A DNA stretch of 64,000 bases, from assembly GCA_900111695.1 (NCBI GenBank), contig FOHD01000008.1, forward strand, positions 27,995-91,994, read 5' to 3'. Every line of letters starts with the position of its first letter. Within the stretch, counting starts at the first letter, position 1. The stretch is from Olsenella sp. KH3B4. GTDB lineage: Bacteria > Actinomycetota > Coriobacteriia > Coriobacteriales > Atopobiaceae. Under the pieces are notes generated by a model. The model ran no database searches. It saw nothing but the letters and a program-made list of their open reading frames with translations, and was not told the origin of the DNA. Shown here piece after piece: positions 1 to 64,000 of the stretch. Both the position numbers and the translations under genes were made by a program.

Positions 1-792
1 ATGCGTGACGGCGGCGAGGGCCGCCGCCTGGTCGAGCACGCTCACCGAGTAGGGCTGGCGCACCGCGGCGAGTGCCGCCACCACGGGCGCGCTCGCAAGC
101 ACATAGCCCACGCGGGCTCCCGCCAGTGCAAATGCCTTGGAGAACGTGTGCAGGACGGCCAGGTTCTGGTACTCGCCCAGCAGGTCCTCGACGGTCGAGC
201 CCGGGTCTGCGAACTCGATGTAGGCCTCGTCCACCAGCACGATGCCCGGGCATGCCTCGCAGAGTCGGCGCACCCCCTCACGCGGGAAGAGGTCGCCCGT
301 GGGGTTGTTGGGCGAGGTCACGACCACGAGCGTTGCCGTGCGCGCGGCATCGACCAGTGCGTCTACGTTGGGGGCAAAGTCCTTCTCGCGGGGCACCTCG
401 ACCACGGGCGTCTCGACCATGGAGGCGTAGAGGCCGTAGACCGAGAAGGTGGGAGGGCAGCTCACCAGGGCATGCCCCGCACCGCCAAACGCCAGGAAGA
501 AGTTGAAGAGAAGCTCGTCGCCGCCGTTGCCAACAATGACCTGCTCAGGCGCCACGCCATGCCATGCGGCAAGCTGTTCGCGGAGCTCGCCGGCAAGGGG
601 CACGGGGTAGCGGTTCCACGCGGCGCTGGTCACTGCTTCTGCCAGCGCTGGCGCCACCTCGGGAGGGACGCCGTAGTTGTTCTCGTTTGCCGAGAGAACC
701 ACGTCCACGGGCGAGAAGGCCGGGTCATAGGGCTCGAGCGCAGCCGCGGACGGCCGCATGAGTGCACGGACCTTGGGTGTGATTCCTTCCAT
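1..792 (-). CDS. hisC: Histidinol-phosphate aminotransferase, C-terminus cut by window edge
   Basis: A PLP-dependent class I/II aminotransferase that converts imidazole-acetol phosphate to histidinol phosphate using glutamate. The visible 264 codons run in frame to the window edge from ATG at 792 (MEGITPKVRALMRPS). Motifs typical of HisC are present: SANENNYG near residue 35, VTSPNNPTGD in the middle, LVDEAYIEF, and the PLP lysine in HTFSKAFALAGARVG. The start lies 5 bp after the hisD stop, behind a GAGGGG-type ribosome site inside the hisD end. It is the third gene of a minus-strand his operon. Identity is firm; the C-terminal third is outside the window. Confidence 0.93.
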   Translation of the reverse strand, partial: MEGITPKVRALMRPSAAALEPYDPAFSPVDVVLSANENNYGVPPEVAPALAEAVTSAAWNRYPVPLAGELREQLAAWHGVAPEQVIVGNGGDELLFNFFLAFGGAGHALVSCPPTFSVYGLYASMVETPVVEVPREKDFAPNVDALVDAARTATLVVVTSPNNPTGDLFPREGVRRLCEACPGIVLVDEAYIEFADPGSTVEDLLGEYQNLAVLHTFSKAFALAGARVGYVLASAPVVAALAAVRQPYSVSVLDQAAALAAVTH

Positions 793-797
793 CGCCC

Positions 798-2198
798 CTA
801 CCCCTCGTAGCCAGGAAGCTTGGGCACGCCCGGCGTGTCGAGCGTGCGCGGCCACGCGGTGCGGGTGGCGTCCTCGCAAGCGGCAGCGGCGTCTGAGAAG
901 TCCTTCTCGCCTTGCTCGGCAAGCTTCACTCGCAGGCCGGCAGAGAGAGCGTGCGCCCAGAGCCCCTCGGCCTGGGCCATTGCCTGGACGGCAGGCGCAT
1001 CGGCGAGAAGCCCCTGTGGCGTGTAGGAGATGACGCTCGAGTGCTTCTGGAAGTCGTAGACACCAAGCGGGTTGGAGAAGCGCGCCGTGCCACCGGTGGG
1101 AAGCGTGTGGTCGGGGCCGGCAACGTAGTCTCCCAGGGGCTCAGAGCTCCACGCGCCCACAAAGATCGCGCCCGCGTTGCGCACGGAGCCAAGGAGCGAC
1201 ATGGCGTCCTCGCAGTGCAGCTCGAGGTGCTCCGGCGCCACCACGTTCACGGCCTCGACGGCGTCTGCCAGCGTCGCTGCGACAACCACGACGCCGCGGT
1301 CGTCGAGCGAGGCGCGGGTGATCTTCTCGCGCGGACTCTGCGAGACCAGGCGCTCGACGGCAGCAAGGACGCGATCCGGGAGCGACGCGTCGCAGGTCAC
1401 AAGGTAGCAAGAGGCCATGGGATCGTGCTCTGCCTGGGCCATGAGGTCCGCCGCGACAACGACCGGGTCTGCGGAGGCGTCTGCAAGCACGCAGACCTCG
1501 GAGGGTCCGGCGATCATGTCGATGCCCACGTCGCCCGAGACGTGCCGCTTGGCAGCAGCCACGTAGGCGTTGCCGGGGCCCACGACCTTGTCGACGCGGG
1601 GAATGGACTCGGTGCCATATGCCACGGCGCCGATGGCCTGGGCTCCGCCCACGGCGAAGACCTCGTCGACGCCCGCAACGGAGGCAGCCGCCAGCGTGTA
1701 GGCCGAGAGTGTGCCGTCGCGCTGGGGCGGCGTCACCATGACCACGCGGCGCACGCCCGCGACCTTTGCGGGAATGGCGTCCATGAGCACCGTCGAGGGG
1801 TACTGGGCACGGCCACCAGGCACGTAGATAGCCACGGAGTCGAGCGGCGTCACCTTGACGCCCAGGATGGTACCGTCGGGGCGCGTCTCGAACCAGGAGT
1901 TCTCGCGCTGGCGCTCGTGGAACTCGCGAATCTGGCGGTACGCGCGGCGCAGAGACGAGAGGAACTCCTCGTCCACCATGCCGGGGGCGGCATCTACCAG
2001 CTCCTGCGGGACGCGGAACTCGCTCGGGCAGGCATCGTCGAAGCGCTGACAGTACTCGCGGACGGCAGCGTCTCCCCGCTCGCGCACGTCGTCCACAATG
2101 GCGGCAGCGCTCTCCATCACCTCGCGGGGCAGCGCCCCCGAACGGTTGAGGTCTGCCTGCGTGAGCGCCTGTCCGGCGGCAAGCGTGATCCTTCTCAA
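798..2198 (-). CDS. hisD: Histidinol dehydrogenase
   Basis: NAD-dependent, zinc-dependent enzyme that oxidises histidinol to histidine in two steps, the last reactions of histidine synthesis. The 466-residue product carries the HisD landmarks AIYVPGGRAQYPSTVLM, VVGPGNAYVAAAKR, IAGPSEVCVLAD, EHLELHCED and GPDHTLPTGG. The chosen start is TTG at 2198 (LRRITLAAGQAL), because GGGGAG sits 6-8 bases upstream and it follows the hisG stop at 2201 directly; the longer open frame upstream encodes unrelated sequence. The C-terminus is some 30 residues longer than most family members. Cotranscription with hisZG and hisC is inferred from the tight spacing. Confidence 0.94.
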   Translation of the reverse strand: MRRITLAAGQALTQADLNRSGALPREVMESAAAIVDDVRERGDAAVREYCQRFDDACPSEFRVPQELVDAAPGMVDEEFLSSLRRAYRQIREFHERQRENSWFETRPDGTILGVKVTPLDSVAIYVPGGRAQYPSTVLMDAIPAKVAGVRRVVMVTPPQRDGTLSAYTLAAASVAGVDEVFAVGGAQAIGAVAYGTESIPRVDKVVGPGNAYVAAAKRHVSGDVGIDMIAGPSEVCVLADASADPVVVAADLMAQAEHDPMASCYLVTCDASLPDRVLAAVERLVSQSPREKITRASLDDRGVVVVAATLADAVEAVNVVAPEHLELHCEDAMSLLGSVRNAGAIFVGAWSSEPLGDYVAGPDHTLPTGGTARFSNPLGVYDFQKHSSVISYTPQGLLADAPAVQAMAQAEGLWAHALSAGLRVKLAEQGEKDFSDAAAACEDATRTAWPRTLDTPGVPKLPGYEG

Positions 2199-2200
2199 AG

Positions 2201-3871
2201 CTACTCCCCTCTCGTGACCTCGGCGAGACGTGTCGCCAGGTCGCGAATCCTCTTGTCGCAGCGGTATGCGGCCGGGCCCGCAAAGAAGCGGGCGGTGCAC
2301 TCCATGACCTCGTCGACAACGACGAGGTCGTTCTCGCGGAGCGTGGTGCCCGTGGCCGTAATGTCCACGATGCGGTCGGTCATGCCCACAATGGGCCCAA
2401 GCTCGATGTTGCCATGCAGGGTCACGATGTCCACCTGCTGGCCGATGGAGTCGTAGTAGGACTGGGTTATGCGCGGGTACTTGGTTGCCACGCGCACGGT
2501 ACCGCGCCAGGCATAGTTGCTCTCGGCAAGTCCCGCCTTGGCGCGTGGCTCGGCAACCACAAAGCGGCAGCCCCCAAAGCCGAGGTCGACCAGCTGCAGG
2601 ACGTCCATGTTTGCCTCGACGAGCGAGTCGCGACCGCAGATGCCGCAGTCGCAGCCGCCGTGGCCCACGAAGGCGGGCGCGTCTTGGGCGCGCACGATCA
2701 CGTACTCCACGTCTCCCTCGCGTACCGTGAGCTGGCGACCCGGATCGCGCAGGCCCTCAACGGGAAGGCCCGCCGCCTCGAGCACGCGGATGGCGTCTTT
2801 GAGGAGCGACCCCTTGGGGACCGCAATGCGCAGGGGCCTCTCGGCAAGTCTTACGCCGGGGGTGACCACGCCGGACTCGCCCGGCTCGCCGAGGATCTCC
2901 TGCAGGCGCTCGAGCGAGAGAGCAAAGCCGCAGGCAGCAGTGCCCTCCCGGCCGAGGTTGGCGAGAACCGCGTCGTAGCGGCCGCCCGAGGCCAAAGACG
3001 CCGCGATGCCCTCGGCGTAGCCTTTGAAGATGATGCCCGTGTAGTAGTCGAACGAGTTGATGATCGAGAAGTCGAAGGACGCACGGCCGTCGGCAAAGAG
3101 CTCGGAGAGCGAGCCCACCAGGCGTGAGAGCTCCGCGGTGCCGCGGGCGTCCTTCTCAACGCCGGCGGCTTCCAGGAGCTCGTCCAGCTCTGCGACCACC
3201 TCGGCGCCACCCACCAGGCGCGGGATGCGTTGGATTGCGCGTGCGGCGGTGGCATCCAGCTCGCCTGCCGCAACGGCCTTCTCGACCAGCTCGTCCAGCG
3301 AGACGAAATCGGAGTCGTGCACCAGGGCGAGCGCCTCTTCGCGGAAGCGCGCGCTGGGTGCGCAGGCGTCGAGCAGGGCCTTGAGCGGCGTGACCGAACC
3401 CAGCACGATGCGCCACGCAGGCACGTCAAGCGCGCCAAGGGTCTCGGCGAGCAGGCCAACGACCTCGTGCTCGGCGGCAGCGCCGTCACCGCCCACGAGT
3501 TCCACGCCCAGCTGGGTGAACTGGCGTGGCTGGCCCTTGAGCGAGGACTCCTCACGCACGACCGGCGCCTCGTAGCGAAGACGCACAGGCAGGTGGTCCG
3601 GGCTCACGCGCGTGGCGATCATGCGCGCGATGGGAAGCGTGAGATCCGGACGCAGGGTGAGGAGGCTGCCGTCCACGTCGAAGAGCTGGAACGGCAAACC
3701 CTTGATGCGACCCGCTCGCTCGAGCGCGTCACGCGACTCCAAGAGCGGCGTCTCGACCGGGAGGTACCCGTGCGCCGAGAAGACCTCGCGCACGGTGCCG
3801 GAGATGCGCTCGCGCGCGAGCGCCTCCTGAGGAAGGATGTCACGGAACCCGCTTGGTGTGCCTGCTATCAC
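2201..3871 (-). CDS. hisZG: Fused HisZ-HisG: ATP phosphoribosyltransferase regulatory and catalytic subunits in one chain
   Basis: First committed step of histidine synthesis (ATP + PRPP to phosphoribosyl-ATP). Residues 1 to about 330 form a HisZ domain, a class II histidyl-tRNA-synthetase-like fold: GFRDILPQEA, LRPDLTLPIARM, FDFSIINSFDYYTGIIF, SGGRYD. Residues from about 345 (PLRIAVPKGSLL) to 556 form a short-form HisG with GICGRDSLVE and the PRPP loop ITATGTTLRENDL. There is no stop or shift at the junction, only a linker of about 15 residues. Short HisG lacks its own regulatory domain and normally needs HisZ in trans; here both are covalently linked. GTG start at 3871 behind GGGGAGAGGGG. 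First gene of the operon. Confidence 0.93.
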   Translation of the reverse strand: MIAGTPSGFRDILPQEALARERISGTVREVFSAHGYLPVETPLLESRDALERAGRIKGLPFQLFDVDGSLLTLRPDLTLPIARMIATRVSPDHLPVRLRYEAPVVREESSLKGQPRQFTQLGVELVGGDGAAAEHEVVGLLAETLGALDVPAWRIVLGSVTPLKALLDACAPSARFREEALALVHDSDFVSLDELVEKAVAAGELDATAARAIQRIPRLVGGAEVVAELDELLEAAGVEKDARGTAELSRLVGSLSELFADGRASFDFSIINSFDYYTGIIFKGYAEGIAASLASGGRYDAVLANLGREGTAACGFALSLERLQEILGEPGESGVVTPGVRLAERPLRIAVPKGSLLKDAIRVLEAAGLPVEGLRDPGRQLTVREGDVEYVIVRAQDAPAFVGHGGCDCGICGRDSLVEANMDVLQLVDLGFGGCRFVVAEPRAKAGLAESNYAWRGTVRVATKYPRITQSYYDSIGQQVDIVTLHGNIELGPIVGMTDRIVDITATGTTLRENDLVVVDEVMECTARFFAGPAAYRCDKRIRDLATRLAEVTRGE

Positions 3872-4023
3872 GCCTGCCCCTCTCCCCTACTGGTACGTAG
3901 AGCATACCGCTCTGACGCGACGGAAATTGCTACGTGCGCGACGGGCGTCACGCGCTTCTCATGCGCGGGGTGCTCCCCTCGCGTGGCGTCTCGTCTCGTG
4001 CGGTTTCTCGTCTCGTGCGCTGT

Positions 4024-4043
4024 CACTTTAGCATACTAAAGTG
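4024..4043. promoter_or_regulatory. Inverted repeat upstream of his operon
   Basis: Perfect 8-bp arms CACTTTAG and CTAAAGTG separated by 4 bp, lying 150 bp upstream of the hisZG start in AT-richer DNA. It could be an operator or a hairpin; no known regulator is assigned. The rest of 3872-4107 shows no gene. Confidence 0.4.
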
Positions 4044-4107
4044 CCGTGCGCCGCGTAGACGCCAGGCACACAGAGCGTTAACGCGCCATTCATATGAGGA
4101 GAGCTGT

Positions 4108-4140
4108 GATGAGACAAAGGGACTGTCCCTTTGTCTCATC
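4108..4140. repeat. 33-bp near-perfect palindrome at the murJ stop (copy 1 of a repeated element)
   Basis: Arms of 16 bp (GATGAGACAAAGGGAC and its exact complement) flank a single central base. The murJ stop codon (4136-4138) lies inside the right arm. A second copy, same core with the central base complemented, is at 52066-52094. As RNA it would form a strong hairpin, so it may end murJ transcription, although no long T-tract follows. The sequence resembles dispersed REP/BIME-like palindromes. Confidence 0.8.
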
Positions 4141-5884
4141 CGCGGCGGCGAGTGAAGCGGGCGAGAACGGACTTGATGAATCGCGCCTCGGGCACCTTGA
4201 GCAGCACCGCAAGCCCGTACGTCACCAGCACCGAGGGAATACCGGCCACCGCGCAGTACAGCAGCGCGAGAAACGTGTGGCCCTCGCAGCTGCCAAGCAC
4301 AGCCGTGAGCACCCAGAGAATCGCGAGACCCGCAGCGGCGCCCGCAAGCCCGAGAAGTACCGACTTCACGAACGACCGCAGCACCGAGCCAAAGCCCACG
4401 CGCCCCAGAGACCCGCGCAGGTTCGCGATGGTCACGATGTCAACCAGCATGAAGAAGACAAAGGACGTCAGCGCAATCACGAACATGGAGCCCGTCTCGC
4501 CAAACCACGCCGGGTCAAGAAGCAGCAGCACGGCAACCTGACCGGCGCCGCCCACCACGTTTGCCAGCGCATAGACGCGCATCTGGCGCATGGACGAGGT
4601 CACCTTCTGGAAGTACATACCAATGCCGTAGAACGGCAGCGCGCAGGCAAGGCCGCAGATGTAGGCGGCTGTCATGCTCAGCTGGTCGGCAGTGAACTTG
4701 CCCGCCGCAACAAGCGACGCCAGCGGCATCGAGAAGGCAACAAGGTACATGCCAAACGGCACCATAAAGAAGAGGATCTGGCTCATGCCCGAGGTGACGC
4801 CACGCTTGAATCCGTCGATGTCGTCATGTGCAAACAAGTCGGAGAGCTCGGTGAACATAGCCGTGGTGATGGGAACGGCGAGAATGGCGTAGGGCAGCGT
4901 GTACCACAGCCGCGCATAGTAGATGACCGACGCGCCGGAGACCGAGACGGAAAGCGACGTGCTCTGCTGCACCGACGTGGTCACGAACGACGTGATCATG
5001 ACCACCAGCGACGGAATGCCAATGGAGAGCGTGTCCTTGAGCGCGGGGTCATGCCAGTCGATGTGCCACGTAAGGCGGATGCCGTGCTTGCGCAGCGACG
5101 GCATCTGGACCAAGACCTGCACGGCCACGCCGGCGGGATTGCCAATGGCCAGGATCAGGGTTGCCAGCGTGGGGCTCACGTTCGCCAACGCCGCGTAGAG
5201 CAGGAACGAAGCCGTGATGACAAAGTTGTTGAAGATCGAGCTGGCGCTGCTCCAGAAGTAGTCCCTCTCGGCGTTGAGCACGCCCGAGAAGATCGACGAG
5301 AGCGAGTAGAGCACAACCTCCACCACGAAGAACCTAAAGAGGTAGGTCGCGAAGTCCGCGTCGAAGTCACTTGTCGCCGAGAAGGACTGCGTCCACACGA
5401 GCTGCGCGGCAAAGATGAAGCCGAGAATTGCCACCGCGCCCATGAGCAGGGTGACGATGGAGACGAGGTTCGAGGTGTAGCGGCTGGCGCCCTTCTCGCC
5501 CTCGCGCTGTTTGACCGACATGTAGACCGGTAGGAACGCCGTAACCAGCATGCCGCCCACGACGATCTCGTAGAGCTGGTTGGGGAGGTTGTTCGCCACG
5601 GAGTAGCAGCTTGCCACCATGCCGGCGCCAAGCGCAAAGCTCTGACCCCAGGTGCGGAAGAAGCCCGTGATGCGACTGACGACCACAAGGAAGCTCATGA
5701 GGGCGGCATTGCGACCAACCTGGTTCTCGGTGGACTCTGTCGCCTTCGGCTCGACGCCACCGGCGACTGCGACCGCCTTCGGCTCCGCGCCACCGGCGAC
5801 TGCGACCGCCTTTGGCTCGGCTGTCTCTGTCTCCTTGCGCGCCGACGCCATGTGCCTCGGGTGCCTGCTGGGGTTGTCGCTCAC
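4136..5884 (-). CDS. murJ: Lipid II flippase MurJ (MviN family)
   Basis: Polytopic membrane protein (582 aa) that flips lipid II across the membrane for peptidoglycan synthesis. The conserved MurJ start of the core (MSFLVVVSRITGFFRTWG) begins at about residue 63 and is followed by about 14 hydrophobic segments, with YARLWYTLPYAILAVPITTAMFTEL in the region typical of the family (shown here only as landmark YARLWYTLPYAI). The roughly 60-residue N-terminal extension contains two tandem copies of an 11-residue unit EPKAVAVAGGA/V plus a partial third. GTG start at 5884 overlaps the ybaK stop in a GTGA. Encoded downstream of ybaK and uvrA in one apparent transcript. Confidence 0.92.
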   Translation of the reverse strand: MSDNPSRHPRHMASARKETETAEPKAVAVAGGAEPKAVAVAGGVEPKATESTENQVGRNAALMSFLVVVSRITGFFRTWGQSFALGAGMVASCYSVANNLPNQLYEIVVGGMLVTAFLPVYMSVKQREGEKGASRYTSNLVSIVTLLMGAVAILGFIFAAQLVWTQSFSATSDFDADFATYLFRFFVVEVVLYSLSSIFSGVLNAERDYFWSSASSIFNNFVITASFLLYAALANVSPTLATLILAIGNPAGVAVQVLVQMPSLRKHGIRLTWHIDWHDPALKDTLSIGIPSLVVMITSFVTTSVQQSTSLSVSVSGASVIYYARLWYTLPYAILAVPITTAMFTELSDLFAHDDIDGFKRGVTSGMSQILFFMVPFGMYLVAFSMPLASLVAAGKFTADQLSMTAAYICGLACALPFYGIGMYFQKVTSSMRQMRVYALANVVGGAGQVAVLLLLDPAWFGETGSMFVIALTSFVFFMLVDIVTIANLRGSLGRVGFGSVLRSFVKSVLLGLAGAAAGLAILWVLTAVLGSCEGHTFLALLYCAVAGIPSVLVTYGLAVLLKVPEARFIKSVLARFTRRRG

Positions 5885-6384
5885 CTGGTCTCCTCTCGGC
5901 AGATGTCAGCGTAGGTGGCGTCGCAGAACGAAACGAGGTCATTGGGGGCAAGGCGCAGAGAGAGCCCACGCCTGCCGCCCGAGATGCCAATCGTGTCGAA
6001 GAGCTGGGCCGTCTCGTCAATGAGCGTGGGAAAACGCTTCTTCATGCCCACGGGCGAGCAGCCCCCGCGCACGTAGCCCGTGAGACCCTCGAGCTCCTTG
6101 GTGGGAAGCATCGAGAGGCTCTTCTCGCCAGCCGCAGCTGCTGCCTTCTTGAAGTCGAGTTCCTCGCCCACGGGAATGCAGCACACCACGTACGAGCCAG
6201 AGGGAGCCACCGTTACCAGCGTCTTGAACGACGAGTCGGGGTCCACGCCCGCCTCAAGCGCCATGCGGAGCCCCAGCCCGCGCGTGAAGTCGTCCTCCTC
6301 CACCTCGCGGTAGGTGAACGAGATGCCCGCGCGCTCGAGTTCGCGCATGGCGTTGGTCTTCTGGAACTTCTCACGCTTCGCCAT
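5881..6384 (-). CDS. ybaK: Cys-tRNA(Pro)/Cys-tRNA(Cys) deacylase, YbaK/EbsC type
   Basis: A 167-residue trans-editing hydrolase that removes amino acids mischarged on tRNA(Pro). The YbaK domain fills the protein, with FKTLVTVAPSGSYVVCCIP, the family lysine region ELDFKKAAAAAGEKS, and GYVRGGCSPVGMKKRFPTLID near the end of the active-site region. ATG at 6384, three bases downstream of the uvrA stop; its own stop overlaps murJ. The arrangement suggests cotranscription of uvrA, ybaK and murJ; no functional link among them is implied. Confidence 0.92.
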   Translation of the reverse strand: MAKREKFQKTNAMRELERAGISFTYREVEEDDFTRGLGLRMALEAGVDPDSSFKTLVTVAPSGSYVVCCIPVGEELDFKKAAAAAGEKSLSMLPTKELEGLTGYVRGGCSPVGMKKRFPTLIDETAQLFDTIGISGGRRGLSLRLAPNDLVSFCDATYADICREETR

Positions 6385-6387
6385 GTC

Positions 6388-9264
6388 TTAGGCCTCCTCG
6401 GCAGCAAGTCGCGCCCGGTCGCGCTCAAGAATGCGGGCAAGGTAGCGGCCGGTATAGCTCTCGGGGACCTTGGCAACCTCCTCGGGCGTGCCGTACGCCA
6501 CCACCGTGCCGCCGCCGTCTCCGCCCTCGGGACCAAGATCGAGCACGCGGTCGGCCATCTTGATCACGTCGAGGTTGTGCTCGATGACAAGGACGGTGTT
6601 GCCGGCGTCCACCAGGCGCTCGAGCACGTCGATGAGCTGGCGGACGTCCTCGAAGTGTAGGCCCGTCGTAGGCTCGTCGAGGATGTAGAAGGTCTTGCCC
6701 GTCTGCTGACGGTGGAGCTCCTTGGCCAGCTTCACCCGCTGAGCCTCCCCGCCGGAGAGCGTGGTGGCACTCTGACCCAGGTGGATGTAACCCAGGCCAA
6801 CATCGTGCAGGGTCTGCAGCTTGTTCTTAATGCGCGGGATGTTGGTGAAGAAGGCCAGGGCCTCGTTCACCGTCATGTCCAGCACGTCCGAGATTGACTT
6901 GCCGTGGTAGGTGACCTCGAGCGTCTCTCTGTTGTAGCGCTTGCCGTGACAGACCTCGCAGGGCACATAGACGTCGGGCAGGAAGTTCATTTCGATCTTG
7001 ATCTGTCCGTCGCCCTTGCACGCCTCGCAACGGCCGCCGGGCACGTTGAACGAGAAGCGACCGGGGCTGTAGCCGCGCGCACGGCTCTCGGGCGTGGAGG
7101 CGAAAAGCGCGCGCAGGTCGTCCCAGAGACCGATGTAGGTTGCGGGGTTGGAGCGCGGGGTGCGGCCGATGGGGCTCTGGTCGATGTCGATGACCTTGTC
7201 GACGAGCTCTACGCCCTCGAGCTTCTTGTACGGGCCAACCGGCCGCTTGGAGCGATGAACCGCATTGGTGAGCGCCGGTGCCAGCGTGTCGGTGACGAGT
7301 GAGCTCTTGCCCGAGCCCGAGACGCCTGTGACCACGGTGAGCGTGCCCAGCTCGACCTTGGCGGTTACGTTCTTGAGATTGTTCGCGCTGGCACCTGTGA
7401 TCTTGATCGCACCGCGTCCGGGCTTGCGACGCTCCTCCGGAAGGCGAATCTGGCGTCGCCCGGTGAGGTATGCGCCGGTAAGGGAATCGGGACTCGCCTC
7501 AATCTGCTGCGGCGTTCCGGCAGCCACCACGTGTCCGCCCAGCTCGCCCGCGCCGGGACCCATATCGATTACGTAATCCGCCGCGAGGATGGTGTCCTCG
7601 TCGTGCTCGACCACGATCACGGTGTTGCCCATGTCACGGAGGCTCTTGAGCGTTGCGATGAGGCGGTCGTTGTCGCGCTGGTGAAGGCCAATCGACGGCT
7701 CGTCCAGGATGTAGAGGACACCCATGAGACCGGCGCCGATTTGGGTGGCAAGGCGGATGCGTTGCGCTTCTCCGCCTGAGAGTGTCGCCGCGGCACGGCT
7801 GAGCGTAAGGTAGTCGAGGCCCACGTTCACCATGAAGCGCAGGCGCGCCTTGACCTCCTTCACGATGGGGCCGGCGATTGCCTGCTGGCGCTCGGGAATC
7901 TCGAGTGCCTCGAAGAACGCCAGGCAGTCACGGCACGAGAGGTCGCAGACCTCGTTGATGTTCTTGTCGCCCACCGTAACGGCCAGGATTTCGGGCTTCA
8001 GGCGCGCTCCGTGGCACGTGGGGCAGGGCACCTCGTGGATAAAGCGCTCGAGGTGCGTCTTCATGGTCTCCGAGGTGGTCTCCTGGTACTTGTCAAAGAG
8101 AATCTTGCGCACGCCGGAGTACGTGGTGAACCAGTGCGTGTTGCGGCCGTCGCGGGTGCGGTAGTCCACGCGGATCTTGGTGGTGCCCAGACCGTCAAGA
8201 AGCGCCTTCTGCACCTTCTTTGGCAAGTCCTTCCAGGGCGTTTGGTCCGAGGCGCCAAGGTGCGCGCAGACGGCGGAGAGAATCTGCGGGTAGTAGTTGG
8301 AGTGCCCGAAGATCGACCCAAAGACGCCCTCGGCAACGGAGAGCGAGGGGTCGTCGATCAGAGCCTCGGCGTCCACGACCTTGCGGAACCCTAGGCCGTC
8401 GCAGTCGGGGCAGGCGCCGTAGGGAGCGTTGAACGAGAAGTCGCGCGGCTGCAGGTCATCAATCGAGTGCCCGTGGATGGGGCAGGCCAGGGCCAGCGAG
8501 TACTGCAGCAGCTCACCGGGCATGGCCTCGGGGTCGTCACGGTCGGGCAGGAGGTAGACGCCAACCTTGCCGGCAGCCAGCTTGGTCGCCTGCTCGATGG
8601 CCTCAACAATGCGGTTGAGCGAGTTCTCGCGAATCACGATGCGATCCACCACGACCTCGACCGTGTGCTTGAGCTTCTTCTCAAGACGGACCTCGCCGTC
8701 GAGCTCGCGCACCTCGCCGTCGATGCGCACGCGGCTAAAGCCCTCGCGGCGCAGGTCCTCGAAGAGCTTGGTGTACTCGCCCTTGCGACCGAGGACCACA
8801 GGCGCAAGCACCAGCGCGCGGCGACCCTGTCCCTGTGCCAGAACCTTGTCGGCAACCTGGTCGGTTGTCTGGCGCTCGATCACGCGACCGCACTCCGGGC
8901 AGTGGGGCACGCCCACGCGCGCAAAGAGAAGGCGCAGGTAGTCATAGATCTCGGTGACGGTGCCCACCGTGGAGCGCGGGTTTCTCGACGTTGTCTTCTG
9001 GTCGATGGAGACCGCCGGCGAGAGGCCGTCGATAGAGTCAAGGTCGGGCTTGTCCATCTGGCCCAGGAACTGGCGAGCGTAGCTCGAGAGGCTCTCGACG
9101 TAGCGACGTTGGCCCTCGGCGTAGATGGTGTCGAAGGCGAGGCTCGACTTGCCCGAGCCGGAAAGGCCCGTGATAACCGTGAGCTTGTCGCGCGGGATGC
9201 GCACGTCGACGTTCTGCAGGTTGTGCTCGCGGGCCCCGCGTATGACTATGGAGTTGGATGCCAT
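6388..9264 (-). CDS. uvrA: Excinuclease ABC subunit A
   Basis: DNA-damage recognition ATPase of nucleotide excision repair, 958 aa, full length. Two ABC ATPase modules are visible: Walker [15 protein letters not shown] near residue 32 and [14 protein letters not shown] near 650, each with an LSGGEAQR signature and a Walker B ending in DEP. Zinc-binding cysteine pairs occur at CPECGRV and at CEACKGDG plus CEVCHGK. The ATG at 9264 begins [19 protein letters not shown], the usual UvrA N-terminus. No recognisable SOS box was seen in the 110 bp upstream. First gene of the uvrA-ybaK-murJ group. Confidence 0.97.
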
Positions 9265-9570
9265 GTGAGGTGGCTCCCCTCGTCGTTGCTTGCGTGTCTG
9301 GTAGCTGGCTCTGCGGGCAAGCGGTAGATGCCGTTTCTCGCAGACGTTTTTTGTCAGCCTTTGAGTTTAGCTAAGCGGTGCCCCAGAGCGCAGCCGAGAC
9401 CTTCTCGCACACGTTGCGGCAACAATTCGTACGATTGAGGAGGACGGACGAGAAGAGGCCCCGCCCTGCTGAATTAGTGATACCTACGCCGCAAGGAGTC
9501 CAGCATCAAACGCTAACCGAGAGAGTGTCGAGCACAGGAACGGCAGACATTACTATCGTTGCAGGAGGTG
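9265..9570. other. Intergenic gap upstream of uvrA
   Basis: No supported gene. It must contain the uvrA promoter on the minus strand; no confident -10/-35 pair was found. An 83-codon open frame at 9378-9629 has no good ribosome site and overlaps the start of the next small ORF, so it is not called. Confidence 0.5.
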
Positions 9571-9726
9571 ATGAACCCCAAATACAAGCACCCGGCCAAT
9601 GGGGCCAGGCGCTACGCAAGACAAACTAGCCGGGAAGCCCCCTCTGTTGCTTGCATCATTTGTCATGACGCAGGCAATCTCTTATGTCAGGAGGCACAGA
9701 TGAATCAATACAGACGTAGGTATTAA
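9571..9726 (+). CDS. Possible 51-residue basic small protein
   Basis: Open frame from ATG at 9571 to TAA at 9726, beginning MNPKYKHPANGARRY and ending QMNQYRRRY, rich in Arg/Lys and with three cysteines. AGGAGG lies only two bases before the ATG, closer than usual; a second AGGAGG sits six bases before the internal ATG at 9700. The stop overlaps the ATG of a further 31-codon frame (9726-9821). No family recognised. It may be a leader or decayed sequence rather than a gene. Confidence 0.25.
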   Translation: MNPKYKHPANGARRYARQTSREAPSVACIICHDAGNLLCQEAQMNQYRRRY

Positions 9727-9913
9727 TGCTCATAGCCCTCCTATACCACTTTCCTCTGCACAGTTTCGGGAGAGAGCTTCAATTGGGAGAGTACCCACGC
9801 AACTTATCGGTTGAATGTTGACACTGTGGGCGGAATGGGATCGACAGTAGCAGTTCTCCAGGCACTGATGGAAGGCACAACCCTGCACACGTTGCCAACT
9901 AGGAGGTGAGGCT

Positions 9914-10021
9914 ATGAAATACGCAGGCCTGGGTGCGCCTGAGCCACTGATTATTGCGTGCGTTGCCATAGTGGTTGTGGCTCTCCTGCTTGTCGTACGT
10001 TCAATCACCAAGAAGCGATAG
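9914..10021 (+). CDS. 35-residue single-span membrane peptide
   Basis: ATG at 9914 is preceded by AGGAGGTGAG with a 3-4 base spacer after the last G, an excellent ribosome site. The product starts MKYAGLGAPEPLI, has one hydrophobic span of about 18 residues (ACVAIVVVALLLVV) and ends in the basic RSITKKR, so an N-out/C-in orientation is likely. The AGGAGG overlaps the end of a preceding 25-codon frame (9835-9909, stop TGA within AGGAGGTGA), suggesting translational coupling. A strong hairpin follows 45 bp downstream. Size and shape fit small membrane regulators, type I toxins or holin-like peptides; the function is unknown. Confidence 0.5.
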   Translation: MKYAGLGAPEPLIIACVAIVVVALLLVVRSITKKR

Positions 10022-10065
10022 GTTAGTACCCAAGAAGGACGTAACTTGCCATTTTCCCCAAAGAA

Positions 10066-10100
10066 GGTGGCCCGCCCCGTAATAATCAGGGCGGGCCACC
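10066..10100. terminator. Strong hairpin, probably a bidirectional terminator
   Basis: Perfect 12-bp arms GGTGGCCCGCCC and GGGCGGGCCACC around an 11-base loop, flanked by AA and TT. It lies between the plus-strand small ORF and the minus-strand GtrA-like gene, whose stop is 39 bp away. Confidence 0.8.
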
Positions 10101-10139
10101 TTGATAAGCCGTCGTAACGCCGCGACACTACGGAATCCG

Positions 10140-10670
10140 CTACGCCTCCTTGGCCTCGGCCTTCTTGTCCTTGGAGTCCGGCATGATCCAGAACTTGAGC
10201 AACGGGAAACTCACGACGACGGCTGCCAGCGTGTTCACAAAGGAGGCCACGGTGCCGGAGAGGCCCGCATCCCAGCCAAAGGTGCCCTGGCAGAAAGCCG
10301 TCACATAGCTCGGGAGGATGAGGTTGACCACCACGATGAGCACGGCAAGAAGCGCGTACTTCCAGGCCGCATCCTTGAAGGAGGTGTCGGAGTCGAACAC
10401 CAGGAACATCTGCACGAAGAAGTTCACAACCTGCGCCAGCACCTCGGCGATGAGGAACGTGACAAAACCGCCCAGGTAGTTGGAACCGGGGGTGGTGTAG
10501 TCAAACAGCAGGAACTTGAACGGGCTGTTTAGCTGCATCGCATTGATGAAAATCGCGGTACCCACCCACGTGCACACAAAGCGCGTGATGGTGGAGATGT
10601 TCGACAGAACGCTGAACTTGATGAACTGCCAGAGCGTCTTGTGCTCCTCGGTCCAGGTCTTGAAGCTCAT
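10140..10670 (-). CDS. GtrA-like small polytopic membrane protein
   Basis: 176 aa with four predicted membrane segments: about 33-53, 68-92, 105-125 and 138-160. The landmarks WQFIKFSVLSN at the N-terminus, AQVVNFFVQMFLVF in the middle and FPLLKFWIMP at the end match the GtrA-like layout; these proteins are thought to handle polyprenyl-linked sugars in cell-surface glycosylation. ATG at 10670 behind AAGGAAGGGG. It follows the GH3 gene by 95 bp on the same strand and may be cotranscribed. The family call rests on residue pattern and topology only. Confidence 0.65.
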   Translation of the reverse strand: MSFKTWTEEHKTLWQFIKFSVLSNISTITRFVCTWVGTAIFINAMQLNSPFKFLLFDYTTPGSNYLGGFVTFLIAEVLAQVVNFFVQMFLVFDSDTSFKDAAWKYALLAVLIVVVNLILPSYVTAFCQGTFGWDAGLSGTVASFVNTLAAVVVSFPLLKFWIMPDSKDKKAEAKEA

Positions 10671-10765
10671 CTACTTGCCCCTTCCTTCCCGGCCACCCGG
10701 CCGATCAACCTACTTCCACACACGGCCGCACCAACCCACCCGGCAGCGCAGCCACTTCGCGAGAA

Positions 10766-13258
10766 CTACTTGCCCGCAGTGTTAAGCGCACTCGTGGTAC
10801 GCACATTGCCAACGAGGTTTGCAACAAAGGCAAGAAGAATCGGCACGAGGAACCAGAGGAACCACACCAGGATGAAGCCCTCACCAGTCGCGAGCTTGAC
10901 GAGCAGTGCCGGCACGATGCCCGCAAGGCCCCACCACCTGATCTCGCGCACGATGGCGTCGACCATGCCCACCGAGACCATGCCATTGGTCATCTTGGCA
11001 AGCGCGCGCAGCGGCATGTTCCAGATGAACAGCACGTTGAGGTTGGGCTTGCCCGAGGCGTCCGCGGCGCGCTTCATGGCAGCCAGCACCAGCCACACAA
11101 TCCAGAAGATGGGTGAACGGCCGTGATTGAGGTCGCAGAAGCACATGTTGCGGTCGATGCGGACCTTGGGGCTGGGGATGGGGTGCCCGAGAAGTGCCGC
11201 AAAGTGAGCATCGTCCACAGTCTGGACCCTACCCGTCTCGTAGGGCGAAACGTCCACGTTGGCATAGGGGTTGGCCGCATTGGTGCCCGCGACCTCGACA
11301 GTCCCCACAAGCCGAATGTCCTCGCTGGAGGCACCGACGCGCAGTTCGTAGGTGCCAGCCTCGACCTCCCAAGCGCCGGTAGCCACGTTAAAGTAGCGGA
11401 ACGCCTTGTCGTCCAGGGCAATGCTCACCTGCTTGCCCTCGTGCGGCGCAAGGTCTACGCGCGCAAAGCCCTTGAGCTCCTGGGCGGCGCGGAACACGTC
11501 GTGGTTGGGCTTCGCCACGTAGAGCTGGCAGACCTCGGTGCCCGCACGGTCACCGTCGTTGGTAAGCGTGAAGGTCACGCCTTCGGACGTCGCCGCAAGA
11601 TCGCTGTACGAGAAGCTCGTGTACGAGAGGCCATAGCCAAACGGGTATGCCACCTCGACGCCCGCCGTCTGGTAGTAGCGGTAGCCCACGTAGATGCCCT
11701 CGCGGTACTCGGCGCTCATGCCCTGCGCCGGGAAGCGGTCGGCCGTGGGCGTGTCGGCAAGACGCTTGGGCCAGGTCTCCGTGAGCTTGCCGGAGGGGTT
11801 CGCCCGCCCGCACACCAAATCGAGCGCCGCACCAGCACCTGCCTGACCGCCAAGCGCGAGGTAGAGCACCGCGCGCGCGTCTGTCACCCAGTCCGTCTCG
11901 ACGGAAGAGCCAGCCGAGAGGAGCACAACCACGTTGGGGTTCACCTGCGCGATGGCGTGCAGGAGCTCAACCTGGTTGTCGTTCAGGCGCATGTCGCGAC
12001 GATCCGCGCCCTCGGATTCCGCGATCTCGTCCAGCGCCAGGCACGCAATCACGACATCGGCGTGCTTTGCCAGGTCGATGGCCGCGTCACGCTTGGCGGC
12101 ATCCTCGCCGCCGTGACGGAGGAAGCCCTGCTCGTACCCAACAAGGGTGAGGCCGCTCTCCCCCACTAGGTCGAGCACGTTGTCTACCTGCGTGGAGTTG
12201 ACCGCGGAGGAGCCGGCGCCCTGGTAGCGCGGCTCGCGGGCAAAGTCGCCCACGAGGGCAACCTTGGTTCCCGCGGCAAGCGGAAGCAGCGCGCCCTCGT
12301 TCTTGAGAAGCACGGCGCCCTCGGCGGCCGCCTGGCGCGCAAGCGCGTGGTGGCCGACCTTGTCAAACTCGCCCGTGGCGCTCTCCACAGCAGGATGCGT
12401 GGAGAGGACCAGCTCAAGCGCATCGTCCACGCAGCCGTCCAGCACGTCTTCGGAGAGGCGACCGGAGTGCACGGCGGCCACGAGCTGACGCACGGAGTCC
12501 ATGCCAGGCGCGGGCATCTCGAAGGTGGAGCCTGCCGCCACGCCCTCAACGTGATCGTTCGAGCCGCCCCAGTCCGTCACCACAGCACCGTCGAAGCCCC
12601 ACTCATCGCGCAGGATATCGCGAAGCAGGTGGCGGTTCTCGTTGGCATAGGTGCCGTTGATCAGGTTGTAGGAGCTCATGATCGACTTGGGGTGGACCTC
12701 GCGAACCACGATCTCGAAGGCGGTGAGGTAGTTCTCGCGCAGGGTGCGCTCGTCAAGCACCGAGTTCGACGCCTGCCGGCGGGTCTCCTGGCTGTTGGCC
12801 GCAAAGTGCTTGGGACACGCGGCGACGCCCTTGGACTGGATGCCACGCACGTAGGAGGCAGCCATCTTGCCAGCAAGGTAGGGATCCTCGGAGAAGTACT
12901 CGAAGTTGCGTCCACAGAGCGGCGAGCGCTTCATGCACAGGCCCGGACCCAGGAGCGTGCCCACGCCCTGGGCCGCGGCCTCCTCGCCAAGCGCCTCGCC
13001 GATCTTCTCGCCCAGCGCCTCGTCCCAGGTGTTTGCCACCGTGACCGCCGTGGGGAAGCAGGTGGCGGGCTCGGAGCCCGCGATTCCCAGGTGATCGGCA
13101 GCACCAAGCTGGTGACGCAGCCCGTTGGGGCCATCGGAGAACTCCATCTCGGGAATGCCGAGGCGCTCCGAGCCCCAGCTCCCAAAGGTCGTGGCCCCCT
13201 GGAGAAGCGCGCACTTCTCCTCCAGCGTCATCTTCCCGATAATGTCCGCGTGCTTCAT
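10766..13258 (-). CDS. Glycoside hydrolase family 3 beta-glucosidase-type enzyme with C-terminal membrane segments
   Basis: 830 aa from ATG at 13258 (MKHADIIGKMTLEEKCALL), chosen for AGGGAG eight bases upstream. GH3 N-terminal barrel with FSDGPNGLR and the nucleophile aspartate in GAVVTDWGGSND (about residue 250), then the alpha/beta sandwich with GTKVALVGDFA, and a fibronectin-like domain (YPFGYGLSYTSFSY, then GDRAGTEVCQLYV). From about residue 730 it continues into a hydrophobic region with two or three membrane spans, around FWIVWLVLAAM and LVWFLWFLVPILLAFVANL. No N-terminal signal peptide is visible, so the catalytic part is probably cytoplasmic and tethered to the membrane. Acts on beta-glucosides or related sugars; specificity is not readable. 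Confidence 0.9.
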   Translation of the reverse strand: MKHADIIGKMTLEEKCALLQGATTFGSWGSERLGIPEMEFSDGPNGLRHQLGAADHLGIAGSEPATCFPTAVTVANTWDEALGEKIGEALGEEAAAQGVGTLLGPGLCMKRSPLCGRNFEYFSEDPYLAGKMAASYVRGIQSKGVAACPKHFAANSQETRRQASNSVLDERTLRENYLTAFEIVVREVHPKSIMSSYNLINGTYANENRHLLRDILRDEWGFDGAVVTDWGGSNDHVEGVAAGSTFEMPAPGMDSVRQLVAAVHSGRLSEDVLDGCVDDALELVLSTHPAVESATGEFDKVGHHALARQAAAEGAVLLKNEGALLPLAAGTKVALVGDFAREPRYQGAGSSAVNSTQVDNVLDLVGESGLTLVGYEQGFLRHGGEDAAKRDAAIDLAKHADVVIACLALDEIAESEGADRRDMRLNDNQVELLHAIAQVNPNVVVLLSAGSSVETDWVTDARAVLYLALGGQAGAGAALDLVCGRANPSGKLTETWPKRLADTPTADRFPAQGMSAEYREGIYVGYRYYQTAGVEVAYPFGYGLSYTSFSYSDLAATSEGVTFTLTNDGDRAGTEVCQLYVAKPNHDVFRAAQELKGFARVDLAPHEGKQVSIALDDKAFRYFNVATGAWEVEAGTYELRVGASSEDIRLVGTVEVAGTNAANPYANVDVSPYETGRVQTVDDAHFAALLGHPIPSPKVRIDRNMCFCDLNHGRSPIFWIVWLVLAAMKRAADASGKPNLNVLFIWNMPLRALAKMTNGMVSVGMVDAIVREIRWWGLAGIVPALLVKLATGEGFILVWFLWFLVPILLAFVANLVGNVRTTSALNTAGK

Positions 13259-13619
13259 CGAACCCGCTCCCTTGCTTGCCTGGCGCATGCGTGCGCCCCT
13301 TGTCTTCCACAACTCTATTTCCTCGCCCGACTCGCGAGGGAAACGTGGCACATTCGGTCAACCAGCTGCCACGAATGGCCCGTCTGGACGCTCGGCGTTC
13401 CCGGGCCAGACCCCGCGCGCGGCGAGGAGAACCTCCTCCATGCGTAACAGTAGGTCGTGCGGTCGCAGCGGCACGACCGGGGGCGTAACCCGTCAAAACT
13501 GGGTCGCGGACTGCAACGACACCGCGCAGGCGTACGACCGCTCGAAGGAAACGATTGGGAGGTGCCGCCCACGCATGCCTTCCTTCACGTACCATATTCA
13601 CCGGGGATAGGGGGGACAC
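13259..13619. promoter_or_regulatory. Divergent promoter region between GH3 and the LytTR operon, with an inverted repeat
   Basis: 361 bp without a supported gene. It contains arms GGTCGTGC (13453-13460) and GCACGACC (13471-13478) with a 10-bp spacer, the most regular palindrome here. This could be a binding site for the adjacent LytTR regulator or another factor. Promoter elements were not confidently identified. Confidence 0.4.
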
Positions 13620-14330
13620 ATGTATCGCATACTCATGGTCGAGGACGACGAGCGCGAGGCCGAGACGCTCCGTCACAGTCTTGAGCGCTACGCACGCGAG
13701 AACAACTTGGAGTTCCAGGTAAGCTGGGAGAAGTCCGCCTTGGGCGCCACGTCGGGCGACGCCAAGTTCGACCTCATCTTCATGGACATTGGGCTTCCCG
13801 GCATCAACGGCATGGAGGCGGCCACGCTCATCCGCACCTACGACTCCGAGACGCCCATCATCTTTGTGACCAACCTCGCGCAGTATGCAGTGCGCGGCTA
13901 CGAGGTGGACGCCCTCGACTTTGTGGTGAAGCCCGTCTCGTACTTCAACTTCCGGATGCGCATGGACAAGGCGATGCGCATCCTCAAGAGGAACTCCGGC
14001 ATGAACGTGGTCGTGACGTCCCACGACGGACTGCGCGTAATCCCGGCGGCAGAGCTGGTGGCCGTCGAGGTCTCCAACCACAGCCTTGTCTACCACCTCG
14101 CCGACGGGCAAACGTACGTGGTGCGCGGAAGCCTCTCGAAGACCGAGGAGGAGCTCTCGCAGGCACCCTTCGTGCGGATCTCGAACAGTTGCCTGCTCAA
14201 CATGGCGTTCGTGCGCACCGTTACCGGCTCGGAGGTGCGCACCACCACGGGCGAGACGTACTTCTTCAGCCGCTCCAAGCGCCGGGCTGCCGTCGACGAG
14301 ATAGCCAAGTACCTGGGCGGATCCATCTGA
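13620..14330 (+). CDS. LytTR-family response regulator
   Basis: 236 aa. Residues 1-120 form a CheY-like receiver: acidic EDD at 8-10, phosphoacceptor D56 in LIFMDIGLPG, threonine in IIFVTN, and lysine in VVKPVSY. Residues about 135-235 form a LytTR DNA-binding domain (ELVAVEVSNHSLVYHLADG, FVRISNSCLLNM). ATG at 13620 follows a GGGGGG stretch. It overlaps the first kinase by one base (TGATG). The genetic context indicates that it receives phosphate from the following GHKL kinase(s) and controls transcription, possibly its own or that of the divergent GH3 gene. Confidence 0.93.
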   Translation: MYRILMVEDDEREAETLRHSLERYARENNLEFQVSWEKSALGATSGDAKFDLIFMDIGLPGINGMEAATLIRTYDSETPIIFVTNLAQYAVRGYEVDALDFVVKPVSYFNFRMRMDKAMRILKRNSGMNVVVTSHDGLRVIPAAELVAVEVSNHSLVYHLADGQTYVVRGSLSKTEEELSQAPFVRISNSCLLNMAFVRTVTGSEVRTTTGETYFFSRSKRRAAVDEIAKYLGGSI

Positions 14331-15655
14331 TGGACGTCATCCTTGCGGCAAGCTCGCTCGAGACGGTCGCACAGATTGCGGTGGCCATGCTCCTGTTTGC
14401 CTGGTCGCTCCACAGAAGGCCGCGCTTCTGGGCGCGCCTCGCTGGCCTTGCCGTAGCGGCAGCCGCCCTCACACTTGTGGGCGTCGGGGTTGCGGGCGCA
14501 ACAGGCATCTCCACGAGCGCAGGCCCCTCGCGCGTGCTGGCAGAGTTCGCGCTCTTCTCGCTTCTGCTCGTGGTGTCCGTGCCGGTGCTTCTCGCCCTCT
14601 TCGACACGTCGGTGTGGGTGGCACTCTTCTTTGCCACCACGGGATACACCCTGCAGAACCTGGCAAGCGGAGCCGAAGGGTTTCTCGTCTTTCTTCTGGG
14701 GCCGCGGCCCCTCCCCCTCCAACTGGCAGAGACCGCCGCCGTCACCGCCATCGTCTACCTTCTGGGGTACGTTGCCTTCGCTCTGCCGGTGAGACGCCAC
14801 CGCCTGACCGATGTCGAGGACCGCACCATGCTGGTGGTCGTGGCGGCGGTGATTCTCGTGGTCATTGCCTTCGACCTGGTGAACAAGACGCTTCCCGGGC
14901 TGAGCGCGAGCGCAAATGACGTGGTGCTCCTGCGCGTGATCCACGGCATCTCCTGCGTGTTCATGCTCACCGTTGAGTTCGAGCTTCTCTACACGAGGAG
15001 CCTGCGCACGAACGTCGCCGCCATGGAGCGCGCCCGCGCCGATGACGCCAAGGGGCTGGCGGCCTCGCGCATGAACGCACAGGCCATCAACGTGCGCATG
15101 CACGACATCCGCCACCAGCTGCGCGACCTCGAGGCCTTGGGCTTTGTGGGAACCGAGGCGCTCGTCGAGCTGGAGCGTCAGCTCGACGTCTACGATGCCG
15201 CCGTGAAGACCGGAAACGTCGCCCTGGATACCGTGCTTACCGAGAAGGGCCTGGCATGCGAGCGAGAGGGCATCTCGCTGGGCTGCGTGGCCGATGGTGA
15301 CGTGCTCTCGTTCATGGCGCCCGCCGATATCTACTCGCTTTTTGGAGACGCCGTCGACAACGCGATCGAGGCCGTCGAGAAGCTCGACGAGCCCGAGAAG
15401 CGCGTAATCGACCTGACGGTGAGAAGCACCGGAGGCATGGTAAGCGCGCACGTCGAGAACTACTTCCGCGGGGACGTGAGGCTCTCGAACGGCCTGCCGC
15501 TGCGTCAGGCGTCCCAAGACGCCCGCGGCTATGGAGCTCGTCACATGCGCGCCGTGGCGGAGCGCTACGGCGGCTCGATCACCACCAGCACCGATGGCGA
15601 CCTTTTCCGTCTCGACGTGCTCATACCGCTTCCCGAAAAGGAGGTGCAACAGTGA
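14330..15655 (+). CDS. GHKL-type sensor histidine kinase, canonical partner
   Basis: 441 aa. The N-terminal half (about 1-220) is membrane sensor with about six hydrophobic spans. A helical dimerisation segment follows, containing MHDIRHQLRDLE with H258 and H262; H262 fits the phosphoacceptor position of AgrC/ComD-type kinases. The GHKL ATPase domain shows the N-box DIYSLFGDAVDNAIEAV and a G-rich segment ARGYGARHM. The start ATG at 14330 overlaps the regulator stop and its end overlaps the second kinase in GTGA. The signal is unknown; AgrC-like topology suggests an extracellular small ligand or membrane state. Confidence 0.92.
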   Translation: MDVILAASSLETVAQIAVAMLLFAWSLHRRPRFWARLAGLAVAAAALTLVGVGVAGATGISTSAGPSRVLAEFALFSLLLVVSVPVLLALFDTSVWVALFFATTGYTLQNLASGAEGFLVFLLGPRPLPLQLAETAAVTAIVYLLGYVAFALPVRRHRLTDVEDRTMLVVVAAVILVVIAFDLVNKTLPGLSASANDVVLLRVIHGISCVFMLTVEFELLYTRSLRTNVAAMERARADDAKGLAASRMNAQAINVRMHDIRHQLRDLEALGFVGTEALVELERQLDVYDAAVKTGNVALDTVLTEKGLACEREGISLGCVADGDVLSFMAPADIYSLFGDAVDNAIEAVEKLDEPEKRVIDLTVRSTGGMVSAHVENYFRGDVRLSNGLPLRQASQDARGYGARHMRAVAERYGGSITTSTDGDLFRLDVLIPLPEKEVQQ

Positions 15656-17001
15656 GCACAACCGTCGCTGCCATCATGACGAGAGCGGCCGTCATCCTCG
15701 GCGTGACCATCTCCTCTCAGCTGGTGGTCGCCATAGCCATGTTTGCCACCCTGCTTCCCCGGCGCAGGCTTCTCGCGGCGCGCGCGGTCACGTCCTGCGT
15801 CGCGTTGACGCTCATCTCGATTGCGCTCTACAGGAACTCGCTCATCGTCTCGGTCTTTTCGACGCGGACGGTCTCGTTTGCGGCGGAGGCGCTGGACTTT
15901 GTCGCCATGCTTGCGCTTATTGTGGCCGGGCTGGTCTTCTGCTACCAGGTATCCATCTGGACGGCGCTGTTCTGCGCGACGGCGGGCTACCTCATCCAGA
16001 ACCTCGCGAGCTGCGTGACGTACTCGGCGTTCCTGCTGGTGGAGGGCACCGGGACAAACATGTCGAGCGAACTTTTCCTCCCGCTCAACCTTGTGGGCAT
16101 GGCCGCGGTCTACCCCGTGTGCTACTGGTTCTTTGTGAGGCCCATACGCAAGAATGGCCTGGTAGAGATTGAGAACAAGAAAATCCTCCTGGTACTTGCG
16201 CTGGTGGTTCTCATCGCCATCGTCTTTGACATGGAGAACAAGCACCTGCTTGCGGCCGGCATTCCCGTGCCGTACGTGATGGTGCTGCGCGCCGTTCACG
16301 ACGTGATCTGCGTCTTCTCGCTGGTGCTGGAGTTCGAGATGCTCTACTCGCGCCGGCTGGAGTCCGACGTGGCGTCCCTTGAGCGCATGGACGCCGACCA
16401 GGAGGCTCACTACAACCTCATGCGCGAGAGCGTCGAGGCCGTAAACGCGCGCATGACGGCACTGCGCAGCCGTGTGCGCGCCGCGGCGCGCGAGGGTGGC
16501 GCCGACGCGGAAAAGCTCAAGGAGCTGGCAAGCGAGACGCGCATGGTCGAGCTCAAGCTCAAGACCGGAAACGATGCCCTGGATGCGCTGCTCTTCGTCA
16601 AAGGCCTAGTATGCGAGCGCGAGGGCGTGACCCTCTCGTGCATCGCCGACGGATCAGCGCTGGACTTCATGGACCCCGTGGACATCTACTCGCTGGTGGG
16701 CAACGCCCTCGATAACTCCCTGGATGCCGTGCGCAAGGTGGCCGACCCCGAGAAGCGCGCGATTGGCCTGGTGGCGCGACGCAGCGGTGACATGCTTACG
16801 CTGAATGTGACCAACTACTATGTTGGCAACGTCACGATGGTCGACGGACTGCCCCAGACCACGGCCGCCGACCCCACCGGACACGGCTTAGGGTCGCACT
16901 CCATGCGGGACGTTGCCGAGAAGTACGGAGGCACCGTGACCTTCAGCAGCGACCGCGACCTTTTCCACGTGAACGTGCTGATACCGATTCCAGAGGAGTA
17001 G
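15652..17001 (+). CDS. GHKL-type sensor kinase homologue lacking the phosphoacceptor histidine
   Basis: 449 aa, clearly paralogous to the preceding kinase: about six hydrophobic spans, then an ungapped match through the dimerisation segment into the ATPase domain (N-box DIYSLVGNALDNSLDAV, G-box GHGLGSHSMRDVAEKYGG). In the segment that aligns with MHDIRHQLRDL of the first kinase it reads MTALRSRVRAA, so the two histidines are replaced by T269 and S273. The ATP-binding motifs look intact. It could act as a heterodimer partner, a phosphatase-like modulator or an ATP-binding sensor; autophosphorylation on the usual site is not possible. GTG start at 15652 within GTGA. Confidence 0.88.
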   Translation: MSTTVAAIMTRAAVILGVTISSQLVVAIAMFATLLPRRRLLAARAVTSCVALTLISIALYRNSLIVSVFSTRTVSFAAEALDFVAMLALIVAGLVFCYQVSIWTALFCATAGYLIQNLASCVTYSAFLLVEGTGTNMSSELFLPLNLVGMAAVYPVCYWFFVRPIRKNGLVEIENKKILLVLALVVLIAIVFDMENKHLLAAGIPVPYVMVLRAVHDVICVFSLVLEFEMLYSRRLESDVASLERMDADQEAHYNLMRESVEAVNARMTALRSRVRAAAREGGADAEKLKELASETRMVELKLKTGNDALDALLFVKGLVCEREGVTLSCIADGSALDFMDPVDIYSLVGNALDNSLDAVRKVADPEKRAIGLVARRSGDMLTLNVTNYYVGNVTMVDGLPQTTAADPTGHGLGSHSMRDVAEKYGGTVTFSSDRDLFHVNVLIPIPEE

Positions 17002-17025
17002 GGGTACGGCGGCGCTCCAGCGGCG

Positions 17026-17080
17026 GCGCAGGTGCCCCGGTGGCCGCGCAGGTGCCCCGGTGGCTGCGCAGGTGCCGCGG
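17026..17080. repeat. 20-bp tandem repeat, about 2.7 copies
   Basis: Units GGTGCCCCGGTGGCCGCGCA (17031-17050) and a copy with one change (17051-17070), followed by a partial GGTGCCGCGG and preceded by GCGCA. It lies just downstream of the second kinase stop. Confidence 0.75.
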
Positions 17081-17107
17081 AGACTCCCACGGCTACCGTC
17101 CCAGGAT

Positions 17108-17175
17108 CTGTTGAGAAGGAAATCGACGTTTTCGTTGTGCGAGACGCTGTTATGTGTCGAATTCCTTCTCAACAG
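17108..17175. repeat. 68-bp palindromic intergenic repeat, copy A1
   Basis: Arms 17108-17127 (starts CTGTTGAGAAGG) and 17156-17175 (ends CCTTCTCAACAG) are complementary at 19 of 20 positions around a 28-bp centre containing GTTTTCGTTG and GCTGTTATG. Related copies at 27954-28021 and 48418-48481 share both arms and centre, so this is a dispersed element rather than a lone terminator. Confidence 0.8.
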
Positions 17176-17250
17176 CGCTCTCCGGACCGGGCTCGGAGGA
17201 GTAGAGCCATCGACATGACACGTGGATGCTTCGCCACGTTCGCAGCCCGC

Positions 17251-17302
17251 AAAGAAAGCGGGCATCGGATGCTCGACGTATGTCAGAACATCCGACACCC
17301 GC
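17251..17302 (-). terminator. Rho-independent terminator of the ABC transporter operon
   Basis: On the minus strand, arms 17302-17289 and 17271-17258 (GCGGGTGTCGGATG and its complement, two mismatches) form a hairpin, followed by TTTCTTT. It begins 20 bp after the stop of the binding-protein gene. An additional small hairpin (CCCGC/GCGGG) overlaps the T-tract. Confidence 0.8.
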
Positions 17303-17321
17303 AAACCGTCTTTGCTACTCC

Positions 17322-18428
17322 TTACACGTTAACTGTACGCTGGAACTCGTCAATCCACTCGCTCTTATGCTCGTTAATGTAGGAGTCGTCGAACTCTTTG
17401 AGGTTTGCCATGGCATCGTCACCGTATGCGAGATAGGTCTTAAGGCTATCGTCCATGGTGGCGTTTTTGTTAACCGGAGCCTCATTCATGACCGAAGCGA
17501 TTTGGTCCTGGGTGTCTTTCGAGATCATGTACTCGACGAAGAGCTGCGCGAGGTCGGGGTTCGCACAACCCTTCACCACGTTCACGGACGCCGGTGCCGC
17601 AAAGGAGCCCTCGCTTGCGTTCACCCACACCATGTCCAAACCAGACTCGGAAAGACTCGGCATGTTAATGTCCATGAAAACGGCAATGGAGTCCTCACCC
17701 GTAGAGAAGGCGGTCACAACATCCGAGGAAGTCGTATACCAAAGGTTGATATTGTCCTTCTTCTCTTGAAGTAGGCTCATGGCAGGGCTCACGTCCTCCT
17801 GACTGCCACCAAGCTCCTCGGCAAGCGTCACCAGTAGGTAGGGACCGGCAGTTGAGGTCATATCAGGCAGCGCGACCATACCAGCGTACCTATCGTCAAA
17901 GAGATCCTTGTACGAGGTGGGGTAATCCACGCCCTTCTCGTCGAGCGCCGTCTTGTTGTACATGATGCCATAGCGACACACCGAGTAAACCGGTCCATAG
18001 CCATTTTCATCCTTTGCAAAATCGTAAAGCTCGTCGAGACTCGTGACTTTGGAGGCATCAATCTTCTCGAACAAATCCTCCCCCTCCCCGGTGATAGCAA
18101 AGCTCTTAGTGAGAAATGCGACGTCGGCGGTAGGATCTTGCTTCTCAGCAACCAGCTTGTTCAGACGATCAGAGTTACCACTCGTCGGATCAACCACAAT
18201 GGTGCAGTTATACGTGGACTCAAAGTCCGCAGCGAGGGTCTTGAGGCCGTTCTCAGCCCACCCCCACGTGGCAACAACAAGCTCAGCGCCACCAAAGTCA
18301 GCCCCGGAAGAGGAAGCATCTCCGCTCGTCTGAGGTGTGCTCTCTTCGTCATCGCAGGCGGCCAGCCCAAGCGCCGCCAAGCTTGCCGCCGAGAACCCCA
18401 AGAAGTTCCTACGAGTCATGCCTTTCAT
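17322..18428 (-). CDS. ABC transporter substrate-binding lipoprotein, polyamine-type (PotD-like)
   Basis: 368 aa from ATG at 18428 (MKGMTRRNFLGF), preferred because GGGGACGGT lies just upstream; the longer frame adds an unrelated N-terminus. The signal combines a twin-arginine motif RRNFLGFS with a lipobox LAAC, then an acidic, Ser/Gly-rich linker. The mature part follows the PotD/PotF layout: VVATWGWAENGLKTLAADFES, DVAFLTKSFA, YGIMYNKTALDEKGV, and a hinge region near SYKDLFDD. Last gene of the cluster, after its ATPase. The substrate may be a polyamine, but the enzymes upstream suggest a purine base or related compound; the ligand cannot be read from sequence. Confidence 0.85.
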   Translation of the reverse strand: MKGMTRRNFLGFSAASLAALGLAACDDEESTPQTSGDASSSGADFGGAELVVATWGWAENGLKTLAADFESTYNCTIVVDPTSGNSDRLNKLVAEKQDPTADVAFLTKSFAITGEGEDLFEKIDASKVTSLDELYDFAKDENGYGPVYSVCRYGIMYNKTALDEKGVDYPTSYKDLFDDRYAGMVALPDMTSTAGPYLLVTLAEELGGSQEDVSPAMSLLQEKKDNINLWYTTSSDVVTAFSTGEDSIAVFMDINMPSLSESGLDMVWVNASEGSFAAPASVNVVKGCANPDLAQLFVEYMISKDTQDQIASVMNEAPVNKNATMDDSLKTYLAYGDDAMANLKEFDDSYINEHKSEWIDEFQRTVNV

Positions 18429-18464
18429 ACCGTCCCCATTTCCCTCGTGTATACAAAACGCGAA

Positions 18465-18480
18465 CACCGCCCATGCGGTG
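18465..18480 (-). promoter_or_regulatory. Small hairpin between ATPase and binding-protein genes
   Basis: CACCGC and GCGGTG around a 4-base loop in the 120-bp gap. Such intercistronic hairpins often stabilise or separate the highly expressed binding-protein message; that role is inferred. Confidence 0.4.
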
Positions 18481-18548
18481 GTAGTGCCTCAAACCTGACC
18501 GGGAGGCGTCTGCAAAACACGGCAGAGTGACCATTCCGGCCAGATGAA

Positions 18549-19646
18549 TCAATTTGCGTCTTGGCCCTTTTCGACGTAGACGCAGATGCTATCCGCCGGC
18601 AGCTCAACCTCTACCTCATCGCCCTCAGATAGATCGCACCGACCGACAATCGAGGGGAAAAGACTCTCCGCAAAGGCGCCAGTAACCTCCAGTCGGGTCG
18701 CATGGCCGCGGTAGGTCTTATGTGCAATAACGCCGGAGACAATACCCTGCTCACCTTCCGAAGCACCCTTCGACGGTCTCACGGAGATGTTCTCGGAGCG
18801 AATGGCGAGAATCGCAGGCATGCCGGCTTCCATGCCCACAGCCATATCCTTCTCCACGAGCACGCGTTTGCCCGAGCAGTTAAATGCAACGCAGTCTCCC
18901 ACCTGACCCTGACAATTCCCACGCAGGAAGGTCTGGAACCCCATGAAGTCGGCGACAAAGGGCGAGCTGGGGTGGTCGAAAACCTCCTCGGGAGTCCCCA
19001 GCTGCATAATTTCGCCATGCCTCATCACGGCAACCCGGTGAGCCAGCGAAACCGCCTCCTCCTGATCGTGCGTGACGATGATGGTCGTAATGCCGAGCTC
19101 ACGCTGGATGCGCTTAATCTCGACCTGCATCTCGACGCGCAGCTTTGCATCAAGGTTGGACAGCGGCTCGTCAAGCAAGAGGATTTGCGGCCGCGTCACC
19201 AGCGCTCGTGCAAGCGCCACTCGCTGCTGCTGGCCACCGGAGAGTCTTCTGGGATACTCGTCGCCAAGATCCGGAAGGCGCACCATAGCGAGCGCCTCGT
19301 CGACACGTTTACGTGTCTCCTCCGGCGGCACCCTCCTCATACGCAGGCCAAACGCAACGTTGTCATAGACGGACATATGGGGAAACAGCGCGTAGTTCTG
19401 GAAAAAGATGCCTATGTTTCGCTTATACGCAGGAACGTTGGGACCAAGCTCCTTGCCATCAACGACCACTTTGCCACTAGTTGGCGTTTCGAAGCCCGCA
19501 ATCATTCTGAGCGTTGTAGTCTTTCCACATCCCGATTCGCCGAGAAGGGCAAGCATCTCGCCATCTGCAACGGAAAGGCTCAAATCCTTAACTGCGGTCA
19601 CGCGCTTGTACTCCTTGCGCAAGTGGACCAGCTCGAGTGTTGCCAT
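18549..19646 (-). CDS. ABC transporter ATP-binding protein, PotA-like
   Basis: 365 aa. Walker A GESGCGKTTTLRM (about residue 35), signature LSGGQQQRVALARAL (about 133), Walker B ILLLDEPLSNLDAKLR, and the switch histidine in IIVTHDQEEA. The C-terminal 120 residues form the TOBE-type regulatory extension of the spermidine/putrescine and iron subfamily. ATG at 19646, 12 bp after the upstream permease gene. Energises import together with the two permeases encoded just upstream. Confidence 0.93.
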   Translation of the reverse strand: MATLELVHLRKEYKRVTAVKDLSLSVADGEMLALLGESGCGKTTTLRMIAGFETPTSGKVVVDGKELGPNVPAYKRNIGIFFQNYALFPHMSVYDNVAFGLRMRRVPPEETRKRVDEALAMVRLPDLGDEYPRRLSGGQQQRVALARALVTRPQILLLDEPLSNLDAKLRVEMQVEIKRIQRELGITTIIVTHDQEEAVSLAHRVAVMRHGEIMQLGTPEEVFDHPSSPFVADFMGFQTFLRGNCQGQVGDCVAFNCSGKRVLVEKDMAVGMEAGMPAILAIRSENISVRPSKGASEGEQGIVSGVIAHKTYRGHATRLEVTGAFAESLFPSIVGRCDLSEGDEVEVELPADSICVYVEKGQDAN

Positions 19647-19658
19647 GAATACCCCCTA

Positions 19659-20453
19659 CTACTTGAGGAACATGTCAAGGCCGATGGTCTTGTCCATGAG
19701 GATGATGATTGCAAGGGATGCCACGATGAGCAGCGTTGAGACGGCGGCGAGCGTCGGGTCAAACGTAAGCTCGATGTAGTTCATGAGCCTGATTGGTAAC
19801 GTCACAAAGCGAGGAGTCGAAAGCAGACTCGTTAGCGCCACCTCGTCAAAGGAGTAGAGGAACGCGAGAACAGCGCCGGCCACAATACCCGGACGTATGA
19901 GGGGCAGCGTTACCTTGGTTGCAACTTTGATAGGACTCGCACCAAGCGAAGCCGCCGCGTCCTCAAGGGTCCAGTCAAACGTGTGCAGGATCGAGACGGT
20001 ATTTCTCACGATGTACGGCATGATGATGACCAGGTGACCAATGAGCACCCTGAAGAAACCCGAGATACCACCAATCTGGCTGTAAATCTGCAGGAGGACG
20101 AAGGCGAAGGTCACGCTTGGTACATACATCGGCGAGGTAAAGAAACCAAGAAGCGCGCGTTTGGCCGGAAAGTCGAAGCGCGTGACGCAGATAGCACCCG
20201 TCACGCCCAAAACAATGTCTACGAGCGTAGCAGTGATGCCGACCTTAAGCGAATCGATAAGACCGCTTACAAAGTGGTTGGAAGGCTTGAACGCGTTTAC
20301 GTACCAGTCGAGAGAGAATCCCTTCGGCGGGAAAGTCACGACTTGGGTTGGCGTGAACGATGCAAGTATGATTACTACAAGGGGCGCAAGCAGAAATGCC
20401 ATGACCAAGACAGCCATAGTTTTGCAGAACAGGTTGACCTGACCATTACGCAT
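19659..20453 (-). CDS. ABC transporter permease, PotC-like
   Basis: 264 aa, six membrane spans. The EAA loop, which docks the ATPase, is visible as EDAAASLGASPIKVATKVTLPLIRP (landmark AAASLGASP). The start is taken as ATG 20453 (MRNGQVNLFCK), which overlaps the upstream permease stop by 8 bp; the longer frame begins inside that gene. Second permease half of the importer. Confidence 0.9.
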   Translation of the reverse strand: MRNGQVNLFCKTMAVLVMAFLLAPLVVIILASFTPTQVVTFPPKGFSLDWYVNAFKPSNHFVSGLIDSLKVGITATLVDIVLGVTGAICVTRFDFPAKRALLGFFTSPMYVPSVTFAFVLLQIYSQIGGISGFFRVLIGHLVIIMPYIVRNTVSILHTFDWTLEDAAASLGASPIKVATKVTLPLIRPGIVAGAVLAFLYSFDEVALTSLLSTPRFVTLPIRLMNYIELTFDPTLAAVSTLLIVASLAIIILMDKTIGLDMFLK

Positions 20454-21282
20454 CACGACCACCCCCAAGGCGCGCCATCCCACGCTGGGTCGAGATTCCC
20501 AGCAATACCTGGACTACCAGGATGGCCGCCAGAAGGATGTAGCTAATCGCCGTCGCAGCGTTGTAGTCGAAGTTCACGTTAACCTCCTGGACCACCATAG
20601 TCGCCATCATGCGGAACTTGGAGCCCCCTAGTAATTTGGGCGTCACGTATGACGTCATCGACATCGTGAACACGAGCACGCATCCATTCACGATCCCGGG
20701 GAGACTCAGCGGAAGCGTCACATGAAGGAACCGTTGAAAGGGGTTGGCGCCAAGACTGTCCGCGGCACTCTCTACGTTAGGGTCAATCCCCTGCAGGATG
20801 GCAACAAGCGAGAGAATCATGTATGGAATGAGAAGGTGAATCATCCCCAGCACGACAGCACCCTCGGTATTGATGAACTTTGCCGGCTCAGAGAGCAGCC
20901 CCATTGCCATGAGAAGCTGATTGAGCAGGCCGTTCGTCCCAAGAATGACCATCCAACCGTAGGAGCGTACCACGGCACTCACGAGGAACGGAAAAAGGAT
21001 GACTACAATCATCACCTTGCGGAAGCCGGAACTAGTTCGGGCCATGTAGTACGCAACGGGATACCCAATGAGCAGCGACAGGATTGTGCTCACAAGCGAC
21101 ACCCGAAGCGTTGTCGCAAGAACGTCGAGATAAAACGAATCCGTGAGGAACTCCGCAAAGTCCGAAAGGCCTTCCTGCACGATGGCCTGCGCAAGGATGA
21201 GCACCATTGGCACAAGAAAGAGCACCGTCAAAGCAATGGTTGCCGGCAGCGCCAGCAAAACAGCTTCTCGCCTTCGATTCAC
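20446..21282 (-). CDS. ABC transporter permease, PotB-like
   Basis: 278 aa with six membrane spans and the EAA loop ESAADSLGANPFQRFLHVTL (landmark AADSLGANP). GTG start at 21282 overlaps the adenine-deaminase stop in a GTGA, so translation of enzyme and transporter is coupled. Pairs with the downstream PotC-like permease. Confidence 0.9.
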   Translation of the reverse strand: MNRRREAVLLALPATIALTVLFLVPMVLILAQAIVQEGLSDFAEFLTDSFYLDVLATTLRVSLVSTILSLLIGYPVAYYMARTSSGFRKVMIVVILFPFLVSAVVRSYGWMVILGTNGLLNQLLMAMGLLSEPAKFINTEGAVVLGMIHLLIPYMILSLVAILQGIDPNVESAADSLGANPFQRFLHVTLPLSLPGIVNGCVLVFTMSMTSYVTPKLLGGSKFRMMATMVVQEVNVNFDYNAATAISYILLAAILVVQVLLGISTQRGMARLGGGRDA

Positions 21283-23033
21283 CTTTTCTCCTCCCCCGTC
21301 ACCACAGGCAGCAACCTACGGTGGAGCACGTCAACCAGCCCACGGTCGGACAACTTAGCATCCGGAGACACGGACAGGGCCATTAGAGTAAAAAACGAAA
21401 GCAATCGTTTATGTGAGAAGCCCAACTGGCGGGCGTAGTTGAGAAGGTCATCAACCTCACCAAGTAGCTGCTCTGGCTCCTCCTCGGAAAGCAGGCCTGC
21501 GACAGGCAGTCTTACGAGTGAGAGAACTTTCCCCCTCGAGACCACGCACATACCGCCACCGACTTTGATGAGCGTGTTTGCGGCAAGAGCGGAATCGGCG
21601 TCATTCCCGCCGTAGACGACGAGATTGTGGCAGTCATGAGCGTAGGTTGTAGCAAACGCGCCCCTCGTACCGGGCATGCCCTCAATGACGCCAACCGCGT
21701 GAGTGCCAGCCCCATGTCGATTAAAGACCGCCATTTTAAGGTCTGGCGAGATCTCGGCGATGTTGCGGCCTTCTCGTCTTACAACGGAATAGCTCTTCTT
21801 CACTAGGGCGGTTCTGAACGAAATTCCATCTGTTCGGATAGCGTTAAGCATGCACTCGCCACCAGCGGGAGCCTCGATAGCAAAGTCCCTCTCGGATACG
21901 TTCTGGACGTTCATCGTCCGAAAGGCGGCTAGCGGAAAGGTGCGCTGGGGAAGTGCGCAGACAAATGAGCCATCGCGGACAACAACATTGCCATTGCTGA
22001 GGAGAAGCCAGGGGCGCGGATGGCGGATGTCCTCGACTAGCTGCAGATCCGCACGCATTCCCGGGGCAATTCCGCCAACGTCTTCCAAGCGAAGGCGCTG
22101 CGCGCCGTTGACTGTTGCGAAGCGGATGGCGCGAATTGGGTCGAGACCGAGCTCAATGGCATGGGCCACCACGTGGTTGAGGTGCCCCTCATGCATGAGG
22201 CCCTCAAGAGGAACATCGTCAGTCACAAGACAGATACGGTTGTCGGGAGCCGCTTCATTCATGGCCTTGACCATCTCGGCGCTCAACATGCAATCTTGTA
22301 TCTGCACAGTAAAGCCAAGCGCCAACTCCTCACGAAGCTTCTCGGCGGAGGGGGTGGTGTGGTCACTGGTAATGCCGACCGCTCTGAACGCCTGCAGTTC
22401 TCGTCCTGCGAGAGCGCCTGCATGCCCGTCGACAACCCAACCGTTGCGAATTCCCGCCTCCACAACGCCGAGTATGCGAGCGTCGCCGGAGGCAACGCCG
22501 TTAAAGTCCATGACCTCGCCGAGCGCCATTATCTGCGGAAGCCCGCGGGCGAACTTGTCGATCTGAGAGGCGTCAACGCTATAGCCGGAACCCTCGAGCC
22601 CAGGTGCGGAGGGGATGGTTGACGGGGCACATACCAGCACGTGAAGGGGCAGGCCGCTGGTTGCTTCGACTAACGCGCGAACGCCTGCAATGCCCATCAC
22701 GTTGGCAATCTCGTGCGGGTCGGCGAGGCAGGTCGTTGTGCCACACGACAAGGCAATGCGCGCAAAGTGTGCTGGCAGCAGCATGCTGCTCTCAAGGTGC
22801 ATGTGCGAGTCAACAAAGCCGGGGAGAAGGTAGCGTCCTTCTCCGTACATATCTGTTGCGGCCGAAAGATCAGAGAGATCTCCTACGGCAACTATGCGGT
22901 CGCCAACCACCCCCACATCTCCCATGCGAATGGAACCATCAAACACGTTAACGATTCGCGCACCCCGAATGGCAATGTCGAGAGTATGGACGCCGTGAAG
23001 TGCATCGACTATGTTCTTTGCAGATGTCTTCAT
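21279..23033 (-). CDS. ade: Adenine deaminase family amidohydrolase (first of two)
   Basis: 584 aa, the usual length of bacterial Ade. Metal-binding DSHMHLESSM near residue 75, then CGTTTCLADPHEIANVMG, DGHAGALAGRELQAF, ITSDHTTPSAEKLREELALG and the C-terminal Ade signature AHDCHNLVVYGGNDADSA. Catalyses adenine + water to hypoxanthine + ammonia in characterised family members. Its stop overlaps the permease start. A second family member lies upstream at 25866-27638; the two are divergent in sequence, so different substrates are possible. Confidence 0.9.
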   Translation of the reverse strand: MKTSAKNIVDALHGVHTLDIAIRGARIVNVFDGSIRMGDVGVVGDRIVAVGDLSDLSAATDMYGEGRYLLPGFVDSHMHLESSMLLPAHFARIALSCGTTTCLADPHEIANVMGIAGVRALVEATSGLPLHVLVCAPSTIPSAPGLEGSGYSVDASQIDKFARGLPQIMALGEVMDFNGVASGDARILGVVEAGIRNGWVVDGHAGALAGRELQAFRAVGITSDHTTPSAEKLREELALGFTVQIQDCMLSAEMVKAMNEAAPDNRICLVTDDVPLEGLMHEGHLNHVVAHAIELGLDPIRAIRFATVNGAQRLRLEDVGGIAPGMRADLQLVEDIRHPRPWLLLSNGNVVVRDGSFVCALPQRTFPLAAFRTMNVQNVSERDFAIEAPAGGECMLNAIRTDGISFRTALVKKSYSVVRREGRNIAEISPDLKMAVFNRHGAGTHAVGVIEGMPGTRGAFATTYAHDCHNLVVYGGNDADSALAANTLIKVGGGMCVVSRGKVLSLVRLPVAGLLSEEEPEQLLGEVDDLLNYARQLGFSHKRLLSFFTLMALSVSPDAKLSDRGLVDVLHRRLLPVVTGEEKR

Positions 23034-23046
23034 GAGGCCTCGCGCC

Positions 23047-24210
23047 CTAGGAAAGACGGTCTCTCACGAGGTCGCACCAGTACTCGACACCATACTGCAG
23101 GGCATCCTCGTCGAGCAGGTAATGAGGATTGTGGTGCGGATACACAATGCCCTTTTCTTCGTTCCTCGCTCCCAGCTCAACAAAAAATCCAGGGCAGAAA
23201 CCCTGAAGCGCAGAGTAGTCCTCGCCTGGCATTAGGGGCTCGATATCAAAGGTTGCATCGTGGCCAAAGTTTTTCTCGATCAGATTTCGGCAATGCGACG
23301 TAAGAGCAGCGTCGTTGACGACCGATGCGTAACCCTTGACGAAGCGAAAGCGATAAGTGGAATCGTCCGTCTCGGTGATTCCCCTGACGATGTCTTCCAT
23401 AATCTTAGGAAGCCTCTTGCGGGTCTTCTCGCTGAAAGTTCGAGTAGAACCAACTATGTGAACCTCGTCTGGGAGGATGTTGTAGGCTGTGCCGGCATTG
23501 ATCTGACATACAGAGACAACGATTGGCTCCGTTGCTGCCACCCTCCGGGACACGATGGTTTGAATGGCAAGAACAACCTGAGCAGCCATGACTATCGCAT
23601 CGTGAGCACCTTCGGGATAGGCGCTGTGGCCACCTTTGCCCACAACATCTATCTCGAAACGGTCGGTTGCGCTCGTCAGCGCACCCGCACGGACACCAAA
23701 GTGCCCCGTAGGATAGAGCGAGCTTAAATGCAGGCCGTAGAGCTCGTCCACGCCATCCATAACTCCCAGGCGTGCTAGCTCGGCAGCTCCTCCGGGAGGT
23801 TGCTCCTCCGCATGCTGGAAAAGGAAGCGAACCTCACCGGACAGGCAATCTCGCTCCTTAGAGAGAATCGTCGCGGCGGCAAGCATCATTGCGGTATGGC
23901 CATCGTGGCCGCAAGCGTGCATCACCCCAGGCCTCTTAGAGGCAAACGGTAGGCCTGTGTCCTCCTGAATGGGGAGCGCATCGATGTCGGCGCGTAGCAG
24001 AATAGTCCGTCCCGGCTTTGCCCCGCGAAGAATGGCCACAACACCGGTCTTTGCATAGCGGCGCAGGACAATCCCCTCAAGCTCAGAAAGCTTATTTTCT
24101 AGGTAGTTAGTTGTGTCGTACTCTTCGAAGGAAAGCTCCGGATTCTCGTGGAGGTGGCGCCTCCACTCGATGCACTCTCCCATAACCTGCTTTACTTCAT
24201 CACTTATCAC
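23047..24210 (-). CDS. M20 family amidohydrolase (hippurate hydrolase/N-acyl amino acid type)
   Basis: 387 aa from GTG 24210, giving the normal family length. Metal ligands and catalytic residues are in place: ADIDALPIQE, HACGHDGHTAMML, HAEEQPPGGA, GGHSAYPEGAHDAI, and the C-terminal NPHYLLDEDAL region. These enzymes release free amino acids from N-acyl or related amides in the cytoplasm. The frame is open 58 codons further upstream but that part has no family match and starts inside a hairpin; GTG 24219 is an alternative. It has its own promoter-like region after a terminator. Confidence 0.85.
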   Translation of the reverse strand: MISDEVKQVMGECIEWRRHLHENPELSFEEYDTTNYLENKLSELEGIVLRRYAKTGVVAILRGAKPGRTILLRADIDALPIQEDTGLPFASKRPGVMHACGHDGHTAMMLAAATILSKERDCLSGEVRFLFQHAEEQPPGGAAELARLGVMDGVDELYGLHLSSLYPTGHFGVRAGALTSATDRFEIDVVGKGGHSAYPEGAHDAIVMAAQVVLAIQTIVSRRVAATEPIVVSVCQINAGTAYNILPDEVHIVGSTRTFSEKTRKRLPKIMEDIVRGITETDDSTYRFRFVKGYASVVNDAALTSHCRNLIEKNFGHDATFDIEPLMPGEDYSALQGFCPGFFVELGARNEEKGIVYPHHNPHYLLDEDALQYGVEYWCDLVRDRLS

Positions 24211-24240
24211 AAGTTTCACCAGTCGCCGTCGAGTATCAAT

Positions 24241-24282
24241 ATCGCATAGCGATTTTAAATAAAGAAATTTTTCGTCAGACAA
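24241..24282 (-). promoter_or_regulatory. Putative promoter and operator for the M20-ade-ABC segment
   Basis: On the minus strand: TTGTCT (24282-24277), 17-bp spacer, TTTAAA (24259-24254), in a locally AT-rich stretch. Just downstream lies the palindrome ATCGC-ATA-GCGAT (24253-24241), a possible operator. The match to consensus is partial. Confidence 0.4.
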
Positions 24283-24340
24283 CGCCCACGCATCGTTAAC
24301 CAACTGGACTGCGTTCAGGTAAATGGATGGAAACGAGAAA

Positions 24341-24370
24341 CGGTGCCGCTCGTCATTCCGAGCAGCACCG
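24341..24370 (-). terminator. Terminator-like hairpin after guanine deaminase
   Basis: 12-bp arms CGGTGCCGCTCG and CGAGCAGCACCG with one mismatch and a 6-base loop, followed on the minus strand by TTTCTCGTTT. It would separate the ade-guaD segment from the M20-ade-ABC segment. Confidence 0.65.
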
Positions 24371-24482
24371 CAGCAGACGAGCATGTACAGCTGTGCAACT
24401 ATCCGATTCTTTGTGCGGAGCGTCGAATGCCATGTGTGCGTTTCGCCTCAGCAATCCCCACCACGCGAAAGCGAGGAAGTAT

Positions 24483-25856
24483 CTAGGCATCCTTGTCGAT
24501 GACGCATCTTCCTTGGACGTAGACTTTGCGCACGTTATCCGGCGTCGAGAGATAGAGGATACGCGCCAGTCGGTCTTCCGGACTGTCAAACACCCCAAAG
24601 CCGGTGAGGTCCGAATACGGTCTGGAAACGTCTACCATCTGCATGTCAAAGGCACGACCAGGCAGGAAGGCACCAGTCTGCAGGCCAAGGGCCTCCGCTC
24701 CTCCGGTGGTCGCTAGGTAGAAGGCCTCAAGAATTGAAAGCCGCGCTTCGCCATAGCCGCGCTCCGCCTCCGGCCTACGCGCATCAACACCTGTCTCAAG
24801 GAGGCGTGAGCACAGCACCGCTTGCCGGATATTCTCGTACATGCTGGGGCTGTAGCCACCAGAGATATCCGTTCCTATGCCCACATGTATTCCCTGCTCC
24901 CGAAAACGGCGAATGGGCGCCACGCTGCTGGAGAAATACGAGTTTGCCATGGGACAATGCACCACGGCAACGCCAAGCTCGGCGAACATTTCGCCTTCCT
25001 CGGGCGTCAGGAAGGTGCAGTGCGCCATGATGGAACGCGGTCCGAGAAGCCCGTAGTCTCGAAGCGCATACGGGTCTTCCTTGCCGCATCTAGCAAGCAC
25101 GGTGTCGTGCTCCCATTGGCCTTCGTTGCAATGGGTCTGCACATACGATCCGTATTTCTGTGCCAGTTTACCGAGCCCAAACAGAACCTCGTCGGTACAG
25201 CTCGGAATGAAGCGCGGCGTAACTACCGGCCAGACGCCCTGAGGCACGCCCGGGCGCATCCCATCGACCTCACGAACGAGGGTCTCGGTGTCTGCAATCG
25301 CCTTGGTGGGAGACGCGTCGCGATAGTAATCGGGGTTCGCCACCGGGTCATCCATTACAGTTTTGCCGACAAGAGCACGCTGACCTGCGTCTGCACAGAT
25401 TCTTGCAAGCTCAAGCGTCGCCTCAAGATGAGCGCTACCCAAGTAGACGGTGGTCGTCGTCCCTCGGGCAAGGAGCTGCTGAACTAGGTCCGAATACACA
25501 CGGTGCGCAAACTCGATGTCTGCAAACCGCGACTCAAGTGGAAACGTGCGCTCCTGAAGCCAGCGATACAAGGGCTCGTCAAGCGCCAGCGCGGCCTGCG
25601 GCCACTGGCAGGAATGAACGTGCATGTCGACAAAACCGGGTAGTCCACAGCACCCCTCAGGGAGCTCGGTTATGGTGCCAGCTTCGCGATGCGTCTGAAT
25701 GATCCCCTGCTGAGCGGAGTCATCGGCCGTAACCACGCGCGTGATGACACCGCTTCCGTCGACCTCGATGAGGACGTTCTCAAGGTATTCGAATTCCCCA
25801 TATGTGGGGGCGTGGAAGAACGAGCCAAGATACGCCCGCGTTTTCTCTTGCGACAT
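24483..25856 (-). CDS. guaD: Guanine deaminase (amidohydrolase superfamily)
   Basis: 457 aa. Metal site in DMHVHSCQWPQ (about residue 80), substrate/metal motifs THCNEGQWEHD, MAHCTFLTPEEGEMF, VHCPMANSYFSS and GIGTDISGGYSPSM: the set seen in guanine deaminases, which convert guanine to xanthine. The ATG at 25856 with AGGTGAG six bases upstream is preferred over GTG 25865. It sits 9 bp after an adenine-deaminase gene, consistent with purine-base breakdown. Confidence 0.88.
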   Translation of the reverse strand: MSQEKTRAYLGSFFHAPTYGEFEYLENVLIEVDGSGVITRVVTADDSAQQGIIQTHREAGTITELPEGCCGLPGFVDMHVHSCQWPQAALALDEPLYRWLQERTFPLESRFADIEFAHRVYSDLVQQLLARGTTTTVYLGSAHLEATLELARICADAGQRALVGKTVMDDPVANPDYYRDASPTKAIADTETLVREVDGMRPGVPQGVWPVVTPRFIPSCTDEVLFGLGKLAQKYGSYVQTHCNEGQWEHDTVLARCGKEDPYALRDYGLLGPRSIMAHCTFLTPEEGEMFAELGVAVVHCPMANSYFSSSVAPIRRFREQGIHVGIGTDISGGYSPSMYENIRQAVLCSRLLETGVDARRPEAERGYGEARLSILEAFYLATTGGAEALGLQTGAFLPGRAFDMQMVDVSRPYSDLTGFGVFDSPEDRLARILYLSTPDNVRKVYVQGRCVIDKDA

Positions 25857-25865
25857 GGCGCTCAC

Positions 25866-27638
25866 CTAGCTCTCAACTACAAGAATAGGATCTTCAATCT
25901 GCATGGTAAGGACGTTTATGAATCCGTGATCCGTTATTGCCAGAGTGGGAAGAGCCGCAAGGCAAATGAACGAGAGGAACATGAACGGGATCTTAATGAT
26001 GCAGCCCCGCTCTGCCATTGCCTCGTTGAGCTTCTCCTTCTTCTCTGCAAGCTCCTCGCAAGACAGGTCTGAGAGCAGGCCGCATATTGGGTACGCCACC
26101 TCGGCAACAACCTCTCCTCCGTCCACGAGGCACTGACCGCCCTGGATGTCGACGAGGTGGTTCACCGCTACGGCCATGTCCTCGAAATTGGTGCCCATCA
26201 CGATGATGTTGTGATTGTCATGGCCAACCGAGCTTGCCACGGCACCACTCTTCAAGTGGAACCCGCCCATGAAGGCCTTTCCAACGTTACCGTTCTTGCC
26301 ATAGCGTTCCACCTGGGCAATGTAGAGTACGTCCTGCTCGACGTCGCATGCCACATGACCGTCCACAACAGGCAGCACAACCTCGCGCGGCTGGGTGACG
26401 GGAATCCATGGGAGCGTATCCATGACCTTGACCCGTACCTTGTGAGCGCCCGCAGGAGCCTGAATCATGAAGCTCTCAGCCGTAATAGGGCTCTTGAGCG
26501 TCAGCGTGTTCAGCAGACAAGGCCTGTGCTCCGCCGGAGGGTAGTGGACGAGAAGCCGGTTGTGGTCGAGCACCTGCTTACCCGACGACCACGTGGACAC
26601 TACGGCAAAGCTGTCTGCCGTGTCTCCGCTAACGAGGTTGATGTCCGCCCGCTTGCCAGGGGCAAGCCCACCGATCTTATCGTCAAGAGAGAACGCCCTG
26701 GCGGCGTTAATCGTCACCATCTGGATTGTCTTCACAAAGGGAAGCCCGGCCTCAAGCGCAACTTTGATGTGGTGGTCGAGATGGCCGGTGTGGGCAAGAT
26801 CGCAGCAGTGTAGGTCATCGGTGACGATGGAGAGTCGAGACGTGTCAATGTCACTCCCCACAATCGACTTCAATTGGTCGGACAGGGTACGTGCCGCAGA
26901 GGACTCTCTGAGCATTGCATGGCAACCGTTGCGAAGACGCTCGAGAATCTGTGGCCCATCGAGTGCCTCGTGATCAGTGGTTACGCCAGCAGCAAGGCAG
27001 GCGTTGAGGGTGGGTCCAGTCATGTCGGGCAGATGGCCCTGATTGGAGAGGCCGGGGGTCTTGTTGACATAGTCCATCGACTCGAGAAGGTCGGGGAACC
27101 CCGCCAATACGTAGTGCCCGACCACCTCGGAGATGCCAACCGCATCAGGTCGTTGGAGCGCCTCGCGAATGATCTTGGCATCAAAGCGACCGCCGCTCGT
27201 CTCCAGAGCAGGGCTGAAGGGCACATGCGAGGGGACGACAAAATACAGGTGAAGGTCGGTGGCCTCGTTTTCCTCGATTACCGCCTCAATGCCTTCGAGG
27301 CCGCTCACGACGCCAATCTCGTGGAGGTCCGTCATGATGGACGTCGTGCCATGGGAGAGAACCGCCTCGGCAAACGAACGAATCGCCAGGTCAGAGCTCT
27401 CTGGGTGAATGTGCCCATCAATGAAGCCGGGCGTGATGTAGGCGCCCTCGGCATCGACAACTTTGGTGCCCTCCCCAATGGCGTAGTCGACGTCGCCAAT
27501 GGCGGCGATCGTCTCGCCGCTCACAGCGACGCCACCGGGATAGACCTCGCCAGAGTAGACGTTGACGATTTGGCCGTTCTTGATTACCAAATCCGCAGGT
27601 ACCTTGCCAGCGGCAACTCCCAATAGCTTCTCGTCCAT
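25866..27638 (-). CDS. ade: Adenine deaminase family amidohydrolase (second)
   Basis: 590 aa from ATG 27638 (MDEKLLGVAAGKVPADL), chosen for GAAGGGAG ten bases upstream; the longer frame adds a non-homologous hydrophobic lead. Metal motif DGHIHPESSDL, then SHGTTSIMTDLHEIGVVSG, SNQGHLPDMTGPTLN, TTDHEALDGPQ and the C-terminal SVGHDNHNIIVMGTN. HIHPESSD differs from the HMHLESS of the paralogue at 21279-23033. First gene of the purine cluster, with a 430-bp upstream region holding possible regulatory structure. Confidence 0.88.
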   Translation of the reverse strand: MDEKLLGVAAGKVPADLVIKNGQIVNVYSGEVYPGGVAVSGETIAAIGDVDYAIGEGTKVVDAEGAYITPGFIDGHIHPESSDLAIRSFAEAVLSHGTTSIMTDLHEIGVVSGLEGIEAVIEENEATDLHLYFVVPSHVPFSPALETSGGRFDAKIIREALQRPDAVGISEVVGHYVLAGFPDLLESMDYVNKTPGLSNQGHLPDMTGPTLNACLAAGVTTDHEALDGPQILERLRNGCHAMLRESSAARTLSDQLKSIVGSDIDTSRLSIVTDDLHCCDLAHTGHLDHHIKVALEAGLPFVKTIQMVTINAARAFSLDDKIGGLAPGKRADINLVSGDTADSFAVVSTWSSGKQVLDHNRLLVHYPPAEHRPCLLNTLTLKSPITAESFMIQAPAGAHKVRVKVMDTLPWIPVTQPREVVLPVVDGHVACDVEQDVLYIAQVERYGKNGNVGKAFMGGFHLKSGAVASSVGHDNHNIIVMGTNFEDMAVAVNHLVDIQGGQCLVDGGEVVAEVAYPICGLLSDLSCEELAEKKEKLNEAMAERGCIIKIPFMFLSFICLAALPTLAITDHGFINVLTMQIEDPILVVES

Positions 27639-27953
27639 CCAAACTCCCTTCTCCGCGACCGTTACCAGCAACGCAATGGCAGAAGTGCCAAGCAACGCTA
27701 TTCGAGGGAGCCGGCCGAGGGGCTTTGAATACGGCTCCGGAAGAGTCAAAGGGCCGAGCAAACCGAGCAGGTCGTACAAGTGGAGCTGAGAAACACAGAG
27801 GATGAAGGAGCAAGAGCTTGTGTCAACGAGAACTCTATCACTAGACGGGTGGTGTTGCGGAACGCGTCATTGACGGCAACCCAGCCGACACGAGATGGAC
27901 TCGTCGAGCCATTTGCAACTACCCGCAACACCCTCGGACCGCCGCCCTAGGGA
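27639..27953 (-). promoter_or_regulatory. Long leader of the ade-guaD operon with a possible multi-stem fold
   Basis: No gene. On the minus strand, CCGCAACACC complement pairs (27932-27923 with 27860-27851, 10 bp perfect) could close a structure holding two smaller hairpins: ACGAG/CTCGT near 27893-27907 and GGC/GCC near 27875-27886. A TTGACA occurs at about 27822-27817, without a clear -10. This could be a regulatory RNA; it does not match the purine riboswitch pattern that I know. Confidence 0.35.
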
Positions 27954-28021
27954 CTGCAGAGAAGAAATACGACGTCTTCGTTGATCAGAACTTTGTTATG
28001 CGTCAAATTCCCTCTCAACAG
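27954..28021. repeat. 68-bp palindromic intergenic repeat, copy A2
   Basis: Shares with copy A1 the centre (GACGTCTTCGTTG, TTTGTTATG) and the right arm (AATTCCCTCTCAACAG); its left arm has drifted, so only 15 of 21 arm positions pair. It lies between the ade leader and the hepT stop. Confidence 0.75.
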
Positions 28022-28069
28022 TACTCACCGGATTAGATACGGAGGATGCAGCCCCGCCAAGAGCGGATG

Positions 28070-28480
28070 CTACCTCCCCACACGTGTCCGCATGTCCATC
28101 TCGAAGTTGGCGAGAACGCTGATATAGCAATTGATAACTGCATGGGCTGCCTGCTCGGCAGCATCGCCATCATAGATGTGAGAGAGCTCGTTTCGGAGTT
28201 TAAGCATCTCGAGCCAAGTCTCGTCATCAGCAATGAGCCCGTTATAGGCAGAGATGGCAATCACCTCGCGCGGGCTGCCTTTGGGGAAATCAACGATGCC
28301 GAGTTCGCCAATAAGAACGTCCTTCATCAGCTTCCAGCTGATGTCAAAGCAAATCTTGAACTTGGAGAGGAGTCCGCTCAGAACGTAGCCGTCAGAAAAG
28401 ACCGGCTTGCTGGGTGCCTCTGCCAGCTCTACATTGAGTCGATGAAGCTGATCAAGCCTACGCGAATAGCTCAACGCCAT
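28070..28480 (-). CDS. hepT: HEPN-domain toxin of a HepT/MntA (type VII) pair
   Basis: 136 aa, all-helical HEPN protein of the HI0074/nucleotidyltransferase-substrate-binding group. The RNase-type motif RX4HXY is intact: RNELSHIY near residue 97. In characterised HepT/MntA pairs the HEPN protein is a toxin RNase, neutralised when MntA adds AMP to the motif tyrosine. ATG 28480 has AAGGAGG nine bases upstream and overlaps mntA by 23 bp, so the two are translationally coupled with the antitoxin first. Confidence 0.85.
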   Translation of the reverse strand: MALSYSRRLDQLHRLNVELAEAPSKPVFSDGYVLSGLLSKFKICFDISWKLMKDVLIGELGIVDFPKGSPREVIAISAYNGLIADDETWLEMLKLRNELSHIYDGDAAEQAAHAVINCYISVLANFEMDMRTRVGR

Positions 28481-28805
28481 GCTCGGCAACCTCCTTTGCG
28501 ATGGTGCTCTCCTCGGAGCAGCGAGTCATGTCTACCAGGTCCCACTGCCTTAGGGTGTCGAGCGCATCAAGCTCGTCCACAAGCTCGAAGTAGTCATGGG
28601 CACTCGAGCCAGCAGCCGGCCAAATGGCTAGGTCTATGTCACTATGGGCTTCCGCGCGCCCGTTCACCTGGGAACCAAACAGCACCGCACGCGAGATACC
28701 GTGACTACGCAGCGCTTCGACCGCGCGCGGCAGAAGAGCTTGCACATCCGTAGGGACGCACGCAGCAAGACGAATGCTATTGGCCGAGAAGCCACCGGCT
28801 AACAA
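28458..28805 (-). CDS. mntA: MNT-domain nucleotidyltransferase antitoxin
   Basis: 115 aa minimal nucleotidyltransferase. The active-site signature is complete: VLFGSQVNGRAEAHSDIDLAIW, with the GS and the two metal-binding aspartates (landmark GSQVNGRAEAHSDIDL). Predicted to AMPylate its HEPN partner. The start is TTG 28805 behind AGGGGGG at a good distance. Encoded upstream of hepT with a 23-bp overlap. Confidence 0.85.
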   Translation of the reverse strand: MLAGGFSANSIRLAACVPTDVQALLPRAVEALRSHGISRAVLFGSQVNGRAEAHSDIDLAIWPAAGSSAHDYFELVDELDALDTLRQWDLVDMTRCSEESTIAKEVAEHGVELFA

Positions 28806-28825
28806 CGCAACACCCCCCTGGGCAT

Positions 28826-28848
28826 GGTAACGTTACCTCCATAGTAAC
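28826..28848. promoter_or_regulatory. Palindromic operator-like site upstream of mntA-hepT
   Basis: A perfect 12-bp palindrome GGTAACGTTACC (28826-28837) with a further GTAAC half-site at 28844-28848, 21 bp before the mntA start. The position fits autoregulation of the toxin-antitoxin pair or repression by another factor. Confidence 0.5.
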
Positions 28849-28877
28849 GGAGCCGGACGGCAACTGCGCCCGGCTCC
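28849..28877 (-). terminator. Hairpin downstream of the cupin gene
   Basis: Perfect 8-bp arms GGAGCCGG/CCGGCTCC with a 13-base loop, 53 bp after the cupin stop; no T-tract, so only a weak terminator call. Confidence 0.4.
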
Positions 28878-28929
28878 TTCTCGACAAGGTGCTACTTGAA
28901 TCTCCGGCACTGCGCGCCGAACGTCCCTC

Positions 28930-29580
28930 CTACGCCAGCGTCACTAACAGCGCCATCTTGAAGCGCTTGTCGGCACGCACGGCATGGCGGCCACCGGCAT
29001 CGAACTTGAAAGTCTGGCCGGCGCGGACGAGGTTCTCGACGCCCTCGTAGGTGATGGTCGCTTCACCGTCCAGCGCAAACACAAGGGCGTCGCCAGGGGC
29101 GGCGTGCTCGGAAAGGCCGGTGCCTGCATCGAAGCTCATGAGCACGAACTTCATGCTGTCGTTGTGCGCCAGATCCATGTTCACGATGCGCCCATCCTGG
29201 TAAGGGATGAGATCCTTCAGGGTGAACGCCTCGCCTGGCTTAATGACGCTGTTCATGGCAGTTCCCTTCTCAAGCGAAAGCTCAACGTAGACGGTGTCCT
29301 TCTCGGCGCGCACGCCCACGGGGACATTCGTGGGCGTAACCACGGCTTGGCCCGCGCCGGCAACGGCAGGGGCAGCACCCGTAACCTGCGCCTCGCCGGC
29401 AACAACAAACTCGAGCCTGTGGTAGCCGTAGAGCTCGGCACTGATGTCCGTTCCAGCGCCAAGGCTAAAGTACGACAGGCCATTTCCGCCGGCTTCCCAG
29501 ACCGGATGCGAAACCGTGCAGCCCGGAACGGGTGGGTTATCTGCGGCTATATCAAATGCGTGTCCTGCGATTTCGTTCAT
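28930..29580 (-). CDS. Two-domain cupin protein
   Basis: 216 aa, with two beta-barrel cupin units (about 20-105 and 115-216). Landmarks are the glycine-rich strands LYGYHRLEFVVAGEAQV and GLSEHAAPGDALVFALDGEATI; the second repeat keeps the histidines of a metal site (SEHAAPGD and GRHAVRA). Probably binds a small molecule or metal; no substrate can be named. ATG 29580 with GAGGAG seven bases upstream. Transcribed alone. Confidence 0.75.
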   Translation of the reverse strand: MNEIAGHAFDIAADNPPVPGCTVSHPVWEAGGNGLSYFSLGAGTDISAELYGYHRLEFVVAGEAQVTGAAPAVAGAGQAVVTPTNVPVGVRAEKDTVYVELSLEKGTAMNSVIKPGEAFTLKDLIPYQDGRIVNMDLAHNDSMKFVLMSFDAGTGLSEHAAPGDALVFALDGEATITYEGVENLVRAGQTFKFDAGGRHAVRADKRFKMALLVTLA

Positions 29581-29796
29581 GAGCACGCTCCTCTCGTCTG
29601 GCGGCTATCGAAAGGATGCAACGGAGAAGCCCTAAGCGATGTTGTGTTTACAACATTGCAGCGCGCCAATCGAAAAGTGGATCATCTGGGCGCGTCACGC
29701 TTGAGATTGGCATCCAAGGCGCTTTCCATGCCTCACAAGGTGAAACATTACCCCTATTTCACCCCTCCGGGCAAAATGGGACATAAATAATGAAAT

Positions 29797-29826
29797 AGGT
29801 CGGACGGGGAATACCCCATCCGACCT
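29797..29826 (-). terminator. Terminator of the tRNA-Thr gene
   Basis: 13-bp arms AGGTCGGACGGGG and CCCCATCCGACCT (one mismatch) with an AATA loop, 10 bp after the tRNA 3' end, followed on the minus strand by ATTTCATTATTTATG. Confidence 0.75.
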
Positions 29827-29836
29827 GCGAAAACAC

Positions 29837-29912
29837 TGGAGCCAGCAATCAGACTCGAACTGATGACCCCCGCTTTACGAGAGCGGTGCTCTACCAACTG
29901 AGCTATGCTGGC
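29837..29912 (-). tRNA. tRNA-Thr, anticodon CGT, CCA encoded
   Basis: Complete cloverleaf on the minus strand: acceptor GCCAGCA/TGCTGGC, D-arm GCTC/GAGC, anticodon arm CCGCT-CTCGTAA-AGCGG giving anticodon CGT (reads ACG), and T-arm ATCAG-TTCGAGT-CTGAT. The 3' CCA is encoded at 29839-29837. Confidence 0.96.
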
Positions 29913-30085
29913 CTGCGCTTGAGCGCCCAACTACTATACGGGGACGCGCCCGGCTTTGCAAGCGTCAAGGCGGATTTCTCCACGAGTCCTTTTGACAATC
30001 CCCTTTGCGGGCGCTATTGACGTGGATGAGCCTCCGACAATGTCAAATAGCTGGATTGCCTGGTCGTGTGGCCGGAGCCGTGCTC

Positions 30086-30227
30086 AAAAATTGCGGTTGA
30101 CGGCCCATTTTGGTCGAATCGCCGAGTACGCAAACTCTAACTTTTTGCGGAGCCGCAGGTAGCGAAATGGCACCCGCGAGGTGATACTAAGCGGAATCCC
30201 CGAAAAAGGCCGTCAACCGCAAATTTT
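30086..30227. repeat. Long inverted repeat B1 (20-bp arms, 102-bp loop)
   Basis: Arms 30086-30105 and 30208-30227 pair at 19 of 20 positions (TTGCGGTTGACGGCC core). The loop carries GAGCCGCAGGTAG followed by CGAGGTG, a motif pair also found in the loop of B2 at 40202-40306. It lies in the 478-bp gap between tRNA-Thr and the next gene, which holds nothing else recognisable. Confidence 0.75.
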
Positions 30228-30390
30228 GGGCAGAACCCCTACTCTCGGAAGATAAATTACCGTCTTAGGCGAATTCAAAGGCGACGAATCCGGCGACAAA
30301 AAGTCCCACAGCGCCATCACGCCCGGCTGACACTGCCCGGCATCGCTATGATGGTGAGCCTACGCAGGCCGCGACAACGGGAGGGAAACC

Positions 30391-31200
30391 ATGGCAGACA
30401 ACTCACGCAGCTACTTTCCCTCCCCCGCCGAGCTCCTCCCTCACGTGGTGAGCACGCAGTCCGGCCTGGCCCTCATCCGCACGACGCACGCCCACGGCGT
30501 CTGGCAGCGAATCCTCAGCACGGGCGGCGTTTGGCAGTCCGCAACACTCCTTGGTCCCCGTCGCATGGAGCCGCCCTTTGCGTACCATCGCGCGTTTGGC
30601 CGCGTCTTTGACCTGGTTCCCCACGTACAACGGCTCCTCGCCATCGGCGGTGGCGGCTTCGCGTTTCCAAAGCTCGTTGCCGAGAAGCACCCCGGCGTCG
30701 TGACCGACGTGGTCGAGATCGACCCAGCCGTCATCGATATCGCGCGACGCTGGTTCTACCTCGATGAGGCCTGCGAGCTGCAACAACACGGTGGTGGCCA
30801 GCTCAACGTGATCTGCGCGGACGGCCGCCGGGTGCTCGATGACGCCACACCCTCCTCGTACGACGCCATCGTCCTCGACGCATTTGTCCGCAATGCCCCG
30901 GTGCGCACCCTCGCCACCCTCGAGGCGTTCCACGCGGCTCACCAGGCGCTCTCCCCACACGGCATCCTTCTCGCCAACGTGGTTCCAGACGAGAGCGACC
31001 CTGGCAACGGCTTTCTCAGGACCGTCACCGCCGGCCTTATGGCAACCTTCGCGAACGTGGCAATCACGCTTGTGGTTGACCACCAAAACGTCGGCGAAAA
31101 CTACATCGTCTTTGCCTCAGACACGGCCCTCGACCTCCCCGACGCGATCCCCTTTGACAAGGACTTCCTCGGGGAGGTCCTGCGCGACAAGGCACTGTAG
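30391..31200 (+). CDS. Spermidine-synthase-like methyltransferase-fold protein
   Basis: 269 aa Rossmann-type domain: nucleotide-binding loop LLAIGGGGFAFPK (about residue 83), acidic strand end VVEIDPAVIDIARRWF, ADGRRVLDD and the catalytic-region YDAIVLDAF. This is the SpeE fold, but the N-terminal tetramerisation domain of true spermidine synthases is short or absent, so the substrate may differ. ATG 30391 with GGAGGG seven bases upstream. A lone plus-strand gene convergent with the PNP fusion (24 bp apart). Confidence 0.8.
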   Translation: MADNSRSYFPSPAELLPHVVSTQSGLALIRTTHAHGVWQRILSTGGVWQSATLLGPRRMEPPFAYHRAFGRVFDLVPHVQRLLAIGGGGFAFPKLVAEKHPGVVTDVVEIDPAVIDIARRWFYLDEACELQQHGGGQLNVICADGRRVLDDATPSSYDAIVLDAFVRNAPVRTLATLEAFHAAHQALSPHGILLANVVPDESDPGNGFLRTVTAGLMATFANVAITLVVDHQNVGENYIVFASDTALDLPDAIPFDKDFLGEVLRDKAL

Positions 31201-31223
31201 CTGCGCCAACGCCAACTTGCGCC

Positions 31224-32420
31224 CTACAGCATCCTTAGCACGCCGCGGACCAGTCGCTCGAAGTCCTCGGAGTAGCGCTCAGCGCACGCCAGCACGGAGC
31301 CGTGATCTGTATCAGCAGAGCCGGCCATGTTGGTCGCCAGCGTAAGCCCCAGCACGTTCATGTCGAGCGCGCGGGCCATGATGACCTCGTTCACCGTGGA
31401 CATGCCCGCAAAGGAGACGCCAAGCGCACGCAGGGCCGCCACCTCGGCAGGTGTCTCGAACGAAGGTCCCAGCATCCCTGCATAGACGCCCTGCTGCAGC
31501 CCAATGCCGGCATCATCGGCCACGCCCTGGGCAATCGTACGCAGGTAGGGCGAGAAGGCCGCGCTCATGTCGACGAACGGCGTGTCGACGTCGCGCAGCT
31601 CATCCCACTCGGCAAGCGGGTTTCTCCCCGTAAAGTTGATCTGGTCCGTGAGAATGCCAAGGCCCACCTTGGCGTTGCCCTCAACCGCCCCCGTCGCGCA
31701 TGCAAAGATGATGTCGCGGCACCCCAGGCGAAACGCGTGGCGCACGAGCGAGGTGACCTCGGAGGCGGAGTAGCCCTGGTAGAGGTGGATGCGGCCGGGA
31801 TAAACAACCACGGGCACGTCGTCGATGGTGCCAACTGTGGCCTCGAAATCGTGCCCCCTCACGGGACGTGCGGACTCCGGGAAGCCCTCGATGTCGTGGT
31901 AGTCGATGCGGCGCACGGGCTTGACGAGCTTGGCCAGATGCCCCAGGCCCGTCCCCAGCACAATGGCAACAGGATGCTCCACAGAGGGCTTGCAGGACTC
32001 GACCGTCTCTTCGCTAACCACGCAGATCCCCTCCTCCTCGAGGAGTCGGGCATAGACGCCCTCCCCCTCGGTCACGTTTCCGGTATAGGTACCATCGTAG
32101 ATGACGTGGACGCCGCATGACGGGCTTTTTGCCTTGAGGACGGCAAGCGGTGCCCCCGCGCGGCGCGCAACGGCGAGCATCTTCTCGCTTCCGCGTCGGA
32201 AGTCCTCGGTCACGTCGGTACCGTCGCGCAGCCACACGCGTCCCTCGCGCTGCTCCGCAGGCGGTCGGGGCACGGGCAGACGTGCGGCAGTCTCGGGGCA
32301 TACCGGCGTCACGTCAAGCTTTTTGGCAAGGTCGATAACCGCCCGGCACGGCTTGGCGCCCCCGTCGAAGCGCACCGGCCTCCCCAGAAGGCAGGCACTC
32401 ACTATCGCACGCACTGGCAC
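31224..32420 (-). CDS. DUF523/TudS domain fused to purine nucleoside phosphorylase
   Basis: 398 aa with two complete domains. Residues 1 to about 145 are DUF523: SACLLGRPVRFDGG with C10, PVCPE with C41, and LKAKSPSCG with C102, the three cysteines that hold the [4Fe-4S] cluster in thiouracil desulfurase TudS. Residues from about 150 are a class I PNP: AIVLGTGLGHLA, YPGRIHLYQGYS, ILTDQINFTG, GPSFETPAEVAALR, GMSTVNEVIMA and TLATNMAGSAD. PNP cleaves purine nucleosides to base and ribose-1-phosphate. The fusion suggests coupled phosphorolysis and desulfuration of thiolated nucleosides or bases; this is inference. GTG start behind GAGAGGGGAG. Confidence 0.9.
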   Translation of the reverse strand: MPVRAIVSACLLGRPVRFDGGAKPCRAVIDLAKKLDVTPVCPETAARLPVPRPPAEQREGRVWLRDGTDVTEDFRRGSEKMLAVARRAGAPLAVLKAKSPSCGVHVIYDGTYTGNVTEGEGVYARLLEEEGICVVSEETVESCKPSVEHPVAIVLGTGLGHLAKLVKPVRRIDYHDIEGFPESARPVRGHDFEATVGTIDDVPVVVYPGRIHLYQGYSASEVTSLVRHAFRLGCRDIIFACATGAVEGNAKVGLGILTDQINFTGRNPLAEWDELRDVDTPFVDMSAAFSPYLRTIAQGVADDAGIGLQQGVYAGMLGPSFETPAEVAALRALGVSFAGMSTVNEVIMARALDMNVLGLTLATNMAGSADTDHGSVLACAERYSEDFERLVRGVLRML

Positions 32421-32506
32421 TCCCCTCTCGCGTCCCGGCCGTCACCCGCACAAGCGGCAAGAACGGCGGCGCATTCTTCTCGACACATCAAAATTGTCAT
32501 CAAAAA

Positions 32507-32533
32507 GGGGACGGGGCGCAATGCCCCGTCCCC
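32507..32533 (-). terminator. Rho-independent terminator of the SurA-like gene
   Basis: 11-bp arms GGGGACGGGGC/GCCCCGTCCCC with a 5-base loop, followed on the minus strand by TTTTTG, 25 bp after the gene stop. Confidence 0.88.
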
Positions 32534-32557
32534 ATAAGGACGCGCTTGGCGTAACCC

Positions 32558-33463
32558 CTAGACCGTCAGCGAGCTGATCTGGATGGAGGTCTTGGAGAGC
32601 AGCGTGTTGACGTAGGCCGTCCACTCGCTCGATGCCTGCGAGGCGGCGGTGGAGTAGTTGGAGTACGCCACGTAGTAGGCCTGCTCGGCGGCAGCGTAGC
32701 TCGCGGAGTCGTTGGAGATGGAGTAGGTCGAGAGCGCCGAGTAGTACGCGCCATCGGTGCTGGCCCAGGTGTTGTTCGCAGAATCCCACTCGTCGCCGGC
32801 AAGGCCGATGATGTACTGCGCGTAATCGGCCGACGTGGTGTCCTCGTTGCCGTCGGAGGGAGCGGTGGGGGCAGTGGGCTGGTCGGGAACCGTGGTGGTG
32901 ATCACGGAGTCGCGGAGCTTCTTGATAACCGCAGCGTCGTGGAGAAGCGACTTGGTAGCGTCCTCGTCGAGGCCGTAGTTGGAGCCGATGGTCGCGAAGT
33001 CATCGGTGCCCAGCGTGCTCTGCGCGTAGCTGCTCACGTCGTCATCGGTCACGGTGATGCCCTGGGCGTTTGCGTCCTCGAGCACAACCTCGTTGCGCGC
33101 GTAGCTCAGGATGTCATCTGCGGAGGGAACGTTGTAGGTGCCGTCATCGTTGGCCTGGTTGTCGAGCGAACCGTTCTGCTCGATGACCTCGCGCGCGGTG
33201 ATGTCGTGGCTGGAGCCGTTGTAGGTGTAGGTGGCAATGGCGTTGTCCAACTCGGAATCGCTGATGGTGGTCTTGCCGGAGGCTGACGCGGTCCCGTTGG
33301 AGAGAAGGAAGTGACCACAGAGGATGCCTGCGACCAGGGCAACCACGCAAATGGCAATCCAGACGGGGGTTCCGAGCCCCTTCTTCTTCGCTCCCTTGGG
33401 GGCCTTAGGTGCCTTGGGCGCCTCCCCCTTGGTGTGGTTCTTCTCGATGGTGCTGTCTGCCAT
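32558..33463 (-). CDS. Membrane-anchored SurA_N-like protein
   Basis: 301 aa from ATG 33463 (MADSTIEKNHTKGEA) with GAGGTGAG six bases upstream. A Lys/Pro-rich cytoplasmic stretch (KAPKAPKGAKKK) is followed by one membrane span near residues 30-50 (PVWIAICVVALVAGILCG), then an extracytoplasmic region. Residues about 125-200 (ARNEVVLEDANAQGITVTD, TLGTDDFATIG) resemble the SurA N-terminal chaperone domain of foldases; no prolyl isomerase domain follows. The acidic, Ser/Thr/Tyr-rich C-terminus has no match I recognise. Possibly a secretion chaperone. Confidence 0.65.
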   Translation of the reverse strand: MADSTIEKNHTKGEAPKAPKAPKGAKKKGLGTPVWIAICVVALVAGILCGHFLLSNGTASASGKTTISDSELDNAIATYTYNGSSHDITAREVIEQNGSLDNQANDDGTYNVPSADDILSYARNEVVLEDANAQGITVTDDDVSSYAQSTLGTDDFATIGSNYGLDEDATKSLLHDAAVIKKLRDSVITTTVPDQPTAPTAPSDGNEDTTSADYAQYIIGLAGDEWDSANNTWASTDGAYYSALSTYSISNDSASYAAAEQAYYVAYSNYSTAASQASSEWTAYVNTLLSKTSIQISSLTV

Positions 33464-33678
33464 GTGCTCACCTCTCGAATCGGCGCGGAAGCCCCGCGTC
33501 ATGGATTTGCATGTGGTGCTCGACGGATACATACGTTGCGCATTTTACCGCAGCGGCACCCGCCGCCCGTCATGCCAGGCCATACTCCCCCGTGTCCGCA
33601 CATGCGCGTAGTCATCCTGAAAGCGTGCAGCGCACACATGCGGAAAGGCGCCCCTGCGGAGCGCCCTGGCGAGAAGTC

Positions 33679-34269
33679 CTACTTTGCCTTGCCCTTCGCA
33701 ACCGCGACGATGTCTCCCGAGAACTGCTTGATGTAGCCGTTGCCGCTCTCGGCGTCGAACTTCACGCGCGAGACCAGCTCCTTAGCCGTCTTCTTGGAGA
33801 TGTCGCCGCCGGCAAAGGCGAGAAGCCCCTCGAGCATGTCGCGGTATTCGGCGTCACCGTGGAAGCACTGGATGGCCTCGTCCAGCAGCGGCCACACCTC
33901 GTCCGAACGCGCGGGCGAGGTTGCCCCCAGGCGGCAGAGGAAGAGAAACGCCGCCAGACGAACCGTGGCGGAGTCATCGTCGAAGAGCGACGCCTCGGCA
34001 CCGTCAAACGCCTTGCTCACCTGGTCTGCGTATGCATCGGTCATGGTCGAGAGGGCGTCGAGCACCTCCCAGCGCGTCTGGGCCTCTGGACGGTCAAGCG
34101 CGTCGACCAGCGCGTCGACGTGGCCGGCGAGCAGGGACGGGTCCTTTGCCGCCACGGCCGCGATGTCCTGTGACACCTCCTGACGGTGCCTACGGCTCGA
34201 TGCCGAAAGGCCGTCAATCAGGGTCGCGACGCCCGCCGCGCTCATAGTCTTGTTGTTCTCCTCTGCCAT
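33679..34269 (-). CDS. HEAT/ARM-repeat-like conserved hypothetical protein
   Basis: 196 aa, predicted all-helical and built of repeated helix pairs (HVDALVDALDRPEAQTRWEVLDAL, SATVRLAAFLFLCRLG; landmarks VDALVDALDRPEAQTRW and SATVRLAAFLFL), as in HEAT/ARM solenoids that bind proteins or nucleic acids. ATG 34269 with GGAG eight bases upstream is preferred over TTG 34275. It lies 27 bp downstream of the NYN-LOTUS gene on the same strand, suggesting a shared transcript. Function not known. Confidence 0.65.
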   Translation of the reverse strand: MAEENNKTMSAAGVATLIDGLSASSRRHRQEVSQDIAAVAAKDPSLLAGHVDALVDALDRPEAQTRWEVLDALSTMTDAYADQVSKAFDGAEASLFDDDSATVRLAAFLFLCRLGATSPARSDEVWPLLDEAIQCFHGDAEYRDMLEGLLAFAGGDISKKTAKELVSRVKFDAESGNGYIKQFSGDIVAVAKGKAK

Positions 34270-34296
34270 TGCCAAGTCTCCTCTCTTAGCCCCGCG

Positions 34297-35079
34297 CTAC
34301 TCGTGGAAGCCGTCTACCACGACGGTTCCACTCTTGGGGTCCTGGTGGATGTCGATAAAGCCAAGCTTCGCTGCCTCGCGGATGAGCGCCGTGAAGGAAC
34401 GGTACCCAAACGAGCCCTCCGAGAACTGCGGACGCTTGCGGCGCATGGTGTCCTTCAGGCGACTTGCCAGGATGAACGAGTCGCTCTCGCGCTGCAGAGC
34501 GTCGATGGTCTCGAAGAGCAGCTGGTAGCAGGGCTGCTTCTCCTTGGGAACCTTCTGCGAGAAGTCCGGGATGCCCGCCGAGCGGGTGAGGTCCTCGTAG
34601 AAGATGAACTCGTCGCAGACCTCGGCCAGAAGCGAACTGGTTGACTCCTTCATGCCCACGCCAATGACCGTCTTACCAAACTCCTTGAGCTTGGAGACAA
34701 GCGGCGAGAAGTCCGAGTCACCGGAGAGAATCGCAAAGGTGTCGATGTGGTCCTTGGTGAGACACATCTCGACGGCGTCCACGGCAAGGCGGATGTCGGC
34801 CGAGTTCTTGCCGGTGTAGGCGCGGTCCGGTATCTCGATGAGCTCGATGCCCAGCTCGTGCAGGGGCGTGACGGCAGTGTCGAAGCGCTGCCAGTCGCAG
34901 TAGGCGCGCTTGGCCGTGATGCGGCCCTTGTCGACCAGGCGCTCCAGGATGAGCTTGACGTCGGGCGCGGGGCCCGGCTCCTGGTGGCCGTTCCGCTTGC
35001 GCTTTCCGGTGCCCAGCGCAAGGTTCTCGTAGTCTATGAACACCGCAATGGAGCTCTGCGGCATGTCGGTGGTTGCCAT
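34297..35079 (-). CDS. NYN-domain ribonuclease-like protein with C-terminal OST-HTH/LOTUS domain
   Basis: 260 aa. Residues 1-165 form a NYN/LabA-type PIN-like nuclease domain with the acidic residues expected at the metal site: AVFIDYENLA, KNSADIRLAVDAVE, FAILSGDSDFSPLV. Residues about 185-255 (CYQLLFETIDALQRES, LKDTMRRKRPQFSEGSFGYRSF) match an OST-HTH/LOTUS domain, an RNA-binding winged helix. Probably acts on RNA. ATG at 35079 directly follows the stop of the membrane-protein gene (TAGATG), implying tight coupling. Confidence 0.87.
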   Translation of the reverse strand: MATTDMPQSSIAVFIDYENLALGTGKRKRNGHQEPGPAPDVKLILERLVDKGRITAKRAYCDWQRFDTAVTPLHELGIELIEIPDRAYTGKNSADIRLAVDAVEMCLTKDHIDTFAILSGDSDFSPLVSKLKEFGKTVIGVGMKESTSSLLAEVCDEFIFYEDLTRSAGIPDFSQKVPKEKQPCYQLLFETIDALQRESDSFILASRLKDTMRRKRPQFSEGSFGYRSFTALIREAAKLGFIDIHQDPKSGTVVVDGFHE

Positions 35080-35559
35080 CTAGTGCCTGGTTCCCTTCTC
35101 GACGTTGGCGCCGGTCTCGGCGTTTGGGGTTTCTGCCTGGACGCTCATGAGTTCCGGCTCGGGCTTGCCCTCCTTGCGCGCCTTGCGAACGGCACGTCTG
35201 CGGGCCTTCTCGGCCTCGGTGCGATTGGTCTGGTCCTTGTTCACGTTGAAGTACTTGTCGGCGAACTTCCAGGGACCGACGGACTCGCCAAAGCCGATCT
35301 TTGCCCCGGCAAGTGCGCCAGCCATGAGCCCAAGGACCAGGCCAGCGAGCGTGAGCAGCTGGACAGCCCACACCATGGCAGAGACTGCGACGCCCACCAA
35401 GATGATCTTGAGGTTGGCGATGTGGAAGTCGCGCTTCTCGACGCACTTCTTGCCCATCTCCTCGCCCACGTGCTCGCCAATGACAAGGCCAAAGGCAAAA
35501 AGCATGATCACGAAGATGGCAACAGCGAAGCTGCCTGTGCCAAGGCTGTTCTCGTCCAT
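35080..35559 (-). CDS. Small membrane protein linked to the NYN gene
   Basis: 159 aa. Two or three hydrophobic spans (about 10-28, 50-68, 72-88) with glycine zippers (GLVLGLMAGALAGAKIG), then a basic cytoplasmic tail (EAEKARRRAVRKARKEGK). No family recognised. ATG 35559 is 6 bp after the dehydrogenase stop, with its ribosome site inside that gene; its stop abuts the NYN start. It could tether the NYN protein to the membrane through the basic tail, but this is speculation. Confidence 0.6.
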   Translation of the reverse strand: MDENSLGTGSFAVAIFVIMLFAFGLVIGEHVGEEMGKKCVEKRDFHIANLKIILVGVAVSAMVWAVQLLTLAGLVLGLMAGALAGAKIGFGESVGPWKFADKYFNVNKDQTNRTEAEKARRRAVRKARKEGKPEPELMSVQAETPNAETGANVEKGTRH

Positions 35560-35565
35560 GCGGGG

Positions 35566-36651
35566 CTACTCCCCGTCCCCATGGTGGTGGCAGCAGTGGC
35601 CGTCCTCGTGGCCGTGGCCGCCGCAGCAGCCGTCACCGTGGCCCTCCCCGTGGCCGCCGCAGCAGCCGTCGCCGCCGTGGCCGCCGCAGCAGTGGCCGTC
35701 CTTCTCGCCCTCGTCGGCGAGGTCCTCCACGTCGAGCTTGGACCAGTCGAGGCCGGCAGCCGTGCAGGTGACCTCGTCCTGGTAGAGAAGGCTTATCGCC
35801 TGGGTGCCAAGACGCGCGCCACCAATCTGGTACAGCATGTCATAGAGGGTGTAGGCCGTCTCGGCGCCGGGAAGGGTGATGTCTGTGTCCTCGGCCTGCG
35901 CGAGCGCAAGCCCCAGGTCCTTGCGCAGGTGCTCCACGAGGAAGCCGGGCTTGTAGTCGCCATCGAGCGACTTGGGCGCCAGACGATCCATGGCAACCGA
36001 GCCGCCCATGCCGTGGCTCACCATGTCGAGCGTCTGGGCAACGTCGAGGCCGCCCTGCTCGGCGAGGGCCATGGCGTCCGCGTAGCCCACCATGCACGCG
36101 GCAAGCGAGACCTGGTTGCAGAGCTTGGCCGTCTGGCCCTTGCCAGCGCCGCCCATGTAGTAAATCTTGTCCGAGAAGGTCTGGAGGATGGGCAGCACGG
36201 GCGCGGCGTAGCTCTCCTTGGCGCCCACAATGAGCGTGAGCGTACCAGCCTTGGCACCGGTGTCACCCCCGGTTACGGGGCAGTCGAAGGCGTGCTTGTC
36301 CTCGACCTCGCAGGCGTCGTGGATGTCCTTGGCGAGCTGCGCCGAGGAGGTCGTGAGGTCAACCAAGTAGGCGCCCTTCTTTGCGGCGCGCACCAGGCCG
36401 TCCGTTGAAAGATAGACGTCCTCGACGTCTGCGGGATAGCCGAGCATGGTGAAAATGACGTCCGCGTTGGCTGCAGCCTGGGCGGGGGTGTCGGCCCAGT
36501 GCGCGCCCTTGGCGAGAAGCCCCTCGGCCTTCGACTTGGTGCGGTTGTTTACCGTGAGGTCGTAGCCGGCGTCCAGGATGTGGCCTGCGATAGGGGCACC
36601 CATGATGCCGGTGCCGATGAAGGCGACCTTGGTCCTGTGGGTTGTGGGCAT
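35566..36651 (-). CDS. 3-hydroxyisobutyrate dehydrogenase-family oxidoreductase with His/Cys-rich metal-binding-like tail
   Basis: 361 aa from ATG 36651 (MPTTHRTKVAFIGTG). Beta-hydroxyacid dehydrogenase: NAD(P) loop GTGIMGAPIAGH, substrate motif DCPVTGGDTGAKAGTL, catalytic lysine in GGAGKGQTAKLCNQ. The catalytic domain ends near residue 310. The last 43 residues (319-361) are almost only Gly, His, Cys and Asp, with 10 His and 8 Cys in repeats such as GHCCGGHGGDGCC. Such tails chelate Ni, Zn or Co in HypB, SlyD and similar proteins. The catalytic domain appears intact; the tail is unusual for this family. Confidence 0.88.
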   Translation of the reverse strand: MPTTHRTKVAFIGTGIMGAPIAGHILDAGYDLTVNNRTKSKAEGLLAKGAHWADTPAQAAANADVIFTMLGYPADVEDVYLSTDGLVRAAKKGAYLVDLTTSSAQLAKDIHDACEVEDKHAFDCPVTGGDTGAKAGTLTLIVGAKESYAAPVLPILQTFSDKIYYMGGAGKGQTAKLCNQVSLAACMVGYADAMALAEQGGLDVAQTLDMVSHGMGGSVAMDRLAPKSLDGDYKPGFLVEHLRKDLGLALAQAEDTDITLPGAETAYTLYDMLYQIGGARLGTQAISLLYQDEVTCTAAGLDWSKLDVEDLADEGEKDGHCCGGHGGDGCCGGHGEGHGDGCCGGHGHEDGHCCHHHGDGE

Positions 36652-36676
36652 GTGATAGGTCCTTTCATGTGAGGGA

Positions 36677-36709
36677 GGCCGCCCCAAAGCGTCTCGCTCC
36701 GAGGCGGCC
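36677..36709. terminator. Weak hairpin between degV and the dehydrogenase gene
   Basis: GGCCGCC and GGCGGCC arms with a 19-base loop in the 74-bp gap; no T-tract, so it may be an attenuator or incidental. Confidence 0.3.
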
Positions 36710-36725
36710 CGGTTCTGTGCCGAGG

Positions 36726-37817
36726 CTAGGCTTGTGCGCCCGGGTTGCTGGGCGCGTCTTGGGCACCGCCGTTGCTTGCGCGGCCTCGCACGCGCTTGGC
36801 GATGCGGTCGGTGAGCGAGAGCTTCTCGCGGCGGTCGGTGCCCCAGAAGACGAGGGCCACCATGCCCGGTCCCACGTGGGTCCCCAGGATGGGCGAGACC
36901 GAGGAGCGAATGACGGTGACGTCCTCGCAGCCCTTCTCCTTGCGGATCTCGTGCTCGAGCCAGTCCGCGTCCTTCTCGGCGTCGGTCGAGACGATGGCAA
37001 GCGGGAGTGACGAATCGTGGGCGTAGTTGTCGCGGAAGTCCTGGATGATGGCCCGCAGCGCCTTCTTGCGGCCGCGGCACATGCCGCGCAGCGTGAGGGC
37101 GCCGTTGAGGTCATAGGAGAGCTCGGGCTTTATGTCGAGCTTGCCGCCCACGTTTGCGGCTGCGGGCGGGATACGACCGCCTGCGGCAAGCGCGTCAAAG
37201 CTGTCGAGCGTGAAGTAGCCGTGGATGAAGTAGCGCGCGTCGGACGCCCAGTCGTAGAGCTCGCGCGCCGAGAGGCCGTTGGACGCCTGGCGCACGACCT
37301 CGATGGCAAGAAGCTCGCCGGCAGCGGAGTCGCAGCGGTTGTCCAGGACGTAGATCTCGGTTCCGGGGCGCTTCTCGCAAAGCATCTCCGCCGCCTGGCG
37401 GGCGGCGTTGATGGAGGACGAGAGGCCCTCGGAGAGCCCCATGTAGATGATGGGCAGGCCCTCCTCGGCCGCCTTCTCGAAGACGTCGAGGTAGCGGCCG
37501 GGCGTCACCGCGCTGGTGGTGTAGTGGGTCTCTGGATGCTTGCGCATGTTCTCGTAGAACTCGTGCGGATCTTGGGTCTTCCACATGTCATCCACGTGCT
37601 CCACGCCATCGGAGTCCACGTAGGTGAAGGGTATGACCTCGACACCGAGCTGCTCGGCCACGCCCGGGGCGTAGTCGGACGTTGAGTCGACGATGATGGT
37701 GACGTTGCGCCTCTGATGGTAGCGCCGGCCAACGCCTGCGACGTCGGCCGGTGCCTGTGACGATTGGGGAGCTTCCTCCTGGGCGCTTATGGTCTTCTGG
37801 TCCTTCTCTTCTGCCAT
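36726..37817 (-). CDS. degV: DegV family fatty-acid-binding protein
   Basis: 363 aa. A disordered N-terminal extension of about 37 residues (rich in Gln, Glu, Ala) precedes a full DegV domain: VTIIVDSTSDYAPGVAEQLGV, IPFTYVDSDG, HYTTSAVTPGRYLDVFEKA, IYMGLSEGLSSSINAARQA, LDNRCDSAAGELLAIE, and a C-terminal SPILGTHVGPGMVALVFWG. DegV/FakB proteins hold a fatty acid for phosphorylation by FakA. Starts 18 bp after the hpf stop on the same strand, so the two may be cotranscribed. Confidence 0.92.
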   Translation of the reverse strand: MAEEKDQKTISAQEEAPQSSQAPADVAGVGRRYHQRRNVTIIVDSTSDYAPGVAEQLGVEVIPFTYVDSDGVEHVDDMWKTQDPHEFYENMRKHPETHYTTSAVTPGRYLDVFEKAAEEGLPIIYMGLSEGLSSSINAARQAAEMLCEKRPGTEIYVLDNRCDSAAGELLAIEVVRQASNGLSARELYDWASDARYFIHGYFTLDSFDALAAGGRIPPAAANVGGKLDIKPELSYDLNGALTLRGMCRGRKKALRAIIQDFRDNYAHDSSLPLAIVSTDAEKDADWLEHEIRKEKGCEDVTVIRSSVSPILGTHVGPGMVALVFWGTDRREKLSLTDRIAKRVRGRASNGGAQDAPSNPGAQA

Positions 37818-37835
37818 TCGCTCAGTCTTTCCCGC

Positions 37836-38426
37836 TTACGCGTCTGGATTTTCCTCGACCTTGGGCTTGATGATGCCGTACCCGCCATTTTTCCTATGGT
37901 AAATGACGTTGACCAGGCCGGTGGTGGCGTTTGTGAACACATAGAAATCATGGCCGAGAAGGTCGGTCTGGACAAGGGCCTCCTCCTCGCTCATGGGCGT
38001 GAGCTCGACGTACTTCTCGCGCACGAGTTGGTCGTCTTCCTCCTCCGGTGCGGGCGTGATGAGGTTTGCGAGCTCGTCCGCGCTGGGAACGGGCGCCGGT
38101 GGCATCTGGGAGCGCTGGCGACGGTCGATGACGCGTGTCTTGTACTTGCGCAGCTGGCGGGTGACCTTGTCGGACGCCTCGTCGATGGCGGCGTACATGT
38201 CGTCAGCGCTGGCGACCACGCGCACCACGTTCTTGCGCACGAAGACCGTGACCTCACAGGTCTTGCGATCCGGGTTCGAAGGGTTCTTGTCGACGCGAAG
38301 CACGACGTCGCAGCTCATGGGCGAGATGTCGAATACCTTAAGAGCATCCCCTATTTTCTCGTTGACGCGGTCACGCAGCGCGTCAGAAACGGTGACCTTG
38401 CGGCCCGAGATCTTGATGTCAACCAT
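37836..38426 (-). CDS. hpf: Long-form ribosome hibernation promoting factor
   Basis: 196 aa: N-terminal HPF/RaiA domain (1 to about 100; MVDIKISGRKVTVSDALRD, TCEVTVFVRKNVVRVV, DDMYAAIDEASDKVTRQLRKYK), a linker, then the C-terminal dimerisation domain (about 135-196; VRTKYVEL-type segment VREKYVELTPMSEEEALVQ, LGHDFYVFTNATTG). The long form pairs ribosomes into inactive 100S dimers. ATG 38426 with GGAGG six bases upstream. A structured RNA with its own promoter lies just upstream. Confidence 0.94.
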   Translation of the reverse strand: MVDIKISGRKVTVSDALRDRVNEKIGDALKVFDISPMSCDVVLRVDKNPSNPDRKTCEVTVFVRKNVVRVVASADDMYAAIDEASDKVTRQLRKYKTRVIDRRQRSQMPPAPVPSADELANLITPAPEEEDDQLVREKYVELTPMSEEEALVQTDLLGHDFYVFTNATTGLVNVIYHRKNGGYGIIKPKVEENPDA

Positions 38427-38631
38427 GCGTGCCTCCAATCGATTGCCCTGCCATCCCCGCGCAAGCACCGACGCGAGTCTGGCCGTATTTGGTTGGTACC
38501 CAAAGCTGCCTCGCGTTACGCGCTGAGGCGGTGGGCGCACTGATATGGACAGTGGACGCAGGCTGGGACGGATGCGGAGGTTGAGAAGCTGTGCCGGAGC
38601 CGGAGCCGGAGTCGGAGCCGGAGAGAGCATA
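38427..38631. other. Spacer between the structured RNA and hpf
   Basis: No gene. It contains a GGAGCC-type simple repeat (38594-38625) next to the RNA 3' stem and probably the hpf promoter, which I could not fix. Confidence 0.5.
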
Positions 38632-38892
38632 GCGTTCCACCCAGCTGACCTGGTATTCGACCCCACACTCGCGCACCGGGGTCTCCGCTTTGGGGCTACA
38701 CGGCCCCTCACTCACGACCCTCTCGCCCGCGAGGCCGTATGCCTCTTGTCTAACGGGCGGTGCGACTTACCTCTAGGACGAGCCGTGCTCGCCGCAGGGC
38801 GCACCCCACGGCTTACGTGGATCCTTTTGGCCTCGTCTGCCATGAACTAGGGCGCACGCATACGCCCGCAACCACAGACCTGGGTGGAACGC
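38632..38892 (-). ncRNA. Structured RNA upstream of hpf, probable raiA-motif RNA
   Basis: 261 nt on the minus strand. A perfect 13-bp closing stem joins the ends (GCGTTCCACCCAG at 38892-38880 with its complement at 38644-38632). Inside lie several hairpins: GGGCG/CGCCC (38867-38863 with 38854-38850), CCACG/CGTGG, GGGGC/GCCCC (38707-38703 with 38696-38692) and GACCCC/GGGGTC (38683-38678 with 38664-38659). An extended -10 promoter ends seven bases before the stem. The raiA motif is a known conserved RNA of Actinobacteria and Firmicutes usually sited upstream of raiA/hpf; position and architecture fit. I cannot run a covariance model, so the class name is probable, the structured RNA itself well supported. 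Confidence 0.72.
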
Positions 38893-38897
38893 AGGAG

Positions 38898-38906
38898 ATT
38901 ATAGCA
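38898..38906 (-). promoter_or_regulatory. Extended -10 promoter for the structured RNA
   Basis: TGCTATAAT on the minus strand: a perfect TATAAT with the TGN extension, placing the transcription start at the first bases of the closing stem (about 38891). No good -35 is present, as expected for extended -10 promoters. Confidence 0.7.
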
Positions 38907-39015
38907 GGCAGCAGGCGGTCGCCAGTCACCATGGGGTACCTCGCGGGGCAAAAGCGCTGTCAGAGCAGCCAGATAAGACGGTTTCAGACCCCTCTCGCGC
39001 AAGTGAGTGGGCCCA

Positions 39016-39219
39016 AATTACGTGCAAAAGTGAGGTTGTGTGGATTCTGACATGGAGATGAGGCGCCCTTCGTCGCCCTCGCGGCCAAGCAAGAGGGGTG
39101 CCCAAGGACATTTTGCCTGTTGACAGGCTCCGCTGAGCAGTCTGTTGGCCATCACATTCCTGGTGGCTAGCCTTGGAGGCTCGACCGACTTACACACAAC
39201 CTCACTTTTGCACGTAATT
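39016..39219. repeat. Long inverted repeat B3 (perfect 27-bp arms, 150-bp loop)
   Basis: 39016-39042 (starts AATTACGTGCAAAAG) and 39193-39219 are exact reverse complements over 27 bp. The 150-bp loop has no convincing ORF. The element fills most of the gap between the RNA promoter and comF. Related in form, not in arm sequence, to B1 and B2. Confidence 0.85.
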
Positions 39220-39310
39220 GGCGCATACAAGAAACGCGAGGGAGCTCCGCTCGCCCATCTGAGCCCGGTTTTGCACCAACCCGCCTGCGCCGGGGGTTGC
39301 ATTGCGTCGC

Positions 39311-40069
39311 TCACCACACGCGAGCAAGCGCGCACGCCGTGACCGACGAGGCGCCGCGCGCGAGAAGCGCCCTCGTGGCCTCGCGCACCGATGCGCCCGT
39401 GGTTACCACGTCGTCGAGCAAGAGCAGGTCAAGGCCCGAGACGTCGTCGCGAACCGAGATGGTGCCCGCAAGGTTAGCCGCGCGTTCTTCTCGCCCCAGA
39501 GTGCGCTGGTCACGCGAGTGTGGACGCACGAGGACGTCGGCGAGCTCGATGCCCATCTCGCGACAGAGCGCGCGGGAGACGAGTTCCATGTGGTCAAAGC
39601 CTCGCCGAGCAAACGCCGCCGAGGTCGCGGGCACAAAGCATGCGGCGTCGATGGCCTGCGAGTCGAAGCGTGCGCAGCCGTCGTGCGCCGACCAGGCGGA
39701 GGCCTCGTCGAGAGCCGTTGCCATAGCTGCCGCGATTACAGGAGCCAGGCGCAGCTCGTGGGCATCCTTCAGGCACGAGACCATGCGGGCGGGCGTGCCG
39801 GAAAACCCAAGCGCGCAGATGGTCGCGCGCGTCTCCCAGTCGTGTGAGCACTCGGTGCAGGTGAGAAACCCAAACGGGGCCCCACAGTCGGGACACGCCC
39901 AGCGCTGGGCAATCCAGGGAAGCGATTCTCGGCACTCCTCGCAGACCAGCTCGCCGGGCATCTCGCAGGAGACGCAACGCGTTGGCCACAGAAGCTCGGC
40001 GGCACCGGAGGCTAGAAACGACGCGCCAGCGGAGAGACGGTCCAGAGCGCTACGGGCTTCAAGCGACAT
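39311..40069 (-). CDS. comF: ComF family phosphoribosyltransferase-like protein
   Basis: 252 aa from ATG 40069 (MSLEARSALDRL). N-terminal zinc-finger-like cysteine pairs CVSCEMPGELVCEEC and CPDCGAPFGFLTCTEC, then a type I phosphoribosyltransferase fold ending with the PRPP loop LLLLDDVVTTGASVREA. ComF proteins assist DNA uptake during natural transformation in competent bacteria. No other competence gene is in this window. Monocistronic by spacing. Confidence 0.9.
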   Translation of the reverse strand: MSLEARSALDRLSAGASFLASGAAELLWPTRCVSCEMPGELVCEECRESLPWIAQRWACPDCGAPFGFLTCTECSHDWETRATICALGFSGTPARMVSCLKDAHELRLAPVIAAAMATALDEASAWSAHDGCARFDSQAIDAACFVPATSAAFARRGFDHMELVSRALCREMGIELADVLVRPHSRDQRTLGREERAANLAGTISVRDDVSGLDLLLLDDVVTTGASVREATRALLARGASSVTACALARVW

Positions 40070-40147
40070 GCGACCCCCATCGCTTGCGCGAACGGGGGTC
40101 GCATCGGTTGGATTCGATGGTAGCACGCGACGCCGCGGCCGCGGTCC

Positions 40148-40173
40148 GCCGTCGCGGGCCGCCGTCGCGGGCC
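40148..40173. repeat. 13-bp tandem direct repeat
   Basis: GCCGTCGCGGGCC occurs twice head to tail in the comF upstream region; GC-rich, significance unclear. Confidence 0.5.
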
Positions 40174-40201
40174 GCTGGCCGCGACCCTGGGCCGACCATC
40201 T

Positions 40202-40306
40202 GGAAAACTGCGGGTTAATTGCAGTTGGTCAGAAGCGTCCCCGAGAAGAGCCGCAGGTAGACAGCTTGCGCCCCTGCCGAGAGGTGCAATTAACCCGCAG
40301 TTTTCC
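40202..40306. repeat. Long inverted repeat B2 (perfect 22-bp arms, 61-bp loop)
   Basis: 40202-40223 (GGAAAACTGCGGGTTAATTG...) and 40285-40306 are exact reverse complements over 22 bp. The loop has GAGCCGCAGGTAG then CGAGAGGTG, shared with B1. It lies in the 301-bp gap between tatD stop and comF start, which has no gene. Confidence 0.85.
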
Positions 40307-40370
40307 CACGGAAGACGGGTTGCAGCCGAAACAGACAGCGCCATGCGGAGTGATCGAACCGGACGTCGCC

Positions 40371-41384
40371 CTAGCCGAGAAGCGCGCAGGCATTCCGCCA
40401 GAGCGCGGCGTACGTCTCGTCCCTCGTCGCCACACCGGCATCCTCGCGCGCCTCGGCGACGCAGGCGGCCGAGAAGGCCACCATGGCAGGCTCGCACTCC
40501 TCGCCGCGAAGCGGCACGGGAGCCATGTAGGGACAGTCGGTCTCGGAGAGGAGGAGCTCCGCGGGGCAGGCAGCGGCGGCATCGCGAATGTCATCGGAGC
40601 GCTTGAACGTGGACGCACCGCCAAAGGCGATGTGACAGCCAAGCTCAACAAAGGGAGCCATGACCTCGGGGCCGTCCGTGAAGCAGTGCAGGTCACAGCC
40701 GGCGGCGGGCACGCCCTCCTCGGCAAGCACCCGGGCGGCAAGCTCGTGCGCCGCGTGGTTCTCAGGCGCCTGATCGTCTCGGATGTGCAGCTCGACGGGC
40801 AACCCGTGCTCGCGAGCAACGGCTAGCTGGCGCCTAAACGCCGCCTCCTGCACGTCTGCCGGAAGCTCGTTGTACGGCCCAAAGTCCAGCCCAATCTCGC
40901 CCACGCCCACACAACGCGGACTGGCGAGAAGCTCGTCCAGGCAGGCAAGCGCGACCTTGTCCAGCCTCGCCGCACCATACGGATGCGCGCCGGCCACGAT
41001 GCGAACGCGCTCGACGAGCGGCGGCACATCCGGATACCCTGCGGGAACGGGCGGCACAAGCCCATGCTGCGCGCACTCCTCCAGGCGTGCGGCGGCATGC
41101 TCTACCTGCTCGTCGATCCACGCGAGATACGCCGAGGCCGTGGGAAAGAGACGCGGTACCTCGTCCACGGGGTCAACCGGCACAACCAACAGTCGCACCC
41201 CCGCCAGCGCCGCACGGCAGATGGCAATCGAGGGGTCGTGCCGGGTGAAGCTCGTGAGGTGACCATGGCTGTCTGCCAAAGGCGCGCTCGCCGCAGGCAG
41301 CTCGCGCGGACGGCCCTTGCGGTCGTGGAAGAGGTGCCCGTCTTCAAGCGTGAGGGCATCAAGGCCGAGAAGTGCGCTAGGCAT
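40371..41384 (-). CDS. TatD family metal-dependent hydrolase/DNase
   Basis: 337 aa from ATG 41384, overlapping the rsmA stop by 8 bp. Metal-binding ADSHGHL (HxH) near residue 38, GVGEIGLDFGPYNE with the bridging glutamate, histidines in VELHIRDD and LHCFTDG, and the aspartate in LLSETDCPYMAPVPLRG. It is longer than typical TatD (about 260 aa) because of an N-terminal lead and an inserted segment around residues 75-125. Probably a 3'-5' exonuclease or quality-control hydrolase in the cytoplasm. Confidence 0.9.
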   Translation of the reverse strand: MPSALLGLDALTLEDGHLFHDRKGRPRELPAASAPLADSHGHLTSFTRHDPSIAICRAALAGVRLLVVPVDPVDEVPRLFPTASAYLAWIDEQVEHAAARLEECAQHGLVPPVPAGYPDVPPLVERVRIVAGAHPYGAARLDKVALACLDELLASPRCVGVGEIGLDFGPYNELPADVQEAAFRRQLAVAREHGLPVELHIRDDQAPENHAAHELAARVLAEEGVPAAGCDLHCFTDGPEVMAPFVELGCHIAFGGASTFKRSDDIRDAAAACPAELLLSETDCPYMAPVPLRGEECEPAMVAFSAACVAEAREDAGVATRDETYAALWRNACALLG

Positions 41385-42252
41385 CGGCGCCGGCCTCCCC
41401 CGCCGCGGCGCGCGGTCCGCCGTTGCCGTCCAGCGCCACCGCCAGCCGCACGAAGTCCTCGGGCGAGAGGGTCTCAGCACGAACGCCGGGCGCAATCTCG
41501 CACGCGGCGAACGCCGCGTCCAGCACGTCCTTCTCGTACCCGCTTGCGGCCATGGAGTTCCGGATGGTCTTCCGACGCTGCGCGAACGCGGCATCGATCA
41601 CCGCCGGCGTCGAGGACGGTACGCCCGCAAGCGGCGCACGGTCGATGCGTACCACGGCGGAGTTCACGTGCGGCGGAGGGTTGAACGAGCCCGGCCCCAC
41701 CTCAAAACGACCGGTCACACGGCCGAGAAGCGCCAGCTTGGCGGTGTAGGCGCCGTAGACCTTGGAGCCGGGAGCGGCACAGATGCGGTCTGCGACCTCG
41801 GCCTGGACCATCACTACCGCACGCTGCACGGCGGGGACCTCGGAAAACACCTTGAGGATGAGGGTCGCCGCCACCTGGTAGGGCAGGTTCGAGACGAACT
41901 TGCCCGGCTCGAGGGGCAGCCCGCCGGGAATCACACGCAGGGCGTCCCCCATCACGAGGCGCAGCCGCTCCGAATCCTGCGCGCAGGTCTCTGCGAGCAC
42001 GGGCTCGAGCTGGCGGTCGGCCTCCACGGCGCACACGGAGGCACAGCGCGGCAGCATGGCAACCGTAAGCGTGCCAATGCCCGGTCCCACCTCGAGCACC
42101 ACGTCTGTGAGGTCAAGCTCCGCCAGCTCCAGAATCCGACCGATTACGGAGTCGTCGACAAGGAAGTTCTGCCCGAGCTGGTGCTTGGTCGAAAGTCCAA
42201 ACTCGTCGAGCACGTCTCGCGTTGCGGACTGGTTGGCAAGCCAGGAGTGCAT
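41377..42252 (-). CDS. rsmA: 16S rRNA (adenine1518/1519-N6)-dimethyltransferase
   Basis: 291 aa. KsgA/RsmA dimethylates two adenosines in the 3' helix of 16S rRNA during 30S assembly. HQLGQNFLVDD near the N-terminus, SAM loop LEVGPGIGTLT, acidic VEADRQLEP, and the catalytic SNLPYQVA. ATG 42252 (MHSWLANQSATRD) is 6 bp after the metG stop. metG, rsmA and tatD form one minus-strand group; tatD next to rsmA is a common arrangement. Confidence 0.95.
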   Translation of the reverse strand: MHSWLANQSATRDVLDEFGLSTKHQLGQNFLVDDSVIGRILELAELDLTDVVLEVGPGIGTLTVAMLPRCASVCAVEADRQLEPVLAETCAQDSERLRLVMGDALRVIPGGLPLEPGKFVSNLPYQVAATLILKVFSEVPAVQRAVVMVQAEVADRICAAPGSKVYGAYTAKLALLGRVTGRFEVGPGSFNPPPHVNSAVVRIDRAPLAGVPSSTPAVIDAAFAQRRKTIRNSMAASGYEKDVLDAAFAACEIAPGVRAETLSPEDFVRLAVALDGNGGPRAAAGEAGADA

Positions 42253-42257
42253 GACGC

Positions 42258-43859
42258 CTACTTCTTGGCAAGGCGCGGGAAGAGCGCGTCGCCCTTCGTC
42301 ACCTCGACGCCGCCGGCAAGGCGGCCCCACTCGCACACGGACGCAAGGTCATCGGTCCCAACCTCATCACCGGCGCCCATGCGTCGAAGCACCTCAGCAG
42401 AGGTCTCGGGCATGAAGGGTGCCAGCAGGTGCGCGCAGATGCGGATGGATTCAAGCAGGTTCGCGATGATCTGGGCAAGCTCGCCGGCGCGCGCCGGGTC
42501 CTTGGCAACCGCCCAAGGCGCCGAGTCCTCCACGTAGTGGTTGGCGGCGTGCACAAGCTCCATCACCACGTCCTTGGCCTGGACGTACTCGATCTTGTCC
42601 ATATGCTTGGCGTAGCGACCCTCGATGCCCTGGGCAATCTCGCGCAGGGGGGTCTGCTCGTCCGCCCAACCGTCGGCCAGCTCGGGCGTCTTGCCGTCAA
42701 AGTACTTCGCGCTCATGTTGAGGGCGCGCGAGACCAGGTTGCCCCAGCTGTTGGCAAGGTCGGCGTTGTAGACCTGCTCCATGCGAGAGAAGCTGATGGC
42801 ACCGTCCTCCCCGGGCACGACGTCGGTCATGAAGTAGTAGCGATAGCCCTCGACGCCAAGAAGGTCCACCACGTCCTGCGGTGCGATGGCGTTGCCGCGA
42901 CTCTTGGACATCTTCTCGCCCTGACCCGTCTCCTCGTTGCGCACCATGAGGAAGCCGTGGGCAAAGACGTGCTCGGGCAGCGCCTCGCCGATGGCCATGA
43001 GCATGGCCGGCCAGATTACGCAGTGGAAGCGGATGATGTCCTTGCCCACCACGTGGTACTGCGCGGGCCAGCGATACGCCAGCTCGGCCTTGGCCTCGGG
43101 CGTGTCCATGCCGTAGCCCACGGCGGTCATGTAGTTGAGAAGGGCGTCAAACCACACGTAGGTAACGTGCTTCTCGTCAAAGGGTACGGGAATGCCCCAA
43201 TCGAAGCTCGTGCGCGAGACCGAGAGGTCCTGGAGGCCACCCTCAACAAAGCTGCGAACCTCGTTCATGCGGAAGTCGGGCTGGACAAAGTCCGGGTGCT
43301 CGTCGTAGAGCTTGAGGAGGCGATCCTGGAACGCGGAGAGCTTGAAGAAGTAGGACTCTTCCTGCACGCGCTCGAGTGGACGGTGGCAATCGGGGCAGAG
43401 GTGCTGGCCCTCGGTGTGGTTCTTCTCGTCAGACTTGGTGACCTGGGTCTCGGTGAAGTAGGTCTCCTCGGGCACGCAGTACCAGCCGTCATAGGAGCCC
43501 TTGTAGAGGTAGCCGGATTCCTTCATGCGCTCCCACAGGTACTGCACGGCGTCGTGCTGGCGCTGTTCGGTGGTGCGAATGAAGTCGTCGTTCGAGATCT
43601 CGAGCTGGCGCCAGAGGTCCTTGAAGAACGGGGCCTGGGAGTCGCACCACTCCTGCGGGGTCATGCCATGGGCGGCTGCGGCCTCCGCGACCTTCTCGCC
43701 GTGCTCGTCCATGCCCGTGAGGAACTTGACGTCATAGCCCGTCGCGCGACGGTAACGCGCCTCGACGTCGCAGAGGATGGTCGAGTAGGCTGTGCCCAGG
43801 TGCGGCTTGGCGTTGACGTAGTAGATGGGCGTGGTGATGAAGAAGCTCGGCTTTGCCAT
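42258..43859 (-). CDS. metG: Methionyl-tRNA synthetase
   Basis: 533 aa, class I synthetase. Nucleotide-binding HIGH-type site YVNAKPHLGTAYS at the N-terminus, zinc-type cysteines in LCPDCHRPL, KMSKS site GEKMSKSRGNAIAP, and the anticodon-binding helical domain (VHAANHYVEDSAPWAVAKDP). There is no C-terminal EMAP-like dimerisation domain, so it is the short form. First gene of metG-rsmA-tatD. Confidence 0.96.
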   Translation of the reverse strand: MAKPSFFITTPIYYVNAKPHLGTAYSTILCDVEARYRRATGYDVKFLTGMDEHGEKVAEAAAAHGMTPQEWCDSQAPFFKDLWRQLEISNDDFIRTTEQRQHDAVQYLWERMKESGYLYKGSYDGWYCVPEETYFTETQVTKSDEKNHTEGQHLCPDCHRPLERVQEESYFFKLSAFQDRLLKLYDEHPDFVQPDFRMNEVRSFVEGGLQDLSVSRTSFDWGIPVPFDEKHVTYVWFDALLNYMTAVGYGMDTPEAKAELAYRWPAQYHVVGKDIIRFHCVIWPAMLMAIGEALPEHVFAHGFLMVRNEETGQGEKMSKSRGNAIAPQDVVDLLGVEGYRYYFMTDVVPGEDGAISFSRMEQVYNADLANSWGNLVSRALNMSAKYFDGKTPELADGWADEQTPLREIAQGIEGRYAKHMDKIEYVQAKDVVMELVHAANHYVEDSAPWAVAKDPARAGELAQIIANLLESIRICAHLLAPFMPETSAEVLRRMGAGDEVGTDDLASVCEWGRLAGGVEVTKGDALFPRLAKK

Positions 43860-43991
43860 GGGTTGGGTCTCCTAATGACGGATCGTGCGGAGCAGCGCGG
43901 AGCGCATGCGGTAGGAGATTATACAGCGTACGAGAAGGACGCCGCGAGGGGCTCACGAAGGGCCCACGCGACGCCTGGCGGCAACGACACC

Positions 43992-45617
43992 CTAGCGTCT
44001 GAGGCTCCCCATGAGGCCGCGCGCAAGCTGCCGCGTGACCTCGCGCCCGAAGGAGCCGATCATCGAGGTAGCAACCCTTCCCACCTGCTTGGCGACCTCC
44101 TGCTGGGCCTTCTCGCGCTCCCGGGCCTCGCGCTCGGCCTGCTTCTGGGCGGCCGCCTCGGCGCGCGCAGCCTGGCGCTCTGCCTCGCGGGCGGCCTTCT
44201 CCTCTGCCTTCTGCTGCTCCTTGGCTGCACGCTCGGCCTCCTTCTGGCGCTTGGCCTCGAACTCCGCCCTCTCCTTCTCGAAGGCGGCGCGCTCGGCTGC
44301 AAGCTGGGCGTTTGCCGCCGCCACGTCACGCTGGCCCTGGATCTGCTCGTAGGCGCTCTCTCGGTCTATGGCCGTGCCGTACTTCTCCATGAGGTCTGCC
44401 TGGGCGGCGTAGACGCCGTCCATCACGTCCGCGTCCGCCGCAGCCATGCGGCACTGGGGGAAGAGCACGCGAGCGCGCTCCACAACGGATGGCCTGCCCT
44501 CCTCGTCCAGAAGGGAGACAAGGGCCTCGCCGGTGCCCAGGTCCTGGAGCACCTGCGCCGAGTCGAAGGCGGGGTTCTCGCGGAAGCTCGCCGCAGCGGC
44601 ACGCACGGCCTTCTGCTCGGCGGGCGTGTACGCGCGCAGGCCATGCTGCACGCGGTTGGAGAGCTGCGCCAGCACCTCGTCGGGGATGTCCGACGGCGAC
44701 TGCGTGATGAAGTAGACTCCCACGCCCTTCGAGCGCACGAGCTTCACCACCTGGACGATCTTGTCCACGAGCCCCTTGGGCATGTCGTCGAAGAGCAGGT
44801 GCGCCTCGTCGAAGAAGAACACGAACCTGGGCTTGTCGGGGTCACCCACCTCGGGCAAAAGCTCGAAGAGCGAGGAGAGCATCCAGAGCAGGAACATGGC
44901 ATAGATCTGGGGCGTCTGGATGAGCTTGGCCGCATTGAGGACGTTCACGTACCCGCGGCCGTCCGGGGCGCAGGCAAACCAGTCCCCAAGGTCAAGGTTG
45001 GGCTCGCCAAAGAAGATGTCTCCGCCCTGGTCCTCCACCGAGATGAGCGCGCGCTGGATGGCGCCGACCGACTGCGGCGAGACGTTGCCGTAGGTGGTCT
45101 GGTACTCCTTGGCGTGCTCGGAGACATACGAGAGCATCGCACGCAGGTCCTTGAGGTCTATAAGGAGAAGGCCGTTCTCGTCAGCCACGCGAAAGACGAT
45201 GTTGAGGACGCCCTCCTGGACCTGCGTGAGGCCAAGGATGCGGGCGAGCATGACGGGGCCCATGTCCGAGACGGTCACGCGCACGGGGATGCCCCTGTCG
45301 CCCAGCATGTCCCAGATGCGCACCGGGGCACCCTGGAAGCTGACCTCGTCCTCCTTGAGGTTGAAGGTGTTCTGGCAGCGCTTGCGGATGAAGTCCGTCA
45401 TCTCGCCGGCCTGCGCCATGCCCGTGACGTCGCCCTTGACGTCGGCCATGAAGACGGGCACGCCTGCCTGCGAGAAGCCCTCCGCAAGGACCTTGAGCGT
45501 GACGGTCTTGCCCGTGCCGGACGCGCCCGCGATGAGTCCGTGACGGTTGGCCTGGTTGAGGAGAAGGCAGCAGGGCTTCTCGCCCTGGGCGATCCAGATC
45601 TTGTCATCTACGAGCAT
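43992..45617 (-). CDS. HerA-like ATPase (DUF853 family)
   Basis: 541 aa from ATG 45617 (MLVDDKIWIAQG) with GGGAGG six bases upstream; TTG 45629 is rejected. Walker A IAGASGTGKTVTLK, Walker B FVFFFDEAHLLFDDMP, sensor FITQSPSDIPDEVL: a FtsK/HerA-type P-loop motor. The last 110 residues form a long charged coiled coil (repeated EAERAAKEQQKAEEK-like pattern) with an amphipathic end (GSFGREVTRQLARGLMGSLRR; landmark LARGLMGSLRR). Role uncertain; family members are linked to DNA processing. Stands alone between metG and rsmI. Confidence 0.88.
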   Translation of the reverse strand: MLVDDKIWIAQGEKPCCLLLNQANRHGLIAGASGTGKTVTLKVLAEGFSQAGVPVFMADVKGDVTGMAQAGEMTDFIRKRCQNTFNLKEDEVSFQGAPVRIWDMLGDRGIPVRVTVSDMGPVMLARILGLTQVQEGVLNIVFRVADENGLLLIDLKDLRAMLSYVSEHAKEYQTTYGNVSPQSVGAIQRALISVEDQGGDIFFGEPNLDLGDWFACAPDGRGYVNVLNAAKLIQTPQIYAMFLLWMLSSLFELLPEVGDPDKPRFVFFFDEAHLLFDDMPKGLVDKIVQVVKLVRSKGVGVYFITQSPSDIPDEVLAQLSNRVQHGLRAYTPAEQKAVRAAAASFRENPAFDSAQVLQDLGTGEALVSLLDEEGRPSVVERARVLFPQCRMAAADADVMDGVYAAQADLMEKYGTAIDRESAYEQIQGQRDVAAANAQLAAERAAFEKERAEFEAKRQKEAERAAKEQQKAEEKAAREAERQAARAEAAAQKQAEREAREREKAQQEVAKQVGRVATSMIGSFGREVTRQLARGLMGSLRR

Positions 45618-45699
45618 GGGGCCTCCCAACGTGGACTTTGATGCAAGGTGCTGTCATGTGGATTGTAGTGCGTGCGCGAGGAGCTGCCGGGGCAAGGGG

Positions 45700-46566
45700 C
45701 TACGGCTCGGCGGGCGCAGCCGCTGCCACCACCTGGTCATAGACCTCGGCACGGGGAACCGAGAATTCCTTGGCGAGCCGCTTTGCCAGTGCGGACTTAG
45801 GCTCCCCTGCGGCAAGGCCCTCGCGGATGGCCTCCTCGAGCGAGAGCGGAGCGGCGGCATTGCCCCTGCAGCGCTCCTCGAGCTCCTCGGCCGTGGGCGG
45901 CGCAATAACAATCACGCACTCCCCGCGGACCTCGCCGCGCGCAGCAATCTCGGCGGCAAGCGCTGCGGCCTCGTCGCGCACGACCTCCTCGTGCAGCTTG
46001 GTGAGCTCGCGCACCAGGGCCACGCGACGGGCCGGCATGACCTCGGCCACACTCGCAAGCGTAGCCGCCACGCGGTGCGGAGACTCGTAGCAGACAATCG
46101 CACCCGGCACCAGCGCCAACTCGCCGAGCCGCGCGACCTGCGCGGAGTGCCGGCGCGGCAGGAAGCCCTCAAAGAAGAAGTGCTCGCACGCAAGGCCGGA
46201 GGCGACCACGGCGCAGGTCACGGCCGAGGGCCCCGGCACCACCTCCACGGGAAGCCCCGCGTCAAGGGCGGCGTCCACCAGGCGCTGGCCGGGATCGCTC
46301 ACGCCAGGCATCCCCGCGTCGGAGACAAACGCCACGCGCTCCCCCGCCTCGATGCGCTCGAGCGCAGAGGCGACCCTCGACGCAATCACGTTCTCGTCGC
46401 ATCGGACGAGAGGGACGTGCAGGTCAAAGGCCGAGAGGAGCCGTGCCGTTACGCGGGTGTCCTCGCAGAGGATAACGTCCGCCTCGCCAAGCGTGCGCCT
46501 CACGCGCGCCGATGCGTCCTCGAGGTTTCCGATGGGCGTGCCCACCACAGAGAGAATGCCGGCCAT
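45700..46566 (-). CDS. rsmI: 16S rRNA (cytidine1402-2'-O)-methyltransferase
   Basis: 288 aa, tetrapyrrole-methylase fold. GILSVVGTPIGNLEDAS at the N-terminus, DVILCEDTRVTARLL, AFVSDAGMPGVSDPGQRLV, VPGPSAVTCAVVASGL, FEGFLPRR: the complete RsmI signature. Fine-tunes decoding at the P-site. ATG 46566 overlaps the stop of the GH5-like gene (TGATG), so the two are translationally coupled. Confidence 0.95.
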   Translation of the reverse strand: MAGILSVVGTPIGNLEDASARVRRTLGEADVILCEDTRVTARLLSAFDLHVPLVRCDENVIASRVASALERIEAGERVAFVSDAGMPGVSDPGQRLVDAALDAGLPVEVVPGPSAVTCAVVASGLACEHFFFEGFLPRRHSAQVARLGELALVPGAIVCYESPHRVAATLASVAEVMPARRVALVRELTKLHEEVVRDEAAALAAEIAARGEVRGECVIVIAPPTAEELEERCRGNAAAPLSLEEAIREGLAAGEPKSALAKRLAKEFSVPRAEVYDQVVAAAAPAEP

Positions 46567-47624
46567 CAGCAGATAAGCCCCCGCTCAAAGGAGGAGAGCG
46601 CCACGCGGGCGTCCCAGCTGGAAAGCCTGCCCGTGGTCTTCCAGGTCTGGAAGAACCAGGCAGGAAGCTTCTCGTATGCCGTGAGCTGCTCGGACGAGTA
46701 GATGCGCTCAAGCGCCACGCGACCCTCGGGCGTCATGGCGGCGTCTGCGATGGGGAGTGCCGAGGACCACTTGCCCACCATCACGGGAAGTCCGCTCTTC
46801 TGGTCCTCGCGGATGTGGCGGTGGATCTCGGCCATGATGCGACGCAGGCCCAAGGTGTTGGCACCGGCCGCATAGCCCATGTCGGCCATGATCGCGGAGG
46901 GCTTGTCCAGATGACAGTCGAGCCAGACGTTCTGGTATTGGCGCTGGGCCATGAAGCGGCGCCAGTCGGTGGGGATGCCCGCGTCGGGAAGGATGACCAC
47001 GGGATCTGGACCCGCCGCATCGCGAACGCGGTCGTAGGCAGCACGGTAGTAGTTTCTCAGCAGGTGACCCGGCATGCCGTCGGTGACTCCCAGGCCCCGG
47101 CGCGTCTGGATGCGGGCGTCGTCTGCCACCTCGATGCCGTAGAAGCCCATACGCGACGCGTACCTGGCGCTTAGTTGCGAGAGAACCCAGAGGGCGTTCT
47201 CGCGAATGCCACGGTTGTCGGTGAAGTTGTTCCAGGTCTCCTCGTCGCCGGGGACACCGGGATTCACGGCAAGCGCAAAGATCACCTTGAGGTCAATCTC
47301 CTCGGCCCACTCGAGCGCCTGGTCAACCTCGTCAATGCAGCCCAGGTAGTGGCCAGGATTGGGACCGGCCTCCCCAAAGACATACCACGGGACGGGAAGC
47401 CGCACAGCATTGAAGCCGCGTGACGCGATGCGAGAGAAGTCGTCCTTGGTGAGGAAGCGGGCACGATGCCGTCGCACCACCTCGCGGTAGCCCTTGGCTC
47501 CCAGCGACGTGATGAGCGAGGGCTCGTCGAGGGCACCCGAGCCCGAGAAAAGCTCCGGTGTAACCCAGGGCTCAAGGGTAAGCCAGCCGGTAAGGTTGAC
47601 TCCGTGAAGGGCGTTCTCTGCCAT
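46566..47624 (-). CDS. GH5-like protein that has lost its catalytic nucleophile
   Basis: 352 aa from ATG 47624 with GAGG six bases upstream. Fold and landmarks are those of family 5 exo-glucanases: NLTGWLTLEPWVTPELF, FNAVRLPVPWYVFGE (R75), NVWLDCHLD (the HxH strand). In active enzymes the acid/base site reads NEP and the nucleophile lies in GEWS. Here they read IEVADDA (D169 in place of Glu) and VGKWSSAL (K285 in place of Glu). A retaining mechanism is therefore unlikely; a sugar-binding or regulatory role is plausible. The open frame is intact, so it is not a decaying pseudogene. Coupled to rsmI. Confidence 0.8.
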   Translation of the reverse strand: MAENALHGVNLTGWLTLEPWVTPELFSGSGALDEPSLITSLGAKGYREVVRRHRARFLTKDDFSRIASRGFNAVRLPVPWYVFGEAGPNPGHYLGCIDEVDQALEWAEEIDLKVIFALAVNPGVPGDEETWNNFTDNRGIRENALWVLSQLSARYASRMGFYGIEVADDARIQTRRGLGVTDGMPGHLLRNYYRAAYDRVRDAAGPDPVVILPDAGIPTDWRRFMAQRQYQNVWLDCHLDKPSAIMADMGYAAGANTLGLRRIMAEIHRHIREDQKSGLPVMVGKWSSALPIADAAMTPEGRVALERIYSSEQLTAYEKLPAWFFQTWKTTGRLSSWDARVALSSFERGLIC

Positions 47625-47755
47625 GCGCCACCTCGCTCCCATCAAAGTTCAGCGCTTGTTCAGAGTGTAGCGCAGGTTGTGACGTTGGACGAACCAACCA
47701 GCAGTATTGCCATGACGCTTCTGTCACATATCCGGGTTCAAACGTGTAGCGAAGC

Positions 47756-47823
47756 GATACACATTCGGCGTACGAATCTGTAGCGACCTGCAGGGGATAC
47801 ACATTCGTGCACGAATGTGTATC
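47756..47823. promoter_or_regulatory. Pair of operator-like palindromes upstream of the GH5-like gene
   Basis: 47796-47823 is a perfect 28-bp palindrome (arms GATACACATTCGTG). 47756-47784 is a degenerate version (GATACACATTCG / CGAATCTGTAGC) with the same starting sequence, 40 bp away (close to four helical turns). Located 132-200 bp upstream of the GH5-like start and just after queD. Probably binding sites for a dimeric regulator. Confidence 0.7.
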
Positions 47824-47897
47824 AGCCCTTGGTGAAAATGCCCTAGGCGAGAAGGCCACTGGACAACAGGAGACCCCGGGCCACAAAACGCCAGGCC

Positions 47898-48326
47898 CTA
47901 CTCCCCATCCGGCTCGTACGACGCGCGGTTGTTGGGGGTCTCGTTGCAGTCCACCCGGCAAACGGGAAGGCCGCGCGCCGAGAGCCGCTCGAAGAGGTAA
48001 CGGGCGAGGTTCTCCGATGTGGTTCGGAAGGGCAGAATGGTCAGGCTGAAGCCCTCGGAGGCCAAGGCCTCGAGCGTCGCGGGCGCAAGCGAGCCCTCCT
48101 CGACGAGGAAGGTGTGGTCGAGGGCATCACACTCCTCGCGCACAATCCGCTTGAGTGTGGCAAAGTCCACGACCATGTCCTTCTCGGTGCCAGAAGTGCC
48201 CAGCTCGTTGGAGCGAACGTAGGCGGTCACGCGCCACTGGTGCCCGTGCAGGTTCTCGCACTTGCCGTTGTAGTCGGTGAGAAAGTGCGCCGAGTCGAAC
48301 CAGTACTCGGTCGAGAGCGTGTACAT
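47898..48326 (-). CDS. queD: 6-carboxytetrahydropterin synthase (QueD family)
   Basis: 142 aa from ATG 48326 (MYTLSTEYWFDSAHFL) with GGGAG seven bases upstream. Zinc-binding histidines in FDSAHFL and ENLHGHQWRV, family ALDHTFL, and the C-terminal Glu in VDCNETPNN. Makes carboxytetrahydropterin for queuosine/7-deazaguanine synthesis. No other que gene is in the window and no preQ1 riboswitch is evident in the 240 bp upstream. Confidence 0.9.
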   Translation of the reverse strand: MYTLSTEYWFDSAHFLTDYNGKCENLHGHQWRVTAYVRSNELGTSGTEKDMVVDFATLKRIVREECDALDHTFLVEEGSLAPATLEALASEGFSLTILPFRTTSENLARYLFERLSARGLPVCRVDCNETPNNRASYEPDGE

Positions 48327-48417
48327 GCGAGTCTCCCTGTTGTTGAACAGCCAAAAAGCAAAGCAGCCCACCTGGAGCGGGCCCGTCGCAGCCTGCGGGT
48401 GCGGCCTGCGGGTAAAT

Positions 48418-48481
48418 CTGAGAACGTTTTGGACGTTTTGCCGAAAATGACGCTGTTATCCGTCCGAAAACTTCTCAACAG
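48418..48481. repeat. Palindromic intergenic repeat, copy A3
   Basis: Ends in CTTCTCAACAG like A1/A2, with the centre GGACGTTTTGCCG and GACGCTGTTATCCGTC. Left arm CTGAGAACGTTTTGG partly pairs with the right arm. It lies between yaaT and queD. Confidence 0.7.
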
Positions 48482-48567
48482 CACCGGCAGGCCTACTCCC
48501 CCGCGGATGCTGGCGCGCCTGCGCCTGGCCTACCCCCGTGGGGGCCGGCGGGCCGGCGCCGGCGGGT

Positions 48568-50190
48568 CTACTCTCCTGCGGGCGCCGGCGCGTTGCCGCC
48601 GGTGGTTCCCCCGGTAGATCCGCCGCCGCCTCGACGACCGCGGCCGCCGCGGTGGCGGCGACGCCTCTTGGGGGCGGCGCCGTCGCCAGCAGCCTGGTCG
48701 GAAGCGCCATCGGCGGGCGCCATATGCTTGGGCGCGGGACGACCGCCCTGCGATGTGGGGCGACCGCTCTGCGGACCCTTGACGGCACGAGAAGAACCAC
48801 CCCGCTCTGCCGCCTGCGCGGCAGCACCGCCACGGTCTCCCGGGTGACGCGTGCGACGACGCTGACCTCCCTGCGCCTGACCGGCACCGGCACCGGATTC
48901 GGCACCCCTGCTCTGTCCCTGCTCGCCATCGGCGCCAGTCGCCGCACCGGCAACGCGGTGGTGCCTGCGACGACGCGTGGGCTTGGGCGCATCGGCATCG
49001 GGCTCCACGTCGTTTGTCACCGTGACCTCGAACTCCTCGGCAGCAAGCTCGACGCGAGCCGTACGGCCCTTGCGGTGACGACGCCTCGTGGGCTGATGCT
49101 CACCCTCACCTGCTTCGTCTTCGGCAGAAGCGGATGCCTGGCGCTTCTCGGCACCCGAGTCTGCTCCGCCGCTCTCGCCGGCACGCCTGCGACGACGCTT
49201 GGGCTGCACAAAGAGGTCCGCATCGTCGAAGCCCTCGGGCGGGGTCACACCGTTCGCACGGTCAAGCTCGGCGAGGGCCATGCGCACATCGGGCGACTGC
49301 AGGCGCTCGAGAACGTCACGCGTAACCGTGTCGGGACGGCAGGCGCAGCCCAGGTCTTTGGACTTTTTGACGGCAGCCTCGGATGCGGTCATCTCCGCCA
49401 GAGGCACGCGGACCTGCTTGCCGTTCTCCAGCCGCAGGCAGATCTCCTCCTTGGGCGTGTCGTACTCCACAATCTTGGCCTTGCCCAGCGGCGTCTCGAT
49501 GACGGCATTGCGCTTGGGCGCACGGCCCTTGAAGTCGCGGTACGCCTCGAACTCGTAGCGCAGGCAGCACATGAGACGGCCACACGCGCCGGAGATTTTG
49601 GTGGAGTTGAGGGGCAGGTCCTGCTCCTTTGCCATGCGGATGGAGACCGGCTCGAAGGCAAGGCCAAAGCGGGTGCAGCACAACTCCTGGCCGCAGTGGC
49701 CCCAGCCGCCCACCACGGCGGCCTCCTCGCGCACGCCAATCTGGCGCATGTCGATGCGCTCGTGGAGCTCGCGCGAGAGGTCGCGCACAAGCTGGCGAAA
49801 GTCCACGCGCTCCTCGGCAGAGAAGTAACAGACAGCCTTGTCGCCATCAAAGAGATACTCCACACCCACGGGCTTCATGTCGAGCCCGCTCTGCGAGACA
49901 AGGCGCCTGAAAACGGGAAATGCCTTCTCGCCAAGCTCGGCCAGCTCCTCGGCGTGGGCAAGGTCCTCGTCGCTTGCAACGCGAAGCACGGGCCTGAGCT
50001 GCGCGTGGTTGGTCACGCGATCGAGATCTGCGGCGCTCATCTCGCGGGCGTCGGCGGTTGCGAGGCCAATCTCGTGGCCGCGCTCGGTAGCGCAGATAAC
50101 GTGATCTGCCTCGGCGGCCTCGGTGCCCGCAACGTCAAACCACAGGTCGCGAGCGGCGTATTTGAACTTCACCGGAATGACGGTGGGCAT
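48568..50190 (-). CDS. PSP1-domain protein (YaaT/RicT family) with long disordered tail
   Basis: 540 aa. Residues 1 to about 275 are the conserved PSP1/YaaT core with cysteine motifs WGHCGQELCCTRFG and GACGRLMCCLRYEFEAYRDF (landmarks HCGQELCC and GRLMCCLRYE). In Bacillus, YaaT/RicT works with RicA and RicF in a complex that aids RNase Y-dependent mRNA maturation and uses Fe-S clusters. The remaining 260 residues are low-complexity, rich in Arg, Gly, Ala and Pro (QPKRRRRRAGE, repeated RRRHR), as in RNA-associated disordered tails. Overlaps holB by 22 bp; tmk-holB-yaaT order is typical of Gram-positives. Confidence 0.9.
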   Translation of the reverse strand: MPTVIPVKFKYAARDLWFDVAGTEAAEADHVICATERGHEIGLATADAREMSAADLDRVTNHAQLRPVLRVASDEDLAHAEELAELGEKAFPVFRRLVSQSGLDMKPVGVEYLFDGDKAVCYFSAEERVDFRQLVRDLSRELHERIDMRQIGVREEAAVVGGWGHCGQELCCTRFGLAFEPVSIRMAKEQDLPLNSTKISGACGRLMCCLRYEFEAYRDFKGRAPKRNAVIETPLGKAKIVEYDTPKEEICLRLENGKQVRVPLAEMTASEAAVKKSKDLGCACRPDTVTRDVLERLQSPDVRMALAELDRANGVTPPEGFDDADLFVQPKRRRRRAGESGGADSGAEKRQASASAEDEAGEGEHQPTRRRHRKGRTARVELAAEEFEVTVTNDVEPDADAPKPTRRRRHHRVAGAATGADGEQGQSRGAESGAGAGQAQGGQRRRTRHPGDRGGAAAQAAERGGSSRAVKGPQSGRPTSQGGRPAPKHMAPADGASDQAAGDGAAPKRRRRHRGGRGRRGGGGSTGGTTGGNAPAPAGE

Positions 50191-51332
50191 GTAAGTGCCT
50201 CCTTGATACGAAGAAGCATGACCTCGAGGGCCAGCTGGGGTGATACGTTATGCGCGAGGTCGTTGCCAGCGGACGAGACCGCGTCGAGTGCGGCAAGCGC
50301 GCCAGCCGTTCCCGTCGACGCAGCAAGACGATCGATCACGGCAGCCGCGTCCTCGTTCACAACCTTCTGCGACACGCCCTCACAGCGCACGAGCACGTCG
50401 CGCAGGAGCGACTCCGCGGCAGCCAGAGCCTCCATGATACCCGAACGCTCGCGTGCCGTAAGCTCGCGCTTGTTTGCGTCGGCAACCTGCTTGAGGGCCG
50501 ATGCGGTGAGAAAGTCCGCGCCTTCCTTTGCAGCCTCGTCCTGGGCAACCTGCACGTCCTTCAGGGGAACCCGCACCGCCGCGAGAAGGTCGCGCGCCGA
50601 GCAAAGCACGTCCCACGAGTCGTCGCGGGCAAGCCCGTCCATGATGCGCACAACCAGGCGCCGCACCTCGCGACGTGACGGGGACGCCAGAAACACACAG
50701 GCACGCGAGGGCGTACCGGCAACCGCGAGTGCCACCCGAGACTCCCACTCGCTCGCTCCGGAGCGGTGCATGACCTCGTCAAGCGCCACGCTTGGCGCGA
50801 TGGTGCGAAACGGGACCACCTGGCAGCGCGAGACAATCGTGGGCAACACGGAGGCCACCGAGCGGGCGAGAAGGACAAATACGACGCCCGCCGGCGGCTC
50901 CTCAATGGTCTTGAGCAGCGCGTTTGCCGAAGTGCCACGGAGAAGCCCAGCATTCTCGAGCACATAGACCTTCGCACGCGCACGGCTGGGGGCACGGTTC
51001 ACGCCCTCAATGAGGTCTCGAACCTGGTCGACAAGATAGCCGGTGACGCTTCCCGGGGTGAGCCACTGCACATCGGGGTGGGTGCGGTGCGCCACGCGGC
51101 GGCAGTCATCGCAGGTTCCGCAGCCATCGTTGGGGCAGATAACGCACTGCGCAAGCGCGAGTGCCGCCTCCTCCATGCCGGAGCCAGGTGCCCCCACAAA
51201 GAGGTAGGCATGCGAGAGACGATTCTCGCGCACGGCCGAGACGAGAAGGTCACGAACGCGCGGCTGGTCGCCAAGGGTGTCGAACACAGCCGCAGCCCCC
51301 GTGGACGCGTCGCTCTCCCTAGGCGCAGCCAT
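50169..51332 (-). CDS. holB: DNA polymerase III delta-prime subunit
   Basis: 387 aa from ATG 51332 (MAAPRESDASTG), overlapping tmk by 14 bp. Clamp-loader AAA+ fold: FDTLGDQPRVRDLLVSAV, modified P-loop VGAPGSGMEEAALALA, zinc-type cluster CPNDGCGTCDDC, AKVYVLENAGLLRGTSANALLKTIEEPP, and sensor-type IVSRCQVVPF. The P-loop lacks the usual GKT, as expected for delta-prime, which does not hydrolyse ATP. Confidence 0.93.
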   Translation of the reverse strand: MAAPRESDASTGAAAVFDTLGDQPRVRDLLVSAVRENRLSHAYLFVGAPGSGMEEAALALAQCVICPNDGCGTCDDCRRVAHRTHPDVQWLTPGSVTGYLVDQVRDLIEGVNRAPSRARAKVYVLENAGLLRGTSANALLKTIEEPPAGVVFVLLARSVASVLPTIVSRCQVVPFRTIAPSVALDEVMHRSGASEWESRVALAVAGTPSRACVFLASPSRREVRRLVVRIMDGLARDDSWDVLCSARDLLAAVRVPLKDVQVAQDEAAKEGADFLTASALKQVADANKRELTARERSGIMEALAAAESLLRDVLVRCEGVSQKVVNEDAAAVIDRLAASTGTAGALAALDAVSSAGNDLAHNVSPQLALEVMLLRIKEALTCPPSFR

Positions 51333-51993
51333 GAGGCTCCACCCCCGCAGAAAGCGATGTGGGAAGGATGTCCGCCAAAGCGCCGAGAAGCGCCGCATAG
51401 ACCTCGTCCGGCGAGCCAGATGCGTCCACCAACCGCACGCGATCGGGCTCCTCGCCAACAAGGCGAAGATAACCGCCGCGGACACGGGCCTGAAAGGCCA
51501 TGCCCTCCGCCTCGAGGCGGTCCGCGCCACCCACCGTGGCACGTGCAAGCGCGAGCGCCGGGTCGAGGTCAAGCACGACCGTGCAATCAGGCGTGACACC
51601 GCAACTCCCAAGGCCGTTGGCCGCTCTCACAACTTTGGAGGAGAGGCCCCGCGCCGCCTCCTGGTAGGCGAGGGTCGAATCGAAGAAGCGGTCGCACACC
51701 ACGATGGCGCCGCGCTCCAGCGCAGGCGAGATGACCTGACGCACCAGCTGCGCACGGCTCGCCTCGTAGAGAAGCAGCTCGCACTCGGGACACATCTCGG
51801 CATTGGCGGGATCGAGAAGCAGACCGCGGATCTTCTCGGAGATCGCCGTTCCGCCTGGCTCGCGTAGGCGCACGACGTCGCAACCGGCAGACTCGAGAGC
51901 TTCTGCAAGGAGCGCGGCTTGCGTGGTCTTGCCACAGCCGTCGATGCCCTCCAGCGTGAGGAAGAGCCCTCTTCTCTCGCCTGTTCTCGCCAT
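51319..51993 (-). CDS. tmk: Thymidylate kinase
   Basis: 224 aa from ATG 51993 (MARTGERRGLFLTLEGIDGC) behind GGGAGGGGAG. P-loop EGIDGCGKTTQAALL, DRF-type motif VVCDRFFDSTLAYQ, REPGGTAISEKIR and the LID region. Phosphorylates dTMP to dTDP. First gene of tmk-holB-yaaT. Confidence 0.95.
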   Translation of the reverse strand: MARTGERRGLFLTLEGIDGCGKTTQAALLAEALESAGCDVVRLREPGGTAISEKIRGLLLDPANAEMCPECELLLYEASRAQLVRQVISPALERGAIVVCDRFFDSTLAYQEAARGLSSKVVRAANGLGSCGVTPDCTVVLDLDPALALARATVGGADRLEAEGMAFQARVRGGYLRLVGEEPDRVRLVDASGSPDEVYAALLGALADILPTSLSAGVEPHGCA

Positions 51994-52065
51994 GCTCCCC
52001 TCCCCGATTGCGCGTCCATGCATAAGCCGAACTACTTTAGCAGGTCACCATGGCGAGATGGTGGG

Positions 52066-52094
52066 TGAGACAAAGGGACAGTCCCTTTGTCTCA
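52066..52094. repeat. 29-bp perfect palindrome (copy 2 of the repeated element)
   Basis: 14-bp arms TGAGACAAAGGGAC and complement around a single A. Same core as the copy at 4108-4140. It lies 60 bp downstream of the SDR stop and 73 bp upstream of tmk, so it may terminate the SDR message. Confidence 0.82.
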
Positions 52095-52154
52095 TGACGC
52101 GGCCCTCCGGCATCGCAAGACACCGAAGGGCCAAAAACCGCTATGGCGCCAACG

Positions 52155-52904
52155 CTACTGTGCGGTGTAGCCACCATCGATGTAAAGGTGCGTACCCGTA
52201 GTGAACTCGTTCTCGACAAGGAACACGACACCGTGGGCGATCTCCTCGGCCTTGCCAAGGCGTCCCAGCGGATGCAGCGCCTCGAGGCGCTTCATGCCAT
52301 CCTCGCCCATCGTCTTCTCGTTAATCATGCCGGTGTAGATATAGCCAGGGTTCACGGTGTTCACACGAATATTGTACTTGGCGAGAGCCAGAGCAGCAGA
52401 CTGGGTAAGCAGGTTCACGCCACCCTTTGCAGCGTTGTAGGAAGGCAGATTGGGGTCGCCGATGGTGCCCTCAATGGAGGACGTGCTCACAATGGCACCG
52501 CCGTGACCCTGCTTCTCCATCTGAATGGCAGCGTACTTGATGCCGTAGAACACACCAGTCAGGTTGATAGAGATGAGCTTGTTGAAGTCCTCGTCGCTCA
52601 TCTGGTCAACAGGGAGGAAGTTGGCTATGCCAGCGTTGTTGTACATGATGTCGACCGAGCCGTATGTCTTGACGGCAAAGTCGATGAGCTCCTTGACCTG
52701 CTCGGGATCGCTCGTATCGGTCTTATGGAAGACGACGTCCGGAGAAACGGCCTTGAGCTCCTCGAGAGCCTTCGCACCGCGCTCCTCATTACGGCCGGCG
52801 ATAACGACCTTGGCGCCCTTCTCCAGGAAGGCCTTGGCAGTGGCCAGACCAATGCCCGATGTGCCACCAGTAACAACCGCTGTCTTGCCCTTGATCTCAA
52901 ACAT
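52155..52904 (-). CDS. Short-chain dehydrogenase/reductase
   Basis: 249 aa from ATG 52904 (MFEIKGKTAVVTGGTSGIG) with GGAGG five bases upstream. Classical SDR: cofactor loop TGGTSGIGLATA, NNAG (MYNNAGIAN), active-site serine in VSTSSIEG, and YNAAKGG (YxxxK). NAD(P)-dependent oxidation or reduction of a sugar, sugar acid or steroid-type alcohol; the substrate is not readable. Transcribed alone. Confidence 0.9.
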   Translation of the reverse strand: MFEIKGKTAVVTGGTSGIGLATAKAFLEKGAKVVIAGRNEERGAKALEELKAVSPDVVFHKTDTSDPEQVKELIDFAVKTYGSVDIMYNNAGIANFLPVDQMSDEDFNKLISINLTGVFYGIKYAAIQMEKQGHGGAIVSTSSIEGTIGDPNLPSYNAAKGGVNLLTQSAALALAKYNIRVNTVNPGYIYTGMINEKTMGEDGMKRLEALHPLGRLGKAEEIAHGVVFLVENEFTTGTHLYIDGGYTAQ

Positions 52905-53309
52905 GAGTTCCTCCAAACAGTTGTTGAACCCAAACGCACTATGACCCCTACCCGTAGTTGGACAGGTAAATCGATTTATTCCCTCGCTTTACGTGAGCGG
53001 CAACAGGCGCGCCGCAAGTGGTTAACGGGCAATCTGTTTGCGCGCATGTACGCAACCACGTGGGGGGCCAGGGCACAGACCTAGCCTAGCTCTTCGAAAA
53101 AACGATGAACAAGTATCAGCATATCAAGGTCAACAACCATGCTCCCAAGGTAGAGCATTAGAGCGCCACGTATGGCAAGAACGACTGCCACCCAGGCTGC
53201 AATAACCGACGTTTTGGACCTTCAGCCCAGTTATTTGGAGCTTCACCTTAGGTTGGCCGTGAACCGAGGAGCCTACCCAGAACGAAGCTGCTTAACAGGC
53301 CGAGAAGCC
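52905..53309. other. Intergenic gap upstream of the SDR gene
   Basis: 405 bp without a supported gene. A palindrome TAAATCGATTTA (52967-52978) lies about 65 bp upstream of the SDR start and could be an operator. The open frame at 53172-53549 mostly overlaps the HAD gene in antisense and is not called. Confidence 0.4.
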
Positions 53310-53969
53310 CTACCCAAGCTCTCCTTTGGCGATGAGGTCGCGGACGTCGAGCAACGAGTTGCAGACGCGCGTCGCAAGCCTTCGCGTCTCCGACGTGGGG
53401 GCAATCATGTCTGGAACCATTACCGAGAGGAAGCCGCCGGCAGAGGCCGCGCGGATGCCATTGGGGCTGTCCTCAAGCACCAGCGAGTTCGTCGGAGCGG
53501 CGTGAAGGCAACGCGCTGCCTCCAGAAACACGTCTGGCGCAGGTTTTGAGGGCAAGCCGTCATCACCGGCAATAACGGTTGAGAAGAACCCCTCGACGCC
53601 TCCCTTGCGGAGATGCGTCTCCACAAGGGCCCTGGGAGACGCAGACGCAACCACGCAGGGAACGCCCTTGTCGGCAAGCAGTGCGGGCAGCTCGTCAAGA
53701 CCCGACTTCTTGGGAGCACCGTGCGCGAGCATCTCCTCAATGCCAATGCGAATGTGCTCATGGACGGCAGAGATCGCGCGAGGGTCGTTGCCGTACGCTT
53801 GGGCAACAAGTTCCTCGATGCGAGACTGGCTCATGCCAAAGAAGCGCTTCACAAGCCCGGGCTTGAGCTCTGGCCCCTGCTCTTTGAACGCCGGCCCCCA
53901 TGCCGAGACCCATATTGACTCGGTGTCGAACATCAAACCATCAAGATCGAATATAGCCGCCTCGAGCAT
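53310..53969 (-). CDS. HAD-family sugar-phosphatase/phosphoglucomutase-like hydrolase
   Basis: 219 aa from ATG 53969 (MLEAAIFDLDGLMFDTE) with GGAGG five bases upstream. Catalytic DxD in FDLDGLMFD, threonine/serine motif VVASASPRALVETHL, and lysine plus acidic motif SKPAPDVFLEA and VLEDSPNGIRAA. A C1-cap HAD of the beta-phosphoglucomutase/sugar phosphatase group. It precedes nothing on its strand and follows a small membrane-protein gene by 98 bp. Confidence 0.9.
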   Translation of the reverse strand: MLEAAIFDLDGLMFDTESIWVSAWGPAFKEQGPELKPGLVKRFFGMSQSRIEELVAQAYGNDPRAISAVHEHIRIGIEEMLAHGAPKKSGLDELPALLADKGVPCVVASASPRALVETHLRKGGVEGFFSTVIAGDDGLPSKPAPDVFLEAARCLHAAPTNSLVLEDSPNGIRAASAGGFLSVMVPDMIAPTSETRRLATRVCNSLLDVRDLIAKGELG

Positions 53970-54067
53970 AGGAGCCTCCAGCGCAGTACGCCCGCAACCA
54001 GTGTTCTGGCATCCAGCATAGCGAGTGAAGTAATACATCCCCGCCCGCAATGCAACCTTGCACGCGC

Positions 54068-54460
54068 CTATAGCGCAATGCCACGAAACGCCATGAGATA
54101 GGTAATTGCAAGGAGCGCCAGAAACGACACGACGAGGGTCACCCAGAAGCCCCTAACCGGCCCCCTCTTTGAATCGAGGAAATAGCGGGTTAGGGCAAGC
54201 GCCCCCGAAATCAGGAGCGGCCCCAGCACCAGCATCGATACCCTTGCCTCAGCCCCCACTCCGAGCAAGGCGGCGGGAAGAATCAGATACCCCAGAAGAG
54301 CGGCCCCGGCGATAATGGCCGAGCTACCAAAGGTGAAAGGATACGTGCCCGTCCTCTCAACCTGCTCCTCAACGCGATCCTCGGTAATTACGCCGTGCAT
54401 TTTCACGCTTGTAGAGCTGCCAGCCTTTCGCTTCTTGCTCTTGTTGCGGCCCTTGCTCAC
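54068..54460 (-). CDS. Small conserved membrane protein
   Basis: 130 aa with a basic N-terminus (MSKGRNKSKKRKAG) and three hydrophobic spans (about 47-66, 74-92, 108-126). No family recognised. GTG 54460 directly follows the anmK stop (TAGGTG), with AAGGAGG inside the anmK end as its ribosome site, so it is coupled to anmK and probably last in the salvage operon. Confidence 0.65.
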   Translation of the reverse strand: MSKGRNKSKKRKAGSSTSVKMHGVITEDRVEEQVERTGTYPFTFGSSAIIAGAALLGYLILPAALLGVGAEARVSMLVLGPLLISGALALTRYFLDSKRGPVRGFWVTLVVSFLALLAITYLMAFRGIAL

Positions 54461-55645
54461 CTAAGCCTCCTTCACGCATGCCTGCAGAAAATGAGTCCAT
54501 CCCTGTGGCGGAAGTGTAATGTTGCCCAAAACGGCAGGCCCAGCTGCGCCAGTCGCCGTGGGAACATTAGACGGCCTGCCGTGAAGCGTCTGGTTTCCCA
54601 GAATGGCAAAGGCCACGGCCTCCTTTGCATCACTCGAGAAGCCAAGCTTCTCCTGGGTTAGCACCTCAGTCTGGGGCAGCCTTCGAGCAATTCCACCAAG
54701 GATGACTGGGTTGTGCGCTCCACCACCACCAACTACGAGACGGTCGATCTTTCCCAAAACTCGTGGCTCCACATAGCGCATGCAGGCATCCGCAACGCTT
54801 GCGGAGGTAAACTCAGTAAGCGTTCGGACGATATCCTCTGGAGCAAGGTCAGAATGCGACGCGAGGAGCCGGTCAACTGCCCCCACGCCAAACACTTCTC
54901 GTCCCGTACTCTTGGGCGGCTCTTTCGCAAGATATTGGTTACTCATAAGCGTACCGAAAAGCGCTTCATTCACATTGCCGCGCCCCGCTATCGCCCCGTC
55001 CCTATCAAAGGGAACTCCAAACAGACGCTCGCATGCCGCATCGATCATCATGTTGCCCGGACCCGTGTCAAAGGCAAAGATACCAGACGCGTCGCCACGC
55101 GGAAGCACCGTCACGTTACCAATGCCGCCCAGGTTGAGAAGGACTACGTTCCTTTCGGGGTCCCCATACAGAATCTGCTCTGAAAAGGGAACCAACGGAG
55201 CCCCTTGGCCACCTGCAGCCATGTCCGCCTTGCGAAAAACCGATACTACGCAAACCGCATGTTCGCGTGCTATGACCGCAGGCTCCCCTAGCTGGAGCGT
55301 CCCCGCACACCAGCCCTCAGGAGGATACGGCTCATGCCACACCGTCTGGCCGTGGCTAGCAACAAAGGCAAGCTCAGAATCGGCAACACCAGCAATCGAG
55401 CATACCTTCTCGACCGCGCGGGAGAACAGGTGGCCAAGCTCAAAGTTCAAGGAGCACAGCAGCCGAGAAGAGCTTTGCTCCGGATCACACGCACGCTCAA
55501 TTCTCTTCCGCGTTTCCTGGGACATGGGAAGCGTATCGAACGACCTTAAGCGCACGTCAGTCGATTCGTCAACTCCAGAAATCTCGACCAGCGCAGCATC
55601 CACCCCATCAAGGCTCGTGCCGCTCATAAGGCCTATGGCAAGCAT
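54461..55645 (-). CDS. anmK: Anhydro-N-acetylmuramic acid kinase
   Basis: 394 aa from ATG 55645 (MLAIGLMSGTSLDGVDAAL). AnmK cleaves the 1,6-anhydro ring of anhMurNAc and phosphorylates it to MurNAc-6-P. Signatures present: GLMSGTSLDGVD, ASHGQTVWHEP, LNLGGIGNVTVLP, FDTGPGNMMIDA and VVGGGGAHNP. Overlaps the upstream kinase gene by 38 bp. Feeds MurQ, encoded in the divergent operon. Confidence 0.95.
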   Translation of the reverse strand: MLAIGLMSGTSLDGVDAALVEISGVDESTDVRLRSFDTLPMSQETRKRIERACDPEQSSSRLLCSLNFELGHLFSRAVEKVCSIAGVADSELAFVASHGQTVWHEPYPPEGWCAGTLQLGEPAVIAREHAVCVVSVFRKADMAAGGQGAPLVPFSEQILYGDPERNVVLLNLGGIGNVTVLPRGDASGIFAFDTGPGNMMIDAACERLFGVPFDRDGAIAGRGNVNEALFGTLMSNQYLAKEPPKSTGREVFGVGAVDRLLASHSDLAPEDIVRTLTEFTSASVADACMRYVEPRVLGKIDRLVVGGGGAHNPVILGGIARRLPQTEVLTQEKLGFSSDAKEAVAFAILGNQTLHGRPSNVPTATGAAGPAVLGNITLPPQGWTHFLQACVKEA

Positions 55646-56564
55646 CGTTGCCCCCTCTCCCAATAGAGTCCCTCAATACCAGACACGCTCCTGCGTCAGG
55701 CCCATATGCCGGAGGCACCAACTTACAAGTTTGAGGGAGCAAACCGGCACGTAGAAGATCAAGAATGGCACCGTTTCCGCCTCTGAAGGTGCCCCCTATG
55801 TAGGATGTCCTAACCTCTGGATCATCTGAGAAAAGCTCACTCACAATAGTTGCGGCCATCTCCGCATCTGAGACAGCGGCGTCATTAAGGATGCGACGGG
55901 CCTCCTTGTCACCATCTGCTGCCGCCTCGAAGACCAATGGCGCGAGAGCGGCAACCTCAGTTCTACCGGCAAGCGTCGTTCGACGCAAGGCAATGAGGTC
56001 GTAGTCGTTCTCAAGACTCAAGTGTTCGCGCACGAGACGGTGAACCGCACCTTGAGGACGTCTGCCATCAGACTCCCTGCTAAACGCCTCAAGAAGACGC
56101 CTTCCCATCCACCAGCCGCTTCCCTCATCCCCAATCTGGAAACCCCAGCCACCGCAGCGCAGCTCCCTGCTACCACGCATTCCAAGTGCAGCGGAGCCCG
56201 TGCCGGCAACAATAACGACGCCGTCTTCAAGTCCCAGGGCAGCAACGCAGCCCGCCTTCAGGTCGCTCATCAGGACATATGGATGGCCGTTCGACACGCT
56301 CTCGCAGACGGACTCTATAGAAGCTCTGGAATGGTGCTCGTTGCCATATCCGGCAAGGCCGAACCCAATGCCCCAGGCCTCGCCAAGGCACCCGTCTCGT
56401 ACCGCCCAATCAATGCCCGAGCGGAGGACGTCCCGCATGCCCTCCTCCCCCACCTGGCCAATATGGCAGGTAGGGAGATTGTTGGTGGCAACTTGATTCA
56501 TGTGCTCGTCGAACACGCTGAAGGTTGTCTTGGTGCCGCCGCCATCAACGCCGAGCCACCTCAC
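55608..56564 (-). CDS. BadF/BadG/BcrA/BcrD-type amino-sugar kinase (NagK/MurK-like)
   Basis: 318 aa from GTG 56564, overlapping the mupG stop in GTGA. Actin-like ATPase: WLGVDGGGTKTTFSVFD phosphate-1 motif, VIVAGTGSAALG, WGFQIGDEGSGWWMGRRLLEAF, then SYIGGTFRGGNG adenosine motif. Homologues phosphorylate GlcNAc and in Clostridium also MurNAc (MurK). In this operon it would capture the free GlcNAc released by MupG. Confidence 0.87.
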   Translation of the reverse strand: MRWLGVDGGGTKTTFSVFDEHMNQVATNNLPTCHIGQVGEEGMRDVLRSGIDWAVRDGCLGEAWGIGFGLAGYGNEHHSRASIESVCESVSNGHPYVLMSDLKAGCVAALGLEDGVVIVAGTGSAALGMRGSRELRCGGWGFQIGDEGSGWWMGRRLLEAFSRESDGRRPQGAVHRLVREHLSLENDYDLIALRRTTLAGRTEVAALAPLVFEAAADGDKEARRILNDAAVSDAEMAATIVSELFSDDPEVRTSYIGGTFRGGNGAILDLLRAGLLPQTCKLVPPAYGPDAGACLVLRDSIGRGGNDACHRPYERHEP

Positions 56565-57661
56565 GATGCATTCGCCTCGTGAAAGCGGAACTTCTGCCAA
56601 GGCTTGATGGTGTCAATCAGGAAGAGCTCCTCCTCGGGAATGTGCCCAACGACGCTGCTCAAGCCGCTGTTCTTCATGTCGCTTCGCGCAACTTGCAGCT
56701 CGCCCGCATAGTGACCGTACTCGCTGCTCTCGATGACAACATCTCCGCGATGGATAGTCTCCGGAGCATCCAGTAAGGCAAAGTGGTGCCCGCGGTACTT
56801 CACGCGGCTCTGCGTTGACCTGATGAAGTTCTCCGAGACATCGCCCCTGTTGAAATGCAGCTCGTCGAGGACGATGGAGCGCTCGACTTCTGGCAGCCCC
56901 TCGGCAAGCACGACGCCAAAGGAAACGAGGTTTTTAGGCAGCCTTGCAACGCTATCGAGTTCCTCCTGCGTGGGATAGCAGTTGGAGATGATGACGTCAT
57001 CGACATCCCCCATGGAAATGTAGTGCTCGGCCTGCAGGTACAGCGGGAGGTGACGATGCATCTCAAGCGTGGGAAGCCCATCGGTCACCGGCCAGGGGCC
57101 AAAGGTTCCAGGAGCCTGTGACGTAACAAACGCCGCCGTCTGCAACCCGTATGACTTGAAGCGCCTCGTGCAGGACTGAAAGAAGTCCAGGCCAAGGCCC
57201 GAGTAGTTGTGGGGATAGAAGTTATGGCAACCTACCAGATGCGCCGGATCGGGTTGGTAGTCCATGATGGTGTCAATGTAGTGGACATCGTTGCTCATGT
57301 TCACCTCAACGATAAGCCCCTCGGGGTTGAAGGTCATGAGCGATTCCTCGTTGCCCGTGAAGCCCATGTCGAGGCGAATCCCGTCCGCGCCAATCTGCTT
57401 GAAAAACGAGAGGTCCTTATACGACACCCCCAGCTCGTCAAATACCCTCGGGTTGCAGTCAAGAACCACCTCGAAACCAAGCTCGTGTGCTCGGGCATTG
57501 ATGTCCGAGAAGTCACGCATGACGTTCTCTCGGCTGTCCTTAACCGAGAGAAGGCAGCTAAAGATGCGAGAGAAGCCGGCAGCAGAAGCCCTCTCCATGT
57601 AGTCCAGCAGCTGGCCCCTGTCGCTCTTCTCGGGATAGATCGATATTCCAAGACGCTTCAT
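56561..57661 (-). CDS. mupG: 6-phospho-N-acetylmuramidase (DUF871, MupG/GH170 family)
   Basis: 366 aa from ATG 57661 (MKRLGISIYPEKSDRGQLL) with GAAGGAGG six bases upstream. The whole DUF871 fold is present: IYPEKS, GFSRIFSCLLSV, LDCNPRVFDELGVS, GIRLDMGFTGNEE, GCHNFYPHNYSGLG and FVTSQ, with a C-terminal barrel. In Staphylococcus MupG hydrolyses MurNAc-6-P-beta-1,4-GlcNAc inside the cell and sits beside murQ, murP and murR. The same partners are here, which supports a peptidoglycan-disaccharide salvage role. Confidence 0.9.
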   Translation of the reverse strand: MKRLGISIYPEKSDRGQLLDYMERASAAGFSRIFSCLLSVKDSRENVMRDFSDINARAHELGFEVVLDCNPRVFDELGVSYKDLSFFKQIGADGIRLDMGFTGNEESLMTFNPEGLIVEVNMSNDVHYIDTIMDYQPDPAHLVGCHNFYPHNYSGLGLDFFQSCTRRFKSYGLQTAAFVTSQAPGTFGPWPVTDGLPTLEMHRHLPLYLQAEHYISMGDVDDVIISNCYPTQEELDSVARLPKNLVSFGVVLAEGLPEVERSIVLDELHFNRGDVSENFIRSTQSRVKYRGHHFALLDAPETIHRGDVVIESSEYGHYAGELQVARSDMKNSGLSSVVGHIPEEELFLIDTIKPWQKFRFHEANAS

Positions 57662-57693
57662 GCGCCCCTCCTTCTTTTCGCCTAAAACAACAA

Positions 57694-57721
57694 CGGCCCC
57701 GGAGTTTACGCCCCGGGGCCG
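57694..57721 (-). terminator. Hairpin between EIIC and mupG
   Basis: 9-bp arms CGGCCCCGG/CCGGGGCCG with a 10-base loop, followed on the minus strand by TTGTTGTTTT. It probably ends part of the PTS transcripts and lowers expression of the downstream genes. Confidence 0.75.
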
Positions 57722-57753
57722 CAATGAATGCCTGGGACAGCAGTCAGCTCGTA

Positions 57754-59052
57754 CTACTCTGCCGCCTTTTCAGGCTGCTCCTGATCAAGGAACTGCTTGT
57801 CGTACATCTTGACGAACGGGAAGTAGCACGCAATGGACACGGCAATGAGAACGCAGCAGAGCACTGCGGCACGCCAGTCGCCGCCGGTGGCAAGGTATGC
57901 ACCGATGGGGCCAGGGAGCGTCCACGGAGCAGTGATGACAACGCGGTTGACCATGCCAAGGCTCGTTGCAACCCATGCGATGGTGGCGCAAATCATGGGC
58001 GTGACAACAAAGGGGATGGCAAGCGTGAGGTTGAGCACCACAGGAGCACCAAAGATAAGGGGCTCGTTGATGTTAAAGATGGCGGGCGCAATGCCAATGC
58101 GGCCAAGGTCCTTGAGGTACTTGGACTTGCAGATGGTAACCAGAAGAATAGCAAGGCCAATGGTGCAGCCCGAGCCACCAATCCAGATGAACCACTGATA
58201 GAAGGGCTCGGCACCAATGGCGGGCAGCGCCGTTCCGGCCACACCAGACGCAGCAGCATTTGCGTTCTGCTCGAGAAGGGCAAGCCACAGCGGACGAGCA
58301 ATGGAGCCAACGATCGACACGCCGTGAATGCCAAAGAACCAGAAGAAGCAGGTGAGGAAGCACACGAGCAGAACACCGGGCAGGGTGTCCGTGGCCGCAA
58401 CGAGCGGGGTGATAATGGCAGTAATGGCACCATTCCAGTTGAAGCCAAGGTAGTACGTGATGGAGCCGATGAGAAGCATCACGAGGAGCGTGGGCGTCAG
58501 GGCCTCAAAGGAACGAGAGACCGAGGGGGGAACCTGTTCCGGCATCGTGATGTGGAACTTGGAGTTCTGCGTAAGCCGGAAGATATTAATGGCAATGAAG
58601 GTCACGATCATGCCAACGAAGAGGCCACCGCTGCCAAGCGAAGCCATCGGCAGGACGAAGCCAGCAATACCAGCGTTTGCGTCCGCGCTCACGTTGACCG
58701 GCGTGATGGTGAGCAGGAAGGCCATGACGGACATGACGCCGCCGGAAAGGCCGTCGAGCCCATAGGACTTAGCAAGGCTGTTGCCCATCCCAAAGACCGC
58801 ATAGAGCGACATGATGTACATGGTCATGCGATACGGGAGAAGGATGGTTGCCGCGTTTGCCTTGAGGAACTGGTACACGCCCCAATCCTCGGGGAGCGGC
58901 GGGTTTGCAATGATGAGGAAGAACGAACCAACGATAATCAGCGGCAAAGCTGCAATGACGCCATCGCGAACTGCGAGCAGATATCTGTTTGACCCGAGCT
59001 TGCTCATCACGGGTCCAAGCTTCTCTTCCAAGAACTTCTGGAACTTCTCCAT
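57754..59052 (-). CDS. PTS EIIC, lactose/cellobiose (chitobiose) family
   Basis: 432 aa from ATG 59052 (MEKFQKFLEEKLGPVMSKLG) with GGGAGG six bases upstream. Ten or so membrane spans and CelB-type landmarks GVIAALPLIIVGSFFLII, FFGIHGVSIVGSI and GIAPAIFNINEPLIFGAPVV (landmark FNINEPLIFG). It forms the sugar channel. Combined with EIIB (next gene) and EIIA (divergent operon). Substrate probably chitobiose- or muropeptide-type sugar from operon context; most MurNAc PTS permeases (MurP) are of another family, so the substrate is not certain. Confidence 0.93.
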   Translation of the reverse strand: MEKFQKFLEEKLGPVMSKLGSNRYLLAVRDGVIAALPLIIVGSFFLIIANPPLPEDWGVYQFLKANAATILLPYRMTMYIMSLYAVFGMGNSLAKSYGLDGLSGGVMSVMAFLLTITPVNVSADANAGIAGFVLPMASLGSGGLFVGMIVTFIAINIFRLTQNSKFHITMPEQVPPSVSRSFEALTPTLLVMLLIGSITYYLGFNWNGAITAIITPLVAATDTLPGVLLVCFLTCFFWFFGIHGVSIVGSIARPLWLALLEQNANAAASGVAGTALPAIGAEPFYQWFIWIGGSGCTIGLAILLVTICKSKYLKDLGRIGIAPAIFNINEPLIFGAPVVLNLTLAIPFVVTPMICATIAWVATSLGMVNRVVITAPWTLPGPIGAYLATGGDWRAAVLCCVLIAVSIACYFPFVKMYDKQFLDQEQPEKAAE

Positions 59053-59100
59053 GCGTCCTCCCATTCGTCGGTCTATTCACTTATCAGTCTTCAGGTGGTG

Positions 59101-59403
59101 CTAGCCGAGAACCTTGTCCACTCCCTTTAGGATGTTCTCGACGTTTCCAAATGCGTAGTCCTGGGGAGCAATGGGGACGACGGGGATGTTCACTGTACCA
59201 GCTATCTGCGCCTTTCTGTAGGCGATCTGCGGCCCAAGAAGGATGATGTCGTAGTCCTTGGCCTCGTCCTCGTAGTTTCCGGTTCCGCACGCGTCAACCT
59301 TAAGAGAGATGCCCTTCTCCTGTGCGTACTTCTCCATCTTGTTCATGAGCACGGAAGTCGACATTCCACCTGAGCAGACAAGCAAGATCTTGTAGTCCTT
59401 CAT
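59101..59403 (-). CDS. PTS EIIB, lactose/cellobiose family
   Basis: 100 aa. Phosphocysteine C10 in LLVCSGGMSTSVLM, then YDIILLGPQIAYRKAQI and a C-terminal helix NVENILKGV. Passes phosphate from EIIA to the sugar in EIIC. ATG 59403. A GC-rich hairpin (59420-59442) lies directly before its ribosome site, between rpiR and this gene. Confidence 0.93.
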   Translation of the reverse strand: MKDYKILLVCSGGMSTSVLMNKMEKYAQEKGISLKVDACGTGNYEDEAKDYDIILLGPQIAYRKAQIAGTVNIPVVPIAPQDYAFGNVENILKGVDKVLG

Positions 59404-59453
59404 CTCTTCGCCCCTTTCCGGACCTCGCGCTTTGCGAGGCCCACTTTCTACTC

Positions 59454-60299
59454 CTACCTCTCGATGTAGTTGCGCTCAAACCATTCAGAGCACCGCTCGT
59501 AGTTCTTGTTCACATACGCCATGAAAAGGATGTCCACGATATCCAGCTGAGAAATTCGTGACGCACTCGCTGAACTTCGGAAGATCGATTCCGTTGACGC
59601 TACGTACAGCGTTTGGTCCGCCAAGCGAACAAACTCTGAATCGTGTCCCGCGCGCGTAATGGCAATGAGCTGTGCGCCACGCTTCTTCGCCCGCCTTGAG
59701 CATTCGATGACCTCGTGCGTCAACCCCGAATAGCTAAAGGCAATAGCAAGGTCTCCCTCCCCCATGTTCGTCGCATACACCAGCTGCACGTGCCAGTCGT
59801 CATTGATGTTGCAGCGAACGTTGGCACGTATGAGCTTGTAATACAAGTCCCGCGCGCTCAAGAGCGAGGAGCCCATCCCAAACAAGTTGATGGTCTCCGC
59901 CCTGCTCATCATGGCAACGCACATCTCGATGGCTTCCACGTCATTGAGCTTCTCGGTAATCGCGAGAGACTCCATGTTCCTTCTGGTTACCTTGAGGATC
60001 GTCTGCCTCACCGAATCCTTTGGGCTTACGTCCCCAATTGACGTTCTCTCGCTGTCTCGTCTCCTCGCAAGCTCGAAAACAAGGGACCTTTGAAACTGAC
60101 GGTAGCCGCTCAGTCCCAGGTGTCTACACATGCGGGAAATGGTCGAGGGTGATACGAACGATGCATTCGCAAGCTCATGGATGCTCATGCCCATAACATC
60201 CTCTGGATGCGAGAGAACATAGTCAATCGCGTTTCTCTCTGTAACTGTTGCGCTGTCCCTATTCTCTTTTAAGAGTGCAATGACATCGCGCTGTTCCAT
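59454..60299 (-). CDS. RpiR/MurR-type transcriptional regulator
   Basis: 281 aa from ATG 60299 (MEQRDVIALLKENRDS) with AGAGGA seven bases upstream. N-terminal helix-turn-helix domain (IHELANASFVSPSTISRMCRHLG; landmark SPSTISRMCRHLG) and a C-terminal SIS sugar-phosphate domain (INLFGMGSSLLSARDLYYKL, AIAFSYSGLTHEV). In MurR and relatives the SIS domain binds MurNAc-6-P or another sugar phosphate and releases DNA. Encoded next to the divergent promoter it would control. Confidence 0.93.
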   Translation of the reverse strand: MEQRDVIALLKENRDSATVTERNAIDYVLSHPEDVMGMSIHELANASFVSPSTISRMCRHLGLSGYRQFQRSLVFELARRRDSERTSIGDVSPKDSVRQTILKVTRRNMESLAITEKLNDVEAIEMCVAMMSRAETINLFGMGSSLLSARDLYYKLIRANVRCNINDDWHVQLVYATNMGEGDLAIAFSYSGLTHEVIECSRRAKKRGAQLIAITRAGHDSEFVRLADQTLYVASTESIFRSSASASRISQLDIVDILFMAYVNKNYERCSEWFERNYIER

Positions 60300-60692
60300 C
60301 GCCTGTCCTCTAACGTTGTACCGATGTGGAATTATCATGTCACGCTATTTCTCAATAACTGATATTTTATTTCAATTTTGAAAGCACAACACTCCGAACG
60401 GTTTTTGGGCACCGCCAGGCGGTAGAGGCCAGCGGTGCCAAGATGTCAGCAAAGCGTGTGGTCATAAGGGTAGATTTCGTCGCTATGAATAGGCAGCAGC
60501 ATCGGAAATACGACGTTTACCTGCAGGTTAATCGCATGACTCCAACTTTGTCACCAAGGTCCCCCACATAGCTTCACATGGGGAGCCTTCGCGCGTCAAA
60601 AGGTCGTTTTGTCCGTTTGTTCGTTTCTGACGTGATGCGTATTCTCGTCTCAGCAAGTAGGGGAACGATTGCTTTAGGAGGGAATCTCGCTT
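60300..60692. promoter_or_regulatory. Divergent control region of the amino-sugar locus
   Basis: 393 bp, AT-rich near rpiR. A palindrome TTTCAA-TT-TTGAAA (60370-60383) is the best operator candidate, 71 bp from rpiR. For the plus operon, TTGTTC (60617-60622), 17 bp, TATTCT (60640-60645) is a weak -35/-10 pair about 50 bp before EIIA. A small hairpin (AAGG/CCTT, CCCC/GGGG) lies at 60562-60594. No gene seen. Confidence 0.5.
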
Positions 60693-61021
60693 ATGGACGA
60701 ACACAGTGTCCAGACCTCATTCGAGATTATCGCCGAGTCCGGAGAAGCGCGAAGCAAGGCGTATGAGGCACTCGGCTATGCCAAGCAAGGGGATTTTGAG
60801 AAGGCCAAGACCACCATGGCCGAGGCGCAGGAAGCATCGAACAAGGCACATGCCATCCAAACTGACCTCATCACGAGGGCTGCCCGCGGGGAGGAGCTTC
60901 CACTCGATATCTTGCTCATCCACTCCCAGGACCATCTGATGACATCCATCCTCGCCATCGAACTTATTCAGGAGCTCATTGACCTCTACGAGCTGAGGGC
61001 AAAGGACAAGGAGGGAAGAGC

Positions 61022-61025
<4 letters not shown>
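60693..61025 (+). CDS. PTS EIIA, lactose/cellobiose family
   Basis: 110 aa, all-helical trimer-type EIIA. The phosphoacceptor histidine is in DILLIHSQDHLMTSI, with the preceding helix GDFEKAKTTMAEAQEA. ATG 60693 with AGGAGGG about ten bases upstream. Its stop overlaps murQ in ATGA. Works with EIIB and EIIC of the divergent operon. Confidence 0.92.
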
Positions 61026-63441
<2,416 letters not shown>

Positions 63442-63455
63442 TTTACTTCATACAC

Positions 63456-63498
63456 AAGGCGGCTCGGACACCCAGAACTACGGGGACCGAGTCGCCTT
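63456..63498 (+). terminator. Terminator of the EIIA-murQ-GH1 operon
   Basis: 12-bp arms AAGGCGGCTCGG/CCGAGTCGCCTT (one mismatch) with a 19-base loop, then TTGTTGCTTGTT. Begins 15 bp after the GH1 stop. Confidence 0.8.
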
Positions 63499-63623
63499 GT
63501 TGCTTGTTAGCGAACCACACTGGAGGCAAAAGGAACGTTACACGAGTGCCTCAAGGGAAGTAAAAAACTAGGTACCCAAGTTCCCAGGACCGACTAAAAG
63601 ACAAAAGTTGATCAAAACGGAAA

Positions 63624-63650
63624 GGGGCCCCGCGCTCGGCGCGGGGCCCC
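63624..63650 (-). terminator. rRNA operon terminator
   Basis: Perfect 12-bp GC-rich arms (GGGGCCCCGCGC and complement) with a 3-base loop, 23 bp after the 5S gene on the minus strand, followed by TTTCCGTTTTGATC. Confidence 0.88.
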
Positions 63651-63672
63651 TCCTGGCGAAAACGCCCCCAGT

Positions 63673-63791
63673 CGGCCAGCGGCGTCCTGGTCTCCCACGG
63701 GCTCGACCCGCAGTACAATCGGCGCTCGGGGGCTTAACTTCCGGGTTCGGGATGGGACCGGGTGTGCCTCCCCTGCCATGGCCGCTGGCCG
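63673..63791 (-). rRNA. rrf: 5S ribosomal RNA
   Basis: About 119 nt on the minus strand. Terminal helix CGGCCAGCGGC/GCCGCTGGCCG, and conserved CCCGAACCCGGAAGTTAAG and loop regions of bacterial 5S. End positions are set from the terminal helix, accurate to a few bases. Confidence 0.94.
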
Positions 63792-63887
63792 TCTGGGGGC
63801 GTTCTGCCTCCGGGTCGTGCCCGCCGGGCCCTGGGGGCCGCACAGCGCGCGCAAGCCAGACCCCCCGGGACCGCCCATGGGAAGGGC

Positions 63888-64000
63888 ATGCGGAGGAGCT
63901 CGGCCGATTAGTGCCGCTCGGCTGAGGCGGTCGCCCGCCTTGCACCTGCGGCCTATCGAACTCGTGGTCTACGAGTGGCCTTACCGAAGGGAGATCTCAT
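63888..64000 (-). rRNA. rrl: 23S ribosomal RNA, 3' end only
   Basis: The minus strand reads ATGAGATCTCCCTTCGG at the window edge and continues through GTTCGATAGGCCGCAGGTG to CACTAATCGGCCGAG, the characteristic 3' end of 23S rRNA. The gene runs out of the window; its 3' end is estimated. Confidence 0.93.

Follow-up and report, generated by a model that had tools for sequence, protein, structure and literature searches.

The best described raiA/ModT RNAs are clostridial. In Clostridioides difficile, ModT is produced from one SigA-type promoter as isoforms of 260 and 215 nt and is very abundant in growth (PMC11706538). The parts of that study available to us describe a growth-phase RNA acting in trans, clostridial knock-outs that are complemented in trans, and connections of the RNA in clostridia with sporulation and with c-di-GMP (PMC11706538). 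Three-dimensional structures of raiA RNAs have been published (PMC11751092, PMC12286853), the molecule being a monomer according to the latter; in the Clostridium acetobutylicum structure, the pseudoknot pk-1 consists of seven pairs and pk-2 of only two Watson-Crick pairs (PMC11751092). Frequent neighbours of these RNAs are raiA/hpf, periplasmic-binding-protein genes and comFC (PMC11477304). The known phenotypes, as far as the sources available to us report them, are all clostridial, one of them with a link to c-di-GMP. Acetohalobium arabaticum is presented as the single actinomycetotal orthologue in PMC11706538; the NCBI taxonomy places this species in Bacillota, so that the parts of that paper at our disposal contain no test of an actinomycetotal raiA RNA. 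In the literature searched, we found no paper on raiA RNA in coriobacteria.

The window (the whole stretch of 64,000 nucleotides that was analysed) belongs to such a coriobacterium: the nearest named relatives in a comparison of its Hpf protein are Tractidigestivibacter montrealensis, placed by taxonomy in the Atopobiaceae within Coriobacteriia, and Olsenella species. The first-pass annotation had recognized on its minus strand a structured RNA fitting the raiA motif and had proposed to score it with the corresponding Rfam covariance model. Run here, this scoring gave a significant match to RF03072 (raiA) of 156.2 bits (E 4.5e-39), far over the gathering score of 101.3 bits, at window positions 38636-38888 (minus strand), covering the model over its full length (positions 1-209 of 209) and bearing out the assignment. 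In a genome-wide search the window copy was the sole match over the cut-off, and a second one (9.7 bits, E 6.2) was discarded as weak. The window RNA is a genuine raiA/ModT copy and, within this known class of RNAs, an ordinary member. Its predicted body of 261 nt (38632..38892, minus strand), delimited by the RF03072 match, the complementarity of its arms and covariation, is closed by the 13-bp stem P1, whose 5′ arm (38880..38892) and 3′ arm (38632..38644) are 100% complementary over 13 nt; the perfect stem joining both ends that had been read from the letters is indeed there. Folding of the minus strand gave -134.9 kcal/mol, compared with -113.5 kcal/mol (sd 4.6) in 200 shuffles (z -4.67), none of which reached as low a value. 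Like the RNAs of C. difficile and C. acetobutylicum, the window copy has a full-length model match, P1, pk-1 and a length in the range of ~210-260 nt; unlike the clostridial ones, it has a high G+C content (0.66 in the matched part).

Covariation was analysed in an alignment of 97 distinct Coriobacteriia copies, in which the identical pair L004/L005 was entered once, over 33 pairs belonging to P1, P3b, pk-1 and two further helices. These pairs are formed in 95.2% of the alignment cells, and 25 of them have changed on both sides, versus 18.4 in shuffled controls. The covariation score was 0.494, versus 0.231 after shuffling and 0.09-0.13 when the partners were slid. All 13 pairs of P1 have changed on both sides somewhere in the alignment and 91.8% of their cells are paired, the pairing becoming weaker outwards (the four outermost pairs are unpaired in 33, 20, 13, and 4 of the 97 sequences). 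The stem first noticed in a single sequence is therefore conserved in related genomes through compensatory changes. The loop strand of pk-1 (AGACGAG, 38832..38838, minus strand) pairs with its partner strand in the pk-loop (38776..38782, minus strand); with the pk-1 columns assigned by us through matching of the numbering in the accessible part of PMC11751092 to the Rfam model, six of the seven pairs are intact in all 97 sequences, three of these with changes on both sides, while at the seventh the window has A-C and 47 of the 97 sequences show no pairing. The predicted fold, with P1, P3b, the two further helices and pk-1, is demonstrated by this covariation.

Upstream of the RNA, the extended -10 promoter element TGCTATAAT (38898..38906, minus strand) ends 5 nt (38897-38893) ahead of P1. 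Transcription is expected to start about 7 nt past a -10 box, which, given this distance, would place the start at ~38893-38890, at the first bases of P1. The first-pass annotation had located the promoter right at the stem; the element is present and conserved, but the 5-nt gap keeps it from touching P1. In the 98 Coriobacteriia loci that we compared, drawn from the higher-scoring RF03072 hits listed among genomes of the class, so that low-scoring ones are under-represented, the motif TGnTAnnnT ends 6-12 nt ahead of the RF03072 start in 82, and in 79 of these the offset is 8, 9, or 10 nt (66/75 by genus). Its background frequency is 0.6% of upstream windows, and counting offsets of 2-16 nt gives 83 of 98. 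By eye, most of the 16 loci devoid of TGnTAnnnT carry a TATAAT-like box without TG in the same place. A sigma-70 scan requiring a -35 box found nothing at the window RNA, in line with a promoter of the extended -10 type. The predicted element TGCTATAAT is not a chance match and, as far as sequence can tell, its near-fixed offset across the class upholds the claim that the RNA has its own promoter and makes the first bases of P1 the most likely start of the RNA. An own promoter at the 5′ end is also found in the clostridial raiA/ModT RNAs, as is, in C. difficile, a comFC(-like) gene upstream (according to the part of PMC11477304 consulted); the extended -10 type, with no -35 box by scan, distinguishes the window copy from them.

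Taken as a whole, the best explanation is that of a noncoding raiA/ModT RNA of an Atopobiaceae bacterium that acts in trans and not mainly in cis, which we consider quite likely. A housekeeping-type RNA polymerase would start at the base of P1, and the RNA, by analogy with its clostridial homologues, would take the compact raiA structure and be an abundant growth-phase RNA that acts in trans.

The window RNA is flanked by comFC (39311..40126, minus strand; Pfam PF00156 and PF18912), its usual upstream neighbour, and by hpf, encoding a long-form ribosome hibernation factor (37836..38426, minus strand; Pfam PF02482 and PF16321, S30AE and S30AE_C), after which comes a degV-family gene (36726..37817, minus strand; Pfam PF02645). 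The two flanking genes fit the known raiA neighbourhood. The window copy resembles the other Coriobacteriia raiA RNAs in its fold, in the nearly equal offset of its -10 element and in having comFC upstream, as in 90 of the 98 loci. In nine of these 90 (e.g., L155, L163, L164, L170, and L172) the upstream comFC relative is encoded on the opposite strand, so that co-transcription with the RNA does not occur there. The order comFC-RNA-hpf is shared with other Actinomycetota: in a set of 20 loci, one per family, chosen from 73 genomes outside the class with an RF03072 match, hpf follows the RNA in 18 and comFC precedes it in 17. The position directly upstream of hpf noted at first holds for the window; it is not usual in Coriobacteriia, 87 of whose 98 loci have another gene in between.

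This arrangement suggests an alternative, namely that in the window's genus the RNA is a cis-acting, riboswitch-like leader controlling hpf, as the Rfam type label "Cis-reg; riboswitch" would have it. The RNA lies on the hpf strand, 205 nt upstream, a terminator scan of the minus strand between both found none in this spacer (38427..38631), and hpf is the next gene in nearly all loci of the other Actinomycetota. We nevertheless consider this alternative improbable. The gap between RNA and hpf, counted from the model end, ranges from 209 to 558 nt across genomes of the genus; another gene stands right behind the RNA in most loci of the class; and clostridial knock-outs are complemented in trans, as the available part of PMC11706538 reports. 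Moreover, hpf has a conserved block of its own: among 52 coriobacterial loci (L040-L091), 46 have GGGTAY 50-100 nt ahead of hpf, against a background of 2.2% of windows. In the window this block is GGGTAC (38496..38501, minus strand), a possible -10 box; no clear -35 box was seen near it. The block resembles, and perhaps is, a -10 box of the kind used by stress sigma factors. Its conservation suggests that hpf is under its own control and is probably served by a separate promoter. Separate expression of the RNA and hpf is plausible, although the scan detected no terminator between the two. A main role in the cis control of hpf was rejected on account of the variable gap and the separate hpf block. 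The same spacer contains the GGA-rich tract that had been pointed out on the 3′ side of the RNA: it exists, as a short GCCGGA tandem (38593-38616, plus strand), but it is absent by eye from the gaps of six sister loci and was discarded as a conserved part.

The gene that separates the RNA from hpf in 87 of the 98 Coriobacteriia loci encodes a family-3 solute-binding protein (called with Pfam PF00497 in two examples and with a profile built here in the rest), and its absence sets the window copy apart from them. The median distance from P1 to its likely start codon is 33 nt, and the distance is ≤50 nt in 73 of the 87 loci, as would be found for a 5′ leader, with start codons picked by a simple score that leaves a few of them doubtful. 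The gaps between P1 and the gene usually contain a ribosome-binding-site-like stretch and only in 11 of the 87 cases TTTT; being so short, they hardly leave room for a terminator in most of these loci. Eleven loci lack the gene, eight from the window's genus plus L160, L025, and L029, and have hpf next at ~170-560 nt. Elsewhere in the eight genomes of the genus we only detected distant paralogues of the solute-binding protein (24-30% identity, E 2e-9 to 4e-12), whereas, outside the genus, 21 of 22 relatives gave matches with E 3e-22 to 1e-69, the other one, 57% complete, having no match. Remnants of the gene in the RNA-hpf gap were also sought and rejected, the best tblastn hit (E 0.046) being no credible match. 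None of the 20 loci of other Actinomycetota has a solute-binding-protein gene next to the RNA. The simplest reading of this distribution is that in Coriobacteriia the gene was inserted between the RNA and hpf and later disappeared from at least three lineages, all of which kept the RNA; the count of three comes from a partly resolved tree of Hpf only (17 unresolved forks for 50 inner branches, and several long branches). On this tree, absence of a solute-binding-protein gene ahead of hpf, used as a label, requires five changes over 14 rows. One of these rows, L080, is cut by a contig end, and four others (L087, L088, L090, and L091) show no RNA near hpf in a sequence search; the remaining nine form the three lineages. 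The RNA of a further locus with hpf and comFC, L067, was missed by the single-sequence search.

These loci invite a second alternative, in which the RNA is, or formerly was, a cis-acting leader of the coriobacterial solute-binding-protein gene and the window copy a relic left after the loss of that gene. The leader-like spacing in most of the loci studied, with a ribosome-binding site apparently at hand, would fit a cis-regulatory RNA there, and the window's genus indeed lacks a close relative of the gene. A relic should decay; yet all eight genomes of the genus keep the RNA with scores of 151-157 bits, and the window copy retains P1 and all but one of the pk-1 pairs. In addition, the RNA stands without this gene in each of the chosen loci of other Actinomycetota. 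We thus regard this alternative as very improbable. The persistence of the RNA in lineages devoid of the gene speaks for a role independent of it, and control of the usual downstream solute-binding-protein gene is unlikely to be the core role of the RNA. As for a chance structured region containing no RNA gene, the high G+C content, with which sequences readily fold well, is its one argument, and we give it practically no credence since it is refuted by the RF03072 match as well as by the fold z-score, the covariation, and the promoter element at a near-fixed offset.

Returning to the trans-acting RNA, its 3′ end would lie near the base of P1. In C. difficile, ModT has two termination sites (in the part of PMC11706538 consulted), whereas behind the window copy no terminator was found, so that the end probably arises when a longer transcript is cut or trimmed. 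We scored as U-rich any locus with five or more T in the eight positions right behind P1, a threshold of our own choosing. The window copy, with four T in eight, stays under it, unlike nine of the 20 loci of other Actinomycetota; these compare with 15 of the 98 in Coriobacteriia (Fisher p 0.005). Within Coriobacteriia, U-rich stretches follow P1 in five of the 11 loci without the solute-binding-protein gene and in 10 of the 87 with it (Fisher p 0.012). Both comparisons are weak because the rows are related, and four of the five loci in the former group (L004, L005, L006, and L008, the fifth being L029) come from one genus, two of them being identical. That genus is the window's own, and the four represent half of its eight loci; their U-rich stretches speak for termination over processing in those sister loci and argue against processing as the only route in the genus, where they might terminate transcription instead. 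Such stretches are perhaps terminators regained once the RNA had become free-standing. If so, free-standing copies may end at P1 plus U residues, and leader-like copies would need processing.

RF03072 matches occur in 236 of 246 Coriobacteriia genomes and in 216 of the 219 good-quality assemblies; ten genomes of the class show no RNA, three of them among the good assemblies. In 246 genomes drawn from the whole phylum we found the RNA in 94, 21 of which are Coriobacteriia. Two class genomes, G126 (L137 and L138) and G191 (L143 and L144), have two copies each on separate contigs, possibly as a result of mixed bins. A search with the Spo0A_C profile, positive for the Bacillus subtilis control, detected Spo0A, the product of the master gene of sporulation, in none of the 246 Coriobacteriia genomes, in contrast with the clostridial hosts, and GGDEF domains were detected in 164, with the proviso that absence in a profile search is no proof of absence because diverged domains can be missed. 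By hand cross-tabulation, 155 of the 236 RNA-bearing genomes have GGDEF and 81 do not; nine of the ten RNA-less genomes have it. Considering the lack of detectable Spo0A and the many RNA-bearing genomes without GGDEF, sporulation, or c-di-GMP as a requirement, is unlikely to be the core role of the RNA. General control of the transition from growth to stationary phase would fit best. In the window's genus, GGDEF was detected in two of the eight genomes, the window's included, and in none of the other six. Four GGDEF matches exceed the cut-off in the window's genome, the best with 74.8 bits (E 1.1e-20), which leaves room for a c-di-GMP role in this strain. They are located at G000:C14:218084-222328 and G000:C9:348505-348944 (L211 and L213), two in a 1570-aa frame and two in an apparently interrupted frame.

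A wider evolutionary scenario, possible but tentative and held with more doubt than belief, would join these observations. The raiA RNA of Coriobacteriia would have become the 5′ leader of the solute-binding-protein mRNA, losing its own terminator and being processed out of that mRNA at the base of P1; a single promoter would then yield both a trans-acting RNA and a message. The message would have disappeared from the window's genus and from at least two other lineages while the RNA persisted, in some cases with a U-rich stretch again, and its core role in the growth transition would predate sporulation and c-di-GMP and depend on neither. The recount of U-rich loci makes the processing step less likely for the genus of the window. 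Whereas the types of neighbouring genes were already known (PMC11477304, in the part available), we did not find the leader geometry across the class, the recurrent lack of the gene beside a retained RNA, or the Spo0A and GGDEF counts in the literature searched. The added value of the locus is this context: the copy stands free, in a lineage from which the usual neighbour gene is missing, and its host class has no Spo0A that could be detected. RNA-bearing coriobacteria with neither Spo0A nor, in many cases, GGDEF domains in detectable form offer a clean setting for its core role, and lineages without the solute-binding-protein gene separate effects in trans from those in cis.

The interval between comFC and the RNA contains a MITE-like element of 214 bp (window 39011-39224), whose 32-nt terminal inverted repeats are 94% complementary. 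A check of six sister loci did not reveal these ends. Nine further places in the genome were examined, of which eight carry both ends at similar spacing and one a single end. Five copies were aligned, and their interiors are strongly diverged.
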